Assembly (NCBI GenBank): GCA_002878375.1
Contig: NIRF01000001.1
Coordinates: forward strand, 361,931 to 425,930
Source of the DNA: Dictyoglomus sp. NZ13-RE01
GTDB taxonomy: Bacteria > Dictyoglomota > Dictyoglomia > Dictyoglomales > Dictyoglomaceae
Reading direction: 5' to 3'
DNA: 64,000 nucleotides
Of the stretch, positions 1-64,000 are shown one piece after another. Both the position numbers and the translations under genes were made by a program. Positions within the stretch are counted from its first letter, which is position 1, and every line of letters starts with the position of its first letter. The notes under the pieces are model-generated. The model ran no database searches and was not told the origin of the DNA. It saw nothing but the letters and a program-made list of their open reading frames with translations.

Positions 1-226
1 CAACATAGAATCTATAACCTCTATCAGATGGTATTCTTCCCGCAGATGTATGAGGTTGAATTAGATATCCAGCCTCTTCCAGGTCTGCCATCTCGTTACG
101 AATAGTAGCAGGACTCCAACCCAAGTGGTATTTTTTTGCCAATACCCTTGAGCTTACTGGTTGTGCAGATTCTATATAGTCTTTAACTGTTATTCTTAGA
201 ATTTTTTGTTTTCTTTCGTCTAACAT
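1..226 (-). CDS. hrcA: Heat-inducible transcription repressor HrcA, N-terminal part (runs off the window)
   Basis: HrcA represses chaperone operons by binding the CIRCE operator. Translating the minus strand from the ATG at 226 gives 75 residues of the HrcA winged-helix domain, starting [20 protein letters not shown] and containing [16 protein letters not shown] and the [10 protein letters not shown] motif typical of the family. The rest of the gene lies outside the window. A near-perfect CIRCE element begins 3 bp upstream of the start codon, so the gene is probably autoregulated. No good Shine-Dalgarno is visible, because that position is occupied by the operator. It is divergent from nagA. 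Confidence 0.95.
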
Positions 227-229
227 CTT

Positions 230-256
230 TTAGCACTCTTTTATATAGATTGCTAA
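230..256. promoter_or_regulatory. CIRCE operator (HrcA binding site)
   Basis: TTAGCACTC, nine bases, then GATTGCTAA. The classical CIRCE is TTAGCACTC-N9-GAGTGCTAA, so there is one mismatch in 18 arm positions. It lies immediately upstream of the hrcA start codon, between hrcA and nagA, which supports autoregulation of hrcA. Confidence 0.93.
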
Positions 257-264
257 CCATATAT

Positions 265-293
265 AGGTTATCATTACAACTTTTATATGTCAA
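265..293 (-). promoter_or_regulatory. Candidate hrcA promoter
   Basis: On the minus strand a perfect -35 TTGACA (288-293) is followed after 17 bases by a poor -10, TAACCT (265-270). Transcription from here would start near 258, at the edge of the CIRCE element, where HrcA would block it. The weak -10 keeps confidence moderate. Confidence 0.45.
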
Positions 294-301
294 GTTTTTG
301 G

Positions 302-307
302 TATAAT
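302..307 (+). promoter_or_regulatory. Candidate -10 box for nagA
   Basis: TATAAT lies 35 bp before the nagA ATG. No clear -35 is seen at 16-18 bp spacing, so only the -10 is supported. The nagA ribosome binding site GAGGAGG is at 328-334. Confidence 0.4.
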
Positions 308-342
308 GATTATAAGTTAAAACATATGAGGAGGTTTTTTAA

Positions 343-1506
343 ATGAAGAATAATAATAGTATGTTAATCTTTGGAGATGTTATAACCCCGGAAGGAATAA
401 TCTTTAATGGTGTTGTTGGAATAAAAGAGGGTAAAATTTATTATATTGGGAAGAAAAAGGATCAGCTTGAATATGAAAATTTTTTTGACTTTAAAAATCA
501 TTTTATATCTCCAGGCTTTATAGACATTCATATACATGGAGCTTATGGTAAAGATTTTATTGATGGAACAAAAGAAGCAATCAATACTATAACAAATTTT
601 ACGTCTCAAACAGGAGTTACCGGTATATTACCTACCATTCTTACGGCACCTATTGAAGTTATGACTAATGCCATAAAGTCCATAGAGGATATTATGGAGA
701 CAGAAGAATATATTGGTTCAAAAATTTTAGGAATAAACCTTGAAGGACCTTTTTTAAATGTAAAATATAAAGGAGCTCAAAGGGAAGACTGCATTCTTAA
801 GCCTAATCTTGAAACCCTAAAAAAACTAATCTCAAAGCATACAAAAATAATGACCTTAGCTCCAGAGATTGATGGAAATTTGGAAATAATACAATATTTG
901 AATAAAAATAACATAAAAATATCTGTAGGACATTCTGATGCCACTACAGAAGAATTAATAAAAGCAATCTCTCTTGGTCTTTCCCATGTAACCCACCTCT
1001 TCAATGGAATGAGACCATTACATCATAGAGAGCCTGGAATAATAGGATTAGCATTAATAAATGACGAAATCAGTGTAGAATTGATTGCAGATGGTTTTCA
1101 CTTATCTCCCTATATACTGAATTTGGTTTATAAGATAAAACCAAAGGATAAAATAATACTGATAACAGATTCGATGATGGCAACAGGACTTTCTGATGGA
1201 AAATATCTATTAGCTGGTCAAGAGGTCGTTGTAGAAAATGGAAAAGCAACTCTTGCAAGTGGCACTTTAGCTGGAAGCACCTTAACTTTAAATAGGGCAG
1301 TTAAAAACATGGTGGAAAAGGTAGGAGTAAAAATAGAAGATGCAGTATATATGGCTTCTTATTCTCCTGCTTTACTATTAGGTTTACAGAATAAAAAAGG
1401 AAGCATTGAATTAGGAAAAGATGCAGATATAACTGTATTTGACCGTAATTTCCAAGTTAAAATGACGATCGTAGAAGGGAAGATTGTTTATTTGAATAGA
1501 TCTTAA
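343..1506 (+). CDS. nagA: N-acetylglucosamine-6-phosphate deacetylase
   Basis: A 387-residue cytoplasmic amidohydrolase that removes acetate from GlcNAc-6-phosphate in amino-sugar or cell-wall recycling. The metal and catalytic residues are in place: HIH at 63-65, Glu134 in NLEGPF, His197 in GHSDAT, His218 in HLFNGM and Asp276 in ITDSMMA. Length is normal for the family. A strong Shine-Dalgarno (GAGGAGG, 328-334) fixes the start. No nagB or transporter gene adjoins it. Its stop overlaps the convergent purD stop by 4 bp with no terminator between them. Confidence 0.95.
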   Translation: MKNNNSMLIFGDVITPEGIIFNGVVGIKEGKIYYIGKKKDQLEYENFFDFKNHFISPGFIDIHIHGAYGKDFIDGTKEAINTITNFTSQTGVTGILPTILTAPIEVMTNAIKSIEDIMETEEYIGSKILGINLEGPFLNVKYKGAQREDCILKPNLETLKKLISKHTKIMTLAPEIDGNLEIIQYLNKNNIKISVGHSDATTEELIKAISLGLSHVTHLFNGMRPLHHREPGIIGLALINDEISVELIADGFHLSPYILNLVYKIKPKDKIILITDSMMATGLSDGKYLLAGQEVVVENGKATLASGTLAGSTLTLNRAVKNMVEKVGVKIEDAVYMASYSPALLLGLQNKKGSIELGKDADITVFDRNFQVKMTIVEGKIVYLNRS

Positions 1507-2744
1507 ATAACTTCTTTTCCTATATCTCTTCTATAATACATATTATCAAAAAATATACCTTCCTCTATGGTTTTATATACTTTACTTCTAATACTTTGGA
1601 AGTCATTTCCTACTCCAACCACTGAAAGGACCCTTCCACCTGCAGTTAATAGCTTTCCATCCTTCCTCACAGTTCCCGCATGAAAGATATAAATATCTTC
1701 AGTATTAATATTTTTAAAAGTAATTTCCTTTCCTGTCTCATAATGTCCTGGATAGCCCTTTGATGCCAGTACTACACACAAAGCTTTTTTCTGTTTATTC
1801 CATGGAAAATCTTTATTTTCTAAAAGGCTACTTAAATCATAATCTAACAATGGAAGTATTACTTGTGCTTCAGGATCTCCTAATCTAACATTAAACTCTA
1901 AGACATAAGGATCGTTATTTACTAATATAAATCCCCCATATAAAAAGCCTGTATAATAAATATTTCTTTTATACAACTCTTCCATTAACGGTTTAAAAAT
2001 TCTATTTGTACATTTTTCAATAATTTCCTCATTTATCCAGGGAACAGGAGCAAAAGAGCCCATTCCACCAGTATTTTCACCTGTGTTTCCTTCTCCTATC
2101 CTTTTATAATCTTGAGCTGGAGGTAAATAATAAAACTCATTATTTTTTACTATGGTTATTAGAGAAAATTCTACTCCCTTTAAAAATTCCTCAATTACAA
2201 CTTTTTCTCCAGATTTACCAAAGACCTTCTTTATCATAAAATCTCTTAAAACTTCTACTGCACTTTCAAAGCTTTCCACAATCTTCACACCTTTTCCTGC
2301 ACACAGTCCATCCGCCTTTATTACAACAGGGAAATTTACATTTTTAACAAACTCTACTGCGGAATTAAAATCATCAAATACTTTAAACTCTGCAGTAGGA
2401 ATTTTAGCAGATCTCATAATCTCTTTTGCAAAAGCCTTACTTGACTCAAGTTTTGCAGGTTCCTTTCTTGGACCCCAAATTTTCAATCCTTCCCTCTCAA
2501 AAGCATCTACAATACCTAATGTCAATGGATATTCAGGTCCTACAACTGTCCAATCTATTTTAGTTTCTTTTGCAAATTTTACTATACTTTCAATATCATC
2601 CACCATTATATCTATACATTTCGCAATCTCAGAAATACCCGCATTTCCAGGTATAGCAAAAATCTCTTCCACCTTTTTATCCCTTGATAATTTCCAAGCT
2701 ATTGCATGCTCTCTTGCCCCACTTCCAATAACAAGTACTTTCAT
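1503..2744 (-). CDS. purD: Phosphoribosylamine-glycine ligase (GAR synthetase)
   Basis: Catalyses ATP-dependent ligation of glycine to 5-phosphoribosylamine, step 2 of purine synthesis. The 413 residues show the PurD N-terminal motif VLVIGSGAREHAIAWKL, the VGPEYPL segment, the ATP-grasp signature IKADGLCAGKGV, and NTGGMGSFAPVPW with EFNVRLGDPEAQ near the C-terminus. It is the last gene of the purine operon, 12 bp after purN, and meets nagA tail to tail. Confidence 0.97.
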   Translation of the reverse strand: MKVLVIGSGAREHAIAWKLSRDKKVEEIFAIPGNAGISEIAKCIDIMVDDIESIVKFAKETKIDWTVVGPEYPLTLGIVDAFEREGLKIWGPRKEPAKLESSKAFAKEIMRSAKIPTAEFKVFDDFNSAVEFVKNVNFPVVIKADGLCAGKGVKIVESFESAVEVLRDFMIKKVFGKSGEKVVIEEFLKGVEFSLITIVKNNEFYYLPPAQDYKRIGEGNTGENTGGMGSFAPVPWINEEIIEKCTNRIFKPLMEELYKRNIYYTGFLYGGFILVNNDPYVLEFNVRLGDPEAQVILPLLDYDLSSLLENKDFPWNKQKKALCVVLASKGYPGHYETGKEITFKNINTEDIYIFHAGTVRKDGKLLTAGGRVLSVVGVGNDFQSIRSKVYKTIEEGIFFDNMYYRRDIGKEVI

Positions 2745-2756
2745 TTTAAATACCCC

Positions 2757-3365
2757 CTAATCTTCAAAGATAACCCTTCTTCCATCAAGTCTAAACTTTT
2801 TTGTAGAGAGCTTTTCTACCACTTCAACTAATAACTTATGTTCTTTTTTTAGAATACGATCTGCCAAAGTATCAGGAGTATCATCGTCATAAACTGGCAC
2901 AACTTTCTGCCCAATAATTGGACCTGAATCTATCCCTTCGTCAACAAAATGGACAGTACATCCTGAATATTTTACTCCATACTCCCATGCTTGCTTTTGA
3001 GCATGGAGACCAGGAAAGGAAGGAAGAAGGGAAGGATGAATATTTATAATTTTGAGAGGATAAGCAGAAAGAAGTGTTTTACCAACTATTCTCATATATC
3101 CAGCTAAAACCACTAAATCCACATTATATTCCTCTAAAATACTTTTAATTTTTTCTTCATATTCTTTCTTCGTTTTATAATCTTCTCTTTTGACAACATA
3201 GCATGGAATTTTCGCCCTTTTTGCCCTTTCAATAGCAAGGGCTTGAGGATTATCACTAATCACAACTACAACTTGAGCTGGATAATTTTCTTTCCTACTT
3301 GCATTAATCAAAGCTTGTAAATTACTACCTCTTCCTGAAACCAAAACACCCAATCTCTTCTTCAA
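2757..3365 (-). CDS. purN: Phosphoribosylglycinamide formyltransferase (folate-dependent)
   Basis: Transfers a formyl group from 10-formyl-THF to GAR. The 202-residue protein has the PurN start VLVSGRGSNLQALI, the catalytic NIHPSLLPSFPG segment and DSGPIIGQ. The start is TTG, overlapping the purM stop as TTGA, with the AAGGAG ribosome binding site inside the purM end; this suggests translational coupling. Confidence 0.96.
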   Translation of the reverse strand: MKKRLGVLVSGRGSNLQALINASRKENYPAQVVVVISDNPQALAIERAKRAKIPCYVVKREDYKTKKEYEEKIKSILEEYNVDLVVLAGYMRIVGKTLLSAYPLKIINIHPSLLPSFPGLHAQKQAWEYGVKYSGCTVHFVDEGIDSGPIIGQKVVPVYDDDTPDTLADRILKKEHKLLVEVVEKLSTKKFRLDGRRVIFED

Positions 3366-4390
3366 ATAATTTCAACTCCTTCACCTTTTTCTATTACTCC
3401 AATAATATAGGCTCTTTCTCCCATATTATTTATAAAGTTTAATATTTCCTTATCTCTATCTTTAATGACTAATATTAATCCAATACCCATATTAAATACT
3501 TTAAAAGCCTCTTTTTTAGATATATTACCCTTTTTTATCAAAAACTTAAATATCTCAGGAACTTCCCAACTCTTAGAATCAACGATCGCTTTATAACCCT
3601 TAGGTAAAACCCTTACTAAATTTCCCGGAATTCCTCCACCAGTTATATGCGCAATACTTTTTATAGAGGCTCTATAATGTTCCAATAAAGGTAAAATCAA
3701 AGGTGGATATAATTTTGTAGGTTTTAGAACTTCCTCTTCAAGAGTATTTCCATTTATCTTAGTGTTCCAAGAAATTCTTTTCTCCTTTATTATATATCTT
3801 ACTAAGGAATATCCATTGCTATGAATTCCTGAAGAAGATATACCAATTAGTAAATCTCCAACACCAATCTCATCTAATTTTGGTAACAGATTTTCTTCCT
3901 CTACAATACCTAAAGCAAAGCCTGCAATGTCCACATCCTTTCCTCTATAGATCCCAGGAAGCTCTGCAGTTTCTCCTCCAACAAGTGCACACTCTACTTT
4001 TTTACATGCTTCGGAAACACTAATTAGAATTTTTTCATATATTTCTTTATTAAACTTTCCAAGAGCAAAATAATCAAGAAATGCAATAGGTTTAGCCCCA
4101 CAAGTAATTAAATCATTCACATTCATTGCTACCAAATCTTGTCCTATATTATCAAGCTTATTCCTTTGAATAGCTAATTTTAATTTAGTCCCTATACCAT
4201 CAGTAGTTAAAAGTATTAAAGGATTCTTATAATCTTTCCAATTTATTTTCAATACAGATGAAAAACCATTCCAAATAGGTATCACAAAAGAGTTATATGT
4301 TTTTTCAAAATAAGGTTTCAAGTTTTTCAAACTTTTCTCAACCTGAGATATATGCACACCAGCTAAACTGTATGTAATTCTTTTTGGCAT
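3362..4390 (-). CDS. purM: Phosphoribosylformylglycinamidine cyclo-ligase (AIR synthetase)
   Basis: Cyclises FGAM to AIR using ATP. The 342-residue protein carries LTTDGIGTKLKLA, the NDLITCGAKPIAFLDY segment, GGETAELPG and HITGGGIPGNLVRVLP, all PurM signatures. It overlaps purF by 28 bp upstream and purN by 4 bp downstream, so it sits in a tightly coupled stretch of the operon. Confidence 0.97.
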   Translation of the reverse strand: MPKRITYSLAGVHISQVEKSLKNLKPYFEKTYNSFVIPIWNGFSSVLKINWKDYKNPLILLTTDGIGTKLKLAIQRNKLDNIGQDLVAMNVNDLITCGAKPIAFLDYFALGKFNKEIYEKILISVSEACKKVECALVGGETAELPGIYRGKDVDIAGFALGIVEEENLLPKLDEIGVGDLLIGISSSGIHSNGYSLVRYIIKEKRISWNTKINGNTLEEEVLKPTKLYPPLILPLLEHYRASIKSIAHITGGGIPGNLVRVLPKGYKAIVDSKSWEVPEIFKFLIKKGNISKKEAFKVFNMGIGLILVIKDRDKEILNFINNMGERAYIIGVIEKGEGVEII

Positions 4391-5751
4391 AGTTCTTTAC
4401 TCACCACTTTTCTTCCAAAACATTCTCCACAATAACTTTTATTTGGCAATATACTTAATAGTCCCTCCATACTCAGGAAAGCCACAGAATCAAATCCTAA
4501 GAGTTTTGCAATTTCGTCTGGGGTATAATAATGGCTTATTAGCTCTCTTACATGAGGAATATCTACTCCATAATGGCAAGGATATATTATGGGGGGAGAA
4601 GAAAGTCTCAAATGGACCTCTTTTGCTCCTTCTTTACGGAACATTTCTGCCAATCTCTTAGCAGTGGTACCTCTTACTAACGAATCATCTACCAATATAA
4701 CTCTCTTATTCTTAACTACATCTCCCATTATCAGAAGCTTAATTCTAACTGCACCTTCCCTCTGATCTTGTCTTGGTTGTATAAAAGTTCTTCCTACATA
4801 ATGACTTCTCATTAGAGCCATTTCTAAAGGTATTCCACTAAATTCACTAAAACCAATAGCAGCTGGTATTCCAGAATCTGGCACAGGGACAACTATATCC
4901 GCAGGAACATAAGACTCCTTTGCAAGTATCCTTCCCATATCTTTCCTATAATTATAAACACTCTTTCCATTATACAAGCTATCAGGTCTGGAAAAATATA
5001 TGAACTCAAAGAGACAAAACCTTGATTCACCTATTTTATAAACACTCTCTCTAATCTCTCCTTCACTACTTACAAATATTAAATCTCCCCTCTCTAACTC
5101 CTTTATACTTTTAACGGGAAGATTTTTAAATGCACATGTTTCAGAAGAAAAAAGTATACTTCCATCCTCTAAAACAGCCATAAACAATGGTCTAAAACCA
5201 TTTGGATCCTTTACAGCCCAAATTCCCTCATTACTTGCTATCAAAAGTGCATAACTACCATCCACATGATTAAGAGCATTCATTAATCTTTCCTCTAAAT
5301 TCTTTCCTTCCGCTCTTGCCATCAAGTGAAAAATAACCTCAGTATCTGAGGTACTTTGGAAGATAGCTCCCTCATTTTCAAGCTTTTTTCTCAAAAAATT
5401 GGCATTCGCTATATGTCCATTGTGTGCCAAAGCTAAAAAACCATACTTTGGTAAATTAACAATAAGAGGCTGAATATTATTAGGGTTTTGTTTTCCTGAA
5501 GTAGAATATCTCACATGTCCAATGGAAATTTTTCCTCTTAATTTTTTCAATATATCATTATTAAAAACATTACTTACCAAACCATAGTCCTTGTGAAAAT
5601 TTGGCTCTGAAGATTTAAAACTTACTATACCAGCACTTTCTTGTCCTCTATGTTGTAAATTAAGCAATGCATTATATACCAAAAAACTGGATAAATTATA
5701 TTTTGAAGGTGTAATAGCTCCAGCAATTCCACATTCCTCATAAATAGACAT
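4363..5751 (-). CDS. purF: Amidophosphoribosyltransferase
   Basis: Commits PRPP and glutamine to purine synthesis. The 462-residue protein has an N-terminal glutamine amidohydrolase domain whose nucleophile would be Cys7 in EECGIAGAI, exposed after removal of a six-residue propeptide, and a C-terminal phosphoribosyltransferase domain with VILVDDSLVRGTT. Cysteines in FCLFEFIYFSRPDS, in IIYPCHYGVDIP and in the C-terminal SYCGECFG match the [4Fe-4S] ligands of the Bacillus subtilis enzyme class, so this is probably the oxygen-sensitive iron-sulfur form. Confidence 0.97.
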   Translation of the reverse strand: MSIYEECGIAGAITPSKYNLSSFLVYNALLNLQHRGQESAGIVSFKSSEPNFHKDYGLVSNVFNNDILKKLRGKISIGHVRYSTSGKQNPNNIQPLIVNLPKYGFLALAHNGHIANANFLRKKLENEGAIFQSTSDTEVIFHLMARAEGKNLEERLMNALNHVDGSYALLIASNEGIWAVKDPNGFRPLFMAVLEDGSILFSSETCAFKNLPVKSIKELERGDLIFVSSEGEIRESVYKIGESRFCLFEFIYFSRPDSLYNGKSVYNYRKDMGRILAKESYVPADIVVPVPDSGIPAAIGFSEFSGIPLEMALMRSHYVGRTFIQPRQDQREGAVRIKLLIMGDVVKNKRVILVDDSLVRGTTAKRLAEMFRKEGAKEVHLRLSSPPIIYPCHYGVDIPHVRELISHYYTPDEIAKLLGFDSVAFLSMEGLLSILPNKSYCGECFGRKVVSKELCQKELHTV

Positions 5752-5753
5752 TT

Positions 5754-7889
5754 TTATTCCCCTCCTAAAATATCTTCAAGGGGTAAAGACAAATAGGGCT
5801 TTATTTGGAAATGATCCTTTGAAACTTTCCCTATCTTTACAGTTTTCAATTCATAGTCTTTTATTTTCATCTCAAATAAATCTTTCCTTTCTTCGGGAAC
5901 CTCAACAACTATTATCCCACTTGCCTCCCCAAATAAAACTTCTTCTTCCTCCTTATCTATATTTAATTCTACATCAATTCCCTTTCTTCCCCAAATACAC
6001 ATTTCCAAAAGAGTATTTACCAATCCTCCTTCACTTAAGTCGTGGGCGGATAATACAATTTTTTCCTTTCTAATATCCTCCATAAAATTCTTTAACCTTC
6101 TCTCCCATATTAAATCCACATATGGAGGCTCCCCTGCAATCTGATTATAAGCAAATTTAAGATAATCACTTCCGTCTAATCTAAGCCAATTTAAATCACC
6201 AATTAAATACAAAAGATTGCCTTCTTTTTTAAGCCCGGGAGTAATTAAATATGATAAATCCTCCAGCACCCCCACCATACCTATTAAAGGAGTAGGAAAT
6301 ATTCTATTATCTCCTTGCCCATTGTAAAAACTCACATTTCCACTTACAATTGGGATCTCTAATATCCTTGAGGCAAGATTAATTCCTGAAATAACCTCTC
6401 TAAACTGGTAGAATACCTCAGGCTCATCTGGATCTCCAAAATTAAGACCATCAGTAATAGCAAGGGGTTTTCCTCCAACACATAAAATATTTCTACATGC
6501 TTCTGATACTGCATTCATTGCCCCAATTTTAGGATCCAAATAACAATATCTACCGTTACCATCGATTGTAACAGCTATTCCTTTATTTGTTCCTTTAATC
6601 CTTAATACTGCAGAATCTCCCATGCCAGGAGAAATTACTGTATTTGTTTGAATGGAATAATCATATTGAATATAAATTCCCTCTTTTATTTTGACTGAAT
6701 CTATTAAATGCTTAATATAATCATACTTTTTATCTTCCTTTTTTAATAAAGTATTAATTTTTGGAGTCTCATAACCTTTAAAAGGTGGATCAAATTCAAG
6801 AGACTCTTTTGTTAGTAATTTTATTGGTAAATCCACTACTTTTTCCCCTTTAAAGTATGCTATAAATCTTTCCTCATCAATAACCTCACCGATTACCTCT
6901 GCATCCACATCCCACTTTTGACAAATTTCTTTTACTTTATTTAGTACATCCGGTCTAATTATAAATAACATTCTCTCTTGAGATTCCGATATTAAAATCT
7001 CTTCTGCGGTCATATCCTTTTCCCTTTGAGGAACTCTATCTAAATTTAATATTACCCCTGAATTTCCTCTACTTGCAGACTCGGAGACAGCACTTACAAT
7101 TCCCGCAGCACCAAAATCTTGCACCCCAATTATTCCATCTTCTAAACTGCATATTTCTAAACTGGCTTCAATTAATAATTTACCCAAGAATGGATCTCCT
7201 ACCTGAACAGAGGGTCTTTGAGTATGAACCTCTTCATCCAACTTTTCCGACGCAAAGCTTGCACCATGAATACCATCCCTTCCCGTTTTTGCCCCAACAA
7301 GGAGAAGTAAATTACCTTTTCCTTCTGCCTTACCTTTATATATCTTTCTATCAGGAGGAATCAATCCTACACACATAACGTTAACTAATGGATTAGAGCT
7401 ATAACAATCTTCAAAATCAATTTCCCCTCCAACAACAGGAACTCCAATACAATTTCCATAAAAACTTATTCCAGATACAACACCATTAAATAGATAACGA
7501 TTTCTAAGATTATCTTGAGGACCAAATCTCAACGAATCCAAAAGGGCAATAGGTCTTGCTCCTAAAGCTAAAATATCCCTAATTATACCTCCGACTCCTG
7601 TAGCAGCACCCTGAAAAGGCTCTACTGCAGAAGGATGATTATGACTCTCCACCTTAAAAGCTATTTTATAACCATCTCCAATATCTATAATTCCTGCATT
7701 TTCTCCAGGACCTTGATATACCCAATCGGATTTTGTAAGAAAATTCTTTAAGTATTTCCTTGAATGCTTATAACTACAATGTTCAGACCATATTACAGAA
7801 ATAACTGACCATTCTACATCGTTAGGTTCTCTTCCTAAAATCTCAATGGCATGTTTTATTTCCTCTTCTTTTAATCCATGTATTCCCAT
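5754..7889 (-). CDS. purL: FGAM synthase subunit PurL (small type)
   Basis: Catalytic subunit of the three-part PurS-PurQ-PurL synthetase. About 711 residues, the short form that needs separate PurS and PurQ, both encoded just upstream. Visible motifs are [36 protein letters not shown] and ALLDSLRFG. The longest frame opens with GTG at 7898, but the ATG at 7889 has a GAGGTG ribosome binding site at the right distance, so I place the start there. The purQ stop lies within the leader. Confidence 0.96.
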
Positions 7890-7899
7890 TCTTTTCACC

Positions 7900-8577
7900 T
7901 CAATTTATAAGGGATAAAAATAATCTTAGTCCTGAATCACTCCCTAAAATTTTTTCAACTGCTCTTTCAGGATGAGGCATCATTCCCATAACATTTCCTC
8001 TTCTATTAACAATACCAGCAATATTATTCAAAGAACCATTTGGATTGCTTTTTTCATTTACCTCTCCATTTTCAGTACAATATCTTAACACTACCTGCCT
8101 ATTCTTTTCTAACAATTCTAATTCTTTTTCTGGAATATAGTATCTTCCCTCTTTATGAGCTATTGGCAACTTGATAATTTCACCCTCTTCATATCTACTC
8201 AAAAACTTAACATTATTATTTTCCACCCTCAAATAAACAGGCTTACATATAAAAGTATTGGTATTATTAGGAAGCATAGCACCTGGAAGCAATCCCATCT
8301 CCAACAAAATTTGAAAACCGTTACATATTCCAAGTACTAATCCACCCTTTTCAGCAAAATCATAAACACTACTAATAATTGGAGAAAATTTGGCAATTGC
8401 TCCAGCTCTTAGATAATCCCCATAAGAAAATCCACCTGGAAGAATAACAGCAGAAACATTTTTTAGATCCTTTTCTTTATGCCACAAAAAAACTGGTTCT
8501 AAACCTGCAAGCTGTAGAGCCCAATAAGTATCAAGATCACAATTAGAGCCAGGGAATATAATAATTCCTACTCGCAT
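7900..8577 (-). CDS. purQ: FGAM synthase glutaminase subunit PurQ
   Basis: Class I glutamine amidotransferase of 225 residues that feeds ammonia to PurL. The start [20 protein letters not shown], the oxyanion loop [16 protein letters not shown], the nucleophile elbow [10 protein letters not shown] with its Cys, and the C-terminal MPHPERA with catalytic His are all present. It overlaps purS by 10 bp. Confidence 0.97.
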
Positions 8578-8828
8578 TTCCCCTCTACCTCAATATAATA
8601 ATCTTCTGTTACTGGATTTGCTAAAAATATTTCACTCATTCTTTTAACCTTTTCTCTAACTTCATTCTCATTTTCTGCTTCAATTTTCATTCTTAAAATT
8701 TTACCCATTCTGACTTCCTCAACCTCATTAAACCCAAGTGAATGTAAAGCATTGTTAATAGTTTTGCCCTGAGGATCAAGAATACCTTCTTTTAAGAATA
8801 TTTCTAATTTAACCCACCATTTACTCAT
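8568..8828 (-). CDS. purS: FGAM synthase subunit PurS
   Basis: An 86-residue structural subunit that links PurQ and PurL. The KEGILDPQGKTINNALHSLG segment and the C-terminal NPVTEDYYIEV are typical of PurS. Gene order purB-purS-purQ-purL supports the assignment. It overlaps both neighbours by a few bases. Confidence 0.95.
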   Translation of the reverse strand: MSKWWVKLEIFLKEGILDPQGKTINNALHSLGFNEVEEVRMGKILRMKIEAENENEVREKVKRMSEIFLANPVTEDYYIEVEGKCE

Positions 8829-10120
8829 TTTACCCCTATCCTTTCGTAAATTTTATCTATATTTTTGAAATAATTATCCAAAGAAAAACACCTTTCGATC
8901 TCTTCTTTTGTTAATACTTCATTAATTCTACTATCATTCATTACTACATCCTTTAAGGATCTCTTCTCCTGAAGAGCCTCAAATGAATCTTCCTGAATAA
9001 TAGAATAAGCTGTATCTCTCAACATCCCTTTCTCTGTTAGAGCAATCAATAGATTGGACGAATAAAAGATACCTTGACTAATTTCTAAATTCCTTTTAAT
9101 GTTTTCTTCGTTAACTTTCAAATCCTTTAAAATATTAATCATTAAGTTTAAAATATAATCAACTAAAGAAGTAGCATCTGGAAAAATTATCCTTTCTGCG
9201 GAGGAGTGGCTAATATCTCTTTCATGCCACAAAGAAATATTTTCAAGAGATGTAATAAGATATCCTCTAATAACCCTTGCAAGTCCGCATATTCTTTCCG
9301 ATAAAATAGGATTCCTTTTATGGGGCATAGCAGAAGACCCCTTTTGTTTTTCCCTAAATGGCTCTTCAAGCTCTGCCACTTCAGTTCTCTGAAGATGTCT
9401 TATCTCCTGAGCAAATCTTTCTAATGTGCTTGCTATCATAGCTAAACTGAATATAACTTCTGCATGTCTATCTCTCGGTACAATTTGAGTAGCTACAGGT
9501 TCAGGTCTCAAACCTAATATCTCACAAGCTTTTTCTTCAATCTCTGGACGGGTATGAGCTAATGTTCCAACAGCTCCTGAAAACTTACCATATCTAATAT
9601 TTTCTTTTGCTTTCTTAAGTCTTTCTAAATCCCTTAATAACTCTGAATACCATCCTAAAAATTTAAAACCAAGCGTTATAGGTTCAGCATGCATACCATG
9701 AGTTCTGCCAACCATTGGAAGATATTTATACTTTATTGCTTTTTCCTTAACAACATCAATAAGTGTTTTTAAATCATTCTCAATATAATTCAGAGCGGAC
9801 AAAACTTGCAGAGAAAATGCTGTATCCATTACATCAGAAGAGGTCAAACCTTGATGAATATATTCTGAACCCTTTCCTACGTAACTTGCTACATTAGTCA
9901 AAAAAGCTATCATCTCATGGTTATTTTCTTTCTCTATTTCTTTTATCTCATCCACATTGAATTTTGCTCTTGATTCTATCTCCTTAACTAAATCCTCGGA
10001 TATTTCCCCATAATAAGCTCTTGCTTTCAAAAAAGCCATCTCAACATCTAACCACAACTTATATCTATTCTCATCGGACCAAATTAACTTAAACTCTTTT
10101 CTGCAATATCTATCTAACAA
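8825..10120 (-). CDS. purB: Adenylosuccinate lyase
   Basis: Cleaves SAICAR and adenylosuccinate to release fumarate. The fumarase/aspartase superfamily signature GSSAMPHKRNP is complete, with HQGLTSSDVMDTA and VGRTHGMHAEPITLG. The frame can open at GTG 10129, but the AAGGGG ribosome binding site (10129-10134) overlaps that codon and lies 8 bases before an in-frame TTG at 10120. That start gives MLDRYCRKEF, matching the family N-terminus. First gene of the purine operon. Confidence 0.95.
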   Translation of the reverse strand: MLDRYCRKEFKLIWSDENRYKLWLDVEMAFLKARAYYGEISEDLVKEIESRAKFNVDEIKEIEKENNHEMIAFLTNVASYVGKGSEYIHQGLTSSDVMDTAFSLQVLSALNYIENDLKTLIDVVKEKAIKYKYLPMVGRTHGMHAEPITLGFKFLGWYSELLRDLERLKKAKENIRYGKFSGAVGTLAHTRPEIEEKACEILGLRPEPVATQIVPRDRHAEVIFSLAMIASTLERFAQEIRHLQRTEVAELEEPFREKQKGSSAMPHKRNPILSERICGLARVIRGYLITSLENISLWHERDISHSSAERIIFPDATSLVDYILNLMINILKDLKVNEENIKRNLEISQGIFYSSNLLIALTEKGMLRDTAYSIIQEDSFEALQEKRSLKDVVMNDSRINEVLTKEEIERCFSLDNYFKNIDKIYERIGVK

Positions 10121-10164
10121 CTCATACACCCCTTATAAAAAATTAAAAATAGAAACACACATTT

Positions 10165-10179
10165 ATTATGTAACATAAT
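10165..10179. promoter_or_regulatory. Palindrome upstream of the purine operon, possible operator
   Basis: ATTATGT-A-ACATAAT, a 15-bp perfect interrupted palindrome 45-59 bp before the purB start. It contains a possible minus-strand -10 (CATAAT). A second perfect palindrome, AAAGTTTAAACTTT, lies at 10202-10215. AT-rich DNA makes chance palindromes common, so an operator role is a guess. No guanine-riboswitch core was recognised between purB and the macro gene. Confidence 0.3.
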
Positions 10180-10250
10180 TTTAACAAAAATATCCTAATT
10201 TAAAGTTTAAACTTTTTTTAAACACGAGGAATTTTTACAGCGATTTTAAG

Positions 10251-10256
10251 TATAAT
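10251..10256 (+). promoter_or_regulatory. Candidate -10 box for the macro-domain gene
   Basis: TATAAT lies 23 bp before the ATG at 10279. No convincing -35 is visible. The ribosome binding site AGGAGGTGA follows it at about 10263-10271. Confidence 0.4.
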
Positions 10257-10278
10257 ATAAGTCAGGAGGTGATAGAAA

Positions 10279-10836
10279 ATGGAAATTATTTTTGAGAAAG
10301 AGATCAATGGCGTAAAGATTAAAGTGATTCAAGGAGATATAACACAAGAGAATACTGAAGCAATTGTAAATCCAGCCAACAACTATTTAAAGCATGGAGG
10401 AGGTGTTGCAGGAGCTATTGTAAGAGCTGGTGGAGATGTCATCCAAAAGGAAAGTGATGAATATGTTCAAAAATTTGGTCCTCTACCTACAGGAGAGGCA
10501 ACGATTACTTCTGCGGGTAACTTAAAAGCAAAGTATGTCATCCATACTGTAGGTCCAAGATGGGGAGAGGGAGATGAATATAAAAAGTTGCAAAAGGCAG
10601 TTCAAAGCACTTTAAAGTTAGCAGTTGAAAAAGATATAAAAACTATAAGTATCCCTGCTATAAGTTGCGGTATATTTGGATTTCCACCGGATTTAGGGAC
10701 AAAAATCATCGTAGAAACCATCGTTAATTTTATAAAAAATGAAAAACATTCCTTCAAAGAAATACATCTTATTGGCTTAGGTGAAGATATTCCAAATCTA
10801 TTTGCTAAAAATCTAAATTCTATTACTGAAAATTAG
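10279..10836 (+). CDS. Macro-domain protein (ADP-ribose / O-acetyl-ADP-ribose binding)
   Basis: A single macro domain of 185 residues. Visible features are the adenosine-binding Asp in VIQGDITQ (Asp20), the VNPAN motif at 30-34, the glycine-rich HGGGVAGAI loop at 39-47 and the second phosphate loop AISCGIFGFP. Such proteins remove ADP-ribose or hydrolyse O-acetyl-ADP-ribose; which activity applies here cannot be told from sequence alone. It has its own strong ribosome binding site. Its 3' end overlaps the convergent exporter gene by 24 bp. Confidence 0.92.
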   Translation: MEIIFEKEINGVKIKVIQGDITQENTEAIVNPANNYLKHGGGVAGAIVRAGGDVIQKESDEYVQKFGPLPTGEATITSAGNLKAKYVIHTVGPRWGEGDEYKKLQKAVQSTLKLAVEKDIKTISIPAISCGIFGFPPDLGTKIIVETIVNFIKNEKHSFKEIHLIGLGEDIPNLFAKNLNSITEN

Positions 10837-11457
10837 CACTAAAAAATATATTCCGAATCCTAAGAGGAAAAAGGAAGCAAAATAAAGAATATAGTTATAT
10901 ATTTTTCTCCAAAAGGGAAGGGATAGTCCTTGCCCTATAAATCCTATAAACATATACCAAACATAATCAGAAAGAATGTGCCCAATATAAAAACTTAGGA
11001 CTCCAAATACTAAGTAGTTTTTTGCTTGTGCAATAAAAGAAACCCCAATTGTAAGCCACCAAAGAAGCCAATAGGGATTTGCCAATGAAGTTAAAGCACC
11101 TGCCAAGATCAGAGATGGATTAAAAGAATAATTTATAGGGTTAGAATTTATAGAAATTTCTATTCTCTTCTTTATTAAGCTCGTGAATAAAGAGAGACTC
11201 ATGTATATCAAAAAAAGACTTCCAAAAAAACTAAAAGATTTTATAAAAACTGGAGTTTTCAAAATACTTTGAACTCCTAAAAGAAGTAAAATTACAAGAA
11301 TACCTTCAAGGATAGCATGACCCGTTATTATTTCTAAAGACCTTTTCCATCCACCTATACTACTTTGAGCAAGAACTAAAGTCATTAAAGGACCTGGAGC
11401 TGAAGCTCCAGAAAAACCCACCAAAAAACTTGTAATAAATAAGCTTAAAATAAACAT
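10813..11457 (-). CDS. LysE/RhtB-family amino-acid exporter
   Basis: A 214-residue membrane protein with about six hydrophobic segments. The N-terminal SFLVGFSGASAPGPLMTLVL matches the LysE/RhtB motif (G-x-x-x-G-A-x-x-P-G-P), followed by NPYWLLWW in the central loop. The exported substrate is unknown. Its ATG directly follows the stop of the DUF2207 gene (TAAATG), so the two are likely cotranscribed. Confidence 0.85.
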   Translation of the reverse strand: MFILSLFITSFLVGFSGASAPGPLMTLVLAQSSIGGWKRSLEIITGHAILEGILVILLLLGVQSILKTPVFIKSFSFFGSLFLIYMSLSLFTSLIKKRIEISINSNPINYSFNPSLILAGALTSLANPYWLLWWLTIGVSFIAQAKNYLVFGVLSFYIGHILSDYVWYMFIGFIGQGLSLPFWRKIYNYILYFASFFLLGFGIYFLVLIFSNRI

Positions 11458-13281
11458 TTAATCTGCACCTCCTCCGCCTCCTCCACCGCCTCCACCTCCT
11501 CCACCTGATGAACCGGAAGAGGTAGAAGACGCCACACTACTTGTGAAAGCATCACTAAAAGATGCTAAAGAAGAATTAAAACTTTCAAAGGAATCAGCTA
11601 AATCTACCATATAACCAGAAATTCCTGGTGTAAACCATTGTATATCATTAACAGGAACTTCTAACATCTTCATAGCCTTTAAAACTTCCTTTGCAACTCC
11701 TAATACAGTTCCATAAACCAAATATTTCTCCCACATAATTAAGGATTCTGGAGGATGCTTGGAGATAAGAGAAAAGTCTTTTAAAAACCTTTTAAAGGCT
11801 TTCCATTTCAATGCAAGAAGTTTTCCCTCAGGAGAATATCTTTTTACAGGTTTTCTAAAAATAATATTTAGAAATACATTTATACTAAGAACAACAATTA
11901 AGGCAATTGCATAAGGTAATATATCTTTTAAATTTTTAGAGAAGATGAATAAAAAGACGAAAGTTAGAAACTCTAAGAGAATCCAAACAAACAACCAAAT
12001 GTTTAATATTTTTAACCCTTCTGTAAGAATCCACCTATTTTTATCATATACATAATACTTTACCAATTTATCGAAATTACTCTTGAAAGATTGCAAATTC
12101 TTATTCTTAAGTTCAGATATGTAAAACTCACTACCAAATTCTCCAAATTGCAACAATAACTCTTTCAAATCTTCACTTAGCTCATTTTCCATCTTCTTTC
12201 CTGTCAAAACAATCTTATAATCTTTGTGTTTTCTTCCTAAAAATCCCTCCTTTATTTCCTCTACTATTTTTAAATATCCTCTTCTTGCAAGCTCCAAAGT
12301 AGATGCAACAATTGAATCAGGTAAAGTACTATCAGATTGATTAATAAGCATATCAACCCAAGCAGGAGGAATATCTGCAGGTGGTTCATGCTCATATTCA
12401 CCTTGATAATCTACCCTTGGCTCTCTTCCATATTTAAAGTAAGTTCTTAAAGGAGCATAAATTCCCAAAAACAAGAATATAATTATTAGAATTACTAATG
12501 TGCCTTTTAATATATCAATCCAAAATCTTTTTCTCTCCTCTTCCCTCCTCCAATTTTCCTCCTCCTTTAATATCTTTTCACGCCCATTCTCTAATATTAA
12601 GTTGACCTTACTTTCATCAAGGTTTGTTAGATAGTATCTTGGAAATACTAATCTTACCTCCACCCATTGTTTTTCTGGAATATTTCCTGCATAAGCTAAA
12701 ATCTTTTTATAATCCTTACTGATCCCAATTTTGCCGTCAATCTTTGGATGAAGAAAATATGAAACTTCATTAATATTTTCTATCTCCTTAGGTAGAGAAA
12801 CTTCTACCCAGAGCGCAGGAAGCTTTTTTTCCCAATCCCCTCCCCATACTTTCCAATAAAACTCCGCCACATCATTATATACATTTAATCCCTTTATGAG
12901 TTTATAATGAACTCTAAAGGTTTTATTAGTATCACTTGCTCTATAAAACCATGTAATTTTGTAACCTTCTGAGGTTCTTGTAAAATTAAAGGTATTTGGA
13001 ATTCTTTCTTGTGTCTCACGATGATAAGTATAATCCTTTTCTACTCCATTTATAACTTCTTTTACAGAAGCATCCTTTATATCCCAATTTCCATAAGGAA
13101 TATTTATCCAGGCTCGAGAGTATGATCCAGAAAACCAATAGGATAATTCATTTACAACATCTATCTCCCCATTAGGTTTTATATCATAATATACCTTTGC
13201 AAAGTTGAATCCATAATCCTTCGCGTATATTGGTGAGAAGAGTATAAACAAAAATATTAGGAGAAAAATAATCTTTTTCAT
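11458..13281 (-). CDS. DUF2207-type membrane protein with a polyglycine C-terminus
   Basis: A 607-residue protein of unknown function. It has a signal peptide (residues 1-20), an extracellular beta-rich domain of about 220 residues (YYDIKPNGEIDVVNELSYWF is typical of DUF2207), a transmembrane helix near 255-275, a cytoplasmic domain, two more helices near 425-475, and a tail ending SSGSSG, 13 glycines and AD. The tail resembles YgcG/TPM-type proteins. GGGAG precedes the ATG. It is divergent from the GH31 gene. Confidence 0.8.
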   Translation of the reverse strand: MKKIIFLLIFLFILFSPIYAKDYGFNFAKVYYDIKPNGEIDVVNELSYWFSGSYSRAWINIPYGNWDIKDASVKEVINGVEKDYTYHRETQERIPNTFNFTRTSEGYKITWFYRASDTNKTFRVHYKLIKGLNVYNDVAEFYWKVWGGDWEKKLPALWVEVSLPKEIENINEVSYFLHPKIDGKIGISKDYKKILAYAGNIPEKQWVEVRLVFPRYYLTNLDESKVNLILENGREKILKEEENWRREEERKRFWIDILKGTLVILIIIFLFLGIYAPLRTYFKYGREPRVDYQGEYEHEPPADIPPAWVDMLINQSDSTLPDSIVASTLELARRGYLKIVEEIKEGFLGRKHKDYKIVLTGKKMENELSEDLKELLLQFGEFGSEFYISELKNKNLQSFKSNFDKLVKYYVYDKNRWILTEGLKILNIWLFVWILLEFLTFVFLFIFSKNLKDILPYAIALIVVLSINVFLNIIFRKPVKRYSPEGKLLALKWKAFKRFLKDFSLISKHPPESLIMWEKYLVYGTVLGVAKEVLKAMKMLEVPVNDIQWFTPGISGYMVDLADSFESFNSSLASFSDAFTSSVASSTSSGSSGGGGGGGGGGGGGAD

Positions 13282-13335
13282 ATTAATTCTCCCAAAAATT
13301 TTTAAATGATTATACCATAAATAATTTAATTGATA

Positions 13336-13341
13336 TATAAT
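13336..13341 (+). promoter_or_regulatory. -10 box that would give a leaderless GH31 transcript
   Basis: TATAAT ends 7 bp before the ATG at 13349, and no Shine-Dalgarno lies between them. Transcription from this box would begin at or next to the A of the start codon. The -35 position is poor. Confidence 0.45.
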
Positions 13342-13348
13342 TAAAGCT

Positions 13349-15625
13349 ATGAAGATACAAGTAATAGACCATAAAATTATAAGAGTTTATTTTCCAGAAA
13401 GTGAAAAAGAGAAAAATTCCTTTGCAGTTGAAAAAACCGAACCTATAAACTATTCTATCGAGGAAGCTAATGAAGAAAGCATAATTTTAACAAACAGTCT
13501 TAAAATTAAAATAAACAAGAAAAAGAATACATTAAAAATCTATGACCACGACAATAATTTGATACTCTCAGATTATGAAGACTTAGGTTATAAAAAGATA
13601 GATAATAAAATTTTCTGTTATAAGGAAATTAGAGATGAAATAGCTTTTTTAGGCTTTGGGGAAAGAACAGGAAGCTTAAATAAGAAAGGTAAAAGATTAA
13701 TAAATTGGAATACTGACGAACCTCATCACTCACCTAAGGCGGATCCTCTCTATCAATCCCATCCCTTTTTTATTGCCTATAGTCCTACACGAAGCTATGG
13801 ATTATTCTTTGATCATACAAATTTAAGTTATTTTGATATGGGAAATGAAAATGAGAAGTACTGGTATTTTGCAAGCGAGGGAGAAGAATTAGACTATTAT
13901 TTTATTTATGGACCAACTCCTAAAGAGGTAATAGAAGGATATACAAAACTTACCGGAAGATATTATATGCCACCCATATGGGCTTTAGGTTTTCAACAAT
14001 CGAGATGGAGCTATGAAAGTGAGGAAAAAGTAATAAATATAGCGAAGACTTTTAGAAAGAAAAATATTCCATGTGATGTTATCTATCTTGATATAGATTA
14101 TATGGATGGATATAGAGTATTCACCGTAAATAAAAAGAAATTTCCAAACTTTGAAAAGATGGTAAAGGATTTAAAAGAGGAAGGGTTTAAAATACTTTTA
14201 ATTGTTGATCCTGGGATTAAAAAAGACGAAAGCTATGAGGTTTATAAAGAAGGAATAGAGAAAGGATACTTTTGTAAAAGAAATAAAGATGTGTATATAG
14301 GGTATGTGTGGCCAGGAAAATGTGCATTTCCTGATTTTATTAGAAAAGATGTTAGATCTTGGTGGGGTGAAAAACTGAAAAAATTAATTAATCTTGAAAT
14401 TAGTGGTATTTGGAATGATATGAATGAACCCTCTTCTCTTTCTAAAATTGAGTACTATCTAATGAGATTACTTTTTTATTTCTTAAAACTAAAAGAACCT
14501 CCCTCTCTACCTAAACCTTCAGAATTCAACGCTAAAATTAAAGAGATAAAGAGAAAAACTCTACCCTCAGATGTCTTACATGGAGAAAATCAAGAATTTA
14601 CTCATGCTGATATTCACAATGCTTATGGGCTTCTAATGACAAAGGCAAGTTTCGAAGGATGGAAAAAGTATAGTGATAAGAGACCTCTTATTGTTTCAAG
14701 AGCAGGATTCTCTGGAATTCAAAAATATTCTGCGGTATGGACAGGAGATAATAAAAGCAGTTGGGAACACCTATATATGAGTATCCCTATGCTACAAAAT
14801 TTATCTTTATCTGGAGTTCCCTTTGTAGGAGCAGATGTGGGTGGCTTTTGGAGAGATTGTACCCCAGAACTTTTTATAAGATGGATACAGCTTGGAGTAT
14901 TCTATCCCTTCTTTAGAGTACATACCGCCATGAACACAAAACCCCAAGAGCCTTGGAGCTTTGGGGAAAATGTAGAAAAAATAGCCAAAAAATATATTAT
15001 TTTGAGATATAAACTTATCCCATATATCTACTCTCTTTTTTATGAAGCAAAGGAAAAAGGAATTCCCCCTTTAAGGAGTCTCTTTTTGGAATTTCCAGAG
15101 GATATAAATGCAATAAAGCATGAGGATGAATTTATGCTTGGACCTAATCTACTGATCGCTCCCATTTATAAAGAAGGTGAGAAAGAAAGAGATGTATATT
15201 TTCCTTCTGGATTTTGGTATGACTTTTATTCATATAAAGAATATAGAGGACCAGGGATTTATAAAGTTTATGCAGATTTAGATACTATTCCAATCTTTGT
15301 TAGAGAGGGAAGTATTATTCCTATGTGGGAAGAGCAAAATTATGTAGGCGAGAAAAAACAAAACTTTTTAGAATTGAAAATCTTTCCTGGAAGTGGAGAA
15401 TTTCTTTATTACGAAGATGATGGTGAAACATGGAACTATGAGAAAGGAGAATTTAACCTTATAAAATTTTCATGCTTTTTAGAAGAAGGTGAGAAATATT
15501 TAAAGATTGAATATCTACATAAAGGATATTTAGGAGGTAGGGAAAAATTTATTGTATATGATATTAAAGGCAATAAATGGGAATTTAATGAAGGAGGAGA
15601 AATTTATGCTTGTATTGGGACATAG
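13349..15625 (+). CDS. Glycoside hydrolase family 31 (alpha-glucosidase type), first copy
   Basis: A 758-residue retaining alpha-glycosidase with no signal peptide, so probably intracellular and acting on imported oligosaccharides. The catalytic nucleophile is Asp357 in GIWNDMNEPS. GFQQSRWSYES, DVIYLDIDYMDGYRVF, GDNKSSWEHL and GADVGGFW are further GH31 blocks. After the nucleophile it has a segment about 30 residues longer than the second GH31 of this window, including a hydrophobic stretch. Alpha-glucosidase is the likeliest activity; alpha-xylosidase cannot be excluded. It overlaps the next gene by 20 bp. Confidence 0.93.
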   Translation: MKIQVIDHKIIRVYFPESEKEKNSFAVEKTEPINYSIEEANEESIILTNSLKIKINKKKNTLKIYDHDNNLILSDYEDLGYKKIDNKIFCYKEIRDEIAFLGFGERTGSLNKKGKRLINWNTDEPHHSPKADPLYQSHPFFIAYSPTRSYGLFFDHTNLSYFDMGNENEKYWYFASEGEELDYYFIYGPTPKEVIEGYTKLTGRYYMPPIWALGFQQSRWSYESEEKVINIAKTFRKKNIPCDVIYLDIDYMDGYRVFTVNKKKFPNFEKMVKDLKEEGFKILLIVDPGIKKDESYEVYKEGIEKGYFCKRNKDVYIGYVWPGKCAFPDFIRKDVRSWWGEKLKKLINLEISGIWNDMNEPSSLSKIEYYLMRLLFYFLKLKEPPSLPKPSEFNAKIKEIKRKTLPSDVLHGENQEFTHADIHNAYGLLMTKASFEGWKKYSDKRPLIVSRAGFSGIQKYSAVWTGDNKSSWEHLYMSIPMLQNLSLSGVPFVGADVGGFWRDCTPELFIRWIQLGVFYPFFRVHTAMNTKPQEPWSFGENVEKIAKKYIILRYKLIPYIYSLFYEAKEKGIPPLRSLFLEFPEDINAIKHEDEFMLGPNLLIAPIYKEGEKERDVYFPSGFWYDFYSYKEYRGPGIYKVYADLDTIPIFVREGSIIPMWEEQNYVGEKKQNFLELKIFPGSGEFLYYEDDGETWNYEKGEFNLIKFSCFLEEGEKYLKIEYLHKGYLGGREKFIVYDIKGNKWEFNEGGEIYACIGT

Positions 15626-16568
15626 AGGAAATTCGTATAATCCTGAGAACACTTTAAAGGCTTTTAAATCCTCAATAGAAATGGGAGCAGATGGAGTAGA
15701 GTTAGATGTACAGAAAACTGCAGACGGAGTTTTAATAGTATCTCATGACGAGAATTTAAAGAGACTAACAGGAATAGATATAAATGTTAGAAGGACTGAA
15801 TTTAGTAAGTTAAAAAATGTAACTATAAATGGAGAACCTATTGCAACCTTAAAAGATGCCTTAGAATTAATAAAATCTCATGATAAATTTGTAGATATTG
15901 AGGTAAAAAATCCCAAGGATTTTCAGGATGTAATAGATCTTGTAAAAGAAATTAAATTAAAGGATTTTATTATCTCTTCCTTTTGGCACAATGGGGTTTT
16001 TGAATATAAAAAACTATATCCAGAAATTAAATTTGCCTATCTTTATGCTCATTCCCCAAGAGATCTTTCCGTTTATGTTAAGGAAGTAGATTATCTAAAA
16101 CCACATTTTTACTATATTAATGAAGATTATGCTCCTTATAGGGATAGAACTATTGCATGGACTGTAGACGATGAAGAAAAAATAAAGGAAATTTTAGATT
16201 TTAAAATTTTTGCCATAATATCAAATTTTCCTGATAGGGTTATAAAAATAATGAAAGGAGGAAAAGAAATGTATAGCAATCCATATTTATCCTATTTTCT
16301 CCAGATGATAGATAAGAAAAGTATGGTTCAAAAGGAAAATCACATAAGTTTTGAGGCAATAAACTATATGATACCTCTAAGAATTGAAAACCTCTCAATG
16401 GATGATGGTGAAATTAAATTAAATAAAGATTTGCCCTTTAATTGGGGATTGGGTGATAGAGTAAGGTTTGAGATAAATATAAAGGGAGAAAACCCGAAAG
16501 TTAATATAAAAGTAAGAGAAGTAGGAGAACTATCATTCTCCTTAAAGGAAATATTAAAGTTGTTATGA
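15606..16568 (+). CDS. Glycerophosphodiester phosphodiesterase with a 99-residue C-terminal extension
   Basis: Hydrolyses glycerophosphodiesters to glycerol-3-phosphate. GHRGNSYNPENTL, GADGVELDVQKTADG and VSHDENLKRLTG give the GDPD metal and catalytic residues. The start is the ATG at 15606 behind GGAGGAG. The GDPD domain fills about 220 residues; the remaining residues (MYSNPYLSYFLQ onward) are not recognised. That part begins at an in-frame ATG (16269) preceded by a strong ribosome binding site (AAAGGAGG), so it may also be made as a separate protein. Confidence 0.88.
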   Translation: MLVLGHRGNSYNPENTLKAFKSSIEMGADGVELDVQKTADGVLIVSHDENLKRLTGIDINVRRTEFSKLKNVTINGEPIATLKDALELIKSHDKFVDIEVKNPKDFQDVIDLVKEIKLKDFIISSFWHNGVFEYKKLYPEIKFAYLYAHSPRDLSVYVKEVDYLKPHFYYINEDYAPYRDRTIAWTVDDEEKIKEILDFKIFAIISNFPDRVIKIMKGGKEMYSNPYLSYFLQMIDKKSMVQKENHISFEAINYMIPLRIENLSMDDGEIKLNKDLPFNWGLGDRVRFEINIKGENPKVNIKVREVGELSFSLKEILKLL

Positions 16569-17807
16569 GACAAAATCTCTCTTTTTAATAGCCTTTTGAA
16601 TATTAGTGTTTAAAAGAGAAAGCCTTGAATAATAGAAAGAAAATGAAAGGAGGCATATTATACCTCCTAAAAGGACTGTATAGGATGGTCCTATAATATT
16701 CCCTAATGCACCACCAAGAAAACTACCAATGGGCATGGCTCCCATAAAAAACATAACATAAAAGCTCATAACTCTTCCCCTTATCTCATCATCTATAACT
16801 GTTTGAACTAAAGTATTACTACTCACTACATTTATTATATAGGTGAATCCAATTAATATAAGAAGGAGAAAGGATAGGATAAAAGTTTTAGATATAGAAA
16901 AAAGAATTAGACCAAGTCCCATGAATACTAAAGAGTATGCAATATTTCTCTCTATACCTAATATACTTTTCCTTCCAGCAACATAAAGAGCTCCAATTAA
17001 TGTACCTATTCCTAAAGCCCCCATAAGAAAACCCAATGTTTGAGGACCTCCGTGAAAAACCTTTCCAGCAAACACTGGCATAAGAACTTGGTAAAAAGAT
17101 GCAACCATACTGCAAATACTTAAATATATTAAGGTATATCTTACAACTAAGAATTTAAACGAATAAACAAAACCTTCTTTTAAATTTTGCAAAATATTAT
17201 TCTGTGTGGGAATGCTTTTCTTGGGCTTTAGTCTCATAAATAGCAGAGCAATAATGACCGCCAAATAAGATATAGCGTTTATCAAGAAACAAATCCCCTC
17301 TCCCAAGAGAGCAACCACAAAGCCACTTATTGTTGGACCTATCAAACGAGCACTATTAAAAATAAAGGAGTTAAGGGCTATCGCATTTGCTAAATCTTCT
17401 TTTCTATCCACCATTTCAACAACAAAAGATTGACGGGCAGGTGCATCAACAGAATTCACAACTCCAAGAAATATATTCATTAGAATAATATGCCAAACTT
17501 GAATTACTCCAGATAAGGTTAGAATAGAAAGAATCAATGCCTGAATTAGTGCTAAAGTTTGAGTAAGTATTACGATCTTATGCTTATTAAACCTATCAAC
17601 AAATACTCCTGCAAAAGGAGCTAAAATAAGATTAGGAATTTGCCCAAAAAAGGCGGTGGTACCTAAAAGCCAAGGAGAATTTGTAATTCTATATACAAGC
17701 CAACTCATTGCAGTCTGCTGCATCCAGGTGCCAATGACAGAAATTGCCTGTCCCACAAAAAATGAACGATAATTTCTATATTTTAAAGCTCTAAATATAT
17801 CCTTCAT
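16563..17807 (-). CDS. Major facilitator superfamily transporter (EntS/TetV-like exporter type)
   Basis: A 414-residue protein with about 12 hydrophobic helices. The N-terminus FRALKYRNYRSFFVGQAISVIGTWMQQTAMSWLVYRIT is typical of this MFS subfamily, and VFVDRFNKHKI is the loop 2-3 motif. The substrate is unknown; drug or small-molecule efflux is likely. It is convergent with the GDPD gene (6-bp overlap) and divergent from the deacetylase gene. Confidence 0.88.
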   Translation of the reverse strand: MKDIFRALKYRNYRSFFVGQAISVIGTWMQQTAMSWLVYRITNSPWLLGTTAFFGQIPNLILAPFAGVFVDRFNKHKIVILTQTLALIQALILSILTLSGVIQVWHIILMNIFLGVVNSVDAPARQSFVVEMVDRKEDLANAIALNSFIFNSARLIGPTISGFVVALLGEGICFLINAISYLAVIIALLFMRLKPKKSIPTQNNILQNLKEGFVYSFKFLVVRYTLIYLSICSMVASFYQVLMPVFAGKVFHGGPQTLGFLMGALGIGTLIGALYVAGRKSILGIERNIAYSLVFMGLGLILFSISKTFILSFLLLILIGFTYIINVVSSNTLVQTVIDDEIRGRVMSFYVMFFMGAMPIGSFLGGALGNIIGPSYTVLLGGIICLLSFSFYYSRLSLLNTNIQKAIKKRDFVS

Positions 17808-17889
17808 AATCTTAAATTATAGTATTTATTTTACTACAATATGATAAAATATGAAGACAAATTAATAGCAAGTTATTGGAGGCGAATTT

Positions 17890-18912
17890 ATGGTAAGATT
17901 TTATAAAATGCTTTATTTATTTGTTGTTCTTTTTATCATGAATATCTCCTATGCGAGATTAGAACCTGATTCTTTACCTTACATGAGTAAAATACCATTT
18001 TTAAACATTCCATATAAGGATAAAGTGATTGTCCTTATATACCATCAAATTGATCCTAAAATACAAGGACCAATTTCTGTTTCTCCAGAACTTTTCAAAT
18101 CTCATATGATTTACCTAAAAGAAATGGGATTCCATCCAATATCCTCCTATGCCTTTGAAAGATTTTTAGAAGGAAAAGGAGAAATCCCTGAAAATGCGAT
18201 ACTTATTACCTTTGATGATGGATATGAGAGTTTTTATAAATATGCATATCCAATTTTAAAAAAGTTTAGATTTCCTGCTATAAATTTTGTGATAGTATCG
18301 AGAATTGGAACACCTGGACACCTTACTTGGGATGAGATGAAAGAAATGCTAAGAAGTGGACTTATAACTTTTGGTTCCCACACATATGATTCACATTATT
18401 ATGCCTTAAGAGATAAATGGGGGCATAAAAGTCCTGTCCTTATAACTCACATCTATTATCCTGAGACAGGCTATAAAGAAGACGATGAAGAATACAAAAA
18501 TCGTGTCAGAATTGATTTACAGTTATCTAAAATACTGCTTGAAGAAAATCTAAATACTCATATAGAATCTTTATGTTTTCCCTACGGAGCATATAATTCT
18601 GAGGTTTTAGAAATAGCAAAGGAATTAGGTTTTAAATATTTTTATACTACCATAAATGGAATTAATAATGTAGAAATAAAAGAGCCATATATAGTAAGGA
18701 GGACTCCTGTAGGAAGTTATAATATGAGAATTACAAGATTAAACTTAAAATTAATGAGGACTGCCTTTTATAATGAAAATATATGGCAAATTGTTAGATC
18801 CTATATAGAATCATTATCTCAAAAAATCTCAGATATTTTTGGAAAACAAGAAAAAGTTCATCCATCTTTTCCGCCTTTAAAGAAAACTCAAAATAATAAG
18901 AGAAAAAATTAA
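17890..18912 (+). CDS. Secreted polysaccharide deacetylase (NodB domain, PgaB-like)
   Basis: A 340-residue protein with a signal peptide at about 1-22 (LYLFVVLFIMNISYA). The NodB fold shows LITFDDGYESFYKYAYPIL with the metal and catalytic Asp pair, FGSHTYDSH with metal histidines, and LCFPYGAYNSE. It probably removes acetyl groups from an extracellular or cell-wall N-acetylated glycan. TTGGAGGCG precedes the ATG. It overlaps the next gene by one base, so the three plus-strand genes form an operon. Confidence 0.88.
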   Translation: MVRFYKMLYLFVVLFIMNISYARLEPDSLPYMSKIPFLNIPYKDKVIVLIYHQIDPKIQGPISVSPELFKSHMIYLKEMGFHPISSYAFERFLEGKGEIPENAILITFDDGYESFYKYAYPILKKFRFPAINFVIVSRIGTPGHLTWDEMKEMLRSGLITFGSHTYDSHYYALRDKWGHKSPVLITHIYYPETGYKEDDEEYKNRVRIDLQLSKILLEENLNTHIESLCFPYGAYNSEVLEIAKELGFKYFYTTINGINNVEIKEPYIVRRTPVGSYNMRITRLNLKLMRTAFYNENIWQIVRSYIESLSQKISDIFGKQEKVHPSFPPLKKTQNNKRKN

Positions 18913-19259
18913 TGAAGGGGATTTATATACTTCTCATTAATGTAGAGAAAGACTTAAAAATAAATGTGGGATCCTTAGGAAAAATAGATTTTAAAAAAGG
19001 AATTTACTGTTACGTAGGTTCTGCCCAAAATAATTTAGAAAAAAGAATACTTAGACATATTTCAAAAAATAAAAGAAAATTTTGGCATGTTGATTATCTA
19101 TTAAGTAACAGGTGGGCTAATGTGATAGGAGTAATCTATATAGAAGCGGATAAAAATATGGAATGTAAAATTGCAAGAGAACTTGAAAAGAAAAAAGATT
19201 TTATTCCTAAATTTGGATCATCAGATTGTAAGTGTAAATCTCATCTTTTCAGGGTATAG
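18912..19259 (+). CDS. GIY-YIG-related DUF123 protein
   Basis: A 115-residue protein of the DUF123 family, related to GIY-YIG nucleases. The pattern GIYILLI, VGSLGKIDFKKGIYCYVGSA, LEKRILRHI and WHVDYLL is characteristic, and a C-terminal SSDCKCKSHLF could bind metal. The family has no firmly known function. It starts in the stop codon region of the deacetylase gene (TTAATGA). Confidence 0.85.
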   Translation: MKGIYILLINVEKDLKINVGSLGKIDFKKGIYCYVGSAQNNLEKRILRHISKNKRKFWHVDYLLSNRWANVIGVIYIEADKNMECKIARELEKKKDFIPKFGSSDCKCKSHLFRV

Positions 19260-19261
19260 TT

Positions 19262-19954
19262 ATGGATTTTAATTTAAAGGTAATTTATGAAGATAATCAC
19301 TTATTAGTAGTGGAAAAACCAGCAGGGATATTGGTACAAGGTGACTCCACAAGAAAGATTACACTATTAGAAATTGCAAAGAGTTATATAAAAGAAAAAT
19401 ACAAAAAACCTGGAAATGTATTTCTTGGCATAGTACATAGATTAGATAAAAATGTGTCTGGCGTTTTAGTTTTTGCAAGAAATTCAAAATCTGCAGGTAG
19501 ACTTTCCCAAGCTTTTAGAGAACATATGGTAGAAAAAGTATATATTGCCCTTACTGAGGGAAATACAACACTAAAAGAAGGAATTTGGGAGAACTATATC
19601 TTTTGGGACGAAAGAAACAAAAAAGCTGTTGTTTTTGAAAACGAGGTAACTTATTCAAAGAAGGCTATAACATATTTTAAAGTTATTGAGAAAAGAAAGG
19701 AATTAATACTATGGAAACTTTCCCCTAAAACAGGAAGAAAACATCAATTAAGAGCAGAACTTTCTCATATAGGATGTCCAATAGTAGGAGATGTAAAGTA
19801 TGGCTCCAAAGTTAGGTTTGTAGAAAATGCTATAGCTCTTCACTGTTATAAAATAAAGTTTAAGCATCCCGTAAGAGATGAAATTATGGAGTTTAAAATG
19901 GATCCCCCAGTTGCCTTTTATGAAAAATTTGGTTTATTTACTCTTGAAATTTAG
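19262..19954 (+). CDS. RluA-family pseudouridine synthase
   Basis: A 230-residue RNA-uridine isomerase. The catalytic Asp lies in IVHRLDKNVSGVLVFARN. The start YEDNHLLVVEKPAGILVQGD and the later KTGRKHQLRAELSHIGCPIVGD are family blocks. There is no S4 domain, so it resembles the short RluA/RluC/TruC enzymes; the target site in rRNA or tRNA cannot be assigned. It begins 2 bp after the GIY-YIG-like gene. Confidence 0.92.
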   Translation: MDFNLKVIYEDNHLLVVEKPAGILVQGDSTRKITLLEIAKSYIKEKYKKPGNVFLGIVHRLDKNVSGVLVFARNSKSAGRLSQAFREHMVEKVYIALTEGNTTLKEGIWENYIFWDERNKKAVVFENEVTYSKKAITYFKVIEKRKELILWKLSPKTGRKHQLRAELSHIGCPIVGDVKYGSKVRFVENAIALHCYKIKFKHPVRDEIMEFKMDPPVAFYEKFGLFTLEI

Positions 19955-19964
19955 TTTTTTCTTT

Positions 19965-20633
19965 TCACTTGAATTGAACTTCATATAAGGTTTTATACTT
20001 CCCATTTAATGACAAAAGTTCCTCATGAGTTCCCTTTTCTACAATCCTCCCATCATCCACTACATATATAACATCCGCATTCTGTATAGTAGAAAGTCTG
20101 TGAGCTATAACTAATGTGGTTTTACCCTCCATAAGTCTTTGAAGAGCATTATTTACTAATTCCTCAGATTCAGGATCTAAGGAGGATGTGGCCTCATCTA
20201 ACAAAAGTATTGGAGAATTTTTTAGTAATGCTCTTGCAATAGCAATCCTTTGCCTTTGACCTCCTGATAAATTTACACCCCTCTCCCCTACCTTTGTATC
20301 AAAACCGCCGTGTTCCTCTGTAATAAAATCGAAGGCTAAGGCTTTTTTTGCAAATATTATGATTTCATCATCCTTTGCATCATACTTTCCATAACGTATA
20401 TTCTCTTTAAAGCTTTCTGGGAAAAGATATACATCTTGATTTGCTACAGAAAACTTTTCTCTTAATCTCTCCAAATTCCACTCTCTTAAGGGTACTCCAA
20501 AAATCTTAATATCTCCTTTATTAGGTTTATAAAAGCCAAGAAGAAGTTTCACTATAGTAGATTTTCCACCCCCACTCTCTCCAATTATGGCAACTTTTTC
20601 TCCCCTTTTGATTTTTAAATTAATATTTTTCAA
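19965..20633 (-). CDS. ABC exporter, ATP-binding part (downstream half of a split gene)
   Basis: A 222-residue nucleotide-binding domain with Walker A GESGGGKST, Q-loop NQDVYLFP, signature LSGGQRQRIAIARA, Walker B ILLLDEATSSLD and the H-loop AHRLST, all intact. It lacks the usual first strands of the domain, which lie at the end of the upstream frame. The only start available is a TTG overlapping the upstream stop (TTGA), with AGGA nearby, so reinitiation is possible. See the 8-bp duplication at 20642-20657. Confidence 0.85.
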   Translation of the reverse strand: MKNINLKIKRGEKVAIIGESGGGKSTIVKLLLGFYKPNKGDIKIFGVPLREWNLERLREKFSVANQDVYLFPESFKENIRYGKYDAKDDEIIIFAKKALAFDFITEEHGGFDTKVGERGVNLSGGQRQRIAIARALLKNSPILLLDEATSSLDPESEELVNNALQRLMEGKTTLVIAHRLSTIQNADVIYVVDDGRIVEKGTHEELLSLNGKYKTLYEVQFK

Positions 20634-21685
20634 TACTTCCTTATTACCATATTACCATTATAAGAAAACGAAACATTCTCAAATTCAACTGCATAAGGAT
20701 AATCTTTAATTCCTTCTTCTATTTCACCAAAGCTTTCTTCTTCTTGATTTAATATTTCCTCTATTCTTTCGCCTGCCGCTTTTGCTTTTCTGTAATTACT
20801 TATTATGTTTGGAAAAACATTAACAGAAGCTAAAAAGACATTCAAAAGTTCAATAAAAGCAAGGATTCCTCCTACTGTCATCTCTCCTTTTAAAACCAAA
20901 CTACCCCCATAAAAGAACATGAGAAGAAAAGGACCAATCTGAAGCATCATTTTTATAGGTTCAAGAACTACTTCATATCTTGCAGACCTTAATCCCTCTT
21001 TAAAAGCTTTTTGGAGTTCTTTTACAAATCTATTATGAATTTCCTTCTGAAGATTAAACGATTTTATAACGGCTATACCTGAAATAGAATCTTGAGCTAA
21101 TGTATTCACATCCCCAAAAGCATCTTGTTGTTTTTGAGTGAATTTTTCAATTGGAGAACTAATGATGACAGAAAGAAATAATATAATTGGGATAACAGTA
21201 AAGCAAAATAGAGTCAACTTCCAGCTAATATTTAATGCCAGTATAACCCCCATTATAAAGGTAACAGGATGGTATAAAAGATCATTTAATGACCCCCCTA
21301 TAAAATTTTGAATAAGGGACAAATCATTTGATAAACGCGATATAAAATCTCCTGTAGAATTGTTTTCTATATATTCTATAGGTACTTTTAATAGTTTCTC
21401 ACCAATTACAATTCTTAAATTCGCTAAAGTTTTTTCTGCAAATCTTCCAAAGGTGTAGGACTTAATATACTCAAGAAAGATTTTTAAAACTACAATAACT
21501 ACTACTATAAAGACTATTTCCCTAAAAAGATTTCGATTCATCGTTAGAATTGTATCGGAGATTTTTCTCTCAAAATTTATAAGAGATATATTCAGAAAGG
21601 AAATGATAATTGATAGAATACCAGCAAGTATAAACAGTCTAACATCTTTCTTAACAACATTTAAAATTTTTGCTTCTTTTATCAT
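20630..21685 (-). CDS. ABC exporter, transmembrane part (upstream half of a split gene)
   Basis: About 351 residues: the six-helix ABC exporter membrane domain (FISRLSNDLSLIQNF is the coupling-helix region) followed by the first strands of an ATPase domain (VEFENVSFSYNGN), then stop. Normal homologues of this half-transporter type are single proteins of about 570-600 residues. Removing one copy of the 8-bp repeat would fuse the frames into a 570-residue protein. The frame opens at 21733, but the ATG at 21685 has a GGGGAG ribosome binding site. Confidence 0.85.
   Translation of the reverse strand: MIKEAKILNVVKKDVRLFILAGILSIIISFLNISLINFERKISDTILTMNRNLFREIVFIVVVIVVLKIFLEYIKSYTFGRFAEKTLANLRIVIGEKLLKVPIEYIENNSTGDFISRLSNDLSLIQNFIGGSLNDLLYHPVTFIMGVILALNISWKLTLFCFTVIPIILFLSVIISSPIEKFTQKQQDAFGDVNTLAQDSISGIAVIKSFNLQKEIHNRFVKELQKAFKEGLRSARYEVVLEPIKMMLQIGPFLLMFFYGGSLVLKGEMTVGGILAFIELLNVFLASVNVFPNIISNYRKAKAAGERIEEILNQEEESFGEIEEGIKDYPYAVEFENVSFSYNGNMVIRKY
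20642..20657. repeat. 8-bp tandem duplication that splits the ABC exporter gene
   Basis: TATTACCA occurs twice in direct succession (20642-20649 and 20650-20657). On the coding strand this is TGGTAATA twice. With one copy the frame reads YNGNKEVLKNINL, the expected sequence of an ABC ATPase; with two copies it shifts and ends at TGA. Confidence 0.9.
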
Positions 21686-21761
21686 CTTGTAATTCTCCCC
21701 ATTCCCAAATTTCTTTTTAACATCAGCTTTCATATTTTAATATTAATTCTTATATTTTGTC

Positions 21762-21790
21762 AATATAAATTTTATAAAATAGAAAGTCAA
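21762..21790 (-). promoter_or_regulatory. Promoter for the ABC exporter gene
   Basis: On the minus strand TTGACT (21785-21790), a 17-bp spacer and TATATT (21762-21767). It lies 77 bp before the chosen start codon. Confidence 0.6.
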
Positions 21791-21826
21791 AATTAATATT
21801 TTTAAAAGGTTAAATTTTATCATAAA

Positions 21827-21880
21827 TTAAACTAACATTAAAACTTTTTAATAGCAATTTAGAGTAAGTCATGTTATATT
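21827..21880 (+). promoter_or_regulatory. Alkaline phosphatase promoter with PhoP-box-like repeats
   Basis: An extended -10, TGTTATATT (21872-21880), has no good -35. Instead three related hexamers, TTAAAC (21827), TTAAAA (21838) and TTAATA (21848), recur at 11 and 10 bp, ending about 21 bp before the -10. This resembles PhoP boxes of phosphate-starvation genes in Bacillus. The base composition makes chance repeats likely, so this is tentative. Confidence 0.4.
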
Positions 21881-21914
21881 AGAATTGAAAATTTCTAAAT
21901 AAGGAGGTTTAGGT

Positions 21915-23228
21915 ATGAGTAGAGGTAAGATCCTTTTAATTCTTCTTCTCCTAATCTCCCTACTTACTCTCTCTTTTGCTGAGGTGCCAAAGGTTAAAAA
22001 CGTAATATTCTTCATAGGTGATGGAATGGGCTTGGAAAGCGTAGATCTATCAAGGATTATCCTCGTAGGGAAAGATGGATACTTAGATTTTGAAAAGGCA
22101 CCTTATACCGGCATCGCAAAAACCTATTCAGCAAATACCTTAGTGACTGATTCTGCTGCTGCAGGAACTGCTCTTGCAACTGGATTTAAAACCAACAATG
22201 CATGGCTAAGCATAACCCCAGACGGAAAACCTGTAAAAACTCTTCTTGAAGCTGCAAAGGAGCTTGGAAAATCAACAGGACTAATCACTACTGTAACTAT
22301 AACCCACGCGACACCAGCAGCCTTTGGTGCCCACACAACATCAAGAGATGAACTTCCTGTAGCAGATCAATACGCCCAATTTAAATCAGCGGACATATAT
22401 ATGGGAGGAGGATTATCCTATTTTCTTCCAAAATCTAACCCAAAGAGTAAGAGAAATGATGAAAGGAATCTAATAGAAGAATTTAAGCAGGCAGGTTATG
22501 AGTTTGTTTCTACGCCAGAAGAGTTAAAAAATGCAAAAGCTCCTAATGGAAAGATTTTAGGACTATTTGATTACGAATATCTCCCATATTTTATGGATAG
22601 AGAATTTTTAAAGTCAAAAGTACCTTCTCTGGCAGATATGACAAGAAAAGCCTTAGAAGTTTTAAGTAGGAACAAAAACGGCTTCTTTGTCATGATCGAG
22701 GGAGGGAAAATTGACTGGGCAAATCATGCCCATGATGCTGCATGTGCAGCTTGGGAAACTTACGAGTTTAACGAGGCAGTAAAAGTTGCCTTAGAATTTC
22801 TCCAAAAGAACTATAATACATTAATCATAGTAACAGCAGACCATGAAACAGGAGGAATAGGGCTCTCTACTGGAAAATATGAGATAACTCCAGATGTTTT
22901 AAAGAAACAAAAACTATCTTGCGAGACTTTAGCAGGCTTAGTAAAAGGTAAGAGTGATTCTGAGATCAAAGAAATTTTCAAGGATTATGTAGGTATAGAA
23001 GACTTAAAGCCAGAAGAAATTGAAAAAATAAAGAAGGGAGTAACCTTAGATATTGCAAATATTATATCAACAAGAGCTCAAATTGGCTGGACTACAACAT
23101 CCCACTCTGGTGGAAGTGTGCCTGTTTATGCTTTTGGAAGGGGAGCCCAATACTTTACAGGAGTTTATGACAATACTGATATTGCGAAAAAAATAGCTGA
23201 TCTTGCTGGTTATACCTTATCAAAATAA
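21915..23228 (+). CDS. Secreted alkaline phosphatase
   Basis: A 437-residue phosphomonoesterase of the PhoA superfamily. It has a signal peptide (1-22, ending LSFA), metal ligand Asp36 in FIGDGMGLES, nucleophile Ser80 in VTDSAAAGTALATG, THATPAAFGAH, a metal-binding TADHETGG motif and a C-terminal His in TTSHSGGSVPV. It probably scavenges phosphate outside the membrane. The ribosome binding site is AAGGAGG. A 59-residue gene starts at its stop codon. Confidence 0.94.
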   Translation: MSRGKILLILLLLISLLTLSFAEVPKVKNVIFFIGDGMGLESVDLSRIILVGKDGYLDFEKAPYTGIAKTYSANTLVTDSAAAGTALATGFKTNNAWLSITPDGKPVKTLLEAAKELGKSTGLITTVTITHATPAAFGAHTTSRDELPVADQYAQFKSADIYMGGGLSYFLPKSNPKSKRNDERNLIEEFKQAGYEFVSTPEELKNAKAPNGKILGLFDYEYLPYFMDREFLKSKVPSLADMTRKALEVLSRNKNGFFVMIEGGKIDWANHAHDAACAAWETYEFNEAVKVALEFLQKNYNTLIIVTADHETGGIGLSTGKYEITPDVLKKQKLSCETLAGLVKGKSDSEIKEIFKDYVGIEDLKPEEIEKIKKGVTLDIANIISTRAQIGWTTTSHSGGSVPVYAFGRGAQYFTGVYDNTDIAKKIADLAGYTLSK

Positions 23229-23407
23229 TGATCTATAAAGTTGATGCTACTTTTGGAGTATTGGTAAAAGTTGGGGATAAAGTGAAAAAAGGAGATAAAT
23301 TAGGACTCTCTCAAGATTTAAAAGACGTAATAGCAGAAGAAGACGGTGAAGTAAAGAATATAAAATTTGTAGGTGGCGAACATATTTTCATAATTGAGAT
23401 TGAATAG
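23228..23407 (+). CDS. 59-residue lipoyl/biotinyl-like mini-protein
   Basis: A short frame from the ATG at 23228, which overlaps the phosphatase stop (TAATG), to TAG at 23405-23407. The product starts MIYKVDATFGVLVKVGDKVK and continues KGDKLGLS, then VIAEEDGEVKNIKFVGGEHIF. The pattern V-x-V-G-D-x-V-x-x-G-D-x-L followed by a-x-x-D-G-x-V is that of a barrel-sandwich hybrid (biotinyl/lipoyl) domain. There is no E-x-M-K-type modification lysine, so it is unlikely to carry biotin. The terminator begins within its stop codon. Function unknown. Confidence 0.75.
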   Translation: MIYKVDATFGVLVKVGDKVKKGDKLGLSQDLKDVIAEEDGEVKNIKFVGGEHIFIIEIE

Positions 23408-23430
23408 GTGGGGAAGTAATCCCCACCTTT
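23407..23430. terminator. Bidirectional terminator between the phosphatase and xylanase genes
   Basis: GGTGGGGA, a 5-base loop, TCCCCACC, followed by TTTCT on the plus strand and AATA-rich sequence on the other. It sits exactly between two convergent transcription units and can serve both. Confidence 0.8.
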
Positions 23431-23435
23431 CTAAT

Positions 23436-24518
23436 TTATTTATTAAAGTTTACAATTTCCCAGAACGCCTTCTTTGGATTTTGATTTGCATCAAAAATAA
23501 GAGGATAATCTTTCCTACCTCTCACAGGCCAAAAATCAAGCCATGTAACTCCATCAGTTACGCCCCAAAATGTTACTCCACTAACATAATTTTTATTTCT
23601 CCTTAATACTTCAAAAATTCTCTTGTAAACTTGAGCTTGAATATCTAAACGATCCTGAGGAGGATTTTTTGAGAAATTTGCATTCTCATATCTATCCCTA
23701 TATATAGAAACATCAAGTTCTGTAATCTCAACCTTAACGCCTAAAGAAGCAAATTTCTTAATTGATTCTTCAAGCATTTCAGGAGTAGGCCATTGTAAAA
23801 GCCAATGCCCCTGTATTCCTACACCATGAATTGGAATACCCTTTTCTTTTAATTTCTTAACCAACTGATATGCCTTATCCCTTTTTATTGGTTCCTCTAA
23901 ATTGTAATCATTGTAAAAAAGCAAAGCATTTGGATCTGCCTCATGCGCCCAAATAAAGGCTTTCTCTATAACTTCCTCTCCTCCAATCTTATACCAAGGA
24001 GCATCTCTCAAAAATTCACTGGGATTATCAGAAATTGCTTCATTTACCACATCCCAAACAGCCACTTTACCCTTATAATAACCAACCACCTTCATAATAT
24101 GTTCCTTCAATCTCTGCAAAAGTATCTCTTTACTTACTGGATTTCCATTATCATCCCTAAAAACCCAGGCAGGCACCTGTTGATGCCAAACTAATGTATG
24201 TCCTCTAACTCTCATCTTATTCTCCATAGCAAATTCCACAATTTTATCTGCAGGCTCAAACCTGTAAGTTGAGGGGGTAGGATGAATTATTTCCCATTTC
24301 ATTTGGTTCTCAGGAGTCAAACTATTAAAATGTTTCTTCAAAAGCTCATCGTAAAACTCAATAGTTTCAGGACTAACTGCTGCACCAATAGGAAAGTAAT
24401 CTTTGTAAACCTGCCAAAGAGAAGGAATCTCACCACCCATAACAACCTCCTTACTTGTAAAAATTAAAGTTATAGAAAGGGATAACATAAGGATGAGTAA
24501 AATTTTAAAGACTCTCAT
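23436..24518 (-). CDS. Secreted endo-1,4-beta-xylanase, GH10
   Basis: A 360-residue enzyme that cleaves xylan internally. It has a signal peptide over roughly residues 1-25, then a single GH10 barrel: HTLVWHQQVPAW, acid/base Glu160 in WDVVNEAI, nucleophile Glu267 in ITELDV, and VTFWGVTDGVTWL. It has no binding module. The longest frame starts 54 bp further upstream, but the ATG at 24518 has GTGGAGG at proper distance. It has its own promoter and terminator, so it is monocistronic. Confidence 0.96.
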   Translation of the reverse strand: MRVFKILLILMLSLSITLIFTSKEVVMGGEIPSLWQVYKDYFPIGAAVSPETIEFYDELLKKHFNSLTPENQMKWEIIHPTPSTYRFEPADKIVEFAMENKMRVRGHTLVWHQQVPAWVFRDDNGNPVSKEILLQRLKEHIMKVVGYYKGKVAVWDVVNEAISDNPSEFLRDAPWYKIGGEEVIEKAFIWAHEADPNALLFYNDYNLEEPIKRDKAYQLVKKLKEKGIPIHGVGIQGHWLLQWPTPEMLEESIKKFASLGVKVEITELDVSIYRDRYENANFSKNPPQDRLDIQAQVYKRIFEVLRRNKNYVSGVTFWGVTDGVTWLDFWPVRGRKDYPLIFDANQNPKKAFWEIVNFNK

Positions 24519-24543
24519 ATCGGACCTCCACTTTTTTTCTTTT

Positions 24544-24572
24544 ATTATATCCTCTTCTACTTTATTAAGCAA
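24544..24572 (-). promoter_or_regulatory. Xylanase promoter
   Basis: On the minus strand TTGCTT (24567-24572), 17 bp, then a perfect TATAAT (24544-24549). It lies 26 bp before the chosen ATG, which excludes the longer upstream start. Confidence 0.7.
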
Positions 24573-24592
24573 TCATTAAATCAATCGTTTTA

Positions 24593-25453
24593 TTAGTACT
24601 TAGCCACAACCAAAAACCAATTGTTTTTCTCCTTAATCTCAATAACATTAATATTATTCTCCTTCAATTTATCAACAACCTCTTTTAGTCTGCTCTCAAT
24701 TATTCCTGAAAATATACAAATGGAATTTTCTTTGAGTATCTTATGCAATTTTTCAATCAATTTTGTAATTAGCTCTGCTGTTAAATTAGCAATTACTAAG
24801 TCAAATCTTTCTTCTATTCCTTCGATTAAATTACCTTTTATTACTTCTATAGGAGTTTTATTCAAAGCACTATTCTTCTTGGCAATATCCACAGCTATAT
24901 CATCAATATCAATAGCCAATACCCTATCAGCTCCAAGTTTTTTTGAAACAATTGCCAAAATTCCTGTTCCTGTTCCTATATCAATAACACTCATACCTGG
25001 TTTTAAATAATCCTGAAGAGCCTTTATACACATCAAAGTTGTTTCGTGGGTTCCTGTACCAAAAGCCATCCCTGGATCAATTTCTACTACTATTTTTCCC
25101 TCTTTTTCATAATTTTCCCACGTTGGGGTTATCACAATATTCCCAATCTCCACAGGCTTATAATATTTTTTCCATGAGTTTGCCCAGTCTTCTTCATCAG
25201 TATAGTTTAGATTAATCTCTATCTTACCAATATCAAGATAATTTGATATAGATTGAAGTCCTTCCCTTATTTTTTCTAAAAGCTTATCAGCATCTACCTT
25301 CTCATCAAAATAAGATTTTATAGTTTCATACTCGCCTTTAAGAATATCCTCTCCCACAACAGACACACCTTTTGTTCCTAACTCATTTAACAAATTAAAT
25401 AAAGCTTCTTCTGCTTCTTTTTTTATTTTTATACTTATCTCAATGTATTTCAT
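24593..25453 (-). CDS. prmA: Ribosomal protein L11 methyltransferase
   Basis: A 286-residue SAM-dependent methyltransferase that trimethylates ribosomal protein L11. Motifs are VEIDPGMAFGTGTHETT, the SAM loop VIDIGTGTGILAI and the catalytic-site LVIANLTAEL, with the separate N-terminal L11-recognition domain in the first ~110 residues. It follows the FAH-family gene by 2 bp. Confidence 0.93.
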   Translation of the reverse strand: MKYIEISIKIKKEAEEALFNLLNELGTKGVSVVGEDILKGEYETIKSYFDEKVDADKLLEKIREGLQSISNYLDIGKIEINLNYTDEEDWANSWKKYYKPVEIGNIVITPTWENYEKEGKIVVEIDPGMAFGTGTHETTLMCIKALQDYLKPGMSVIDIGTGTGILAIVSKKLGADRVLAIDIDDIAVDIAKKNSALNKTPIEVIKGNLIEGIEERFDLVIANLTAELITKLIEKLHKILKENSICIFSGIIESRLKEVVDKLKENNINVIEIKEKNNWFLVVAKY

Positions 25454-25455
25454 AA

Positions 25456-26205
25456 TTACCTCACAAAATTTACTAATTTCCCTATTCCTTCAATTTCTAT
25501 CTCGATTTTATCTCCAATATTCATAGGTCCGATACCAGATGGTGTTCCAGTCATAATAATATCAAAAGGTTCCAATGTCATAATATGACTAATAAAGCTT
25601 ACCAAATCCTCAACTTTAAAAATAAAGTTCCTTGTATTAGATTTTTGGACAACTTTATCGTTTAAAATGGCTCTTATCTCGACATTATTAGGGTCTATTT
25701 CATCAGTTATAATAGGACCAATTGGCGCAAAGGTATCAAAGGATTTAGCAATGGTCCACTGCCCATCTTTAGGCTGTAAATCTCGAGCAGTAACATCATT
25801 ACCACATGTATATCCTAAAATATAATCCTTTACTTTTTCCTTGGGAATCATTTTCCCTTTCCTTCCTATAACAATAACTAATTCTGCTTCATAATCTACC
25901 CTTTTGCTCATATGTGAAGGATAAATTATCTCATCAAAGGGACCAATAACAGAAGTAGGAGGCTTCAAAAATAATACTGGTGACTTCGGAAGCTCCAATT
26001 TTAATTCTTCCGCATGATCTTTATAATTTAGCCCAACACAAATAACTTTCTTTGGCTCACTGGGAGCTAACATCTTTAAATCCTTTAAATCATAAATAAT
26101 ATTAGACAATTCTAAAGGATCAAAGCTTTTTATTCTATTTACATTATCCTCTTCTATAACACCATAAAAAGTTTCTCCAGCATAAGAAAATCTTCCTATT
26201 TTCAT
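25456..26205 (-). CDS. Fumarylacetoacetate hydrolase family protein
   Basis: A 249-residue member of the FAH / 2-hydroxyhepta-2,4-diene-1,7-dioate isomerase superfamily. VICVGLNYKDHAEEL, the metal-binding VDYEAELVIVIG and GYTCGNDVTARDLQ, and the MTGTPSGIG motif are present. Many bacterial members are acylpyruvate hydrolases or oxaloacetate decarboxylases; the substrate is not evident here. It lies downstream of the GH31 gene and upstream of prmA on the same strand. Confidence 0.88.
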   Translation of the reverse strand: MKIGRFSYAGETFYGVIEEDNVNRIKSFDPLELSNIIYDLKDLKMLAPSEPKKVICVGLNYKDHAEELKLELPKSPVLFLKPPTSVIGPFDEIIYPSHMSKRVDYEAELVIVIGRKGKMIPKEKVKDYILGYTCGNDVTARDLQPKDGQWTIAKSFDTFAPIGPIITDEIDPNNVEIRAILNDKVVQKSNTRNFIFKVEDLVSFISHIMTLEPFDIIMTGTPSGIGPMNIGDKIEIEIEGIGKLVNFVR

Positions 26206-26256
26206 TACGTCCTCCTCTTAAACTTTTTTTCTGTATTTTAACCAAAATTCTTTATA

Positions 26257-28521
26257 TTAAAAAGATTCTTTTAATAAGACCTCCAGTCTTTCATCAGATT
26301 TAAACTTCTTTTCATTGATAAAAATCTCTTTAAGAGGAGGAAAGCCTCTAAGATTTATATAGAATTTTTTAACTCCACTTTGATATCCAGAGTGGGTTTT
26401 CTCAATATCAATTCTCAAAACACTTTCTTCTAAGTTAAATTTTATTTCATATAGATTATACTCTCCATTTTTATAATTCATCGTCTTTCCATCATCTTCA
26501 TAATGAATATATTTTCCTTCTCTTCCCCCATATATCTCTATAATTTTACTTTCCTTCACATCTTCAGTATTTTTTCCTACTTCTTGCTTAACTATTATAC
26601 TTCCTTCTTTTACAAACAATGGTATTCTATCTATTGGAGCATCTACCAAATAATAATCTTCCCCTTCATATTTACTAATCTGCCAATAATCATACCATAC
26701 GCCTTTGGGAAGATAAACTTCTCTTTTGGTTTTAGAGGGAAGATAAATTGGCGCTACCAAAAAGCTTTCTCCTAAGAGAAATTCATCATATAGATTATGA
26801 GTATTTTCATCTTCTTGATATTCAAAAACCAAAGGTCTCATTACAGGATAACCTTTTTTGCTTGCTATATAAAATAAGTCATAAATATAGGGCAAAAACT
26901 CATATCTCATTTTTATATATTTTCTTGCTATATTTTCGTATATTTCACCAAAAGCCCATGGTTCCTGATTCCTTGTATCCAAAGCAGAATGGTTTCTTAA
27001 AAAGGGAATAAATATACCAGCTTGTAACCATCTTATAAATAACTCTCCATCACAATCCCCAACAAATCCTCCCACATCCGCTCCAGCAAAAGTAACTCCA
27101 GAAAGTCCCATATTCATAATCATGGGAAAGGACATAAGTAAATGTTCATACAAACTTCTATTATCTCCTGTCCATATTGCGGAGTATCTCTGTATTCCAC
27201 TAAAACCGGATCTTGTTAGGATAAATGGTCTTTCATTTGATTTATATTTCAAAAGTGCATCTTTAGTTGCTATTGCCATATATAAACCATAAAGATTATG
27301 AACTTCTTTATGTAAAACTTTTTCACCATCCAAGATATGAATATTGTCTTCAGGCATCGTCAAATTTGGCGTATCAAACACTGATGGCTCATTCATATCA
27401 TTCCAAATCCCATCTATACCGTCCTTTATAAAATCTATTAATTTTTCTCCCCACCAATCTCTTACCCTTTTCTGGAAAAAATCAGGAAAACAGGCTTCTC
27501 CAGGCCAAACTTTTCCAACAAAAGTGATACCATACTTATCCTTTACAAAATAATCCCCTTCGATTCCCTCCTTATATACTTTATAGTCCGGATCTCTTTT
27601 TACCCCAGGATCTACAATGATTACCACCTTAAATCCTAATTTCTTTAATTCTTCTAACAGTTTTTTAGGCTCACTAAAACCTTCTTTATTCCAAGTGAAA
27701 ACCCTATATCCATCCATATAATGAATATCAAGGTAAATCACATCACAAGGAATATCCTTTTCTCTAAAGGTTTTTGCAATCTCCAACACCTTTTCCGCAG
27801 GTTCATAACTGTATCTACTTTGCTGATAACCTAAAGCCCATAAGGGTGGAAGCTCCATTCTTCCTGTTAAAAATGTATAGTTTTCAACTACTTCTTTTAT
27901 ATTATCACCAAATATAAAATAGTAGTTCATTTGACCACCATCTGCACCAAAGAAATAATACTCTTCACTTTTCTTTCCCATATCAAAATACGTTCTGTAG
28001 CTATTATCAAAAAATATTCCGTAAGTAAATTTTTTACTTAATCCAATAAAAAAAGGAAAGGATGCATAAAGAACATTTGTTGTTTTATTATGAGTTCTAA
28101 ATTCATCAGTATTCCACATTACAAAATCTTCACCTTTTTTATCTAAATAACCTGCTTTCTCTCCAAATCCATAAAAATGATCATCTAAAAGCTTCTTATA
28201 ACAAAAAACTTTCTCATCATTAAATTCTACCTCTTTATAATCTTCATTTATAACCTCATCTTCTTTATTTAAAAAAGCAACAGTTAGATCATCCTTATTT
28301 ATTCTTACTTTTAATGCTGAGCTTTCTAAGATTAGAAATTTCTCATCCTCTTTCACATCATATTTAGAAGGAGCATATTCTTTTCTTTCTATAGCTATTG
28401 TATCTTTTCTTCTCTCATCTTTATTTGTAAGGAAAATGTTTACAATTTTATCAGTTATGAATCTAATCTCTATTCTTCTATTCCCTTTCCTAAATAACAT
28501 GCTTTCTATTTCTCTTATCAC
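26257..28521 (-). CDS. Glycoside hydrolase family 31 (alpha-glucosidase type), second copy
   Basis: A 754-residue paralogue of the GH31 at 13349. The nucleophile is Asp375 in GIWNDMNEPSV; GYQQSRYSYEP, DVIYLDIHYMDGYRVF, GDNRSLYEHLL and GADVGGFVGDCDGEL are further blocks. No signal peptide, so it would degrade imported oligosaccharides. The start is GTG with AAGGAGG 7 bases before it. It directly follows the LacI gene and belongs to the sugar-uptake cluster. Confidence 0.93.
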   Translation of the reverse strand: MIREIESMLFRKGNRRIEIRFITDKIVNIFLTNKDERRKDTIAIERKEYAPSKYDVKEDEKFLILESSALKVRINKDDLTVAFLNKEDEVINEDYKEVEFNDEKVFCYKKLLDDHFYGFGEKAGYLDKKGEDFVMWNTDEFRTHNKTTNVLYASFPFFIGLSKKFTYGIFFDNSYRTYFDMGKKSEEYYFFGADGGQMNYYFIFGDNIKEVVENYTFLTGRMELPPLWALGYQQSRYSYEPAEKVLEIAKTFREKDIPCDVIYLDIHYMDGYRVFTWNKEGFSEPKKLLEELKKLGFKVVIIVDPGVKRDPDYKVYKEGIEGDYFVKDKYGITFVGKVWPGEACFPDFFQKRVRDWWGEKLIDFIKDGIDGIWNDMNEPSVFDTPNLTMPEDNIHILDGEKVLHKEVHNLYGLYMAIATKDALLKYKSNERPFILTRSGFSGIQRYSAIWTGDNRSLYEHLLMSFPMIMNMGLSGVTFAGADVGGFVGDCDGELFIRWLQAGIFIPFLRNHSALDTRNQEPWAFGEIYENIARKYIKMRYEFLPYIYDLFYIASKKGYPVMRPLVFEYQEDENTHNLYDEFLLGESFLVAPIYLPSKTKREVYLPKGVWYDYWQISKYEGEDYYLVDAPIDRIPLFVKEGSIIVKQEVGKNTEDVKESKIIEIYGGREGKYIHYEDDGKTMNYKNGEYNLYEIKFNLEESVLRIDIEKTHSGYQSGVKKFYINLRGFPPLKEIFINEKKFKSDERLEVLLKESF

Positions 28522-28539
28522 TTTTGTACCTCCTTATTT

Positions 28540-29577
28540 CTATATTTCTTTTACACTTTCTCTTTCTACAAGATGAACAGGCAAAACCACATTTTTTTCT
28601 TTTATCTCCTTTCCCTCAAGATAATTAACCAGCATCTCCGCGGAAATTATTCCCTTTTTCTCAATATCTTGATGGACCGTTGTAAGCTTCGGAGTAGAGA
28701 GTTTTGAGATTTCTAAATCATCAAATCCTATAATAGAAATATCTTCAGGGATTCTTATACCCATCTCCTGAAGTCCTTTCATAATACTTATAGCCATTAT
28801 ATCTGCAGTTACAAAAATAGCTGTTATATCCTTCCTTCTACTTAATTTCTTACCAAGTTCTATGCACTCATCTACAGTAGCCCCATGTTCCCAAACATTT
28901 TCTGGATTGAAAGGTATACATGCCTCTTCCAAGGCTTTTTTATACCCTTTTAATCTTTCTTCAAGTACTCCATGCTCTCTAATCTTTGGAGAAATAAAAA
29001 GAATATTTTTATGCCCCTTTTCAATCAGATATTTTGTGGCTATATATCCTCCCTTAAAATCCTCCAATCCTACCTTTAAGATTTCCTCATCATCTATATA
29101 ACTATCTATTAAAACCATAGGAATTTCATGAGACTTTAAAGCATGATAAAATTCATCATCAAATATTCCTGTTAATATTATTCCATCTAAGTTCCAATTT
29201 TTAAGTAAAGTTATTAACTCTTTATCATTGGAAACAGTTCTTAACATGGTAAAATATCCTCTTTTGCTTAGCTCCTTTTCAATTCCACCAACAAGCATGG
29301 TATGGAATGGATCTGTAATAAAACTTCCTCTCTCAACTGGAATTAAGGTATTTATTACACCAATTATTTTGGAAGAATTTTTTACTAAAGCTCTTGCAGA
29401 CATATTTGGTACATATTGTTTCTCTCTTATTATTTTTTCTATTCTTTTAACAGTCTCTGGAGACACCTTATCATAATTTTTATGAATTACATTTGATACA
29501 GTAGTAGCACTTACTTTAGCCTCTTTAGCAATATCTTTTATTGTAACTCTCTTTTTTTTATTGTTCTTCTTCACCAT
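28540..29577 (-). CDS. LacI-family transcription regulator
   Basis: A 345-residue sugar-responsive repressor. The helix-turn-helix is at about residues 11-35 (VTIKDIAKEAKVSATTVSNV), with the hinge PNMSARALVKN, followed by a periplasmic-binding-protein-like sensor (GVINTLIP, DGIILTG, IGFDDLEIS). It overlaps the discoidin gene by 20 bp and precedes GH31 by 18 bp. It probably controls this cluster through the GTTTAACGTTAAAC palindrome at 35568. Confidence 0.93.
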   Translation of the reverse strand: MVKKNNKKKRVTIKDIAKEAKVSATTVSNVIHKNYDKVSPETVKRIEKIIREKQYVPNMSARALVKNSSKIIGVINTLIPVERGSFITDPFHTMLVGGIEKELSKRGYFTMLRTVSNDKELITLLKNWNLDGIILTGIFDDEFYHALKSHEIPMVLIDSYIDDEEILKVGLEDFKGGYIATKYLIEKGHKNILFISPKIREHGVLEERLKGYKKALEEACIPFNPENVWEHGATVDECIELGKKLSRRKDITAIFVTADIMAISIMKGLQEMGIRIPEDISIIGFDDLEISKLSTPKLTTVHQDIEKKGIISAEMLVNYLEGKEIKEKNVVLPVHLVERESVKEI

Positions 29578-30175
29578 ATATCTCTAATTCTCCTATTTGC
29601 CCTCCTGTAGCTCCAGTATTCTTTATAAATATCAATCTTACATATCGAGTCTTAATAGGATTTGGTAATTTTATATCTACAATATTACTCATTCTGGGAT
29701 CAAATACATAATCACTATACGGTAAAAGTTCTATATAATTTACCCCATCATTACTTATATATACCGCTAAGGTTTGAGTCCTTCTCACCCATATTTTAGC
29801 TGGATTCAAAGCAATTCTTATTGTATGTATAGTACAGATACTCCCTAAATCAACAGTTATTATATTAGGATAGGAATTTGGTTTACCTTCCCAATAACTT
29901 GTTATTCTTCCATCATTTGCATACCTAGGCATATATATCTGTGTGTAACCATTTGCTTCTATGGGCTTCTTTAATGCAAGATTTTTCCCTTCAGGAGTGG
30001 GCGGTACGATGACTTTATATTGAAACTCTGGTGGTGTACCAACCTCTGTTTGTTCAGGTGTCTTTATTATAATAACATTTTCTGGAGGTACTATCCCTTC
30101 TTCATCTGCCAAAGAAGTAATAGGTAATAGGGAAAAAATAATAAGGAATAAATATATAATAAATCTTTTTCTCAT
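29558..30175 (-). CDS. Secreted discoidin (F5/8 type C)-domain protein
   Basis: About 205 residues: a signal peptide (MRKRFIIYLFLIIFSLLPIT), a proline-rich linker, then a discoidin-like carbohydrate-binding jelly roll (KNLALKKPIEANGY, NDGRITSYWEG, ITVDLGSICTIHTIRI, RYVRLIFIKNTGATGGQIGELEIYG). No catalytic domain, so it probably binds glycans near the cell surface. The frame opens at a TTG (30205) without a ribosome binding site; the ATG at 30175 has AAGGGG 9 bases upstream. Confidence 0.8.
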   Translation of the reverse strand: MRKRFIIYLFLIIFSLLPITSLADEEGIVPPENVIIIKTPEQTEVGTPPEFQYKVIVPPTPEGKNLALKKPIEANGYTQIYMPRYANDGRITSYWEGKPNSYPNIITVDLGSICTIHTIRIALNPAKIWVRRTQTLAVYISNDGVNYIELLPYSDYVFDPRMSNIVDIKLPNPIKTRYVRLIFIKNTGATGGQIGELEIYGEEEQ

Positions 30176-30197
30176 CTTTATCATCCCCTTCTTAAAA

Positions 30198-31664
30198 TTA
30201 TTCAATAGTTACATTTTTAACAAACTTATTAATCTTAAATTTACCTTCATCAAAATTAGTAATTTTCTTACCCAATATATATAAATCTTTAATTTTAACA
30301 TTCTCAACAGTATGCTCCTCATCATATCCCCAAATTCTTGATGGTGGAAACTTACCATTCAAAACTTTTACATTCTCTATATAAACATCTCTAATATTTC
30401 CTCTTTCTCTTGTAGAGGACCATTGACTACTCAATATAGCAATATCAATTAATTGATTGTTATCTCCGGCATCCCCCTCTCCCATTTGAGCATTTTCCAC
30501 TACTATGTTCTGATATTTTATATTTTTTACAAGAGCGTTATCACCATTATGTATACTTAAAACAGGCTTATGAAAATTGTATAAAACTGTTATATTTTTA
30601 AAAGTAATATTTGAGATCGTTGCATTTTCTCTCATACCTTTATTGGTTTTATATCCTATTTCACAAGATTGAGCAAGGTCTGTCCAAATCTGAATATTGT
30701 CAAAAGTTATATTATCTGAATTACCCTCATAATTTTTAACAACTAAACTATCATCCCAACTTCTCACAAAGGAATTTTTAGCATAAATATTTCTGCAGGA
30801 TTGGAAAGTCATTCCATCACCATTAGGGCGTGCAGTTATAATTTTTACATTGTCTACATTAACATTTTCACATTCAAATAAATTCAATGCCCAGGCATTA
30901 GGATTTGATATAATTATCCCTTCAATCTTAACATTTTTGCTATATCTAAAATCTATTGGAACTCTTGCTATCTCCCCTGGAAGAATCCAACTACCCCATA
31001 AAGTGCCATCTATTATTCCTCTTCCTCTAATAGTAACATTTTCAACACCTGCCCCTCTAATTGTAGTATGTACTACTGCGCCTCCAGATATATATATTGT
31101 TTGCCCACTTTCTACTCCAATATCATCTATATTCCATTCTCCAGGTCCTATAAATATAACATTCTTGTCATTTTTATCTGGAATATCCTTTTCAATGGGA
31201 TTTGCAAAAATATGTACAGCCCTTTTTACAGAGTCATTAAACACAACAGTATAAAAACCAGGCTTATCTATAATGAAAGAAACTGTCTGTCCATCAATTT
31301 TTGGTTTTATCCCATAAGAAGAAGGTAAAACAACACAGGACTCAATTTTATCAATATGATTTATCGTTATCTCTATTTTCACTTTACCTTCAAAGTCAAA
31401 ATAAGTCATAGGTGTTCTTGAAAGGGGTGGAGTACCACTACTTACCCATCTATGAAAATGATTAACAATCTGGTCATAAACAAAGACTTCATAACCTCCA
31501 ACTTTTATTTTTGTATCTTCTGCAGGTTTTATAGTTTTTGGTCCTTCATAAAGCACTAACTTAGAATCACCTGCGTAAACTACTCTCATAGGTAAAACAT
31601 TAAAAGATATAGAGAACATAATTACTAAAGAAATTAAAAGAAGAAAAACAAAAATTTGTTTCAT
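30198..31664 (-). CDS. Secreted right-handed beta-helix glycosidase (GH28/GH49-like)
   Basis: About 488 residues with a signal peptide, an N-terminal beta domain (to about 160) and a parallel beta-helix with many repeats. The likely active-site carboxylates are Asp286 in PNGDGMTF and Asp307/308 in SWDDSLVVK, equivalent to the NTD and DD motifs of GH28. The GHG motif of polygalacturonases is missing, so the substrate may not be pectin; GH49-type dextran hydrolases are an alternative. The start is the ATG at 31664 behind GGGGG, rather than the TTG at 31673. Confidence 0.72.
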   Translation of the reverse strand: MKQIFVFLLLISLVIMFSISFNVLPMRVVYAGDSKLVLYEGPKTIKPAEDTKIKVGGYEVFVYDQIVNHFHRWVSSGTPPLSRTPMTYFDFEGKVKIEITINHIDKIESCVVLPSSYGIKPKIDGQTVSFIIDKPGFYTVVFNDSVKRAVHIFANPIEKDIPDKNDKNVIFIGPGEWNIDDIGVESGQTIYISGGAVVHTTIRGAGVENVTIRGRGIIDGTLWGSWILPGEIARVPIDFRYSKNVKIEGIIISNPNAWALNLFECENVNVDNVKIITARPNGDGMTFQSCRNIYAKNSFVRSWDDSLVVKNYEGNSDNITFDNIQIWTDLAQSCEIGYKTNKGMRENATISNITFKNITVLYNFHKPVLSIHNGDNALVKNIKYQNIVVENAQMGEGDAGDNNQLIDIAILSSQWSSTRERGNIRDVYIENVKVLNGKFPPSRIWGYDEEHTVENVKIKDLYILGKKITNFDEGKFKINKFVKNVTIE

Positions 31665-31691
31665 AATATACAACCCCCTATAATAAAAATT

Positions 31692-32549
31692 TTATCCATG
31701 GATTCCCGTATGGGTTGCTCCTTCCATTATATATTTTTGGAAGAAAGCAAAAAGAATAATAGGTGGAATCAATGAGAAGACAACTGCTCTTATAATATCC
31801 ACTGGTGTTGCAACACTTGTCCTAAATTGGAAGAGCCTTACCATAACTGTTTCTTTTCCTGTATTATTTAATACAAGGTATGGTAAAAGAAAGTCAGACC
31901 ATGCTCCATTAATAGCAAAAATCGTAATTACTGTATTTATTGGCATACTTAGAGGAAAGACTATTCTGAAAAATATATTCAACTCATTTGCACCATCAAT
32001 TCTTGCTGCTTCAATAAGAGATTGAGGAATAGAATCAAAAAAGTTTTTGTAAAGCACAACATAAAAAGCGTTTGCTCCAAAGGCAAGCCATAAAGGGACA
32101 AAAGTTCCTTGAAGTCCTAATCTATTGATATTCATAAATAAGGGAACTAATCCTATAGTATTGGGAACCATTAAACTCCAAAGCACAAGACTATATACAA
32201 CACTCCAACCTTTTGGTCTTACTTTTGACAAGCTATATGCCAAAAGACCATTTCCAATTACCGCGAATATTACACTACCTATGATTACATAGAAAGAATT
32301 TAAATAGTATCTACCAAATTTTAATACTCTCCACGTTTGAATATACTTCTCATAATCAAAGTTTTTTGGTAAAAAGGATGGTTCGTTAACAAATTCACTT
32401 AAAGTTTTAAAACCTGAAAGAATAGTCCAAATGATAGGAGTTAAAGCTATTAATACTAAGATTAAAACTACTAAATAAACAAGATAATATAAAATTTTAA
32501 TCTCTTTTCTTTTCAAATCAAACTCTCTAATTATTCCAGTCTTTTTCAT
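31692..32549 (-). CDS. Sugar ABC transporter permease (MalG type)
   Basis: A 285-residue inner-membrane permease with six helices. The cytoplasmic coupling motif EAARIDGANELNIFFRIVFPLSMP is that of binding-protein-dependent sugar importers. It pairs with the MalF-type permease 11 bp upstream. No ATPase gene lies in the cluster, so a shared MsmK-type ATPase elsewhere must energise it. Confidence 0.93.
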   Translation of the reverse strand: MKKTGIIREFDLKRKEIKILYYLVYLVVLILVLIALTPIIWTILSGFKTLSEFVNEPSFLPKNFDYEKYIQTWRVLKFGRYYLNSFYVIIGSVIFAVIGNGLLAYSLSKVRPKGWSVVYSLVLWSLMVPNTIGLVPLFMNINRLGLQGTFVPLWLAFGANAFYVVLYKNFFDSIPQSLIEAARIDGANELNIFFRIVFPLSMPINTVITIFAINGAWSDFLLPYLVLNNTGKETVMVRLFQFRTSVATPVDIIRAVVFSLIPPIILFAFFQKYIMEGATHTGIHG

Positions 32550-32560
32550 ATCAACACTCC

Positions 32561-33421
32561 CTACATATCTTTTTCTTTCACAAAGGTGTTATATAGGACT
32601 GTTATTAGAACTAACATTAACCCAATGAAAACAGAGACTGAAGCTGCTTTTGGATAATCAAATCTTTCAAAGGCATATCTATACATAAGTTGCATAAGGG
32701 ATAAAGATGCATTATTTGGTCCCCCATTTGTCATAACTAAAGGCTCATACAGAACTTGAAAGACAGCAATTATTTGAAGAACAAGAAGGGAACGAGCCAA
32801 ATTATATATTTGAGGTATTGTAATGTATCTAATTCTATGTAAAATATTTGCCCCATCAATAACAGACGCTTCATAAAGTTCTGGATTAATATTTTGAAGT
32901 CCAGCAAGATAAATAAGCATCGTAGCACCTGCAGATCTCCAAGTCATCATTATTACAATTAGAGGAATAGTCCACTTAGGATTTGTCAACCATGGCTGAG
33001 GGGAAATTCCAAATTTTCCCAAAATTATATTTAATAGACCTGTTTCACTTGGTTTATAAATAAAGGTCCACATAAGAGCTACAGCCAAGCCAGGTATAAC
33101 ACTTGGAAGATACAAAGATACCCTTGAGAATCCTTTAAACCTTATTAATTCATTGATTAATATGGCCATAATTATGGGAACTAAAAAGCCAATAATGAGA
33201 GACCAAAAAGTATATGAAAAAGTATTTAGAAATGCGGATTTAAAATCTGGATGATTAAATATAAATTTATAATTTGCAAGTCCTACAAATTCTTTTAATC
33301 TCATTCCTTGAGCATTAAAAAAGGACAGTATAATACTCTCAATGAGAGGTTCCCATACATAGAAAGAGAACAAAATTAAGGTAGGTAGCATTATTAACCA
33401 TCCAACTATATTCCTTTTCAT
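32561..33421 (-). CDS. Sugar ABC transporter permease (MalF type)
   Basis: A 286-residue permease with six helices and the coupling motif YEASVIDGANILHRIRYITIPQI. It forms a heterodimer with the MalG-type permease. GGGGAGGAG precedes the ATG. A stable stem-loop separates it from the binding-protein gene upstream. Confidence 0.93.
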   Translation of the reverse strand: MKRNIVGWLIMLPTLILFSFYVWEPLIESIILSFFNAQGMRLKEFVGLANYKFIFNHPDFKSAFLNTFSYTFWSLIIGFLVPIIMAILINELIRFKGFSRVSLYLPSVIPGLAVALMWTFIYKPSETGLLNIILGKFGISPQPWLTNPKWTIPLIVIMMTWRSAGATMLIYLAGLQNINPELYEASVIDGANILHRIRYITIPQIYNLARSLLVLQIIAVFQVLYEPLVMTNGGPNNASLSLMQLMYRYAFERFDYPKAASVSVFIGLMLVLITVLYNTFVKEKDM

Positions 33422-33444
33422 TAACTCCTCCCCTAAGTTTGTTT

Positions 33445-33471
33445 GGGGGCTACCCGTTTTAAGTAGCCCCC
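33445..33471 (-). terminator. Intercistronic stem-loop after the binding-protein gene
   Basis: GGGGGCTAC and GTAGCCCCC form a perfect 9-bp GC-rich stem around a 9-base loop. On the coding (minus) strand it is followed by AAACAAAC, not by a U-run, so it is more likely a partial terminator or 3' mRNA stabiliser than a full stop. That would let binding protein be made in excess over permeases. Confidence 0.7.
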
Positions 33472-33482
33472 TACAGCTTCTT

Positions 33483-34877
33483 TTATTTATTTACTATTGC
33501 ATCTAATAATTCTTGAAAATTCTTATTTGCAGTATCTAAAAGTTTCTTAACATCCGCATTTCTATCCGTCACAACAGCTTGCAATACCTTTGTTAGCTCT
33601 GCATATAGATCCTGAGTCAATACTGGTTCCTCTGGTCTTAAAACTCCTGGTTTCTTCAACCAGTTATAATAGTCATTGAAAAATCTCATATCCACATTCC
33701 TATACTCATTCAATATCTTCTCCTGAGCTTCTAAGTAATCTTTATTTATCCATGCAGGGAAGGATGGTATAACTGGTACTCCATTTTTTACCCTATTTTG
33801 AGCATCTTCTTTCATTCCTGCTATAGAATCCTCAGTTACAACTGGAGCCTTACCCATTATTTCCAAGAAGTTCAAAGCAGCCATAACTTCTTCAGATGTC
33901 GCTTTATTACTAAACATATATGGTGTTCCACCCATTAACGAGTACTGCCCCTTTGGTCCTCTTGGTACAGGAACAATAGCAAGCTTATCTGGTGGAAGAC
34001 CATAAACTTGAGTAGGTTGGTTAACTGAATCTTGAGCTCCTAAATACATTGCAGCTCTTCCAGTCCCAATAACTTCAAAACCAGTTCCCCAATTTTCACT
34101 TGTTGGATCATCTGTTAATACATCGTATTTCCATCTTAGGTCTTTAATAAAGTTCATAGCAGCGACTACTTCAGGAGAATTTAAATTTGCATACCATTTC
34201 CCATCTTTCTGAATTTCAAATTTTGCTCCAAAATCCCATGCAATCTGAGTAAAATGCCAACCACCAGCATTATCCTTAGCTAATAAACAGAATCCTGCTC
34301 TTCCTGTTTTCTCTTTTATAATCTTTGCTATATTAGCAAGCTCTGTCCAAGTTTTTGGATACTTTGGTGTTCCATCTGGATTAATTAATCCTGCTTTTCT
34401 AAATAAATCAAGGTTTATGTATAAACCTAAGGCATATGCATCTCTTGGAATCCCATATATTCTACCATTTTTGGAAAGAATTGCCTTTACAGATGGGTTC
34501 ATATATTTATCCCAACCTTTTTTCTTTAGCTCATTAGTAATGTCTTTTACAAATCCTTGAGAGATCAACTTTTGTGGTTCAGTAAACCATGTTTCAAATA
34601 TTGTGGGGAGTCTTCCAGCTTCTGCAAGAGGGACAAAGGTATCAGGTGAATATTTATAAGTAGCAGGCACTACTTCTACATTAGGATATTTTGCCTCAAA
34701 CTTTTGTTTCCACTTCTTAAACATTTCTACGTCACTCACCAATGTATCTTCGGGCCACATACCTAATTTCAATACAATCTTTTTAGTTGTTTGGGGATAA
34801 CCAATTCCTAAAAGAGAAATTATAAAAATGGAAACCAATAAAATTCTTAAAATTGAACATCTTTTTATTTTTTTCAT
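33483..34877 (-). CDS. Sugar ABC transporter extracellular solute-binding protein
   Basis: A 464-residue family-1 binding protein with a signal peptide (to about residue 30) and no lipobox cysteine. KLGMWPEDTLV, the hinge regions, IYGIPRDAYALGLYINLDLF and GTGRAAMYLGAQDS are typical. It should capture an oligosaccharide, possibly a product of the secreted hydrolases nearby, and pass it to the two permeases downstream. Confidence 0.92.
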   Translation of the reverse strand: MKKIKRCSILRILLVSIFIISLLGIGYPQTTKKIVLKLGMWPEDTLVSDVEMFKKWKQKFEAKYPNVEVVPATYKYSPDTFVPLAEAGRLPTIFETWFTEPQKLISQGFVKDITNELKKKGWDKYMNPSVKAILSKNGRIYGIPRDAYALGLYINLDLFRKAGLINPDGTPKYPKTWTELANIAKIIKEKTGRAGFCLLAKDNAGGWHFTQIAWDFGAKFEIQKDGKWYANLNSPEVVAAMNFIKDLRWKYDVLTDDPTSENWGTGFEVIGTGRAAMYLGAQDSVNQPTQVYGLPPDKLAIVPVPRGPKGQYSLMGGTPYMFSNKATSEEVMAALNFLEIMGKAPVVTEDSIAGMKEDAQNRVKNGVPVIPSFPAWINKDYLEAQEKILNEYRNVDMRFFNDYYNWLKKPGVLRPEEPVLTQDLYAELTKVLQAVVTDRNADVKKLLDTANKNFQELLDAIVNK

Positions 34878-34943
34878 TTTTTCCCTCCCGAAAATTGATA
34901 TTCATAAATAAAATTGATAAAATATTCTTAACCCTAAGCTCTA

Positions 34944-34982
34944 AAATCTCCTCCTCAGTTAGAAGCTGAAGGGGGAGATTTT
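34944..34982. terminator. Stem-loop between the 170-aa protein and the binding-protein gene
   Basis: AAATCTCC-rich and GGAGATTT-rich arms pair over about 14 bp with one mismatch and one bulge. On the minus strand TTTT follows, and on the plus strand TTTTTATTTATTTTT. It may partly end transcription of the first gene of the cluster before the binding-protein gene. Confidence 0.6.
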
Positions 34983-34985
34983 TAT

Positions 34986-35498
34986 TTATTTTTCACTATT
35001 GGTTAATATTATGCTTTTTACATATAATTTTGCCTTTACTGCACTACCCTTATTGAGAGCAAAATCTGGTTCTGCCTTAAAACCATCTCCCCATTTTGTT
35101 AATCCCTGCTTAAATAGATCAATAATATAGGTAGTATATTCAGTTTTCAATACTATGCCCCATTCAGAGATTGGCTTCTTAATATTTCCAAAAGTCATAA
35201 CTATTTTAGCGCCATCAGTAGGGTCATCTGTTTTCATTGTAATTTTCACGTATCTATAAGCATCTGGTTCAAGAAAATCGTCCTTGAAATTTAGAGTTAC
35301 CCATGCATTATCTATACTTGAATCAAAAACTAAAGCTCCATCTTTCAGAGTATATGCTGGTCCATATGGTCCCCAGAATCCATCTCCATTTACTTCAGAA
35401 AATGATTCTGCAACAATAAAATCTTCATCATCTGCTAAAACAATACCAAGGGTAACAAGTAGAGTTATCAGAAGAATTGAAAGTATGATTTTTTTCAT
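34986..35498 (-). CDS. Small secreted protein, possibly carbohydrate-binding
   Basis: A 170-residue protein with a clear signal peptide (to about residue 22, LGIVLA). The rest is beta-rich: FSEVNGDGFWGPYGPAYTLKDG, AWVTLNF, YRYVKITMKTDDPTDGAKI. This resembles carbohydrate-binding jelly rolls, but I cannot assign a family. It is the first gene after the LacI-type operator, divergent from laminarinase, so it probably helps recognise the same polysaccharide. Confidence 0.6.
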   Translation of the reverse strand: MKKIILSILLITLLVTLGIVLADDEDFIVAESFSEVNGDGFWGPYGPAYTLKDGALVFDSSIDNAWVTLNFKDDFLEPDAYRYVKITMKTDDPTDGAKIVMTFGNIKKPISEWGIVLKTEYTTYIIDLFKQGLTKWGDGFKAEPDFALNKGSAVKAKLYVKSIILTNSEK

Positions 35499-35567
35499 TT
35501 TTTCACCTCCTTTCTATGTAAGATTTAAAGGAGAGATAGGAAAAAACATGTTTCATAAAACCATTTA

Positions 35568-35581
35568 GTTTAACGTTAAAC
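35568..35581. promoter_or_regulatory. LacI-type operator palindrome
   Basis: GTTTAACGTTAAAC is a perfect 14-bp palindrome with the central CG expected of LacI-family operators. A TATATA box (35588-35593) for the minus-strand operon lies just upstream, so the palindrome would cover the transcription start. The LacI gene of the same cluster is the obvious candidate regulator. Confidence 0.65.
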
Positions 35582-35849
35582 CTTATTTATATACCAAACC
35601 TCCCTTCTTAATTTTCTATTTGGAAATATTATATCAAATTTATATTTGAAATATGGCTTTTAGAGATATTGCATTATTCAGTATTTTTAAAGGGATAATT
35701 TTATAAAAATCACATTTTTCCTTAACTTTATTTTGTCAAGGGGTAATTTTACATGAATTTTCTCTCAAGGTGTACTATTAAATACTTATCTTCCTATATT
35801 AACTTTATCTCTTTAAAATGGTAGAGGGTTACACATTTTTAATTTTTAA

Positions 35850-35878
35850 TTGACATTTAAAATAGGCTATTATATAAT
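35850..35878 (+). promoter_or_regulatory. Laminarinase promoter (consensus)
   Basis: TTGACA (35850-35855), exactly 17 bp, TATAAT (35873-35878): a perfect sigma-A promoter about 94 bp before the laminarinase ATG. Confidence 0.88.
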
Positions 35879-35971
35879 TCTTTGCAGAAAGAAATAAAGG
35901 AAAGAAGGTGAGAAGCTAAAAAGTTTTTTCTTCAAAAAATATTCATTCTTAAAAGAAGGAGGAATATTTTT

Positions 35972-37864
35972 ATGAAGCTTTTCTTTTATTCAACAATTTT
36001 ACTTATGTTAATATTTTTAGCCTCTGGATTAGCCTCTAATCAACCATCATCCTCTACTATTAATATATTGAGTAACGGTGATTTTTCAAAGAATATTATA
36101 TACATATCTAAGACTTACCCAGAGCTACCAAATGGAGATTTTGATACTAAAGGAACATGGCTATTTAGAACTGGAGATGGAGCAGTTGCAAATGGTGTTG
36201 TAGAAAATGGTGTATTTAAAGTAGAAATAACAAATGGAGGTCCACATTCTTGGTCTGTACAACTTTTGCAATCACCAATTAAAGTAGAATATTTAGGAAT
36301 TTACCAGGTAAGCTTTGATGCATGGGCAAGCAAAAATAGAAATATTGGAGTAAAAGTTGGTGCTAATGGTTATAGGGGATGGACTGCATATAATCCTGGT
36401 CCTTCAGGTCAGACTGATGAGTCCGGAGGATATTTAATTAGTATTACTACCGAAAAGAAGACATACACCTTCCAATTCACTATGACAAATCCAACCGATG
36501 AGCAGGCAAGATTTGAATTTCAATTAGGGCAAGACGATGGTACAATCTATATAGATAATGTAAGATTGATTAAAGTTGGTACTGCAGAGCCACCAGCTCC
36601 TCCACCAGCAATGGGTGCAAAGTATTGGTATAAAGTAGCTTGGCAGCAAGATTTTGAAAATATGGATAGCATAGATGAAAATGTATGGAGCTTTGAAACT
36701 GGTAATGGCGGTCCAAATCTTCCTGGTTGGGGTAACGGAGAATGGGAGTATTATAAGAAAGAGAATGCATATATAGATCCTACGGAAAAAGCGCTCGTTA
36801 TAGAAGCAAGAAAGGAAGATGTAACAGCGGATGATAATGGCGATGGAACTCCCGAGACTTACAATTATACCTCTGCAAGAATGAAGACTCAAACCAAATT
36901 TAACTTTACCTATGGAAGAATAGAATTCAAAGCAAAACTTCCAAAAGGAAAGGGAATATGGCCTGCCTTATGGATGTTAGGAGAAAAGATAACACAAGTT
37001 GGCTGGCCAGCATGTGGAGAGATTGATGTAATGGAGCTACTTGGACATGAACCAAACAAGGTGTATGGAACAGTTCACGGACCTGGTTATTCTGGCGCTA
37101 ATGGAAAAGGCTCAAGCTATACATTAAGTACTGGAGATTTCTCTCAAGACTACCATATATTTGCAGTTGAGTGGGATCCTATCGGTCTTACTTGGTATGT
37201 AGATGATAATAAGTTCTTCCAAATTACAAGACCCCAATTAGAATTCTATGGTGAGTGGGTATTTGATGATCCATTCTTTATTATAATGAATGTGGCTGTT
37301 GGAGGATACTGGCCAGGCTATCCAGATGATACTACGGTATTTCCTCAAAAAATGTATGTAAAATATGTAAAAGTTTATAAAGGCGTAACCATGGAATCTA
37401 TAAACAACGGTACTTTTGATTATCCATTGGTAAATGATCAAGCTAACAATCCTGATGAGTGGTTCTTATGGTATGGTTCTCCCTATGGAATGGGTGGAAC
37501 AGCTACAGCAAGTATAGAAAATGGATATGCAGTAGTGGATGTACAAAATTATGGATGGGAGTCTTGGCATGTACAATTCAATCAATGGGTTGGACTTTCT
37601 TCAGGAAAGACCTATAAATTAACCTTTAAAGCAAAAGCGGATAACCCAAGAGATATAAATGTCAAATTCCTAAATCCAACTACATATGCTCTCTATGCAA
37701 ACGGTACCTATTCATTGACAAATGATTGGCAAACCTTTGAACTACAATTTACTTACAATGGTACTGACCCAGTAGTTAATCTATCCTTTGAGCTTGGAAA
37801 AACAGCAAATCCTCAAACAGGAAAAGTATACTTTGATGATGTAAGCTTAGAAGTAGTCCAATAA
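35972..37864 (+). CDS. Secreted laminarinase-type endo-beta-glucanase (GH16) with two CBM4/9 modules
   Basis: A 630-residue enzyme: signal peptide (to about residue 21), an N-terminal CBM4/9 jelly roll (about 30-200), a GH16 domain (about 215-470) and a second CBM4/9 module (about 475-630). The GH16 signature EIDVME has nucleophile Glu350 and acid/base Glu355. Laminarin or mixed-linked beta-glucan is the expected substrate. AAGGAGGA precedes the ATG, with a consensus promoter upstream and a strong terminator downstream, so it is monocistronic. Confidence 0.94.
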   Translation: MKLFFYSTILLMLIFLASGLASNQPSSSTINILSNGDFSKNIIYISKTYPELPNGDFDTKGTWLFRTGDGAVANGVVENGVFKVEITNGGPHSWSVQLLQSPIKVEYLGIYQVSFDAWASKNRNIGVKVGANGYRGWTAYNPGPSGQTDESGGYLISITTEKKTYTFQFTMTNPTDEQARFEFQLGQDDGTIYIDNVRLIKVGTAEPPAPPPAMGAKYWYKVAWQQDFENMDSIDENVWSFETGNGGPNLPGWGNGEWEYYKKENAYIDPTEKALVIEARKEDVTADDNGDGTPETYNYTSARMKTQTKFNFTYGRIEFKAKLPKGKGIWPALWMLGEKITQVGWPACGEIDVMELLGHEPNKVYGTVHGPGYSGANGKGSSYTLSTGDFSQDYHIFAVEWDPIGLTWYVDDNKFFQITRPQLEFYGEWVFDDPFFIIMNVAVGGYWPGYPDDTTVFPQKMYVKYVKVYKGVTMESINNGTFDYPLVNDQANNPDEWFLWYGSPYGMGGTATASIENGYAVVDVQNYGWESWHVQFNQWVGLSSGKTYKLTFKAKADNPRDINVKFLNPTTYALYANGTYSLTNDWQTFELQFTYNGTDPVVNLSFELGKTANPQTGKVYFDDVSLEVVQ

Positions 37865-37890
37865 ACATAAAATTATGAATTAATTTTGAA

Positions 37891-37925
37891 GGGAGAGGCT
37901 TTCACCTCTCCCTTTTTTATTTTTT
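37891..37925 (+). terminator. Rho-independent terminator of the laminarinase gene
   Basis: GGGAGAGG (37891-37898), 6-base loop, CCTCTCCC (37905-37912), then TTTTTTATTTTTT. A textbook intrinsic terminator. Confidence 0.93.
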
Positions 37926-37948
37926 CTCTATATGTTAAACTAAATTGT

Positions 37949-39028
37949 ATGAATAAGTTGATACTAAATTTATCAGGAAAAGAGCTAAAACTTCCAAATT
38001 TTTTGCCCGATGCCACATATGGTGTTGTCAAATCCTTGGACACAAAGGACCTAAAACAGGTTGGGGTTCATGGATTAGTAGTTAATACATTCCACTTAAT
38101 AAATAAGCCTGGTATTTCGGTTATTGACTCTTTAAACGGTATCAAGAATTTTATGAACTGGGATGGGATAATTCTTTCTGATTCTGGAGGATTTCAAATC
38201 TTCTCTGTTTTAAGAGAAAATCCAAAATTTGGAAGTATAAATGAGGATGAGATAATCCTGAAAAACAATGAAAAAATCATTATTACTCCAGAAAAGATTA
38301 TTAATGCCCAATTTAAATTGAAATCAGATATTATGATGGCTTTAGATTACTGTACTCATCCTGATGATTCTTATGAGATAAATAAATTATCAGTAAAACT
38401 AACAATTGATTGGGGAAAAAGAAGCAAAAAAGAGTATGAAAAACTTATTAAATCAAAGGAAAATTACAAGCCTCTAATATTTGGTATAATTCAAGGAGGA
38501 AAAGATAAAAATCTTAGAAAGGAATGTGCAGAAGCCTTAATGGAAATAGGTTTTGATGGGTTTGGTTTTGGAGGTTATCCTATTGATAGTAAGGGAAATT
38601 TGATAGAGGATATACTTCAATATACGGCGGAGCTAATTCCCGACAATTTGCCCAAATATGCTATGGGGATTGGAAAACCGGAAAATATAGTTACCTGTGC
38701 TCAAATGGGATATAATCTATTTGATTGTGTTATCCCTACAAGAGAAGGAAGAAAGGGAAAGCTATATATTTATAATGATAAGATGGAAAAAGTAGATATC
38801 TTTTCAAAGGATTTTTACTCCAATATTTTTATATTAGATGGAAAATATGTAAGAGACAAAAAGCCTATATCAGAGTTTTGTGATTGCTTATTATGTCAAA
38901 ATTATAGCAGAGCATATTTACATCATCTTTTTAAATTAGAGGATCCCTTAGCTTATAGATTAGCATCTATTCACAATCTAAGATTCTATATGCAATTAAT
39001 AGATTTAATATGGAAGAAGATATCATAA
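37949..39028 (+). CDS. tRNA-guanine transglycosylase-like protein
   Basis: A 359-residue TGT-fold enzyme, which in bacteria inserts the queuosine precursor at the tRNA wobble position. Catalytic residues are present: Asp78 in SDSGGFQ and Asp259 in FDCVIPTR. The zinc site is C311-x-C313-x2-C316-x25-H342 (CDCLLC and IHN). It is divergent in places: DYCT replaces the usual DECT motif. The frame extends upstream into the terminator, so I start at the ATG at 37949. No Shine-Dalgarno precedes it; TAAACT 7 bp before the ATG could be a -10 for a leaderless message. Confidence 0.85.
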   Translation: MNKLILNLSGKELKLPNFLPDATYGVVKSLDTKDLKQVGVHGLVVNTFHLINKPGISVIDSLNGIKNFMNWDGIILSDSGGFQIFSVLRENPKFGSINEDEIILKNNEKIIITPEKIINAQFKLKSDIMMALDYCTHPDDSYEINKLSVKLTIDWGKRSKKEYEKLIKSKENYKPLIFGIIQGGKDKNLRKECAEALMEIGFDGFGFGGYPIDSKGNLIEDILQYTAELIPDNLPKYAMGIGKPENIVTCAQMGYNLFDCVIPTREGRKGKLYIYNDKMEKVDIFSKDFYSNIFILDGKYVRDKKPISEFCDCLLCQNYSRAYLHHLFKLEDPLAYRLASIHNLRFYMQLIDLIWKKIS

Positions 39029-39798
39029 GAGAAATTCTTAGTAGTAAGAAATATAAAGATATAGAGATTGAATTTTTGAGAAATATTTATAATATCGAGA
39101 AAAGTAAGTACAATAATGAAAAACTTATTATAAAATCTGTAAAAAGAAAATTACATCAAGTTTATGGTTCATTCCTAAATCCCAAAATCTTTGATAGGTT
39201 GAAAGTATATTTAGAAGAATTGACCCAAGATAATTTAATAGATACATGTAAGAATATATTAAGTCTCCATACATCCACTAAGGAGAGAATAGATTTCTAT
39301 CCATATATTTATGAGCAGATCTTCTCAAATATACCAAAACCTAAATCCATCTTAGATGTTGCATGTGGATTAAACCCTTTTTCTATTCCCTTTATGAATA
39401 TAGAAAGAAAAATTCATTATTTTGCATTAGACATAAACTCATCTCTTATAGAACTAATAAATAATTTTCTATTAAAATTAGGTTTACAACCAAAGGCAAA
39501 AGTTTATGATGTAATGTATCATCCAATAGATATTCAGGTAGATTTAGCCTTTATATTCAAATTTATTCCAGTCTTAGATAAACTAAGAAAGGATTATATG
39601 TTAGAATTTATAAGAAATATTCCATCTTATTATATAGTTGTTTCTTTTCCATTAAAAAGTTTAACTGGAAAAACAAAAGGAATGGAAGAACATTACAATG
39701 AAAAATATATATCTAAATTAAGAAATAATTTTTTATTTATTCATGAATTTTCTATTTCAAACGAAAAATTTATAATTATAAAAAAAGAAGATGGGTAA
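39010..39798 (+). CDS. ArmA/FmrO-like 16S rRNA (guanine-1405-N7) methyltransferase homologue
   Basis: A 262-residue protein that, from memory, matches ArmA-type aminoglycoside-resistance methyltransferases along its whole length (ArmA is 257). The N-terminal helical part has ILSSKKYKDIE, KRKLHQVYGSF (residues 46-55) and LHTSTKERI (86-94). The SAM loop is SILDVACGLNPFSIPFM (113-129), then DINSSLIELI, and the family segment VSFPLKSLTGKTKGMEEHY (211-229). Members methylate G1405 of the 30S decoding site and block 4,6-linked aminoglycosides. It overlaps Tgt by 19 bp and RsmI by 8 bp. Function in this organism is inferred. Confidence 0.82.
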   Translation: MEEDIIREILSSKKYKDIEIEFLRNIYNIEKSKYNNEKLIIKSVKRKLHQVYGSFLNPKIFDRLKVYLEELTQDNLIDTCKNILSLHTSTKERIDFYPYIYEQIFSNIPKPKSILDVACGLNPFSIPFMNIERKIHYFALDINSSLIELINNFLLKLGLQPKAKVYDVMYHPIDIQVDLAFIFKFIPVLDKLRKDYMLEFIRNIPSYYIVVSFPLKSLTGKTKGMEEHYNEKYISKLRNNFLFIHEFSISNEKFIIIKKEDG

Positions 39799-40663
39799 GT
39801 TATACGTAATTGCAACTCCTATAGGAAATTTAAAAGATATTACCTTCAGAGCATTAGAGACTATTGAAGAGTGTGATATCTTAGCTGTAGAAGATACAAG
39901 ACACACTCTTAAGCTTCTGAATCATTACAATATCAAGAAAAAGATGATCTCGTACCATAAATATAATGAGAAGGAAAGAGTAAATCTAATATTAGACCTT
40001 TTAAAAAACAAAAACTTGAATGTGGGACTGCTAACTAACGCAGGTACTCCATGCATATCGGATCCTGGATACATAATAGTCAAATGTGCAAGAGAAAATG
40101 GAATAGAAGTGGTACCTATTCCTGGTCCTTCTGCAATAACTACCGCCTTATCTATTTCTGGACTTCCATCTAATCAATTTTTATTTTATGGTTTTTTACC
40201 GAACAAGAAAACTGAAAGAGAAAAAATATTAACGAAAATAAAAAACACAAAGGTAGAAACTATAATTTTTTTTGAATCGCCAAAAAGAATTACTAACTTA
40301 ATGAATTTATTAAAAGATTTTTTCCCTAAATCTACAGTATGCGTTTGCAATGAGTTAACAAAAATGTTTGAAAAGGTATACTATGGAAACATTGATAAGG
40401 TAGTAGAAGAAATAGAAAATAACCCTCATAAAGAAATGGGAGAATACACAGTGATTATTTATTACAATCCAGAAGAAGAGCCCTCTAAATTAAATCTAAG
40501 TGTCGAAGCCTTAATAATTAATGAGTTAGTTACTAATAATCTGAGTCTTAAAGAAGCAATTAATTTGGTATCTAAGAAGTATGGAATATCTAAAAAAGAA
40601 GTATATAATAAGGCTATAAATCTTAGAAATAAAATTTTAAACAATGGAGGAGGAAATCTATGA
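39791..40663 (+). CDS. rsmI: 16S rRNA (cytidine-1402-2'-O)-methyltransferase
   Basis: A 290-residue tetrapyrrole-methylase-fold enzyme that 2'-O-methylates C1402 in the ribosomal P site. Signatures are LYVIATPIGNLKDITFRALE, VEDTRHTLKLLNHY, LLTNAGTPCISDPG and PGPSAITTALSISGLP. It overlaps the ArmA-like gene upstream and plsX by 4 bp downstream, indicating translational coupling. The two rRNA enzymes would modify sites three nucleotides apart. Confidence 0.95.
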   Translation: MGKLYVIATPIGNLKDITFRALETIEECDILAVEDTRHTLKLLNHYNIKKKMISYHKYNEKERVNLILDLLKNKNLNVGLLTNAGTPCISDPGYIIVKCARENGIEVVPIPGPSAITTALSISGLPSNQFLFYGFLPNKKTEREKILTKIKNTKVETIIFFESPKRITNLMNLLKDFFPKSTVCVCNELTKMFEKVYYGNIDKVVEEIENNPHKEMGEYTVIIYYNPEEEPSKLNLSVEALIINELVTNNLSLKEAINLVSKKYGISKKEVYNKAINLRNKILNNGGGNL

Positions 40664-41667
40664 CAATTGCACTGGATGCTATGGGAGGAGATTTTGCTCC
40701 TCAAGAAACAGTAAAGGGAGCAATTGAGTTTGTTAAGGAATTTCATGAAAAAGTTATTCTTGTAGGTAAAGAGGATCTACTAAAAAGAGAGTTAAGTAAC
40801 TATAGCTATCCAGAAGAATTAATTGAAATCTATCACGCATCTCAGGTAATAGAAATGGGAGAACATCCAGCTTTTGCAGTTAAAGAAAAAGAAGACTCGT
40901 CCATAGTTGTTTGTATGAAACTTCATAAAGAGAATAAGGTTTCCGCCGTTGTATCTGCAGGAAATACTGGAGCTGTAATGAGTAGTGCCCTACTTATCTT
41001 AGGAAGAATCCCTGGAATTAAAAGACCTGCTATAGCTACTTTAATACCTACCCTTAGTGAAAAACCTTCCATTCTTTTGGATGTTGGAGCTAATGTCGAT
41101 TGTAAGAAAGAATACTTAGAACAATTTGCCCTAATGGGGAGAATATATTTAGAAGAGATTTTCAATGTTAAAAATCCAAGAATCGGATTATTAAATATTG
41201 GAGAAGAGGAAGGGAAAGGAAATCAGTTGGCACAGGAGACCTATGAACTTCTAAAGAATAACAAATATTTCAATTTTGTTGGAAATATAGAAGGAAAAGA
41301 CCTTTTTAGCTCTATTGCGGATGTTATTGTATGCGATGGATTTGTAGGAAACATTGCTGTAAAAACAGCGGAGGGTGTAGCGGAAACTCTCTTTACCCTC
41401 CTGACAAAAGAACTAACATCAAGTTTGTGGAGTAAAATATTAGCAGGCTTACTAAAACAAAAGTTTAGGAATGTTAAGAAAAAGTTAGATTATAGTGAAT
41501 ATGGTGGTGCTCCTCTTTTAGGAATAAATGGCGTTGTTATAATATCCCATGGAAGATCAAAGGCAAAGGCTATAAAAAACGCCCTAAAGGTATCTTTACA
41601 AGTTGTAAAACAAAAAGTTAATGATAAAATAAAGGAAGGTGTTCTTGAAATATCTGGGGGAGGTTAA
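40660..41667 (+). CDS. plsX: Phosphate acyltransferase PlsX
   Basis: A 335-residue enzyme that makes acyl-phosphate from acyl-ACP for phospholipid synthesis. The start TIALDAMGGDFAPQETVKGA and SAGNTGAVMSSALL, LLDVGANVDCK and VCDGFVGNIAVK are PlsX signatures. GGAGGAGG precedes the ATG. It is not next to fabD, fabH or acpP here. Confidence 0.95.
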   Translation: MTIALDAMGGDFAPQETVKGAIEFVKEFHEKVILVGKEDLLKRELSNYSYPEELIEIYHASQVIEMGEHPAFAVKEKEDSSIVVCMKLHKENKVSAVVSAGNTGAVMSSALLILGRIPGIKRPAIATLIPTLSEKPSILLDVGANVDCKKEYLEQFALMGRIYLEEIFNVKNPRIGLLNIGEEEGKGNQLAQETYELLKNNKYFNFVGNIEGKDLFSSIADVIVCDGFVGNIAVKTAEGVAETLFTLLTKELTSSLWSKILAGLLKQKFRNVKKKLDYSEYGGAPLLGINGVVIISHGRSKAKAIKNALKVSLQVVKQKVNDKIKEGVLEISGGG

Positions 41668-41668
41668 T

Positions 41669-42745
41669 ATGGAAAATAGGTTAGAGAGAATCCTACAAAG
41701 AGCTTTAGACTTAAAAGCTTCTGATATCCATTTAAAAGTAGGTGCTCCACCTGCCCTAAGAGTGTTAGGTGATATTACTTTTTTGGAAGATGAGTATCCT
41801 ATAACTACTGAAGAGCTAAAAACCATGATATTTCCTTTTATTAAACCCCAATTTATCAAGGTATTCGAAGAAAATGGAGAGTTGGATTTTGCTTTTGAAA
41901 TGGAAAGAAAAGTAAGATTAAGAGGAAATTTATATCTTCAAAGAGGAACTTTAGCGTTAGCATTAAGAATTATACCACTTCAAGTGCCTTCCTTTGAGGA
42001 GTTAAATTTACCTCTCACTATACAAAATTTAGTCTCTAAAAAATCTGGTCTTATTTTAGTAACAGGTCCTGCTGGTTCAGGGAAATCTACCACTTTAGCT
42101 GCAATGATTGACTTTTTAAACATGAATTATAAATTGAAGATTATTACTATTGAGGACCCAATAGAGTATATATTTAAAGATAAAAACTCTTTTATAACCC
42201 AAAGAGAGATTAGATTAGACACAAAGAGTTATAGTACTGCACTAAAAATGGCATTAAGAGAGGATCCAAATGTTATAATGGTAGGTGAGCTTAGAGATTT
42301 GGAGACAATCAGCGTTGCTTTACAAGCTGCTGAAACTGGACATTTAGTTTTAAGTACTATTCATACTACAGATACAACTATTACTATCGAAAGAATAATT
42401 GATAGTTTCCCTCCTCATCAACAGCATCAGGTAAGAATACAAATCTCAAACGTACTTCAAGGAATAATATCTCAAAGATTATTGAAAAGAAAAGATAGAA
42501 AAGGTTTAATTCCCGCCTGTGAGATCCTTGTAGGTACCTTGGCTGTTAGAAAGGCAATAAGAGAAGAGAGAACAAACGAGATTCCTAAAATTATTGAGGC
42601 AAGCAAAGTGGACGGTATGCAGTCTTTCAACCAACATTTAGCAGAACTATACTTTAATAAACTTATAAGTGATGAAGAGGCACTAAATGCAAGCCCTTCC
42701 CCCCAAGATCTGAAATTACTTCTAAGAGGTATTACTCAGAGCTAA
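41669..42745 (+). CDS. pilT: Type IV pilus retraction-type ATPase (PilT family)
   Basis: A 358-residue secretion ATPase. Motifs are LDLKASDIHLKVG, Walker A GPAGSGKST (133-141), the Asp box ITIEDPIEYIF, Walker B MVGELRDLETI and the His box HTTDT. The AIRxxK-type C-terminal arm is not obvious, but length and motifs fit PilT. GGGGGAGG precedes the ATG one base after the plsX stop. Other pilus genes are not in the window. Confidence 0.88.
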   Translation: MENRLERILQRALDLKASDIHLKVGAPPALRVLGDITFLEDEYPITTEELKTMIFPFIKPQFIKVFEENGELDFAFEMERKVRLRGNLYLQRGTLALALRIIPLQVPSFEELNLPLTIQNLVSKKSGLILVTGPAGSGKSTTLAAMIDFLNMNYKLKIITIEDPIEYIFKDKNSFITQREIRLDTKSYSTALKMALREDPNVIMVGELRDLETISVALQAAETGHLVLSTIHTTDTTITIERIIDSFPPHQQHQVRIQISNVLQGIISQRLLKRKDRKGLIPACEILVGTLAVRKAIREERTNEIPKIIEASKVDGMQSFNQHLAELYFNKLISDEEALNASPSPQDLKLLLRGITQS

Positions 42746-43286
42746 AAATTATACTTTCTTTTATTTCTTTTTTATCGATATCGATTATATAAATTTTATT
42801 ATCCTCTATTATACCAATAGAACTATAAGGAACTTTTGATAAAGACGGGCTTCCTGGATTTAAGAGTATTACTCTGTCCTTTCTCTTTAGAACTGGAGTA
42901 TGAATATGCCCAAATATCACAAGATTAACATTATATTTTTCTCCTAAGCTAAATAATTCTTCTTCACTTTTATCTTCCCCATGAGTTAGTAAAATTCTCC
43001 ATGGCGATACAAAAATAAATGAATAGGGAGAAAGAATGGGGTATTTTATAACAAGCTGATCCACATCCGCATCACAATTTCCCCTGCTTATAATAACAGG
43101 TTTATTTAAGTTATTTAAAAATTCCGCAAGTTTAGAAGGTGCATAACCATCTGGAAGAGGATTTCTTGGTCCATGATATAAAATATCCCCAGCATGTAAA
43201 ATTAAGTCTACATCTCTTAAATAATCTGAAATTTTTTCTAAGAAAGATGTTCCGCCATGGGTATCGCTTATTACTAATATTTTCAT
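42732..43286 (-). CDS. yfcE: YfcE-type phosphodiesterase
   Basis: A 184-residue calcineurin-like phosphoesterase. The metal motifs are ISDTHGG, HAGDILYHGPRNPLPDGYAP, RGNCDADVDQ and IFGHIHTPV; the HGPRNPLPxGYAP and RGNCD segments match E. coli YfcE as I recall it. The start is the ATG at 43286 behind GGGAGG. It overlaps the next phosphoesterase gene only if the longer start is used. It is convergent with pilT (14-bp overlap). Confidence 0.88.
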   Translation of the reverse strand: MKILVISDTHGGTSFLEKISDYLRDVDLILHAGDILYHGPRNPLPDGYAPSKLAEFLNNLNKPVIISRGNCDADVDQLVIKYPILSPYSFIFVSPWRILLTHGEDKSEEELFSLGEKYNVNLVIFGHIHTPVLKRKDRVILLNPGSPSLSKVPYSSIGIIEDNKIYIIDIDKKEIKESIIFSSE

Positions 43287-43293
43287 GGTACTT

Positions 43294-44019
43294 CTACCTC
43301 CCAAAGGATAATCTTTCCCATAAAGGTCTTGGAAATCCTAAAAGTTGCATCTTTTTCTGAGTAATCTCTATGAGATAATCAACTCTATAAACTTTAAAAA
43401 CATGGTTCTTTGTATCATATATGCCAAAACTACTTTTCCAATTTCCATCTCTTGGCTGTCCTACGCTTCCTGGATTTATTAAGTATTTATTTTTAGGTTG
43501 TATTTCTATTTCTCCCCCTTTAACCATGCTTAAATACTTAATCTCATCATTTTCATAAATAAATACTCCTGCTATATGGGAATGACCAAAGAAATAAATA
43601 TTTTCATCCATCAAATTAAAATTGGCAAAAACAGAATTATAAGTAACTAAATATTCTTCTAAAGGCTTCCTTATACTTCCATGTACTATTCCACCCCACT
43701 CGAAATTTAGTTTCTCTGGTAATTTATAAAGAAACTCAAAATTTTCAGGAGTTATATTCTCTCTGGTCCAATCTATGGCGTATTGGGCAAGAGGGTTAAA
43801 ATTATCATAGTCTAATCTTCCAACTACAGCAGCATCATGATTTCCTATGATTGATGCGTTGATTTTTTTTATATAACTTACACACTCGTTGGGATTTGGA
43901 CCATACCCAACTATATCCCCTAAGCAATAGATCTCATCAACTTCTTTTTCTATTTTTTTTACTACTGCTTCTAAAGCTTCTAAATTACTATGAATATCAG
44001 AGATTATTCCTATTTTCAT
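43294..44019 (-). CDS. Calcineurin-like metallophosphoesterase
   Basis: A 241-residue protein with the binuclear metal motifs GIISDIHSNLEAL, YCLGDIVGYGPNPNECV, GNHDAAV and FFGHSH, then NPGSVGQPRDGN. This is the subgroup often annotated as protein phosphatase or diadenosine tetraphosphatase. The physiological substrate is unknown. Its ATG overlaps the end of the GerMN gene by 4 bp. Confidence 0.88.
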   Translation of the reverse strand: MKIGIISDIHSNLEALEAVVKKIEKEVDEIYCLGDIVGYGPNPNECVSYIKKINASIIGNHDAAVVGRLDYDNFNPLAQYAIDWTRENITPENFEFLYKLPEKLNFEWGGIVHGSIRKPLEEYLVTYNSVFANFNLMDENIYFFGHSHIAGVFIYENDEIKYLSMVKGGEIEIQPKNKYLINPGSVGQPRDGNWKSSFGIYDTKNHVFKVYRVDYLIEITQKKMQLLGFPRPLWERLSFGR

Positions 44020-44522
44020 TGTGAAATATTCATATTCCTTTCAAGCGGAACAGAAATATCATAATGACCAGCTAAAGTATCCAAAGTAGCATCACCTACT
44101 AATATCTGTACCTTCTTTATCCAAGGTAGCTCAGTCAATGTATTAACTATACTGTATATTGTTAGTAGCTCTTCAGTACTACCCCCTGGATGATTATTTT
44201 TTAGTTCATTAGAAAAGCTCACATAGGCTATATTATTTCTGATAGAAATTCTCAAAAGTCTTGTCCCTTTTGGAATAGGAGAACGTAAGGAGGGACTTTT
44301 AGGTCCCTCCAATAATAGACTAATTACTTTCTTAGCTATATTTTCCTTGTTGAATAGTTTGTCCCAGTAAGATATATCAATATCCCTTTCTTCGTATCTT
44401 AAATTACCACTTTTGTAATCATAAAAATAAATCTTAACTTGTGTTTTCTCTCTGAAACTAAAAAGAGCCAAAGTAATAGCAATTATTAAAAATAACAAAG
44501 AAATAGTTAGTATTTTTTTCAA
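44016..44522 (-). CDS. GerMN-domain membrane-anchored protein
   Basis: About 168 residues: an N-terminal membrane anchor (ILTISLLFLIIAITLALF), then a GerMN domain (VISLLLEGPKSPSLRSPIPKGTRLL, NNIAYVSFSNEL, GGSTEELLTIYSIVNTLTELPWIKKVQILV). Such domains occur in sporulation and lipoprotein contexts; the role here is unknown. The frame opens at TTG 44537, but a second TTG at 44522 lies 8 bp after GGAGG and is the more likely start. It follows rho by 3 bp or slightly more. Confidence 0.8.
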   Translation of the reverse strand: MKKILTISLLFLIIAITLALFSFREKTQVKIYFYDYKSGNLRYEERDIDISYWDKLFNKENIAKKVISLLLEGPKSPSLRSPIPKGTRLLRISIRNNIAYVSFSNELKNNHPGGSTEELLTIYSIVNTLTELPWIKKVQILVGDATLDTLAGHYDISVPLERNMNISQ

Positions 44523-44540
44523 TGGAGAATCCTCCAAGTT

Positions 44541-45941
44541 TTATCTTCGTGAATTACTTCTCATAACCTCATCAATAAACCTTAAGAACTCATCGTTACT
44601 CCTTGTTTCTCTGAGTCTCTTTTTCAGCATTTCAATAGCTTCTCCTTCTTCTTGACTTAATAATGTTCTCCTAAGTATCCAAAGTTTTTGCAATTTATCC
44701 TCTGGATATAAGAGCTCTTCTTTTCTTGTTCCAGATCTTGCAATACTAATTGCTGGGAATATTCTCCTATCTGCTAACTTCCTATCTAACACAAGCTCCA
44801 TATTACCTGTACCCTTAAATTCCTCAAAAATTACATCATCCATTCTACTACCTGTCTCAATTAACGCAGTAGCCAAAATAGTTAGGCTCCCACCACCTTC
44901 TATATTCCTTGCAGCACCAAAAAACTCCTTGGCATGGTGTAATGCGGCAAGTTCAACTCCTCCAGATAGTGTTCTTCCACTAGAAGGCACTGCCCAGTTA
45001 TAGGCACGTGCAAGCCTGGTGATACTATCTAATAAAATTACTACATGCTCCCCATACTCAACTAATCTTTTTGCTCTCTCCAAAACCAATTTTGCCACCT
45101 GAATATGTCTCTCAGGTGGTTCATCAAAAGTAGAACCAATTACTTCTCCTTGTACAGATCTTCTAAAGTCTGTTACTTCCTCTGGTCTCTCATCTACAAG
45201 CAAAACAAAAAGCTTAACTTCTTTATGATTCGCAGTAATGCCATTTGCAATCTTCTTGAGCAATGTAGTCTTTCCAGCCTTTGGAGGAGATACTATCAAT
45301 CCTCTCTGTCCCTTTCCTATTGGTGCCAAAAGATCAATTAATCTCGTATCTAACTCCTGTGGAGTAGTTTCTAATTTTAATCTTTCTGTTGGATGATATG
45401 GTATTAGATCATCAAATTTGGGTCTTTGTCTTGATAGGGAAGGGTCCCTGCCATTCACTGTATCTATTCTAAGAATTGCATACCATCTCTCGTTTTCCTT
45501 TGGAGGTCTAACCATTCCTCCAATCCAATCTCCATATCTCAGTCCAAATTTCTTAATCTGGGAGGCAGATATATAAACATCCTCTTCACTTGGCTTCCAA
45601 TTTTTCCTAATAAAACCAAATCCTTCTTCCCTAATTTCTAAATATCCTTCTCTATATACACACTCAAATCCATCAATAATAACCTTGCCCTTCTCCTCTT
45701 TTTCTTCCTCTTTTACTTCTTCCTTTTCCTCTACTTTTTCCTCAATAACTTTCTCCTCTACCTTTGGTAGCTCCAAAGTAGAGACAGCAGGAACCCCCTC
45801 AGGGGCTTCCCCCTCTTTCTCTAATAATGCTTTTATTAATTCATCCTTTGTCATTCTATAATATCCTGGAATCTTATATTCCTTTGCTATTTCTACTAAT
45901 TCTGCTCGAGTTTTAAACTGTAATTCTTCTTTTGGGATCAT
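44541..45941 (-). CDS. rho: Transcription termination factor Rho
   Basis: A 466-residue hexameric RNA helicase. An N-terminal Rho-N domain (about 9-42) is followed by a Glu/Lys-rich low-complexity insert (about 61-86), an RNA-binding cold-shock-like domain ([20 protein letters not shown] to about 165), and the ATPase with Walker [11 protein letters not shown] (217-226), [14 protein letters not shown] and the [21 protein letters not shown] region. GGAGG precedes the ATG. It has its own strong promoter. Confidence 0.97.
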
Positions 45942-46034
45942 CTGAAACCTCCTTTTTAATGCGTTTTGATTGGCAACATTAGTTTATTTGAAATTTGAAA
46001 ACAGATTTTTACCCATTATTTATTAGCAGAAATA

Positions 46035-46063
46035 AGTATAAAATAAATTTTTGTAAAAGTCAA
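46035..46063 (-). promoter_or_regulatory. rho promoter
   Basis: On the minus strand TTGACT (46058-46063), 17 bp, TATACT (46035-46040). It lies about 93 bp before the rho ATG, just before the 3' end of the ribonucleotide reductase gene. Confidence 0.78.
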
Positions 46064-46068
46064 ATATT

Positions 46069-48315
46069 TTAGTAACATTTTGAATATCCACAAACCCTAC
46101 AAGTTAAACAGCCTTCTTGTATCTCAAGGGGAGAACCGCATTCTGGACAAGGCATTCCTGAATATTCCTTCTCACTTTCTTCTTGTTTTTCTGGTCTAAA
46201 GAAGAAGTTATTTTTAGAATTATTTTTTCCTTCCTTTATTAGTATATATTTTTCTAAAGCTTTTGCAATAGCATCTGAGCATGAAAGTATATATTCACCC
46301 TCCTCATCCCTTATAGGATTAGGACATCTTATACCCTTAAGCTGTTTAATAATAGAGTTTATATCAATCCCACTTCTTAGAGCTAAGGAAATTAACCTTG
46401 ATATAGCTTCTGTTTGTGATGCTGCACAACCACCAGCTTTCCCAAGAGTTGAAAATACCTCGCACACTCCTAATTCATCTTCATTTATTGTTACATATAA
46501 ATTACCGCATCCTGTTTTCATTTTCAAAGTTACACCCTTTGTAACTTGAGGACGTGGTCTTGGTCTTAACTTCTCTTCCATATCCTTCCTCTCCCCTGCC
46601 TTTTCTTCTACTTTTAATACTTGAACTGATCTTGATTTATCTCTATAAACAGTAATTCCTTTTAACTTTAATTCGTAAGCCATCAAATAGATTTTCCTTA
46701 TATCCTCTTCAGTTGCACTGTTTTTAAGATTTACAGTCTTGGAAACTGCATTATCCACATATTTTTGAAAGGCGGATTGCATTAAGACATGGTCCTCAGG
46801 AGATATATCCAAGGCTGTAACAAAGATTTTCTTAATTTCACTTGGAATTTCCTCCATTTCCTGTATTGATCCCTTTTCAATTACCTTCTTAATCAATTCA
46901 TCACTATAAATTCCTTCTTTTATTAGATACTCTTTAAAAATAGGATGAATTTCAAACCACTCACCTAAGCTTACAGTTCTCTTATAGGCTAAAGCAAAAA
47001 TTGGTTCTATTCCAGAAGAACAATTTGCAATAATACTTATACTTCCTGTAGGAGCTATTGTGGTTAATGTGGCATTTCTAAGCTTCATATTCATTTCTTT
47101 GTATATACTCTTCTCCCAATTAGGAAAAACTCCTCTTTCTTCTGCTAATTCCTGTGATTTTTCTCTTGCTTTTTCTGAAATAAATTTCATTAATTTTTCC
47201 GCAATATCTCTTGCCTCTTTAGAGTTATAAGGAATCTTCAATTTTATCAATAGATCGTGAAATCCCATCACTCCTAACCCGATCTTTCTATTTGCTTTTG
47301 TCATTTCCTCTATTTCTTTTAACGGATAATAATTTGCATCAATAACATTATCTAAGAAGTGAACTGCAGTATAAACTGTCTTTTCCAATTTTCCCCAATC
47401 TATCTCATAATTTCCATCTTTCTCCTTAACCATTTTACTCAAATTTATAGAACCCAAATTGCAAGACTCATAAGGTAAAAGTGGTTGTTCGCCACAAGGA
47501 TTAGTAGCCTCAATTTGTCCAACTCCAGGGGTTGGGTTTTTTCTATTGATCTCATCAATAAATATTATGCCTGGTTCTCCATTTTTCCAGGCTTGTCTAA
47601 CTATTAAATCAAAAACTTCTTTTGCCCTTAGTCTATTCACTACTTCTCCATTTCTTGGATTTATAAGACTATATTCTTCATCATTTAATACAGCTTTCAT
47701 AAAATCATCAGTAACTGCTACAGAAATATTGAAATTACTTAATACTCCTTCTTTATCTTTTACTGTTATAAATTCAATAATGTCAGGATGGTCAACCCTC
47801 AAAATCCCCATATTTGCTCCTCTTCTTACTCCACCCTGTTTTATAGTCTCTGTTGCAGCATCGTAAACCTTCATAAAGCTTACAGGACCTGAAGCAATTC
47901 CTCCTGTAGTCCTTACAATATCACCTTTTGGTCTTAAACGGGAAAAAGAAAATCCAGTTCCACCACCTGATTGATGTATTAATGCGGTATATTTTAAGCT
48001 ATCAAAGATACTAACCAATGAATCTTCTATAGGTAGTACAAAACAAGCGGATAGTTGTCCTAATGGTCTTCCTGCATTGATCAATGTGGGTGTGTTTGGT
48101 AAAAAATCAAGAGAAGTCATTAATTCATAAAATCCATCTCTAATATTTTCCATATCCGCCTTTGGATTGTATAGCTTATCAATTTTGGCAATAGTATCAG
48201 CGACTCTGTAGAACATTTCTTCAGGAGTTTCTATTACCTCTCCTCTTTCATTTTTTGCCAAATATCTCTTTTCTAATATAAGTAAAGCTTGCTTAGATAA
48301 TTCCACTTTTTTCAT
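46069..48315 (-). CDS. nrdJ: Adenosylcobalamin-dependent ribonucleotide reductase (class II)
   Basis: A 748-residue enzyme that makes deoxyribonucleotides independently of oxygen. Features are LSACFVLPIEDSLVSIFDSLK, QSGGGTGFSFSRLRPKG, the active-site NPCGEQPLLPYESCNLGSIN and the catalytic loop APTGSISIIANCSSGIEPIF. A C-terminal vitamin-B12-class domain ends in a zinc ribbon (CPECGSPLEI, CRVCGYSKCY). No cobalamin riboswitch is adjacent, as it follows the O-antigen-ligase gene by one base. Confidence 0.95.
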   Translation of the reverse strand: MKKVELSKQALLILEKRYLAKNERGEVIETPEEMFYRVADTIAKIDKLYNPKADMENIRDGFYELMTSLDFLPNTPTLINAGRPLGQLSACFVLPIEDSLVSIFDSLKYTALIHQSGGGTGFSFSRLRPKGDIVRTTGGIASGPVSFMKVYDAATETIKQGGVRRGANMGILRVDHPDIIEFITVKDKEGVLSNFNISVAVTDDFMKAVLNDEEYSLINPRNGEVVNRLRAKEVFDLIVRQAWKNGEPGIIFIDEINRKNPTPGVGQIEATNPCGEQPLLPYESCNLGSINLSKMVKEKDGNYEIDWGKLEKTVYTAVHFLDNVIDANYYPLKEIEEMTKANRKIGLGVMGFHDLLIKLKIPYNSKEARDIAEKLMKFISEKAREKSQELAEERGVFPNWEKSIYKEMNMKLRNATLTTIAPTGSISIIANCSSGIEPIFALAYKRTVSLGEWFEIHPIFKEYLIKEGIYSDELIKKVIEKGSIQEMEEIPSEIKKIFVTALDISPEDHVLMQSAFQKYVDNAVSKTVNLKNSATEEDIRKIYLMAYELKLKGITVYRDKSRSVQVLKVEEKAGERKDMEEKLRPRPRPQVTKGVTLKMKTGCGNLYVTINEDELGVCEVFSTLGKAGGCAASQTEAISRLISLALRSGIDINSIIKQLKGIRCPNPIRDEEGEYILSCSDAIAKALEKYILIKEGKNNSKNNFFFRPEKQEESEKEYSGMPCPECGSPLEIQEGCLTCRVCGYSKCY

Positions 48316-48316
48316 A

Positions 48317-50929
48317 TTACTTTATCTCCTCCAACCATTTTTTAAATTCCTCATTATTGGGAAAGCGTGATATTGCCTCTTTCAAAACTTTTCTCGCCTC
48401 ATCCTTTTTACCCATCTTTAAAAGAGTAACAGATAAATTTCCATAGGCTTGAAGATAATTCTTATCTATTTCCAAGGCTTTTTTAAACATACTAACAGCT
48501 TCCTCATACTTCCCTTCTTCAAAATAAACTGCACCTAAGTTGTTATAAGCTTCCTGAGAATTCCCATCTATAGAAATAGCTTTCTTAAAATATTCTTCCG
48601 CCTTTTTAAGGTCTTTCTCATTATAAGCTTCAATACCAAGTTTTAGATAATATGTTACATCATTTTCTTTAGTTATAAAAGGTATATTAATAGGTTTATT
48701 TAGTATCTTAGAGAGAGCCTCTAAATTTTTTCTCGCCAGTATATAATTTGGATCTACCTCTAAAGCTTTTAAGAATGATTTTTCTGCATTTTCAAGATCC
48801 CCTATTTTATAATAAGTCATACCAAGATTATTCCAAATATCTGGATTATTTGGATAATATTTTAAAAGTTCCTCATAAATTTTCTTTGCTTTTTCATATT
48901 CCTTTTTTTCATAATACTTAGCAGCTAAAAACATATTGGCATCTATATGAGAAGGATCAATATTTAATATCCTATTCGCAATCTCCATAGCTTTTTCATC
49001 ATTTTTCAGATCTGTAGAGTATAGTCTAAGAAGATTTTCCAAAGGAGGCACAGAATATTTATCAAAAGTTAAAGCCTTTAATAAGTATTCTTCTGCTTTT
49101 ATTAACATATTTTTGTCTTTCTTATTTAAATTATGATAACCTTGTGCATAATAGGCACCTATTAGATTATAAGTAAGAGATCTATAATAAGCATTTTTCA
49201 AAAGATCATCTATATGCTCTTCTCCTAATTTAAAGTACTTTTCTTTTTCATTCTCATCACTGACCCCACCTACAACTTGAAGATATGCCTTGATTATTGC
49301 CTCGTGAAAGGCACTCTCTTGGGGACGAAGATTGATAGCCTCTTCAAGTAAAGGTAATGCCTTTCCAGGCTCATTAGAATTAAGATAATCTAAACCATAT
49401 CTATAAAAGATCTCCGCCCTAAAAAATCTCAAAGAAATAGAAATATACAATAATCCAATAACACCACAAATTACAATTATTATATCCCTTAATAAAGAAG
49501 GAACTTTTCTAATATCTATTTCCAATTTATTCTTCTCATCAACAAATCTTAGCCACAAAAATATAAAAGAGATTAAAGACCAGAAATAAAGATAAGTAGC
49601 AGAAAGACCGAATAAAACTAAAGCTTGGATCAAGAAAGCTAAAAATCCTGTAAAGGTACCAACTATTAAGGTTTTATCCTCTTCAGGAAATTTAGACAAA
49701 TTTTTTATAAAGAGAAATATAGTGGTGAAGACAATACCTAAGAATGATACTAAACCAAATAAGCCCTGAGGGAAAAGAATATCCAGATACTCGTTATGCT
49801 CTCTATCTGGATAACCTTTTCCTTTATCATATCTGGCAAGATCCAAGGATTTGTAAGGAGTAAAATTAAAAGAGAATGTTTCCGGACCTAATCCCAAAAT
49901 CAATCTGAAAGATGGAAGTATCTTATCCTTAAATAAATTGATACTATCCCTCCAAGTAAGTCCTCTTGGGTTTGCCTGAGTAAGACCTAAACCATGCCCA
50001 ATAGTAGAGAACCTCTCCTTTAAGTTAAAAGTACCTAAAGATGTATTAGAAGGATACAACTTACTTTCTAAATATCCAAAGATAGGTATAGAAAGGATTA
50101 TGACTAAAATTAAAGCAATACTCAAATACTTCTTTATAAGAATATTTTTAAAATCCTTTCCACTTTTCCAATAGTTGAGTAGGAAGAAAAGAGGAAAAGA
50201 AATTATGAAGGCTAACCAGGATCCTCTTGTATATGATGCAAGGAGAGTGAAAAAAAGAATGATAAACTCAATAAATAAAAAGATTTTTACATAAATGTTT
50301 TTCACTTGAAAAATAAATCCCATAACAATTGGTATAACCATAACAAGATAATGACCTAAGAAATCCGCATGTCCTAATGTAGATATAATTCTTGATTCTG
50401 TTCTTACTCTTTCAAACCAAGGATCCCATCTAAAGAATTGTATTAAGCCATAAACACCCACAGCAAAAGCTATAATTACTATACCCCAATAAATATACTT
50501 TAATTCTCTCTTAGAATTTATAACATCATGTAACAAGAAAAAGATAATAAAAAAAGTAGAATATGTAAAAAATCCAAGTTGTCTCATATAAGAACCGAAT
50601 AAACTTAAATATAAATTTGTAGAGAATATTGTAGATAAAATCCACGACAGTGCAAAAAGAAGAACCCAAATAGTTATATTCTTCGCTGGAAGAGTAATTT
50701 TCTTTTGCCTAAAGAAAAGCCAAATGCCCCAGATAATTACAGAAAATCCTGTTAAAATACGAAGAACAGTTACTTTTGGTAGTTCGGAAATATCATGAGC
50801 CTTCATATAATAAGTAACAGGAATTATCATTATTGCTAATAACAAACAAGAAAAAATTATAAGTCTAAAATAATGATCTCTACTAATTTCAAGTTCTTCT
50901 TGCCTGAAATTAATATTTTTCTTTTTCAT
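48317..50929 (-). CDS. O-antigen ligase-like membrane protein with C-terminal TPR repeats
   Basis: An 870-residue protein. Residues about 20-510 contain roughly a dozen membrane helices with the Wzy/WaaL-type segment LASYTRGSWLAFIISFPLF and HNEYLDILFPQG. Residues about 520-870 are tetratricopeptide repeats (for example DIWNNLGMTYYKIGDLENAEKSF in pieces, and the EAYNNLGAVYFEEGKYEEAV type). It probably ligates or polymerises a surface glycan or glycosylates a protein. It shares a -35 region with the divergent PFK promoter. Confidence 0.85.
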   Translation of the reverse strand: MKKKNINFRQEELEISRDHYFRLIIFSCLLLAIMIIPVTYYMKAHDISELPKVTVLRILTGFSVIIWGIWLFFRQKKITLPAKNITIWVLLFALSWILSTIFSTNLYLSLFGSYMRQLGFFTYSTFFIIFFLLHDVINSKRELKYIYWGIVIIAFAVGVYGLIQFFRWDPWFERVRTESRIISTLGHADFLGHYLVMVIPIVMGFIFQVKNIYVKIFLFIEFIILFFTLLASYTRGSWLAFIISFPLFFLLNYWKSGKDFKNILIKKYLSIALILVIILSIPIFGYLESKLYPSNTSLGTFNLKERFSTIGHGLGLTQANPRGLTWRDSINLFKDKILPSFRLILGLGPETFSFNFTPYKSLDLARYDKGKGYPDREHNEYLDILFPQGLFGLVSFLGIVFTTIFLFIKNLSKFPEEDKTLIVGTFTGFLAFLIQALVLFGLSATYLYFWSLISFIFLWLRFVDEKNKLEIDIRKVPSLLRDIIIVICGVIGLLYISISLRFFRAEIFYRYGLDYLNSNEPGKALPLLEEAINLRPQESAFHEAIIKAYLQVVGGVSDENEKEKYFKLGEEHIDDLLKNAYYRSLTYNLIGAYYAQGYHNLNKKDKNMLIKAEEYLLKALTFDKYSVPPLENLLRLYSTDLKNDEKAMEIANRILNIDPSHIDANMFLAAKYYEKKEYEKAKKIYEELLKYYPNNPDIWNNLGMTYYKIGDLENAEKSFLKALEVDPNYILARKNLEALSKILNKPINIPFITKENDVTYYLKLGIEAYNEKDLKKAEEYFKKAISIDGNSQEAYNNLGAVYFEEGKYEEAVSMFKKALEIDKNYLQAYGNLSVTLLKMGKKDEARKVLKEAISRFPNNEEFKKWLEEIK

Positions 50930-50958
50930 CTAATCTCCTCCTTTTCATATATTTTTAA

Positions 50959-50987
50959 AGTCTATCAACGCTAAATAACCTTGTCAA
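50959..50987 (-). promoter_or_regulatory. Promoter of the O-antigen-ligase/nrdJ operon
   Basis: On the minus strand TTGACA (50982-50987), 17 bp, TAGACT (50959-50964). Its -35 overlaps that of the divergent PFK promoter. Confidence 0.75.
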
Positions 50988-51009
50988 TTTTTAAATAAGA
51001 TAATAAAAT
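50981..51009 (+). promoter_or_regulatory. Promoter of the PPi-type phosphofructokinase gene
   Basis: TTGTCA (50981-50986), 17 bp, TAAAAT (51004-51009), 36 bp before the ATG. The ribosome binding site GGGAGGAAG follows at about 51031-51039. Confidence 0.65.
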
Positions 51010-51045
51010 TGAGAAGAAAATATCATAGAAAGGGAGGAAGAGAAA

Positions 51046-52086
51046 ATGGAGAAAAAGAGAATTGGAGTACTTACAGGAGGAGGAGACTGTCCAGGTCTCA
51101 ATCCTGCCATCAAAGGCGTCGTTTATAGAGCTTTAGATTATGGTGATGAAGTTATCGGACTCAAGTATGGTTGGGCAGGACTTTTAAAAGCTGATACTAT
51201 GCCTTTAACCTTAGAGGTTGTCGAAGATATTTTAGATAAAGGTGGTACAATTCTTGGTAGTTCAAGAACAAATCCCTTTAAAAAGGAAGAGGATGTAGAA
51301 AAATGTATAGAAAACTTTAAGAAGTTAGGTTTAGATGCTCTTATAGCCATAGGAGGAGAGGATACTCTTGGGGTTGCATCAAAATTTAGTAGAAGAGGAC
51401 TTCCTATGGTAGGTATTCCTAAGACCATAGATAAAGATCTTGAAGAAACAGAATATACATTGGGATTTGATACTGCAGTAGAGGTTGTAGTAGATGGTAT
51501 TACAAGATTAAGAGATACTGCAAAATCCCACGCAAGAGTTATAGTTGTAGAAATCATGGGAAGACATGCAGGCTGGCTTGCTCTCTATGGAGGACTTGCA
51601 GGTGGAGCGGATTATATACTCATTCCAGAGGTTGAGCCAAATTTACAAGAATTATATGACCATATTAAGAAACTTTATGCAAGAGGGCATAACTGGGCAG
51701 TCGTTGCTATAGCAGAAGGAGTCCAATTACCTGGCTTTACATATCAAAAAGGACAATCTGGTATGGTAGATGCTTTTGGACATGTAAGACTTGGAGGAGT
51801 AGGACAGGTATTAGCGGAAGAAATTGAAAAGAATCTTGGAATAGAAACAAGGGCTGTCATATTAAGCCATCTTCAAAGAGGAGGCTCACCATCAATAAGG
51901 GATAGAATTCTTGGCTTAAGACTTGGTAAAGCAGCTGTTGACCTCGTACATGAAGGCAAATCAGGGTACTTCATTTCCGTTAGAGGAGAGGAATTGGTTC
52001 CTGTAGACATTACATTAATTGAAGGTAAAACAAAGAATGTAAAACCAGAGTTTTATGAAAGCATGAAAACTTTCTTTAATAAATAG
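51046..52086 (+). CDS. Phosphofructokinase, pyrophosphate-dependent type
   Basis: A 346-residue PfkA-family enzyme. In ATP-using PfkA two glycines contact the phosphodonor (GGDGS and PGTIDND). Here they are replaced by Asp106 in GGEDT (103-107) and Lys126 in PKTIDKD (125-131), the pattern of PPi-dependent enzymes. PPi use would make the step reversible and save ATP. MGRHAGWLAL is the fructose-6-phosphate site. The terminator lies 18 bp downstream. A second, ATP-type PFK is at 53213. Confidence 0.9.
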   Translation: MEKKRIGVLTGGGDCPGLNPAIKGVVYRALDYGDEVIGLKYGWAGLLKADTMPLTLEVVEDILDKGGTILGSSRTNPFKKEEDVEKCIENFKKLGLDALIAIGGEDTLGVASKFSRRGLPMVGIPKTIDKDLEETEYTLGFDTAVEVVVDGITRLRDTAKSHARVIVVEIMGRHAGWLALYGGLAGGADYILIPEVEPNLQELYDHIKKLYARGHNWAVVAIAEGVQLPGFTYQKGQSGMVDAFGHVRLGGVGQVLAEEIEKNLGIETRAVILSHLQRGGSPSIRDRILGLRLGKAAVDLVHEGKSGYFISVRGEELVPVDITLIEGKTKNVKPEFYESMKTFFNK

Positions 52087-52090
52087 TCAT

Positions 52091-52561
52091 CTATGAATTT
52101 TTAAGGGAGGAGAAATCTCCTCCCTTTTTCTTTCTTCTTTTCCTATAGCTTATTACTATCTTTTTAACAACAAAATAGCTAAGAACTGAGAATAAAAAAG
52201 AAACAATTAGATTCCCTATAAGGTAGGTTACTGCAAAAGATTTTATATGTCCATTTTTAAATACTGTAAAATCTAATTTACCCTCTAATAACAAACTTCC
52301 TACGAAATAACTTAAAGACCAAAATATAGGAGATGTAAAATAATTCATGATAAAAGTGCCAATTATAGCGGAGATATAGTTCAGTTTAAAAGCTTTCGCT
52401 AATAATAAAGCCAAGATCCCACCAAAACCAAAAGTAGGAAATATTCCTATGAAAACCCCTACTGAAAATCCCATTGCAATTTTTTCTGGAGAATCGTTGA
52501 TTCTAATTAATCTAATATATAAGTATCTGAGAAATCTTTTAAGGCTTCTTTTTTTCCTCAT
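52091..52561 (-). CDS. DUF2062 membrane protein
   Basis: A 156-residue protein of the DUF2062 family with about four hydrophobic stretches. SPEKIAMGFSVGVFIGIFPTFGFGGILALLLAK is characteristic, together with TFIMNYFTSPIFW. Function unknown; members often lie near cell-envelope or glycan genes. It begins inside the end of the HIT gene (23-bp overlap). Its C-terminal GGDFSSLKNS is encoded by the arm of the PFK terminator and the adjoining bases. Confidence 0.8.
   Translation of the reverse strand: MRKKRSLKRFLRYLYIRLIRINDSPEKIAMGFSVGVFIGIFPTFGFGGILALLLAKAFKLNYISAIIGTFIMNYFTSPIFWSLSYFVGSLLLEGKLDFTVFKNGHIKSFAVTYLIGNLIVSFLFSVLSYFVVKKIVISYRKRRKKKGGDFSSLKNS
52105..52129 (+). terminator. Intrinsic terminator of the PPi-PFK gene
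   Basis: GGGAGGAGA (52105-52113), AA, TCTCCTCCC (52116-52124), then TTTTT. A 9-bp GC-rich stem. It lies inside the last codons of the convergent DUF2062 gene. Confidence 0.9.
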
Positions 52562-53051
52562 ATATTGCTTTCATTACAGGTTGAAGCTTTCTATAGGTAC
52601 TTGGCAAATCTTCGGGAATAATTTTGGTTTCTGCAATAGTTAGCATAAAATTAGAGTCTCCCTCCCATCTTGGGACAATATGCAAATGTATATGATCCGC
52701 AATTCCTGCTCCTGCAGAAGTACCAATATTCATACCTAAATTAAAGCCATGAGGCATCATAACCCTGGTTAAAGCTTCAATGCTTACCTGAGCCAAAAAC
52801 ATAAGCTCAGTGTATTCTTCTTTTGTAAGATATATTAGATTATCTTTATGAGAATATGGAATTACCATTAAATGCCCATTATTATATGGATATAGATTGA
52901 GCATTACAAAACAATAATCACCCCTTAAAAGGATAAGATTTTTCTCGTCATTATTCTCCTTAATATTTTCACAAAAGACGCATTTTTGTTCTTTTGGAGC
53001 TGATATATATTTCATTCTCCATGGTGTACATATTCTACGTATGATGCTCAT
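52539..53051 (-). CDS. HIT-family nucleotide hydrolase/transferase
   Basis: A 170-residue histidine-triad protein with ADHIHLHIVPRW as the active-site triad and NLYPYNNGHLMVIPYSH upstream. Cysteines in KCVFCENI suggest a zinc site, as in Ap4A-phosphorylase-type HIT proteins. The start is the ATG at 53051 behind AAGGAG; the frame extends 21 bp further. It is the first gene of a two-gene unit with DUF2062. Confidence 0.9.
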   Translation of the reverse strand: MSIIRRICTPWRMKYISAPKEQKCVFCENIKENNDEKNLILLRGDYCFVMLNLYPYNNGHLMVIPYSHKDNLIYLTKEEYTELMFLAQVSIEALTRVMMPHGFNLGMNIGTSAGAGIADHIHLHIVPRWEGDSNFMLTIAETKIIPEDLPSTYRKLQPVMKAIYEEKKKP

Positions 53052-53079
53052 GTGAAATTTCTCCTTTCCCATCTAAACC

Positions 53080-53109
53080 TTGACATATTTTAAATTTTAT
53101 AGTTATATT
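53080..53109 (+). promoter_or_regulatory. tRNA-Leu promoter
   Basis: TTGACA (53080-53085), 17-18 bp, TTATATT (53103-53109), ending 10 bp before the tRNA. Confidence 0.75.
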
Positions 53110-53119
53110 TATTTAGGTT

Positions 53120-53209
53120 GCCGAAGTGGCGGAATTGGCAGACGCGCCAGACTCAAAATCTGGTGAGTGGGTGACACTCGTGCGGGTTCGACTCCCGCCT
53201 TCGGCACCA
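53120..53209 (+). tRNA. tRNA-Leu (anticodon CAA)
   Basis: A 90-base class II tRNA with encoded CCA. Acceptor stem GCCGAAG/CTTCGGC; anticodon stem CCAGA/TCTGG around loop CTCAAAA, anticodon CAA at 53154-53156; a long variable arm (about 53164-53180) as in tRNA-Leu; T-loop GTTCGACTC. It decodes UUG. Confidence 0.97.
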
Positions 53210-53212
53210 AAG

Positions 53213-54169
53213 TTACAATACACTCTCCACTTCATAGAACAATTGAGGATCAACCCTTTTCTTATTGCTAGCCACATCTTTTAATGGTACTAAATGAGGT
53301 TTATTTTCTTGCCATCCAACCATAAAACCGCTTTTTCCCTCTACTAATGCTTTTACTGCCTCAACTCCCATAAATGTTCCCAATGTTCTATCCAAAACAG
53401 AAGGAGAACCACCTCTCTGAATATGCCCCAAAACCACAATTCTTGTAGATATTCCTAACCTATCTTCGATTTGTTTTCCAATAAAATACGCACTTCCAAC
53501 TCCTTCTGCGACAACAATTATATTATGTCTTTTTGCCCTTTGTTGTCTTTGTTTTAATTTTTCTACGATATAAGGGAAATCTAAAGGAACCTCAGGAATA
53601 AGTATGATATCTGCACCACTGACAAGTCCGGAAGTAAAAGCTATATAGCCACATTCTCTCCCCATTACTTCTATTACAAAGGTCCTTTCATGGGCAGCTG
53701 CTGTATCTCTTATTTTATTAATGGCATCAATAACGTTGTTACAAGCAGTGTCAAATCCTATAGAATAATCTGTTCCCCAAACATCATTATCAATACTTCC
53801 AGGTATACCAATAACTGAAAAACCTAAGTTATATAAATCGTATGCACCTTTAAGAGAACCTTCTCCGCCAATAACAATTAAGCCCTCAATATTATTTTTC
53901 TCTAAATTCTCTAATGCTTTTCTTTGTCCTTCTTCTTTATAAAATTCTTCAGATCTTGCAGTCTTTAGTATTGTGCCCCCTTTCTGAACAATCTCACTAA
54001 CATCATCCCTACCCAATATTCTAAAATCTCCTTCTATCAGTCCTTGGTATCCCCTCTCAATTCCTATTACCTCAAGTCCATTGGCAATTCCATATCTAAC
54101 TATTGATCTAATAGCAGAATTCATGCCAGGTGCATCTCCACCACTCGTTAAAACTGCAATTCTTTTCAT
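53213..54169 (-). CDS. pfkA: 6-phosphofructokinase, ATP-dependent type
   Basis: A 318-residue glycolytic kinase. The ATP-type glycines are kept: Gly104 in GGEGS (101-105) and Gly124 in PGSIDND (123-129). TAAAHERTFVIEVMGRECG and the effector-site region are present. It is the last gene of an accD-accA-pfkA series and overlaps accA by 4 bp. Its stop lies only 4 bp from the end of the convergent tRNA-Leu gene. Confidence 0.94.
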   Translation of the reverse strand: MKRIAVLTSGGDAPGMNSAIRSIVRYGIANGLEVIGIERGYQGLIEGDFRILGRDDVSEIVQKGGTILKTARSEEFYKEEGQRKALENLEKNNIEGLIVIGGEGSLKGAYDLYNLGFSVIGIPGSIDNDVWGTDYSIGFDTACNNVIDAINKIRDTAAAHERTFVIEVMGRECGYIAFTSGLVSGADIILIPEVPLDFPYIVEKLKQRQQRAKRHNIIVVAEGVGSAYFIGKQIEDRLGISTRIVVLGHIQRGGSPSVLDRTLGTFMGVEAVKALVEGKSGFMVGWQENKPHLVPLKDVASNKKRVDPQLFYEVESVL

Positions 54170-54984
54170 TTTTTTACCTCCTCTAAAAACTTCCCGTAGT
54201 TTCTTATCTTCTCATATCTTTCCTTCAATAGAGTCTCCACAGGTTTATTTTTCAGGTTCTTGTAGGCTTTTTTAAGTGCCTTCCTTATGTTCTCTGCAGT
54301 TTTCAGAAGGTCTGTGTGAGCACCACCTTCTGGCTCTGGAATTATTTCATCAACAAGTCCCAAATTAAATAAATCCTCAGCAGTTATTTTTAAAGCAGAT
54401 GCTGCCTCAGGGGCTTTTGATGCATCCCTAAAAAGAATAGAAGCACATCCTTCTGGGGATATTACTGAATAATAGGCATTCTCCAAAATCATTATATGGT
54501 CCCCTACTCCAATTCCTAATGCCCCACCACTTCCTCCCTCACTAAGCACCACAACAATTATTGGTACCTGCAAAAGTGACATTTCTTTTAAATTTACTGC
54601 AATAGCCATTGCCTGTCCTCTTTCTTCCGCCCCGATACCAGGATAAGCTCCTGGAGTATCTATAAAACTAAAAATGGGGATATTAAACTTTTCTGCCAAT
54701 TTCATTATTCTCAATGCCTTTCTATAGCCCTCAGGATGTGGCATTCCAAAATTTCTCTTTATCTTTTCCTGTATATCTTTCCCCTTCTCCTGTCCTATAA
54801 TAGCAACGCTTTCTCCCTCAAAAAAGCCAAAACCTGTAATTATGGCAGGATCATCACCAAAGTATCTATCTCCATGTAGTTCCACAAAATCTTCAAACAA
54901 CTCATTTAGATAGTCAAGAAAGGTAGGTCTCTGAGGATGCCTTGCTAAAAGGATCCTTTCCCATGGAGTTAAGTCTTTTCTCAT
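54166..54984 (-). CDS. accA: Acetyl-CoA carboxylase carboxyltransferase, alpha subunit
   Basis: A 272-residue subunit that moves CO2 from biotin to acetyl-CoA for fatty-acid synthesis. TPWERILLARHPQRP, ELHGDRYFGDDPAI, FIDTPGAYPGIGAEERGQ and LSEGGSGGALGIGVGD are AccA signatures. The frame extends 12 bp more, but the ATG at 54984 overlaps the accD stop as ATGA and has GGAGG 5 bp upstream, so I start there. Confidence 0.96.
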   Translation of the reverse strand: MRKDLTPWERILLARHPQRPTFLDYLNELFEDFVELHGDRYFGDDPAIITGFGFFEGESVAIIGQEKGKDIQEKIKRNFGMPHPEGYRKALRIMKLAEKFNIPIFSFIDTPGAYPGIGAEERGQAMAIAVNLKEMSLLQVPIIVVVLSEGGSGGALGIGVGDHIMILENAYYSVISPEGCASILFRDASKAPEAASALKITAEDLFNLGLVDEIIPEPEGGAHTDLLKTAENIRKALKKAYKNLKNKPVETLLKERYEKIRNYGKFLEEVKK

Positions 54985-55829
54985 TTTCTCCTCCATAATA
55001 GTTTTAGCAAGGTGATAACAGTAGGTCTTAATCTTTTTCTTTCAACTACCATATCTATCATTCCATGTTGTAAAACAAACTCTGCCTTTTGAAAACCTTC
55101 AGGCAACTTTTGTTTTATTGTTTGTTCTATAACTCTTGGTCCTGCAAATCCAATAAGAGCACCAGGTTCAGCTATTATAACATCACCAAGAGAGCCAAAA
55201 CTTGCAAGTACCCCAGCAGTGGATGGATGTGTCAGAATAGTTATATATGGGATTTTAGCTCTATCAAGTCTTGCAATGGCGGATGATGTTTTTGCCATTT
55301 GCAATAGAGATATCAAGCCTTCTTGCATTCTTGCACCACCAGATGCTATAACCCCTATCAAAGGAATTTTTTTCTCTATAGATCTTTCAATTGCCCGAGT
55401 TACTTTCTCTCCTACTACTGATCCCATACTTCCACCTATAAATCTAAAATCCATAACCATTAAATTTACAGGAATTCCATCCATACGGGCAAGTCCTGTA
55501 ACTACAGCTTCCTTCAATCCAGTCTCATTTTGGGCTTCTATCAATCTCTGACTATATGGTTTTGTATCCTGAAAACCTAAAATATCATAAGAGATTATAT
55601 TACTATCAGTTTCTTCAAAAGTGTTTTCATCCACTAATATTTCTATGCGTTCCTGGGCAGTAAGTTGGGAGTGGAAGCCACATTTTATACATACTTTATA
55701 ATTTTCTAACCAATCCTTGGAATAAATAATTTGATTACATTGAGGACACTTTATCCAAAGACCATCAGGAATATCCTTTCCTTTCGTTTCTCTGGAATCT
55801 TTCCTTTTTCCTATGAAATCTCTAAACAT
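54981..55829 (-). CDS. accD: Acetyl-CoA carboxylase carboxyltransferase, beta subunit
   Basis: A 282-residue partner of AccA. An N-terminal C4 zinc finger (Cys28, Cys31, Cys47, Cys50) is followed by the crotonase-fold carboxyltransferase with VMDFRFIGGSMGSVVGEK, SGGARMQEGLISLLQMAKT and LTHPSTAGVLASFGSLGD. It follows dnaE by 29 bp. No accB or accC is in the window. Confidence 0.96.
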   Translation of the reverse strand: MFRDFIGKRKDSRETKGKDIPDGLWIKCPQCNQIIYSKDWLENYKVCIKCGFHSQLTAQERIEILVDENTFEETDSNIISYDILGFQDTKPYSQRLIEAQNETGLKEAVVTGLARMDGIPVNLMVMDFRFIGGSMGSVVGEKVTRAIERSIEKKIPLIGVIASGGARMQEGLISLLQMAKTSSAIARLDRAKIPYITILTHPSTAGVLASFGSLGDVIIAEPGALIGFAGPRVIEQTIKQKLPEGFQKAEFVLQHGMIDMVVERKRLRPTVITLLKLLWRRK

Positions 55830-55858
55830 GATAAACTTTCCCTTCCTTCAAATTTAGT

Positions 55859-58800
55859 TTAATATAAACTGGTCAAAGAAAATTTATGAGTATTTCCTAA
55901 GATTCTTTTTAAATTAGATAAGAATTCATCATTTATGGATATCCAATACTCTGGTGCCGTTACAATTTTTATACCTTTTATATCTATAATCACAGGGATC
56001 ATACCTTTATTATTCTTCAAAAGATCTTTCAAATTAAAAAGTACATGATAATCCAAATTATTTGCATCTAATTTTATCTCTAACAAACGTCCCTCTAAAT
56101 CCCCTACATCCTCCACAATAATCTTAATTCTCTCATTCTCCTCCTTAGGTACTTCTAACTTTCCTCCTATAATAACCTTTTTCCCCTCAATTATCAAATC
56201 CTGATACTTATTATAAACCGATGAAAAAACAGTTAAATCCGCTTCTCCTGTCAAATCTTCAAGAGTAGCAAATACCATTTTCTGTTTTTTTCTATCTATA
56301 ACTTCTCTAATATTTTTCAAAATCCCTGAAATAACTACATATTTTCCATCTTCAAACTCCCTCAAATCATCAATATCATAATCCAATATTTTATTTACTT
56401 TCTTTTTCATATCCAACAAAGGATCGTATGATACATAGAATCCTATGACCTCTTTCTCCATCGCCAATAATTCATCTAAAGTAAATTCAGGTAAATTTTC
56501 TAAAGCAATGTCTGAAACCCCAAAAGATTCTGTTCCAAACAGAGAAGCTTGGGCCACTTTAATTTTTTTGTTCTTTTGGGCATAATCAATAATTTTATCA
56601 ATATTAGTCAAAAATGTCCTTCTTGAATAATTAAGACTATCAAAAGCTCCTGCTTTTATTAAACTTTCTAATGCCCTCTTATTTGTGTACTTACTATCTA
56701 ATCTATTAATAAAGTCTAATATAGAGCTAAATTTTCCATTCTTTTCTCTTTCATTCACAATAGCTTCTGCGACACTCTCCCCCACATTTTTAATTCCAGA
56801 TAATCCAAATCTTATTCCCTCATCAGTTACAGTAAAACCTACCATACTTTCATTTATGTCTGGTTTCAGAATACTTATTCCCATTCTCTTAACTTCCGCT
56901 AAATATCTTAAAAGTTTATCATTATTTCCCATTACGCTTGTTAATACTGCAGACATATATTCCTTGGGATAATATGTTTTTAGAAAGGCAGTTTGATAAG
57001 TAATTAAGGCATAAGCTGCACTATGAGACTTATTAAATCCATATTCTGCAAATTTTGCCATATCCTCAAAGATTTCCTTTGCTATTTCCTCTGGAATACC
57101 TCTTTCTTTAGCTCCATTTATGAATAATTCTCTTTGCTGTTCCATAACTTCTGGTAATTTCTTTCCCATTGCTCTTCTCAATAAATCCGCTTGTCCTAAT
57201 GTGAAACCTGCAAGTTTATGTGCAATCTCCATTACCTGCTCCTGATAGACAATAACTCCGTAAGTTTCTGCTAAAATAGGTTCTAATGCAGGATGGATAT
57301 ATTTTACCTCTTCTTCTCCCCTTTTCCTCTTTATATAACTCTCAAGTCTTCCCAAAGGACCAGGTCTATACAATGCTAAAACAGCTATTAAATCCTCAAA
57401 TTTTTCTGGTTTAACTTCTTTAAGCAAATTACGCATTCCCTTACTTTCTAATTGAAAAACTCCTACTGTTTCACCAGATTGTAAAAGCTCATAAACCTTT
57501 TTATCATCCAATGGTATATTATTAATATCTATTTCAATGCCATAACGTCTTTTAATCTCCTTCAATGTATCATTTATTACTGTAAGTGTTCTTAAACCTA
57601 AAAAATCCATTTTTAAAAGTCCCAATTCCTCTAAATTCGTCATTGGGAATTGGGTTACTATTTCATTACCTTCCATTATTTGAAGAGGTACGTACTCTAC
57701 AATAGGTTCTTTTGAAATAACTATACCTGCTGCATGAATTGAAGCATGTCTTGCATAGCCTTCTAATTTTTTAGCAATAGAAATAATTCTCTCATAAGTT
57801 GGATTTTGATTTATAAGTTCTCTTAATTCTTCAGAGTTCTCAATAGCTTCGTCGATTGTAGAATTCTGTGGAATCATTTTAGCCAATCTATCTACATCAC
57901 CATAAGGAACATCTAATACTCTTCCTACATCCCTAATTGCAGCACGAGAAGCCATAGTTCCAAAGGTTATTATTTGTGCTACATGATCTTTTCCATATTT
58001 TTCCCTTACATAGTTTATAACTTCTTCTCTTCTTTCAAAACAAAAATCTATATCGATATCAGGCATTGTCACTCTTTCTGGATTCAAAAATCTTTCAAAT
58101 ATGAGTCCCCATCTTGTAGGTTCCAGATTAGTTATTCCTAAAACATAGGCTACTAAAGAGCCTGCTGCAGATCCTCTTCCAGGTCCTACTGGTATTCCTT
58201 TACTCTTTGCATAGTTGACAAAATCTGAAACAATAAGAAAGTAACCGGCAAACCCCATCTGCTTTATAATAGATATTTCATAACTGAGTCTTTCTTTAAT
58301 TTCAGGAGTTAATTCCTTAAACTTTAATTCCGCATTCTTCCAACAGAGTTTCTCAAAATAGGACTCCAATGTTTCTCCTTCTGGGATTTCAAAGGTAGGC
58401 AAAATTATTCTATTAAGAGGCAATTCTAAATTACATAATTCAGCAATTTTCAAAGTATTTTCTAAGGCGGTCGGAACATTATAAAAAAGTCTTTCCATTT
58501 CCTCGGGGGATCGTAAATAAAATTCGTTTGTTCCAAAACGTAGTCTATTTTTATCGTTTAATTTAGAGCCCGTTTGAATACACAAAAGAATATCGTGAAT
58601 TTCTGCATCTTCTTTATTTATATAATGCACATCATTTGTAGCAACCACTGGAATTCCTAATTCCTTGGAAAATTTGATTAAAGTAGAATTTACAATTTTC
58701 TGCTCAGGAAGTCCATTATCCTGCAATTCTAAATAAAAATCTTCCCCAAAGATATCTAAATATTCATTAATTGCCTTCCTTGCATCTTCAATTCTATTTT

Positions 58801-59239
58801 GGAGAATTAAAGTAGGAATCTCTCCTGCAAGACAACTCGTTAAAGCTATTAAACCTTTATGGTGATTTCTAAGTAACTCCTTATCAACTCTTGGCTTATA
58901 ATAAAAACCTTCTAAATAAGAAGCAGTAACAATACGAGATAAATTCTTATACCCCTCTAAATCTTTTGCTAATAGGATAAGATGGTATAAAGAGTTTCTT
59001 TGTCCCTTTTTATCAAATCTTGAACCAGGAGTAACATAAACCTCACATCCAATTATTGGCTTTATTCCATTTTCTTTTGCAGTTTTATAGAAATCAATAG
59101 CACCATACATTACCCCATGATCTGTCAAAGCAATAGCAGGCATGTTAAACTCTTTTGCCCTTTGCACTAAATCAGGAATTCTACATGCCCCATCTAACAA
59201 ACTAAACTCAGAATGGACATGCAAATGTACAAAACTCAT
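55859..59239 (-). CDS. dnaE: DNA polymerase III alpha subunit
   Basis: A 1126-residue replicative polymerase of the DnaE1 type. The PHP domain starts VHLHVHSEFSLLDGACRI. The polymerase active site includes VGPGRGSAAGSLVAYVLGIT and MPDIDIDFCFERREEVINYV. ASIHAAGIVIS and the helix-hairpin-helix region follow, and an OB fold is near 980-1060. There is no exonuclease insertion in the PHP domain, so it is not PolC. Length is typical. Confidence 0.97.
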   Translation of the reverse strand: MSFVHLHVHSEFSLLDGACRIPDLVQRAKEFNMPAIALTDHGVMYGAIDFYKTAKENGIKPIIGCEVYVTPGSRFDKKGQRNSLYHLILLAKDLEGYKNLSRIVTASYLEGFYYKPRVDKELLRNHHKGLIALTSCLAGEIPTLILQNRIEDARKAINEYLDIFGEDFYLELQDNGLPEQKIVNSTLIKFSKELGIPVVATNDVHYINKEDAEIHDILLCIQTGSKLNDKNRLRFGTNEFYLRSPEEMERLFYNVPTALENTLKIAELCNLELPLNRIILPTFEIPEGETLESYFEKLCWKNAELKFKELTPEIKERLSYEISIIKQMGFAGYFLIVSDFVNYAKSKGIPVGPGRGSAAGSLVAYVLGITNLEPTRWGLIFERFLNPERVTMPDIDIDFCFERREEVINYVREKYGKDHVAQIITFGTMASRAAIRDVGRVLDVPYGDVDRLAKMIPQNSTIDEAIENSEELRELINQNPTYERIISIAKKLEGYARHASIHAAGIVISKEPIVEYVPLQIMEGNEIVTQFPMTNLEELGLLKMDFLGLRTLTVINDTLKEIKRRYGIEIDINNIPLDDKKVYELLQSGETVGVFQLESKGMRNLLKEVKPEKFEDLIAVLALYRPGPLGRLESYIKRKRGEEEVKYIHPALEPILAETYGVIVYQEQVMEIAHKLAGFTLGQADLLRRAMGKKLPEVMEQQRELFINGAKERGIPEEIAKEIFEDMAKFAEYGFNKSHSAAYALITYQTAFLKTYYPKEYMSAVLTSVMGNNDKLLRYLAEVKRMGISILKPDINESMVGFTVTDEGIRFGLSGIKNVGESVAEAIVNEREKNGKFSSILDFINRLDSKYTNKRALESLIKAGAFDSLNYSRRTFLTNIDKIIDYAQKNKKIKVAQASLFGTESFGVSDIALENLPEFTLDELLAMEKEVIGFYVSYDPLLDMKKKVNKILDYDIDDLREFEDGKYVVISGILKNIREVIDRKKQKMVFATLEDLTGEADLTVFSSVYNKYQDLIIEGKKVIIGGKLEVPKEENERIKIIVEDVGDLEGRLLEIKLDANNLDYHVLFNLKDLLKNNKGMIPVIIDIKGIKIVTAPEYWISINDEFLSNLKRILGNTHKFSLTSLY

Positions 59240-59258
59240 AGTTTTATCACAGCTGAAA

Positions 59259-59558
59259 TTATATTTGGCTTGGATCTATTCCTAATAGTACAAAAAAGCT
59301 TTCTAAAGCCCTTTTTCTTCCTCTTGAGATAGCATCACTACTTTCTCCTATTAGTTTGTATTCTTCTATAGCAATTTTAAGAGTCTCATCAATCCCCTTC
59401 TCTTCAATATTTTTGTAAAGCTCTTTATATTTTTCATAACGAGCCTTTGCATTCTGTTCCCAATACTCTCGATCAGAAACTACAGCACTTTTCAAAATAT
59501 CCTGTTTCGCAAGTTTGGCAAAAGCATCCAAACCTTTTAAAATCTCATCTTTTTCCAT
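59259..59558 (-). CDS. Uncharacterised 99-residue helical protein
   Basis: I do not recognise this protein. It is highly charged and probably all helical: MEKDEILKGLDAFAKLAKQD at the start, then EYWEQNAKARYEKYKELYKN and ALESFFVLLGIDPSQI at the end. It has no membrane segment, cysteine or known motif. It lies between the UDG and dnaE genes on the same strand with 19-25 bp gaps, and a GGAGG ribosome binding site precedes the ATG, so it is probably a real gene. Confidence 0.65.
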   Translation of the reverse strand: MEKDEILKGLDAFAKLAKQDILKSAVVSDREYWEQNAKARYEKYKELYKNIEEKGIDETLKIAIEEYKLIGESSDAISRGRKRALESFFVLLGIDPSQI

Positions 59559-59582
59559 AAAAATTTACCTCCATTTAAAATT

Positions 59583-60194
59583 TTACCAAAAGGATAATTG
59601 CTCTTTTGTGAGAGTTTTACTTTCGCTTGTTTCCTTTTCAATAAGGTCCTTTAGTTTTTCAAAATCCCTTTTAATCTCATCCATAACTTTAGCATGATAT
59701 AATGCAGCTGCAGGATGGTAAGTTACAAATACTAATCTACCCTCTATACTAAAAGTTTTTCCATGATAGGAACTCATATTAATAGGAGTTTTTAAAATAG
59801 CATATGCGGAATATCTACCAAGGGTACATATAATCCTTGGATTAATTATTTTTATCTGCGCTTCTAAGTACGGATAACATGCTTTTATTTCATCAGGATT
59901 AGGCTCCCTGTTGTTAGGAGGTCTGCATTTTAAAACATTAGCGATATAAACTTCTTCCCTTTTTAGTCCTAAAGACTCAATAAGATTTGTTAATAATTTT
60001 CCTGCTGCGCCTACAAAAGGTCTTCCTTCTTGATCTTCATGAAAACCAGGAGCTTCGCCAATAAACATAATTTTTGAATGAATATCTCCTTCACCAAAAA
60101 CCACATTAGTTCTTTCCTTCCATAGGGAACATTTTTTACAGTTTTTGACCTCTTCTTCCAACTTTTTAATATCTAAATTATTCATGCCATCCAT
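59583..60194 (-). CDS. Uracil-DNA glycosylase, family 4
   Basis: A 203-residue iron-sulfur glycosylase that removes uracil from DNA, important in hot-living organisms with fast cytosine deamination. Motifs are NCKKCSLWKERTN (first two cluster cysteines), FIGEAPGFHEDQEGRPFVGAAG, VLKCRPPNNREPNPDEIKAC with the other two cysteines, and the C-terminal VTYHPAA. It overlaps pcm by 17 bp. Confidence 0.95.
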   Translation of the reverse strand: MDGMNNLDIKKLEEEVKNCKKCSLWKERTNVVFGEGDIHSKIMFIGEAPGFHEDQEGRPFVGAAGKLLTNLIESLGLKREEVYIANVLKCRPPNNREPNPDEIKACYPYLEAQIKIINPRIICTLGRYSAYAILKTPINMSSYHGKTFSIEGRLVFVTYHPAAALYHAKVMDEIKRDFEKLKDLIEKETSESKTLTKEQLSFW

Positions 60195-60840
60195 ATTTAC
60201 CTATTAAAGGTACAAAAACTACACCTCCTAAATTATATACTTTTTTCTCTCCATCCTTTTTCACAATTTTATAAAGTGTTTGATATTCTCTACTTCCTAT
60301 CGGAATTACTATTATACCATTATCTTCTAATTGTTCCCATAGAGGAGGAGGAATATCTGGAGCAGAGGCAGTAACTATTATTCTGTCGTATTTTGCAAAT
60401 TCTTCCCATCCTTCTGTACCATCACCTAACTTAAAATGAATATTTTTATACCCTAAAAAGGTCAAAAGATCTTTGGCACGCTCCATTAAAGATTTTATTC
60501 TTTCAATTGTGTAAACTTCCTTTGAAAGTTCTGCTAATATTGCGGTTTGATAGCCAGAACCAGTACCAATCTCTAAAACCTTTTCTTTCCCTGTTAAATC
60601 TAAAGCTTGTGTCATCAATGCTACAATATATGGTTGTGATATGGTTTGACTTTCTCCAATAGGTAAAGCATTATTTTCATAAGCCAAATCCTCTAATTCC
60701 TTTGGCAAAAACAAATGTCTTGGTATCTTTCCTATAGCTCTTAGTACAGATTCCGATGTTATACCTTCTTCCCTTAAAAGCTCAATTAATCTTTGCCTCT
60801 TCTTTTTATGCTCCCATGTATCAAAGAGTTCTTCTTTCAC
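60178..60840 (-). CDS. pcm: Protein-L-isoaspartate O-methyltransferase
   Basis: A 220-residue repair enzyme that methylates isoaspartyl residues in aged proteins. GESQTISQPYIVALMTQAL, the SAM loop VLEIGTGSGYQTAILAEL and the DRIIVTASAPDIPPPLWEQL segment are typical. The start is GTG, one base after the spermidine-synthase stop. Confidence 0.94.
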   Translation of the reverse strand: MKEELFDTWEHKKKRQRLIELLREEGITSESVLRAIGKIPRHLFLPKELEDLAYENNALPIGESQTISQPYIVALMTQALDLTGKEKVLEIGTGSGYQTAILAELSKEVYTIERIKSLMERAKDLLTFLGYKNIHFKLGDGTEGWEEFAKYDRIIVTASAPDIPPPLWEQLEDNGIIVIPIGSREYQTLYKIVKKDGEKKVYNLGGVVFVPLIGKYGWHE

Positions 60841-60841
60841 T

Positions 60842-61693
60842 CTAATCCCTTAAATATTTTGGAAGATAAAAGAGAGAAAGATGGGTTATACCATCATAAA
60901 ATCTTAAATCACCTTTAACTTTTTCATTTATAAGATGATTTATCTCTTCCTCTGATCTAAAAGGATTAATTGGACCTTTTCCTGCTATTAAAAAGCCCCA
61001 AGTACTATCAAAAGATGGTATATATGTCTGATATGAATAAATATTATTAGAAAATACCTTTTTCATGTTATTTTTTATCCAAAGATGCTTATTGTGTTGT
61101 CCCCATTGAGTAGTTTCTCCTTGAGTAACTACTATTCCATCACTACTCAATCTATCCCATACCATTTTATAAAATTCAGGTGTATATAGCCTATAGGCAG
61201 GAGTATCTGGATACGGCTCTGGTAGGTCTAAAATAATAATATCAAAAGAGTTTTCATAGTTCTTAATATATTCCCAACCATCCATATATATTAATTTTAC
61301 TCTTGGATTCCTAAAGGCTCCTTGATGCCATTCTTCTAAATACTGCTCAGCAAAATTTATAATATCCTGATCAATCTCAATAGCAGTTATAGTTAAGTCA
61401 TGATACTTTAGTAATTCTCTTAAAGTTGCACCTTCACCTGCACCAATCACTAAAACATTCTTTGGCTCAGGATGCAGTATTAGAGCAGGATGCACCAATG
61501 CTTCATGGTAAATATGCTCATCCATCTCCGTAGATTGGATTTTTCCATCAATAATCAAACACTTTCCAAAAGTTTTATTTCTAATTATCTGAATCTTTTG
61601 CCATTGAGTCTTAACATCTACAAGCACTTCATTAATTGCATAACAATGGTATTGATCTTCTGCCACCTGATCTACATACCAGTGCGAATACAT
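60842..61693 (-). CDS. speE: Spermidine-synthase-like aminopropyltransferase
   Basis: A 283-residue polyamine synthase: N-terminal beta domain (LIIDGKIQSTEMDEHIYHEALVHPA) and a SAM-type fold with VIGAGEGATLRELL, IEIDQDIINFAEQYL and IILDLPEPYPDTPAYRLYTPEFYK. The GEGATLRE motif resembles the enzymes of Thermus and other thermophiles, which can prefer agmatine or make long polyamines; the substrate cannot be fixed here. No SAM decarboxylase gene is adjacent. Confidence 0.87.
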   Translation of the reverse strand: MYSHWYVDQVAEDQYHCYAINEVLVDVKTQWQKIQIIRNKTFGKCLIIDGKIQSTEMDEHIYHEALVHPALILHPEPKNVLVIGAGEGATLRELLKYHDLTITAIEIDQDIINFAEQYLEEWHQGAFRNPRVKLIYMDGWEYIKNYENSFDIIILDLPEPYPDTPAYRLYTPEFYKMVWDRLSSDGIVVTQGETTQWGQHNKHLWIKNNMKKVFSNNIYSYQTYIPSFDSTWGFLIAGKGPINPFRSEEEINHLINEKVKGDLRFYDGITHLSLFYLPKYLRD

Positions 61694-61706
61694 ATCTCCC
61701 TCTCCT

Positions 61707-61979
61707 TTAATATATATTAAAATCGTTATATTTTCCTTCCGTTTCTTCCCACTTTACGTCAACTTTCTCTACTACAGCGCCAAAAGGTCCTTGTTCTAAT
61801 TTTTCTAAAAAAGCTTTCAGAGTTTCTTCATCCCCCTCCCCAATCACCTCTACTCTTCCATCAGACAAATTCCTCACAAACCCATTAATACCTAACCTTT
61901 TTGCCCATTTATAAGCAAAATATCTATATCCTACACCCTGAACAATTCCGTAGACAAAAACATGGATTTTCTTTTTCAT
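61707..61979 (-). CDS. acyP: Acylphosphatase
   Basis: A 90-residue enzyme that hydrolyses acyl phosphates. The family motif VYGIVQGVGYRYFAYKWAKRLGINGFVRNLSDGRVEV contains the catalytic Arg (GVGYR) and Asn (RNLSDG). It lies 13 bp upstream of the speE gene on the same strand and directly downstream of the tRNA-Pro(CGG) gene. Confidence 0.94.
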   Translation of the reverse strand: MKKKIHVFVYGIVQGVGYRYFAYKWAKRLGINGFVRNLSDGRVEVIGEGDEETLKAFLEKLEQGPFGAVVEKVDVKWEETEGKYNDFNIY

Positions 61980-61991
61980 GATTTATACAAC

Positions 61992-62067
61992 TGGTCGGGG
62001 CGACTGGACTTGAACCAGCGACCTCCTACTCCCGAAGCAGGCGCGCTAGCCACTGCGCTACGCCCCG
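61992..62067 (-). tRNA. tRNA-Pro (anticodon CGG)
   Basis: A 76-base tRNA with encoded CCA on the minus strand. Acceptor CGGGGCG/CGCCCCG with the proline-specific C1-G72 pair; anticodon stem CCTGC/GTAGG around loop TTCGGGA, anticodon CGG; T-loop TTCAAGT. It decodes CCG. Confidence 0.96.
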
Positions 62068-62079
62068 TTAAAAATTTAA

Positions 62080-62155
62080 TGGTCGGGGCGACTGGACTCG
62101 AACCAGCGACCTTCCGCACCCCAAACGGACGCGCTAACCCCTGCGCTACGCCCCG
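62080..62155 (-). tRNA. tRNA-Pro (anticodon GGG)
   Basis: A 76-base tRNA with encoded CCA, 12 bp from the tRNA-Pro(CGG) gene. Acceptor CGGGGCG/CGCCCCG; anticodon stem TCCGT/GCGGA around loop TTGGGGT, anticodon GGG; T-loop TTCGAGT. It decodes CCC and CCU. The two genes have identical acceptor and T stems and very similar D arms, so they probably arose by duplication. Confidence 0.96.
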
Positions 62156-62181
62156 ACACCTATTAATTATAGCATAAACTT

Positions 62182-62412
62182 TTAATTTCTTAAAGGAATA
62201 TCTATCCTTAAAACCGTCTGATTATCTCTACTTGAAACATTTACTTCAATATTTTCTGTATCCAACTGTGAATATTTAGATATTATTTTTATTATATCTT
62301 CCTTAATTGAATCAATTGCTCCTTGTTCTAAGCCAGCTCTATCATATATTACCATTACACTAAGGCGTCTTTTAGCTTCAGCTGCAGAGCCAGATCTTCC
62401 TGCAGACAACAT
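62182..62412 (-). CDS. minE: Cell-division topological specificity factor MinE
   Basis: A 76-residue protein that releases MinD from the membrane. AAEAKRRLSVMVIYDRAGL is the MinD-binding segment, followed by the dimerisation domain IKEDIIKIISKYSQLD. It lies 10 bp after minD. Confidence 0.93.
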   Translation of the reverse strand: MLSAGRSGSAAEAKRRLSVMVIYDRAGLEQGAIDSIKEDIIKIISKYSQLDTENIEVNVSSRDNQTVLRIDIPLRN

Positions 62413-62422
62413 TTTCTCCTCC

Positions 62423-63217
62423 TTAAATACTCAAAAATTTACGAAGCCTGTCTATAAATGATTCTTCCTTAAAGAGTACATTCCAATCTACTTTTTCTCC
62501 CAACATGCTATCCACAATCAAGCTAAAAGCAAGTCCTGCTTTACTCTTGTTTCCATTTAATATAATTGGCTCTCCTTTATTTACACTAACAATAATCTCC
62601 TCATCTTCTGGAACAACTCCTAACAATTTTATTGCCAGAACATCTAATACATCCTCTACTGATAACATGTCCCCTTTCTTTACCATTTCAGGTCTCAATC
62701 TATTAATTATTAACACTGTATCTTTAAAACCATTCGCTTCCAAAAGCCCAATTACTTTATCAGCATCTCTAACAGCTGCAACTTCTGGAGTAGTAATAAC
62801 TATAGCACTATCTGCTCCAGCAATCGCATTTTTAAAACCTTGCTCAATTCCAGCAGGACAATCAATTAATATGTAGTCAAAATTTGGTCTTAGATTTTCA
62901 ACAATTTCTATTATTTGGGTTCTCTTTATTGCTTCTTTATCTCTTGTTTGTGCTGCAGGAAGTAAGAATAAATTGGACAGTCTTCTGTCTTTTACCAAAG
63001 CTTGTCTTACATTACATTTACCTTCAGCAACATCTACGATATTATACACAATTCTGTTTTCTAATCCCAAAAGAAGATCCAAATTTCTAAGTCCAATGTC
63101 TGTATCTATTAAAACTACATTGTAACCTTTTAGTGCAAGTCCTGTTCCAATATTTGCAACAGCAGTTGTCTTTCCAACTCCCCCTTTCCCAGAAGTTACG
63201 ACAATAGACTTTCCCAT
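62423..63217 (-). CDS. minD: Septum-site-determining ATPase MinD
   Basis: A 264-residue ParA-type ATPase that places MinC on the membrane. The deviant Walker A is SGKGGVGKTT (9-18), with DTDIGLRNLDLLLGLENRIVYN and LIDCPAGIEQGF. The C-terminal amphipathic membrane-targeting helix is SFIDRLRKFLSI. It is cotranscribed with minC and minE. Confidence 0.96.
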   Translation of the reverse strand: MGKSIVVTSGKGGVGKTTAVANIGTGLALKGYNVVLIDTDIGLRNLDLLLGLENRIVYNIVDVAEGKCNVRQALVKDRRLSNLFLLPAAQTRDKEAIKRTQIIEIVENLRPNFDYILIDCPAGIEQGFKNAIAGADSAIVITTPEVAAVRDADKVIGLLEANGFKDTVLIINRLRPEMVKKGDMLSVEDVLDVLAIKLLGVVPEDEEIIVSVNKGEPIILNGNKSKAGLAFSLIVDSMLGEKVDWNVLFKEESFIDRLRKFLSI

Positions 63218-63226
63218 ACTTCCCTC

Positions 63227-63814
63227 CTAAACTAAGTATAGACTTATTTTTATTTTTTCATTCTCTATATAAGTCCAATATCCAATACCTTTTTCCTTTA
63301 TCTTTTCCTTATTCCAAATTAAATCAGCAATCTGAAGATGAATAGGATCAAGATCCAAACAGAATATTAATGCCTTTCTATTATCTTCAAAGCCAGCATA
63401 AACTGAACCTTTCAATTTTCCAATAATATATATGCTCTTTTCACTAACAACTTCTGCTCCTGGATTTACATCTCCCAAAATTAAAATGTTCTCTCTTGAA
63501 AATATTTTCCTACCATTTCTAACTGGACCAATAATAATCTCCGCTAAATTTTTCTCGACAATTTTGGTATTGAAAATATCCCTGTATAACATTATACCAA
63601 ATTTTTTAAAAATTTCCTGTTGGAAATTATACCACTCTTCTTCATCGATCCTTCTATCCTTGAGATCCACATTCATAGAAATGCCTTTTAGGAAATCTTG
63701 TCTTTTCTCCAATTCTTTTTCAATTTCCTCCTTAATCTCAAGCCAAGTTAATGAAGGATCAACCTCTATTTTAATACCATCCCTCAAATTGCCCTTAATG
63801 GAGATTTTTGCCAA
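63227..63814 (-). CDS. minC: Septum-site-determining protein MinC
   Basis: A 195-residue inhibitor of FtsZ assembly. The N-terminal FtsZ-binding domain occupies about residues 1-90; the C-terminal beta-helix has GPVRNGRKIFSRENILILGDVNPGAEV and the IGKLKGSVYAG segment that binds MinD. It overlaps the penicillin-binding-protein gene by 20 bp. Confidence 0.94.
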   Translation of the reverse strand: MAKISIKGNLRDGIKIEVDPSLTWLEIKEEIEKELEKRQDFLKGISMNVDLKDRRIDEEEWYNFQQEIFKKFGIMLYRDIFNTKIVEKNLAEIIIGPVRNGRKIFSRENILILGDVNPGAEVVSEKSIYIIGKLKGSVYAGFEDNRKALIFCLDLDPIHLQIADLIWNKEKIKEKGIGYWTYIENEKIKISLYLV

Positions 63815-64000
63815 TTTTATTCACCTCTTTATTCTCAAGATAAGATATAATCTTTTGAGCTATAGGTGCACATTTGGCACCTCCACTCTTACCATGCTCT
63901 ACAAAAACTGTAATTACATATTTAGGAGAATCCAAAGGAAAAACTGCTCCAAACCATGCATGGCTTTCTCCATGAGGATTTTGGGCAGTTCCAGTTTTTC
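63795..64000 (-). CDS. mrdA: Penicillin-binding protein 2-type transpeptidase, C-terminal end (partial)
   Basis: The minus-strand frame from the window edge to TAA at 63795-63797 gives about 68 residues beginning KTGTAQNPHGESHAWFGAVF. KTGTA is the third active-site motif of transpeptidases, and AWFGA with APIAQKIISYL is the usual continuation to the C-terminus in PBP2/MrdA. The position upstream of minC-minD-minE fits the mrd-min order of other bacteria. The remainder lies outside. Confidence 0.88.
   Translation of the reverse strand, partial: KTGTAQNPHGESHAWFGAVFPLDSPKYVITVFVEHGKSGGAKCAPIAQKIISYLENKEVNKIGKNLH

Follow-up and report, generated by a model that had tools for sequence, protein, structure and literature searches.

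Organization of the locus

The window, the whole stretch of 64,000 nucleotides of Dictyoglomus DNA that we analyzed, carries a run of overlapping genes preceded by a terminator-like element. Its genome is labeled G000, other G labels denoting genomes and L labels loci. Tgt2 is our working name for the clade of Tgt proteins to which the window-type protein belongs.

37888 to 37925, + strand: intrinsic-terminator-like hairpin with an 11-bp stem and a T run (consensus scan and sequence)
37949 to 39028, + strand: tgt2, Tgt-family paralogue of 359 aa, ATG start (PF01702, E 2e-95)
39010 to 39798, + strand: rmt, Arm/FmrO-family 16S rRNA (G1405-N7)-methyltransferase homologue of 262 aa (PF07091, NF000466, Sgm-like model)
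39791 to 40663, + strand: rsmI, 16S rRNA (C1402-2'-O)-methyltransferase (TIGR00096, 256.8 bits against a cut-off of 167.9)
40660 to 41667, + strand: plsX, overlapping rsmI (TIGR00182 and synteny)
41639 to 42745, + strand: PilT/PilU-family ATPase gene, the final gene of the overlapping run (TIGR01420 above its cut-off, and synteny)

The overlaps amount to 19 nt between tgt2 and rmt, 8 nt between rmt and rsmI and 4 nt between rsmI and plsX, and the PilT-type gene in turn overlaps plsX. The original prediction had placed a Tgt-like gene, rmt and rsmI in these open reading frames, with rmt overlapping both neighbors and RsmI encoded downstream, and its frames, coordinates and assignments were confirmed on all of these counts. 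A TTG start for tgt2 at 37886 is likewise open. The hairpin lies 3' of a GH16 gene and 24 nt ahead of tgt2, and it is likely the operon boundary, in a consensus scan covering 8 kb where about four such sites are expected by chance. The genome contains only one match for rsmI. Synteny identifies plsX and the PilT/PilU-family gene as ancestral neighbors of rsmI in the bacterial family of the window, and the rsmI-plsX neighborhood also occurs there without tgt2-rmt, so that the adjacency of rsmI in the window alone proves little.

Within the genus, tgt2-rmt was found in two of three genomes, G000 and G002 (69% and 49% identical), which are the only near genomes with a window-type Tgt. Four sister-genus genomes gave no PF07091 match, and in three of these rsmI lies at a site that is empty of the pair. 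G001 and the examined genomes of the sister genus lack tgt2-rmt and have rsmI next to the same divergent gene cluster; the pair is therefore accessory, and the housekeeping system that had been proposed is at odds with this patchy distribution. The flanks of tgt2-rmt are syntenic in genomes of the genus, an argument against contamination. The view that an Arm-type methyltransferase is native to this chromosome was borne out. A recent transfer between the family of the window and G052 or G060 was also considered and found unsupported, because the housekeeping Tgts (56% identical) come close to the similarity of Tgt2 (63%) and RsmI (57%).

Rmt is a full-length member of the FmrO/Arm family

Rmt matched PF07091 significantly, with 119.5 bits (cut-off 27; E 2.1e-34) over residues 12-255, which corresponds to its full length. 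It also matched eight NCBIfam Rmt models, the best being NF000466 (233.7 bits, E 2e-69, residues 3-258, spanning the whole model), whose cut-off of 250 was narrowly missed. The best relative among solved structures was Sgm (phmmer E 1.4e-33), followed by RmtC (1e-29) and RmtB (3e-27), and RmtF was matched as well. The AlphaFold model (pLDDT 93.8) contains both the N-terminal helical domain and the Rossmann domain, with TM scores of 0.87 to Sgm (3lcv) and 0.85 to RmtB. Furthermore, in alignments with RmtB, RmtD, RmtE and RmtG and with 41 chromosomal members, the window protein keeps the family-invariant residues H87, S89, T90, E92, R93, C119-G120, N122-P123, D141, K184, P214, M225 and Y229. The window Rmt is a full-length FmrO/Arm-family protein with a match far beyond chance; the resemblance to ArmA over its entire length, noted at the outset, is upheld by the profile match, the fold and the invariant residues.

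Full-length homology, fold, and SAM-site and other invariant residues are shared with ArmA, RmtA-H, Sgm, FmrO and KgmB. Unlike these, the window protein is encoded on the chromosome and shares an operon with Tgt2 and RsmI, and such operons occur in hosts not known as producers. Its identity to the clinical enzymes under comparison is approximately 23-35%, and its sequence suggests that it would form m7G1405.

Tgt2 is a second Tgt paralogue with altered pockets

A search of the genome with Tgt2 located a separate housekeeping Tgt (G000:C1:286250), 40% identical to Tgt2 and encoded beside queA. Tgt matches in 40 Rmt genomes fell into two bands, at least 43% identical (Tgt2) and, short fragments aside, no more than 38% (housekeeping), and most of these Rmt carriers had one Tgt2 and one housekeeping Tgt. 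In the tree, a single branch splits the two (SH-aLRT 100). The upstream gene had been described as a Tgt-like enzyme of the tRNA wobble base; its place in the Tgt family stands, while its identity as the wobble enzyme was rejected in view of the second Tgt in the genome and the distinct clade.

The window Tgt2 keeps catalytic D78, D133 and D259 and the zinc ligands C311, C313, C316 and H342 (CxCxxC...H), and its diagnostic residues are D21, Y210-P211 and A238, with Glu absent at 214. Its AlphaFold model (pLDDT 96) has Zymomonas TGT as its best PDB match (TM 0.86-0.88). We compared 66 Tgt2 with 29 Tgt sequences, transferring Zymomonas numbering by alignment. Tgt2 retains D102, D156, D280, Q203, G230, R286/R289 and the zinc ligands. 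At the pocket positions, V45 is replaced by Asp in 65/65, A/S232 by Pro in 66/66, L231 by Trp or Tyr in all, and L259 by Ala or Gly, while G234 is mostly Asp and E235 is mostly lost; all of these are changed in the window protein and in nearly all Tgt2, and conserved in the 29 Tgts. The motifs GG[WY]P and LPD[AG]T mark the Tgt2 type. V45 of Z. mobilis TGT contributes to the floor of the ribose-34 pocket (PMC5395182), and the 231/232 peptide of that enzyme points its NH at bound guanine but turns to present the carbonyl to preQ1, a flip linked to E235 (PMC3660597). Pro at 232 would thus remove this NH, which presumably meets guanine N7, and the loss of E235 would remove the preQ1 switch. The kept catalytic residues together with the altered pockets suggest that Tgt2 should be an active transglycosylase working on a different base and/or RNA.

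The window Tgt2 passes the equivalog cut-off of TIGR00430 (323.1 versus 306.75), and this model, which matched 46/46 Tgt2 members scanned, therefore does not separate Tgt2 from Tgt. Compared with bacterial Tgt (EC 2.4.2.29), with which it shares the fold, Asp102/Asp156/Asp280, Gln203 and the zinc site, Tgt2 is a second copy that carries V45D, L231W/Y, S/A232P and L259A, has lost E235 and is tied to Rmt. That members of the Tgt family can act on other targets has a precedent in DpdA and archaeal TgtA, but their profiles match Tgt2 weakly, Tgt2 resembles bacterial Tgt far more closely, and DNA-modification genes were not seen beside it.

Linkage and co-occurrence of tgt2 and rmt across bacteria

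A search of genome contigs returned 364 Rmt relatives, the best 80 of which were analyzed. At 62 of these 80 loci, Tgt2 is encoded on the same strand no more than 1.3 kb upstream of Rmt, the two genes mostly overlapping or lying a few nucleotides apart. The pair, often accompanied by rsmI or rsmH, occurs in Chloroflexota, Bacillota, Armatimonadota and others. The order tgt2-rmt-rsmI is found in the window, G002, G052 and some Bacillota, and rsmI-tgt2-rmt in Chloroflexota, Armatimonadota, Poribacteria, Aminicenantes and others; rsmH joins the cluster at L061, L090 and L103. A divergent Rmt in G109 adjoins a divergent, archaeal-looking Tgt relative.

Co-occurrence was assessed in three samples chosen for neither gene, except for the genome defining each sample. 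Among 386 genomes, Tgt2 occurred in 6 (G401 removed), Rmt in 8 and both in 6 (Fisher p 6e-12, a value that rests on four families); in 399 Bacillota, both occurred in the same 7 genomes, including the Rmt genome that defined the sample (p 3e-15); and among 41 genomes of one Chloroflexota family, Tgt2 occurred in 14, Rmt in 15 and both in 14, the defining genome included (p 4e-10), all of these p-values ignoring kinship. Pooled, the samples hold 30 genomes with Rmt, and Rmt is present in 27/27 Tgt2 genomes. G401 and G719, candidates for Tgt2 without Rmt, were rejected because score or loop motif assigned their proteins to the housekeeping Tgts. The tie of Tgt2 to Rmt holds even where the genes are unlinked, as in G449-G452 and G456, where they lie on different contigs yet co-occur. 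Rmt without Tgt2 was observed in Caldilineaceae genomes, in G301 and for plasmid armA, rmtC and rmtF, and G073, G078 and G087 combine Rmt with a housekeeping Tgt only.

The identities of Tgt2 and Rmt are correlated across 58 loci (r 0.86). With a mean identity of 0.38, against 0.52 for Tgt2 and 0.48 for RsmI, Rmt evolves faster than its partners, which is unusual for a constrained housekeeping enzyme. We count this against the explanation favored below, together with the patchy distribution, the slightly low NF000466 score and the existence of Rmt without Tgt2.

Nearly every Tgt2 carrier also encodes a housekeeping Tgt and QueA. G094, with Tgt2 and no housekeeping Tgt, was considered as a case of queuosine independence and rejected; Tgt is present in each of the 40 remaining genomes of its family, so that MAG incompleteness is the probable cause. 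A WWE3 carrier, a small MAG, has Tgt2 with Tgt, QueA and full-length QueC unmatched, a weak case in a QueC search where most matches were short stretches of other proteins and went uncounted. PF07091 had no match in any of 14 well-known genomes. Overall, tgt2-rmt is a widespread accessory system that is neither core nor heat-specific: its carriers include, going by record titles, mesophiles of gut, soil and sludge, so a role in heat stability, as first suggested, is unsupported as a general one. Ktedonosporobacter, Bellilinea and Anaerobacterium chartisolvens are examples of cultured carriers.

Operon remnants beside clinical resistance genes

When plasmids were searched with Tgt2, the top matches were the Tgts beside rmtD1, rmtB2, rmtG and rmtE2 (48-57% identical), other plasmid Tgts among the matches listed being at most 38% identical. 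The gene rmtG has rsmH and tgt2 upstream and a truncated rsmI downstream, rmtE2 is preceded by a truncated tgt2, rmtB2 by tgt2 and a metallophosphoesterase gene, in that order, and rmtD by tgt2. The rmtG operon (rsmH-tgt-rmtG-rsmI') has the same gene content and the same order tgt2-rmt-rsmI as the window, but its rsmI is truncated and insertion sequences lie on either side of the block. Its Tgt is 48-49% and its RsmI fragment approximately 50% identical to the window proteins. Identities to a Clostridia MAG locus (L103) are 75% for RsmH, 77% for Tgt2, 49% for Rmt and 80% for RsmI in the case of rmtG, and 79% for Tgt2 and 55% for Rmt in that of rmtD. No RsmI remnant was found downstream of rmtD and rmtE, where small ORFs matched no Pfam family, and no Tgt2 or RsmI gene lies beside armA, rmtC or rmtF among the annotated genes within 3.5 kb.

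The tree groups RmtB, RmtD, RmtF and RmtG with L103 (SH-aLRT 99) and, inside this group, RmtD and RmtG with L103 (98). ArmA, RmtC and RmtE fall in a wider group of Bacillota plus the window, where they are weakly placed because of their long branches. The operon remnants carried by rmtD, rmtG, rmtE and rmtB2 suggest that these genes were acquired from tgt2-rmt operons rather than from known drug producers, and point to such operons as their origin. The original prediction of a possible ancestor of the resistance enzymes therefore holds for the link to these operons and fails for the lineage of the window itself, since the rmtD/G/B/F enzymes group with the Clostridia MAG.

Discussion

We consider it likely that tgt2-rmt, with rsmI and elsewhere also rsmH, is a widespread accessory operon that modifies the decoding site of 16S rRNA, and that the clinical genes rmtD, rmtG, rmtE and rmtB are fragments of it captured by mobile elements. 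Like its solved relatives, Rmt would most likely convert G1405 to m7G on assembled 30S subunits, and RsmI would form Cm1402, three nucleotides away. The coupling of both in one operon makes sense because ArmA reportedly prevents RsmI from acting at C1402 (Lioy et al., cited in PMC12406665). Tgt2, with its catalytic machinery intact and its base and ribose pockets changed, would play a role that depends on Rmt, most likely by base exchange within or close to this decoding site, the base replaced being a guanine or the m7G made by Rmt. With rRNA as the putative substrate, the benefit may be a decoding site that is tuned or protected.

A more specific version is offered tentatively, namely that Tgt2 is an rRNA transglycosylase that rebuilds the decoding site together with Rmt and RsmI, either by exchanging m7G1405 or by inserting 7-deazaguanine at a neighboring guanine such as G1494, whose N7 is another aminoglycoside contact. 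We know of no precedent for an rRNA transglycosylase.

A rather doubtful alternative is that rmt provides plain aminoglycoside self-protection against drug producers of the habitat, with tgt2 as a passenger compensating the cost to translation. Rmt does belong to the same family as the producer and plasmid resistance enzymes, is patchily distributed and evolves fast, and a compensating partner is conceivable given that ArmA-type methylation perturbs RsmI and fidelity (PMC12406665). However, no resistance or biosynthesis genes were recognized among the neighbors examined; the recurrent ones serve rRNA modification, rsmI being arranged in two ways, and Tgt2 stays with Rmt even when unlinked. Many carriers moreover belong to anaerobic, fermenting groups, and anaerobic fermenters take up aminoglycosides poorly.

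Tgt2 could instead be a tRNA enzyme that modifies G34 or another G and rebalances decoding on m7G1405 ribosomes, a reading we regard as possible but unlikely. G34 is already served in nearly all carriers by the housekeeping Tgt and QueA, the residues of the ribose-34 pocket and the preQ1 switch are altered, and the WWE3 carrier has Tgt2 without matches to that pathway; in favor of a tRNA enzyme are a fold, R286/R289 and a zinc site as in tRNA-binding Tgt and the uniform match to TIGR00430. We judge it improbable that Tgt2 is an eraser or repair enzyme that removes Rmt's m7G and restores guanine or another base, since a writer and an eraser that are co-transcribed would be futile without regulation, and Pro232 fits a 7-deazaguanine substrate equally well. 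Such an enzyme would agree with the asymmetry by which Tgt2 was never seen without Rmt while Rmt can be alone, with m7G being a good leaving group, and with the removal by Pro232, adjoined by Trp or Tyr in all Tgt2, of an NH exposed toward guanine. Finally, that tgt2 and rmt merely hitch-hike together on mobile DNA is very improbable, because, despite their patchy presence, relatives with an empty site and linkage in most genomes, they co-occur when unlinked, span many phyla and diverge in a correlated manner.

The context of the rmtG operon is already in print (PMC9311965, citing Passarelli-Araujo 2019), as is a tgt beside rmtG (PMC3904158); in their accessible text, both treat the context of one resistance gene, without describing a general chromosomal system or separating this Tgt from the housekeeping enzyme. 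For a Tgt paralogue with Rmt, the searchable literature, which includes few subscription papers, yielded only such notes on rmtG, so the general tgt2-rmt system and the Tgt2 subfamily are apparently undescribed.

If Tgt2 is such an rRNA transglycosylase, the m7G1405 enzymes of pathogens would each represent one half of a system of two enzymes, the majority having lost their partner on mobilization. For several acquired genes of pan-aminoglycoside resistance, our results offer a concrete and testable origin in tgt2-rmt-rsmI operons on the chromosomes of anaerobic and environmental bacteria, near a gut Clostridia MAG in the case of rmtD and rmtG, rather than in the antibiotic producers often proposed. 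They also expose a Tgt subfamily tied to m7G1405-type methylation and open the native purpose of this methylation to experiment.

Annotation, composition and rate of the tgt2-rmt-rsmI genes

The NCBIfam model TIGR00430 labels Tgt2, the second Tgt-family paralogue (window 37949-39028), and its relatives as tRNA-G34 Tgt, and public annotations of these genes are therefore probably misleading. Within the window operon (37949-40663), rmt is more AT-rich than its neighbours, with a GC content of 23% versus 30% for tgt2 and rsmI. Across the family, Rmt evolves faster than its partner proteins.

Variation in gene neighbourhood

One further gene was found within the clinical rmtB2 locus:

L034, 5146-5955: metallophosphoesterase gene, between tgt2 and rmtB2, Providencia plasmid

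A cation:proton antiporter gene lies downstream of rmtB2 (L034) and also of rmtB1 (L163). In genome G109, locus L188 (5317-7279) encodes an archaeal-looking Tgt relative next to a highly diverged member of the FmrO family (55 bits), and the two enzyme classes were perhaps paired independently here. Both tgt2 and rmt are present in a 0.6-Mb MAG of the candidate phylum WWE3 (L190/L112), in which searches for Tgt, QueA and full-length QueC gave no match.

Duplicated RsmI and Rmt

Upstream of tgt2-rmt-rmt, loci L073, L109, L111 and L114 carry a divergent second RsmI (33-36% identity to the RsmI queries), and a more typical RsmI (47-52%) is encoded a few kb downstream on the opposite strand. Two Rmt paralogues stand in tandem in Anaerolineae (L048, L052, L062, L069, L070, L073, L082, L089, L095, L100, L101, L104, L111, L114 and L115). 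The second paralogue mostly retains the SAM-site residues, lacks the KGM segment (window Rmt 223-225) and is altered at residues 185-188 (E-x-H-R). It may methylate another target.
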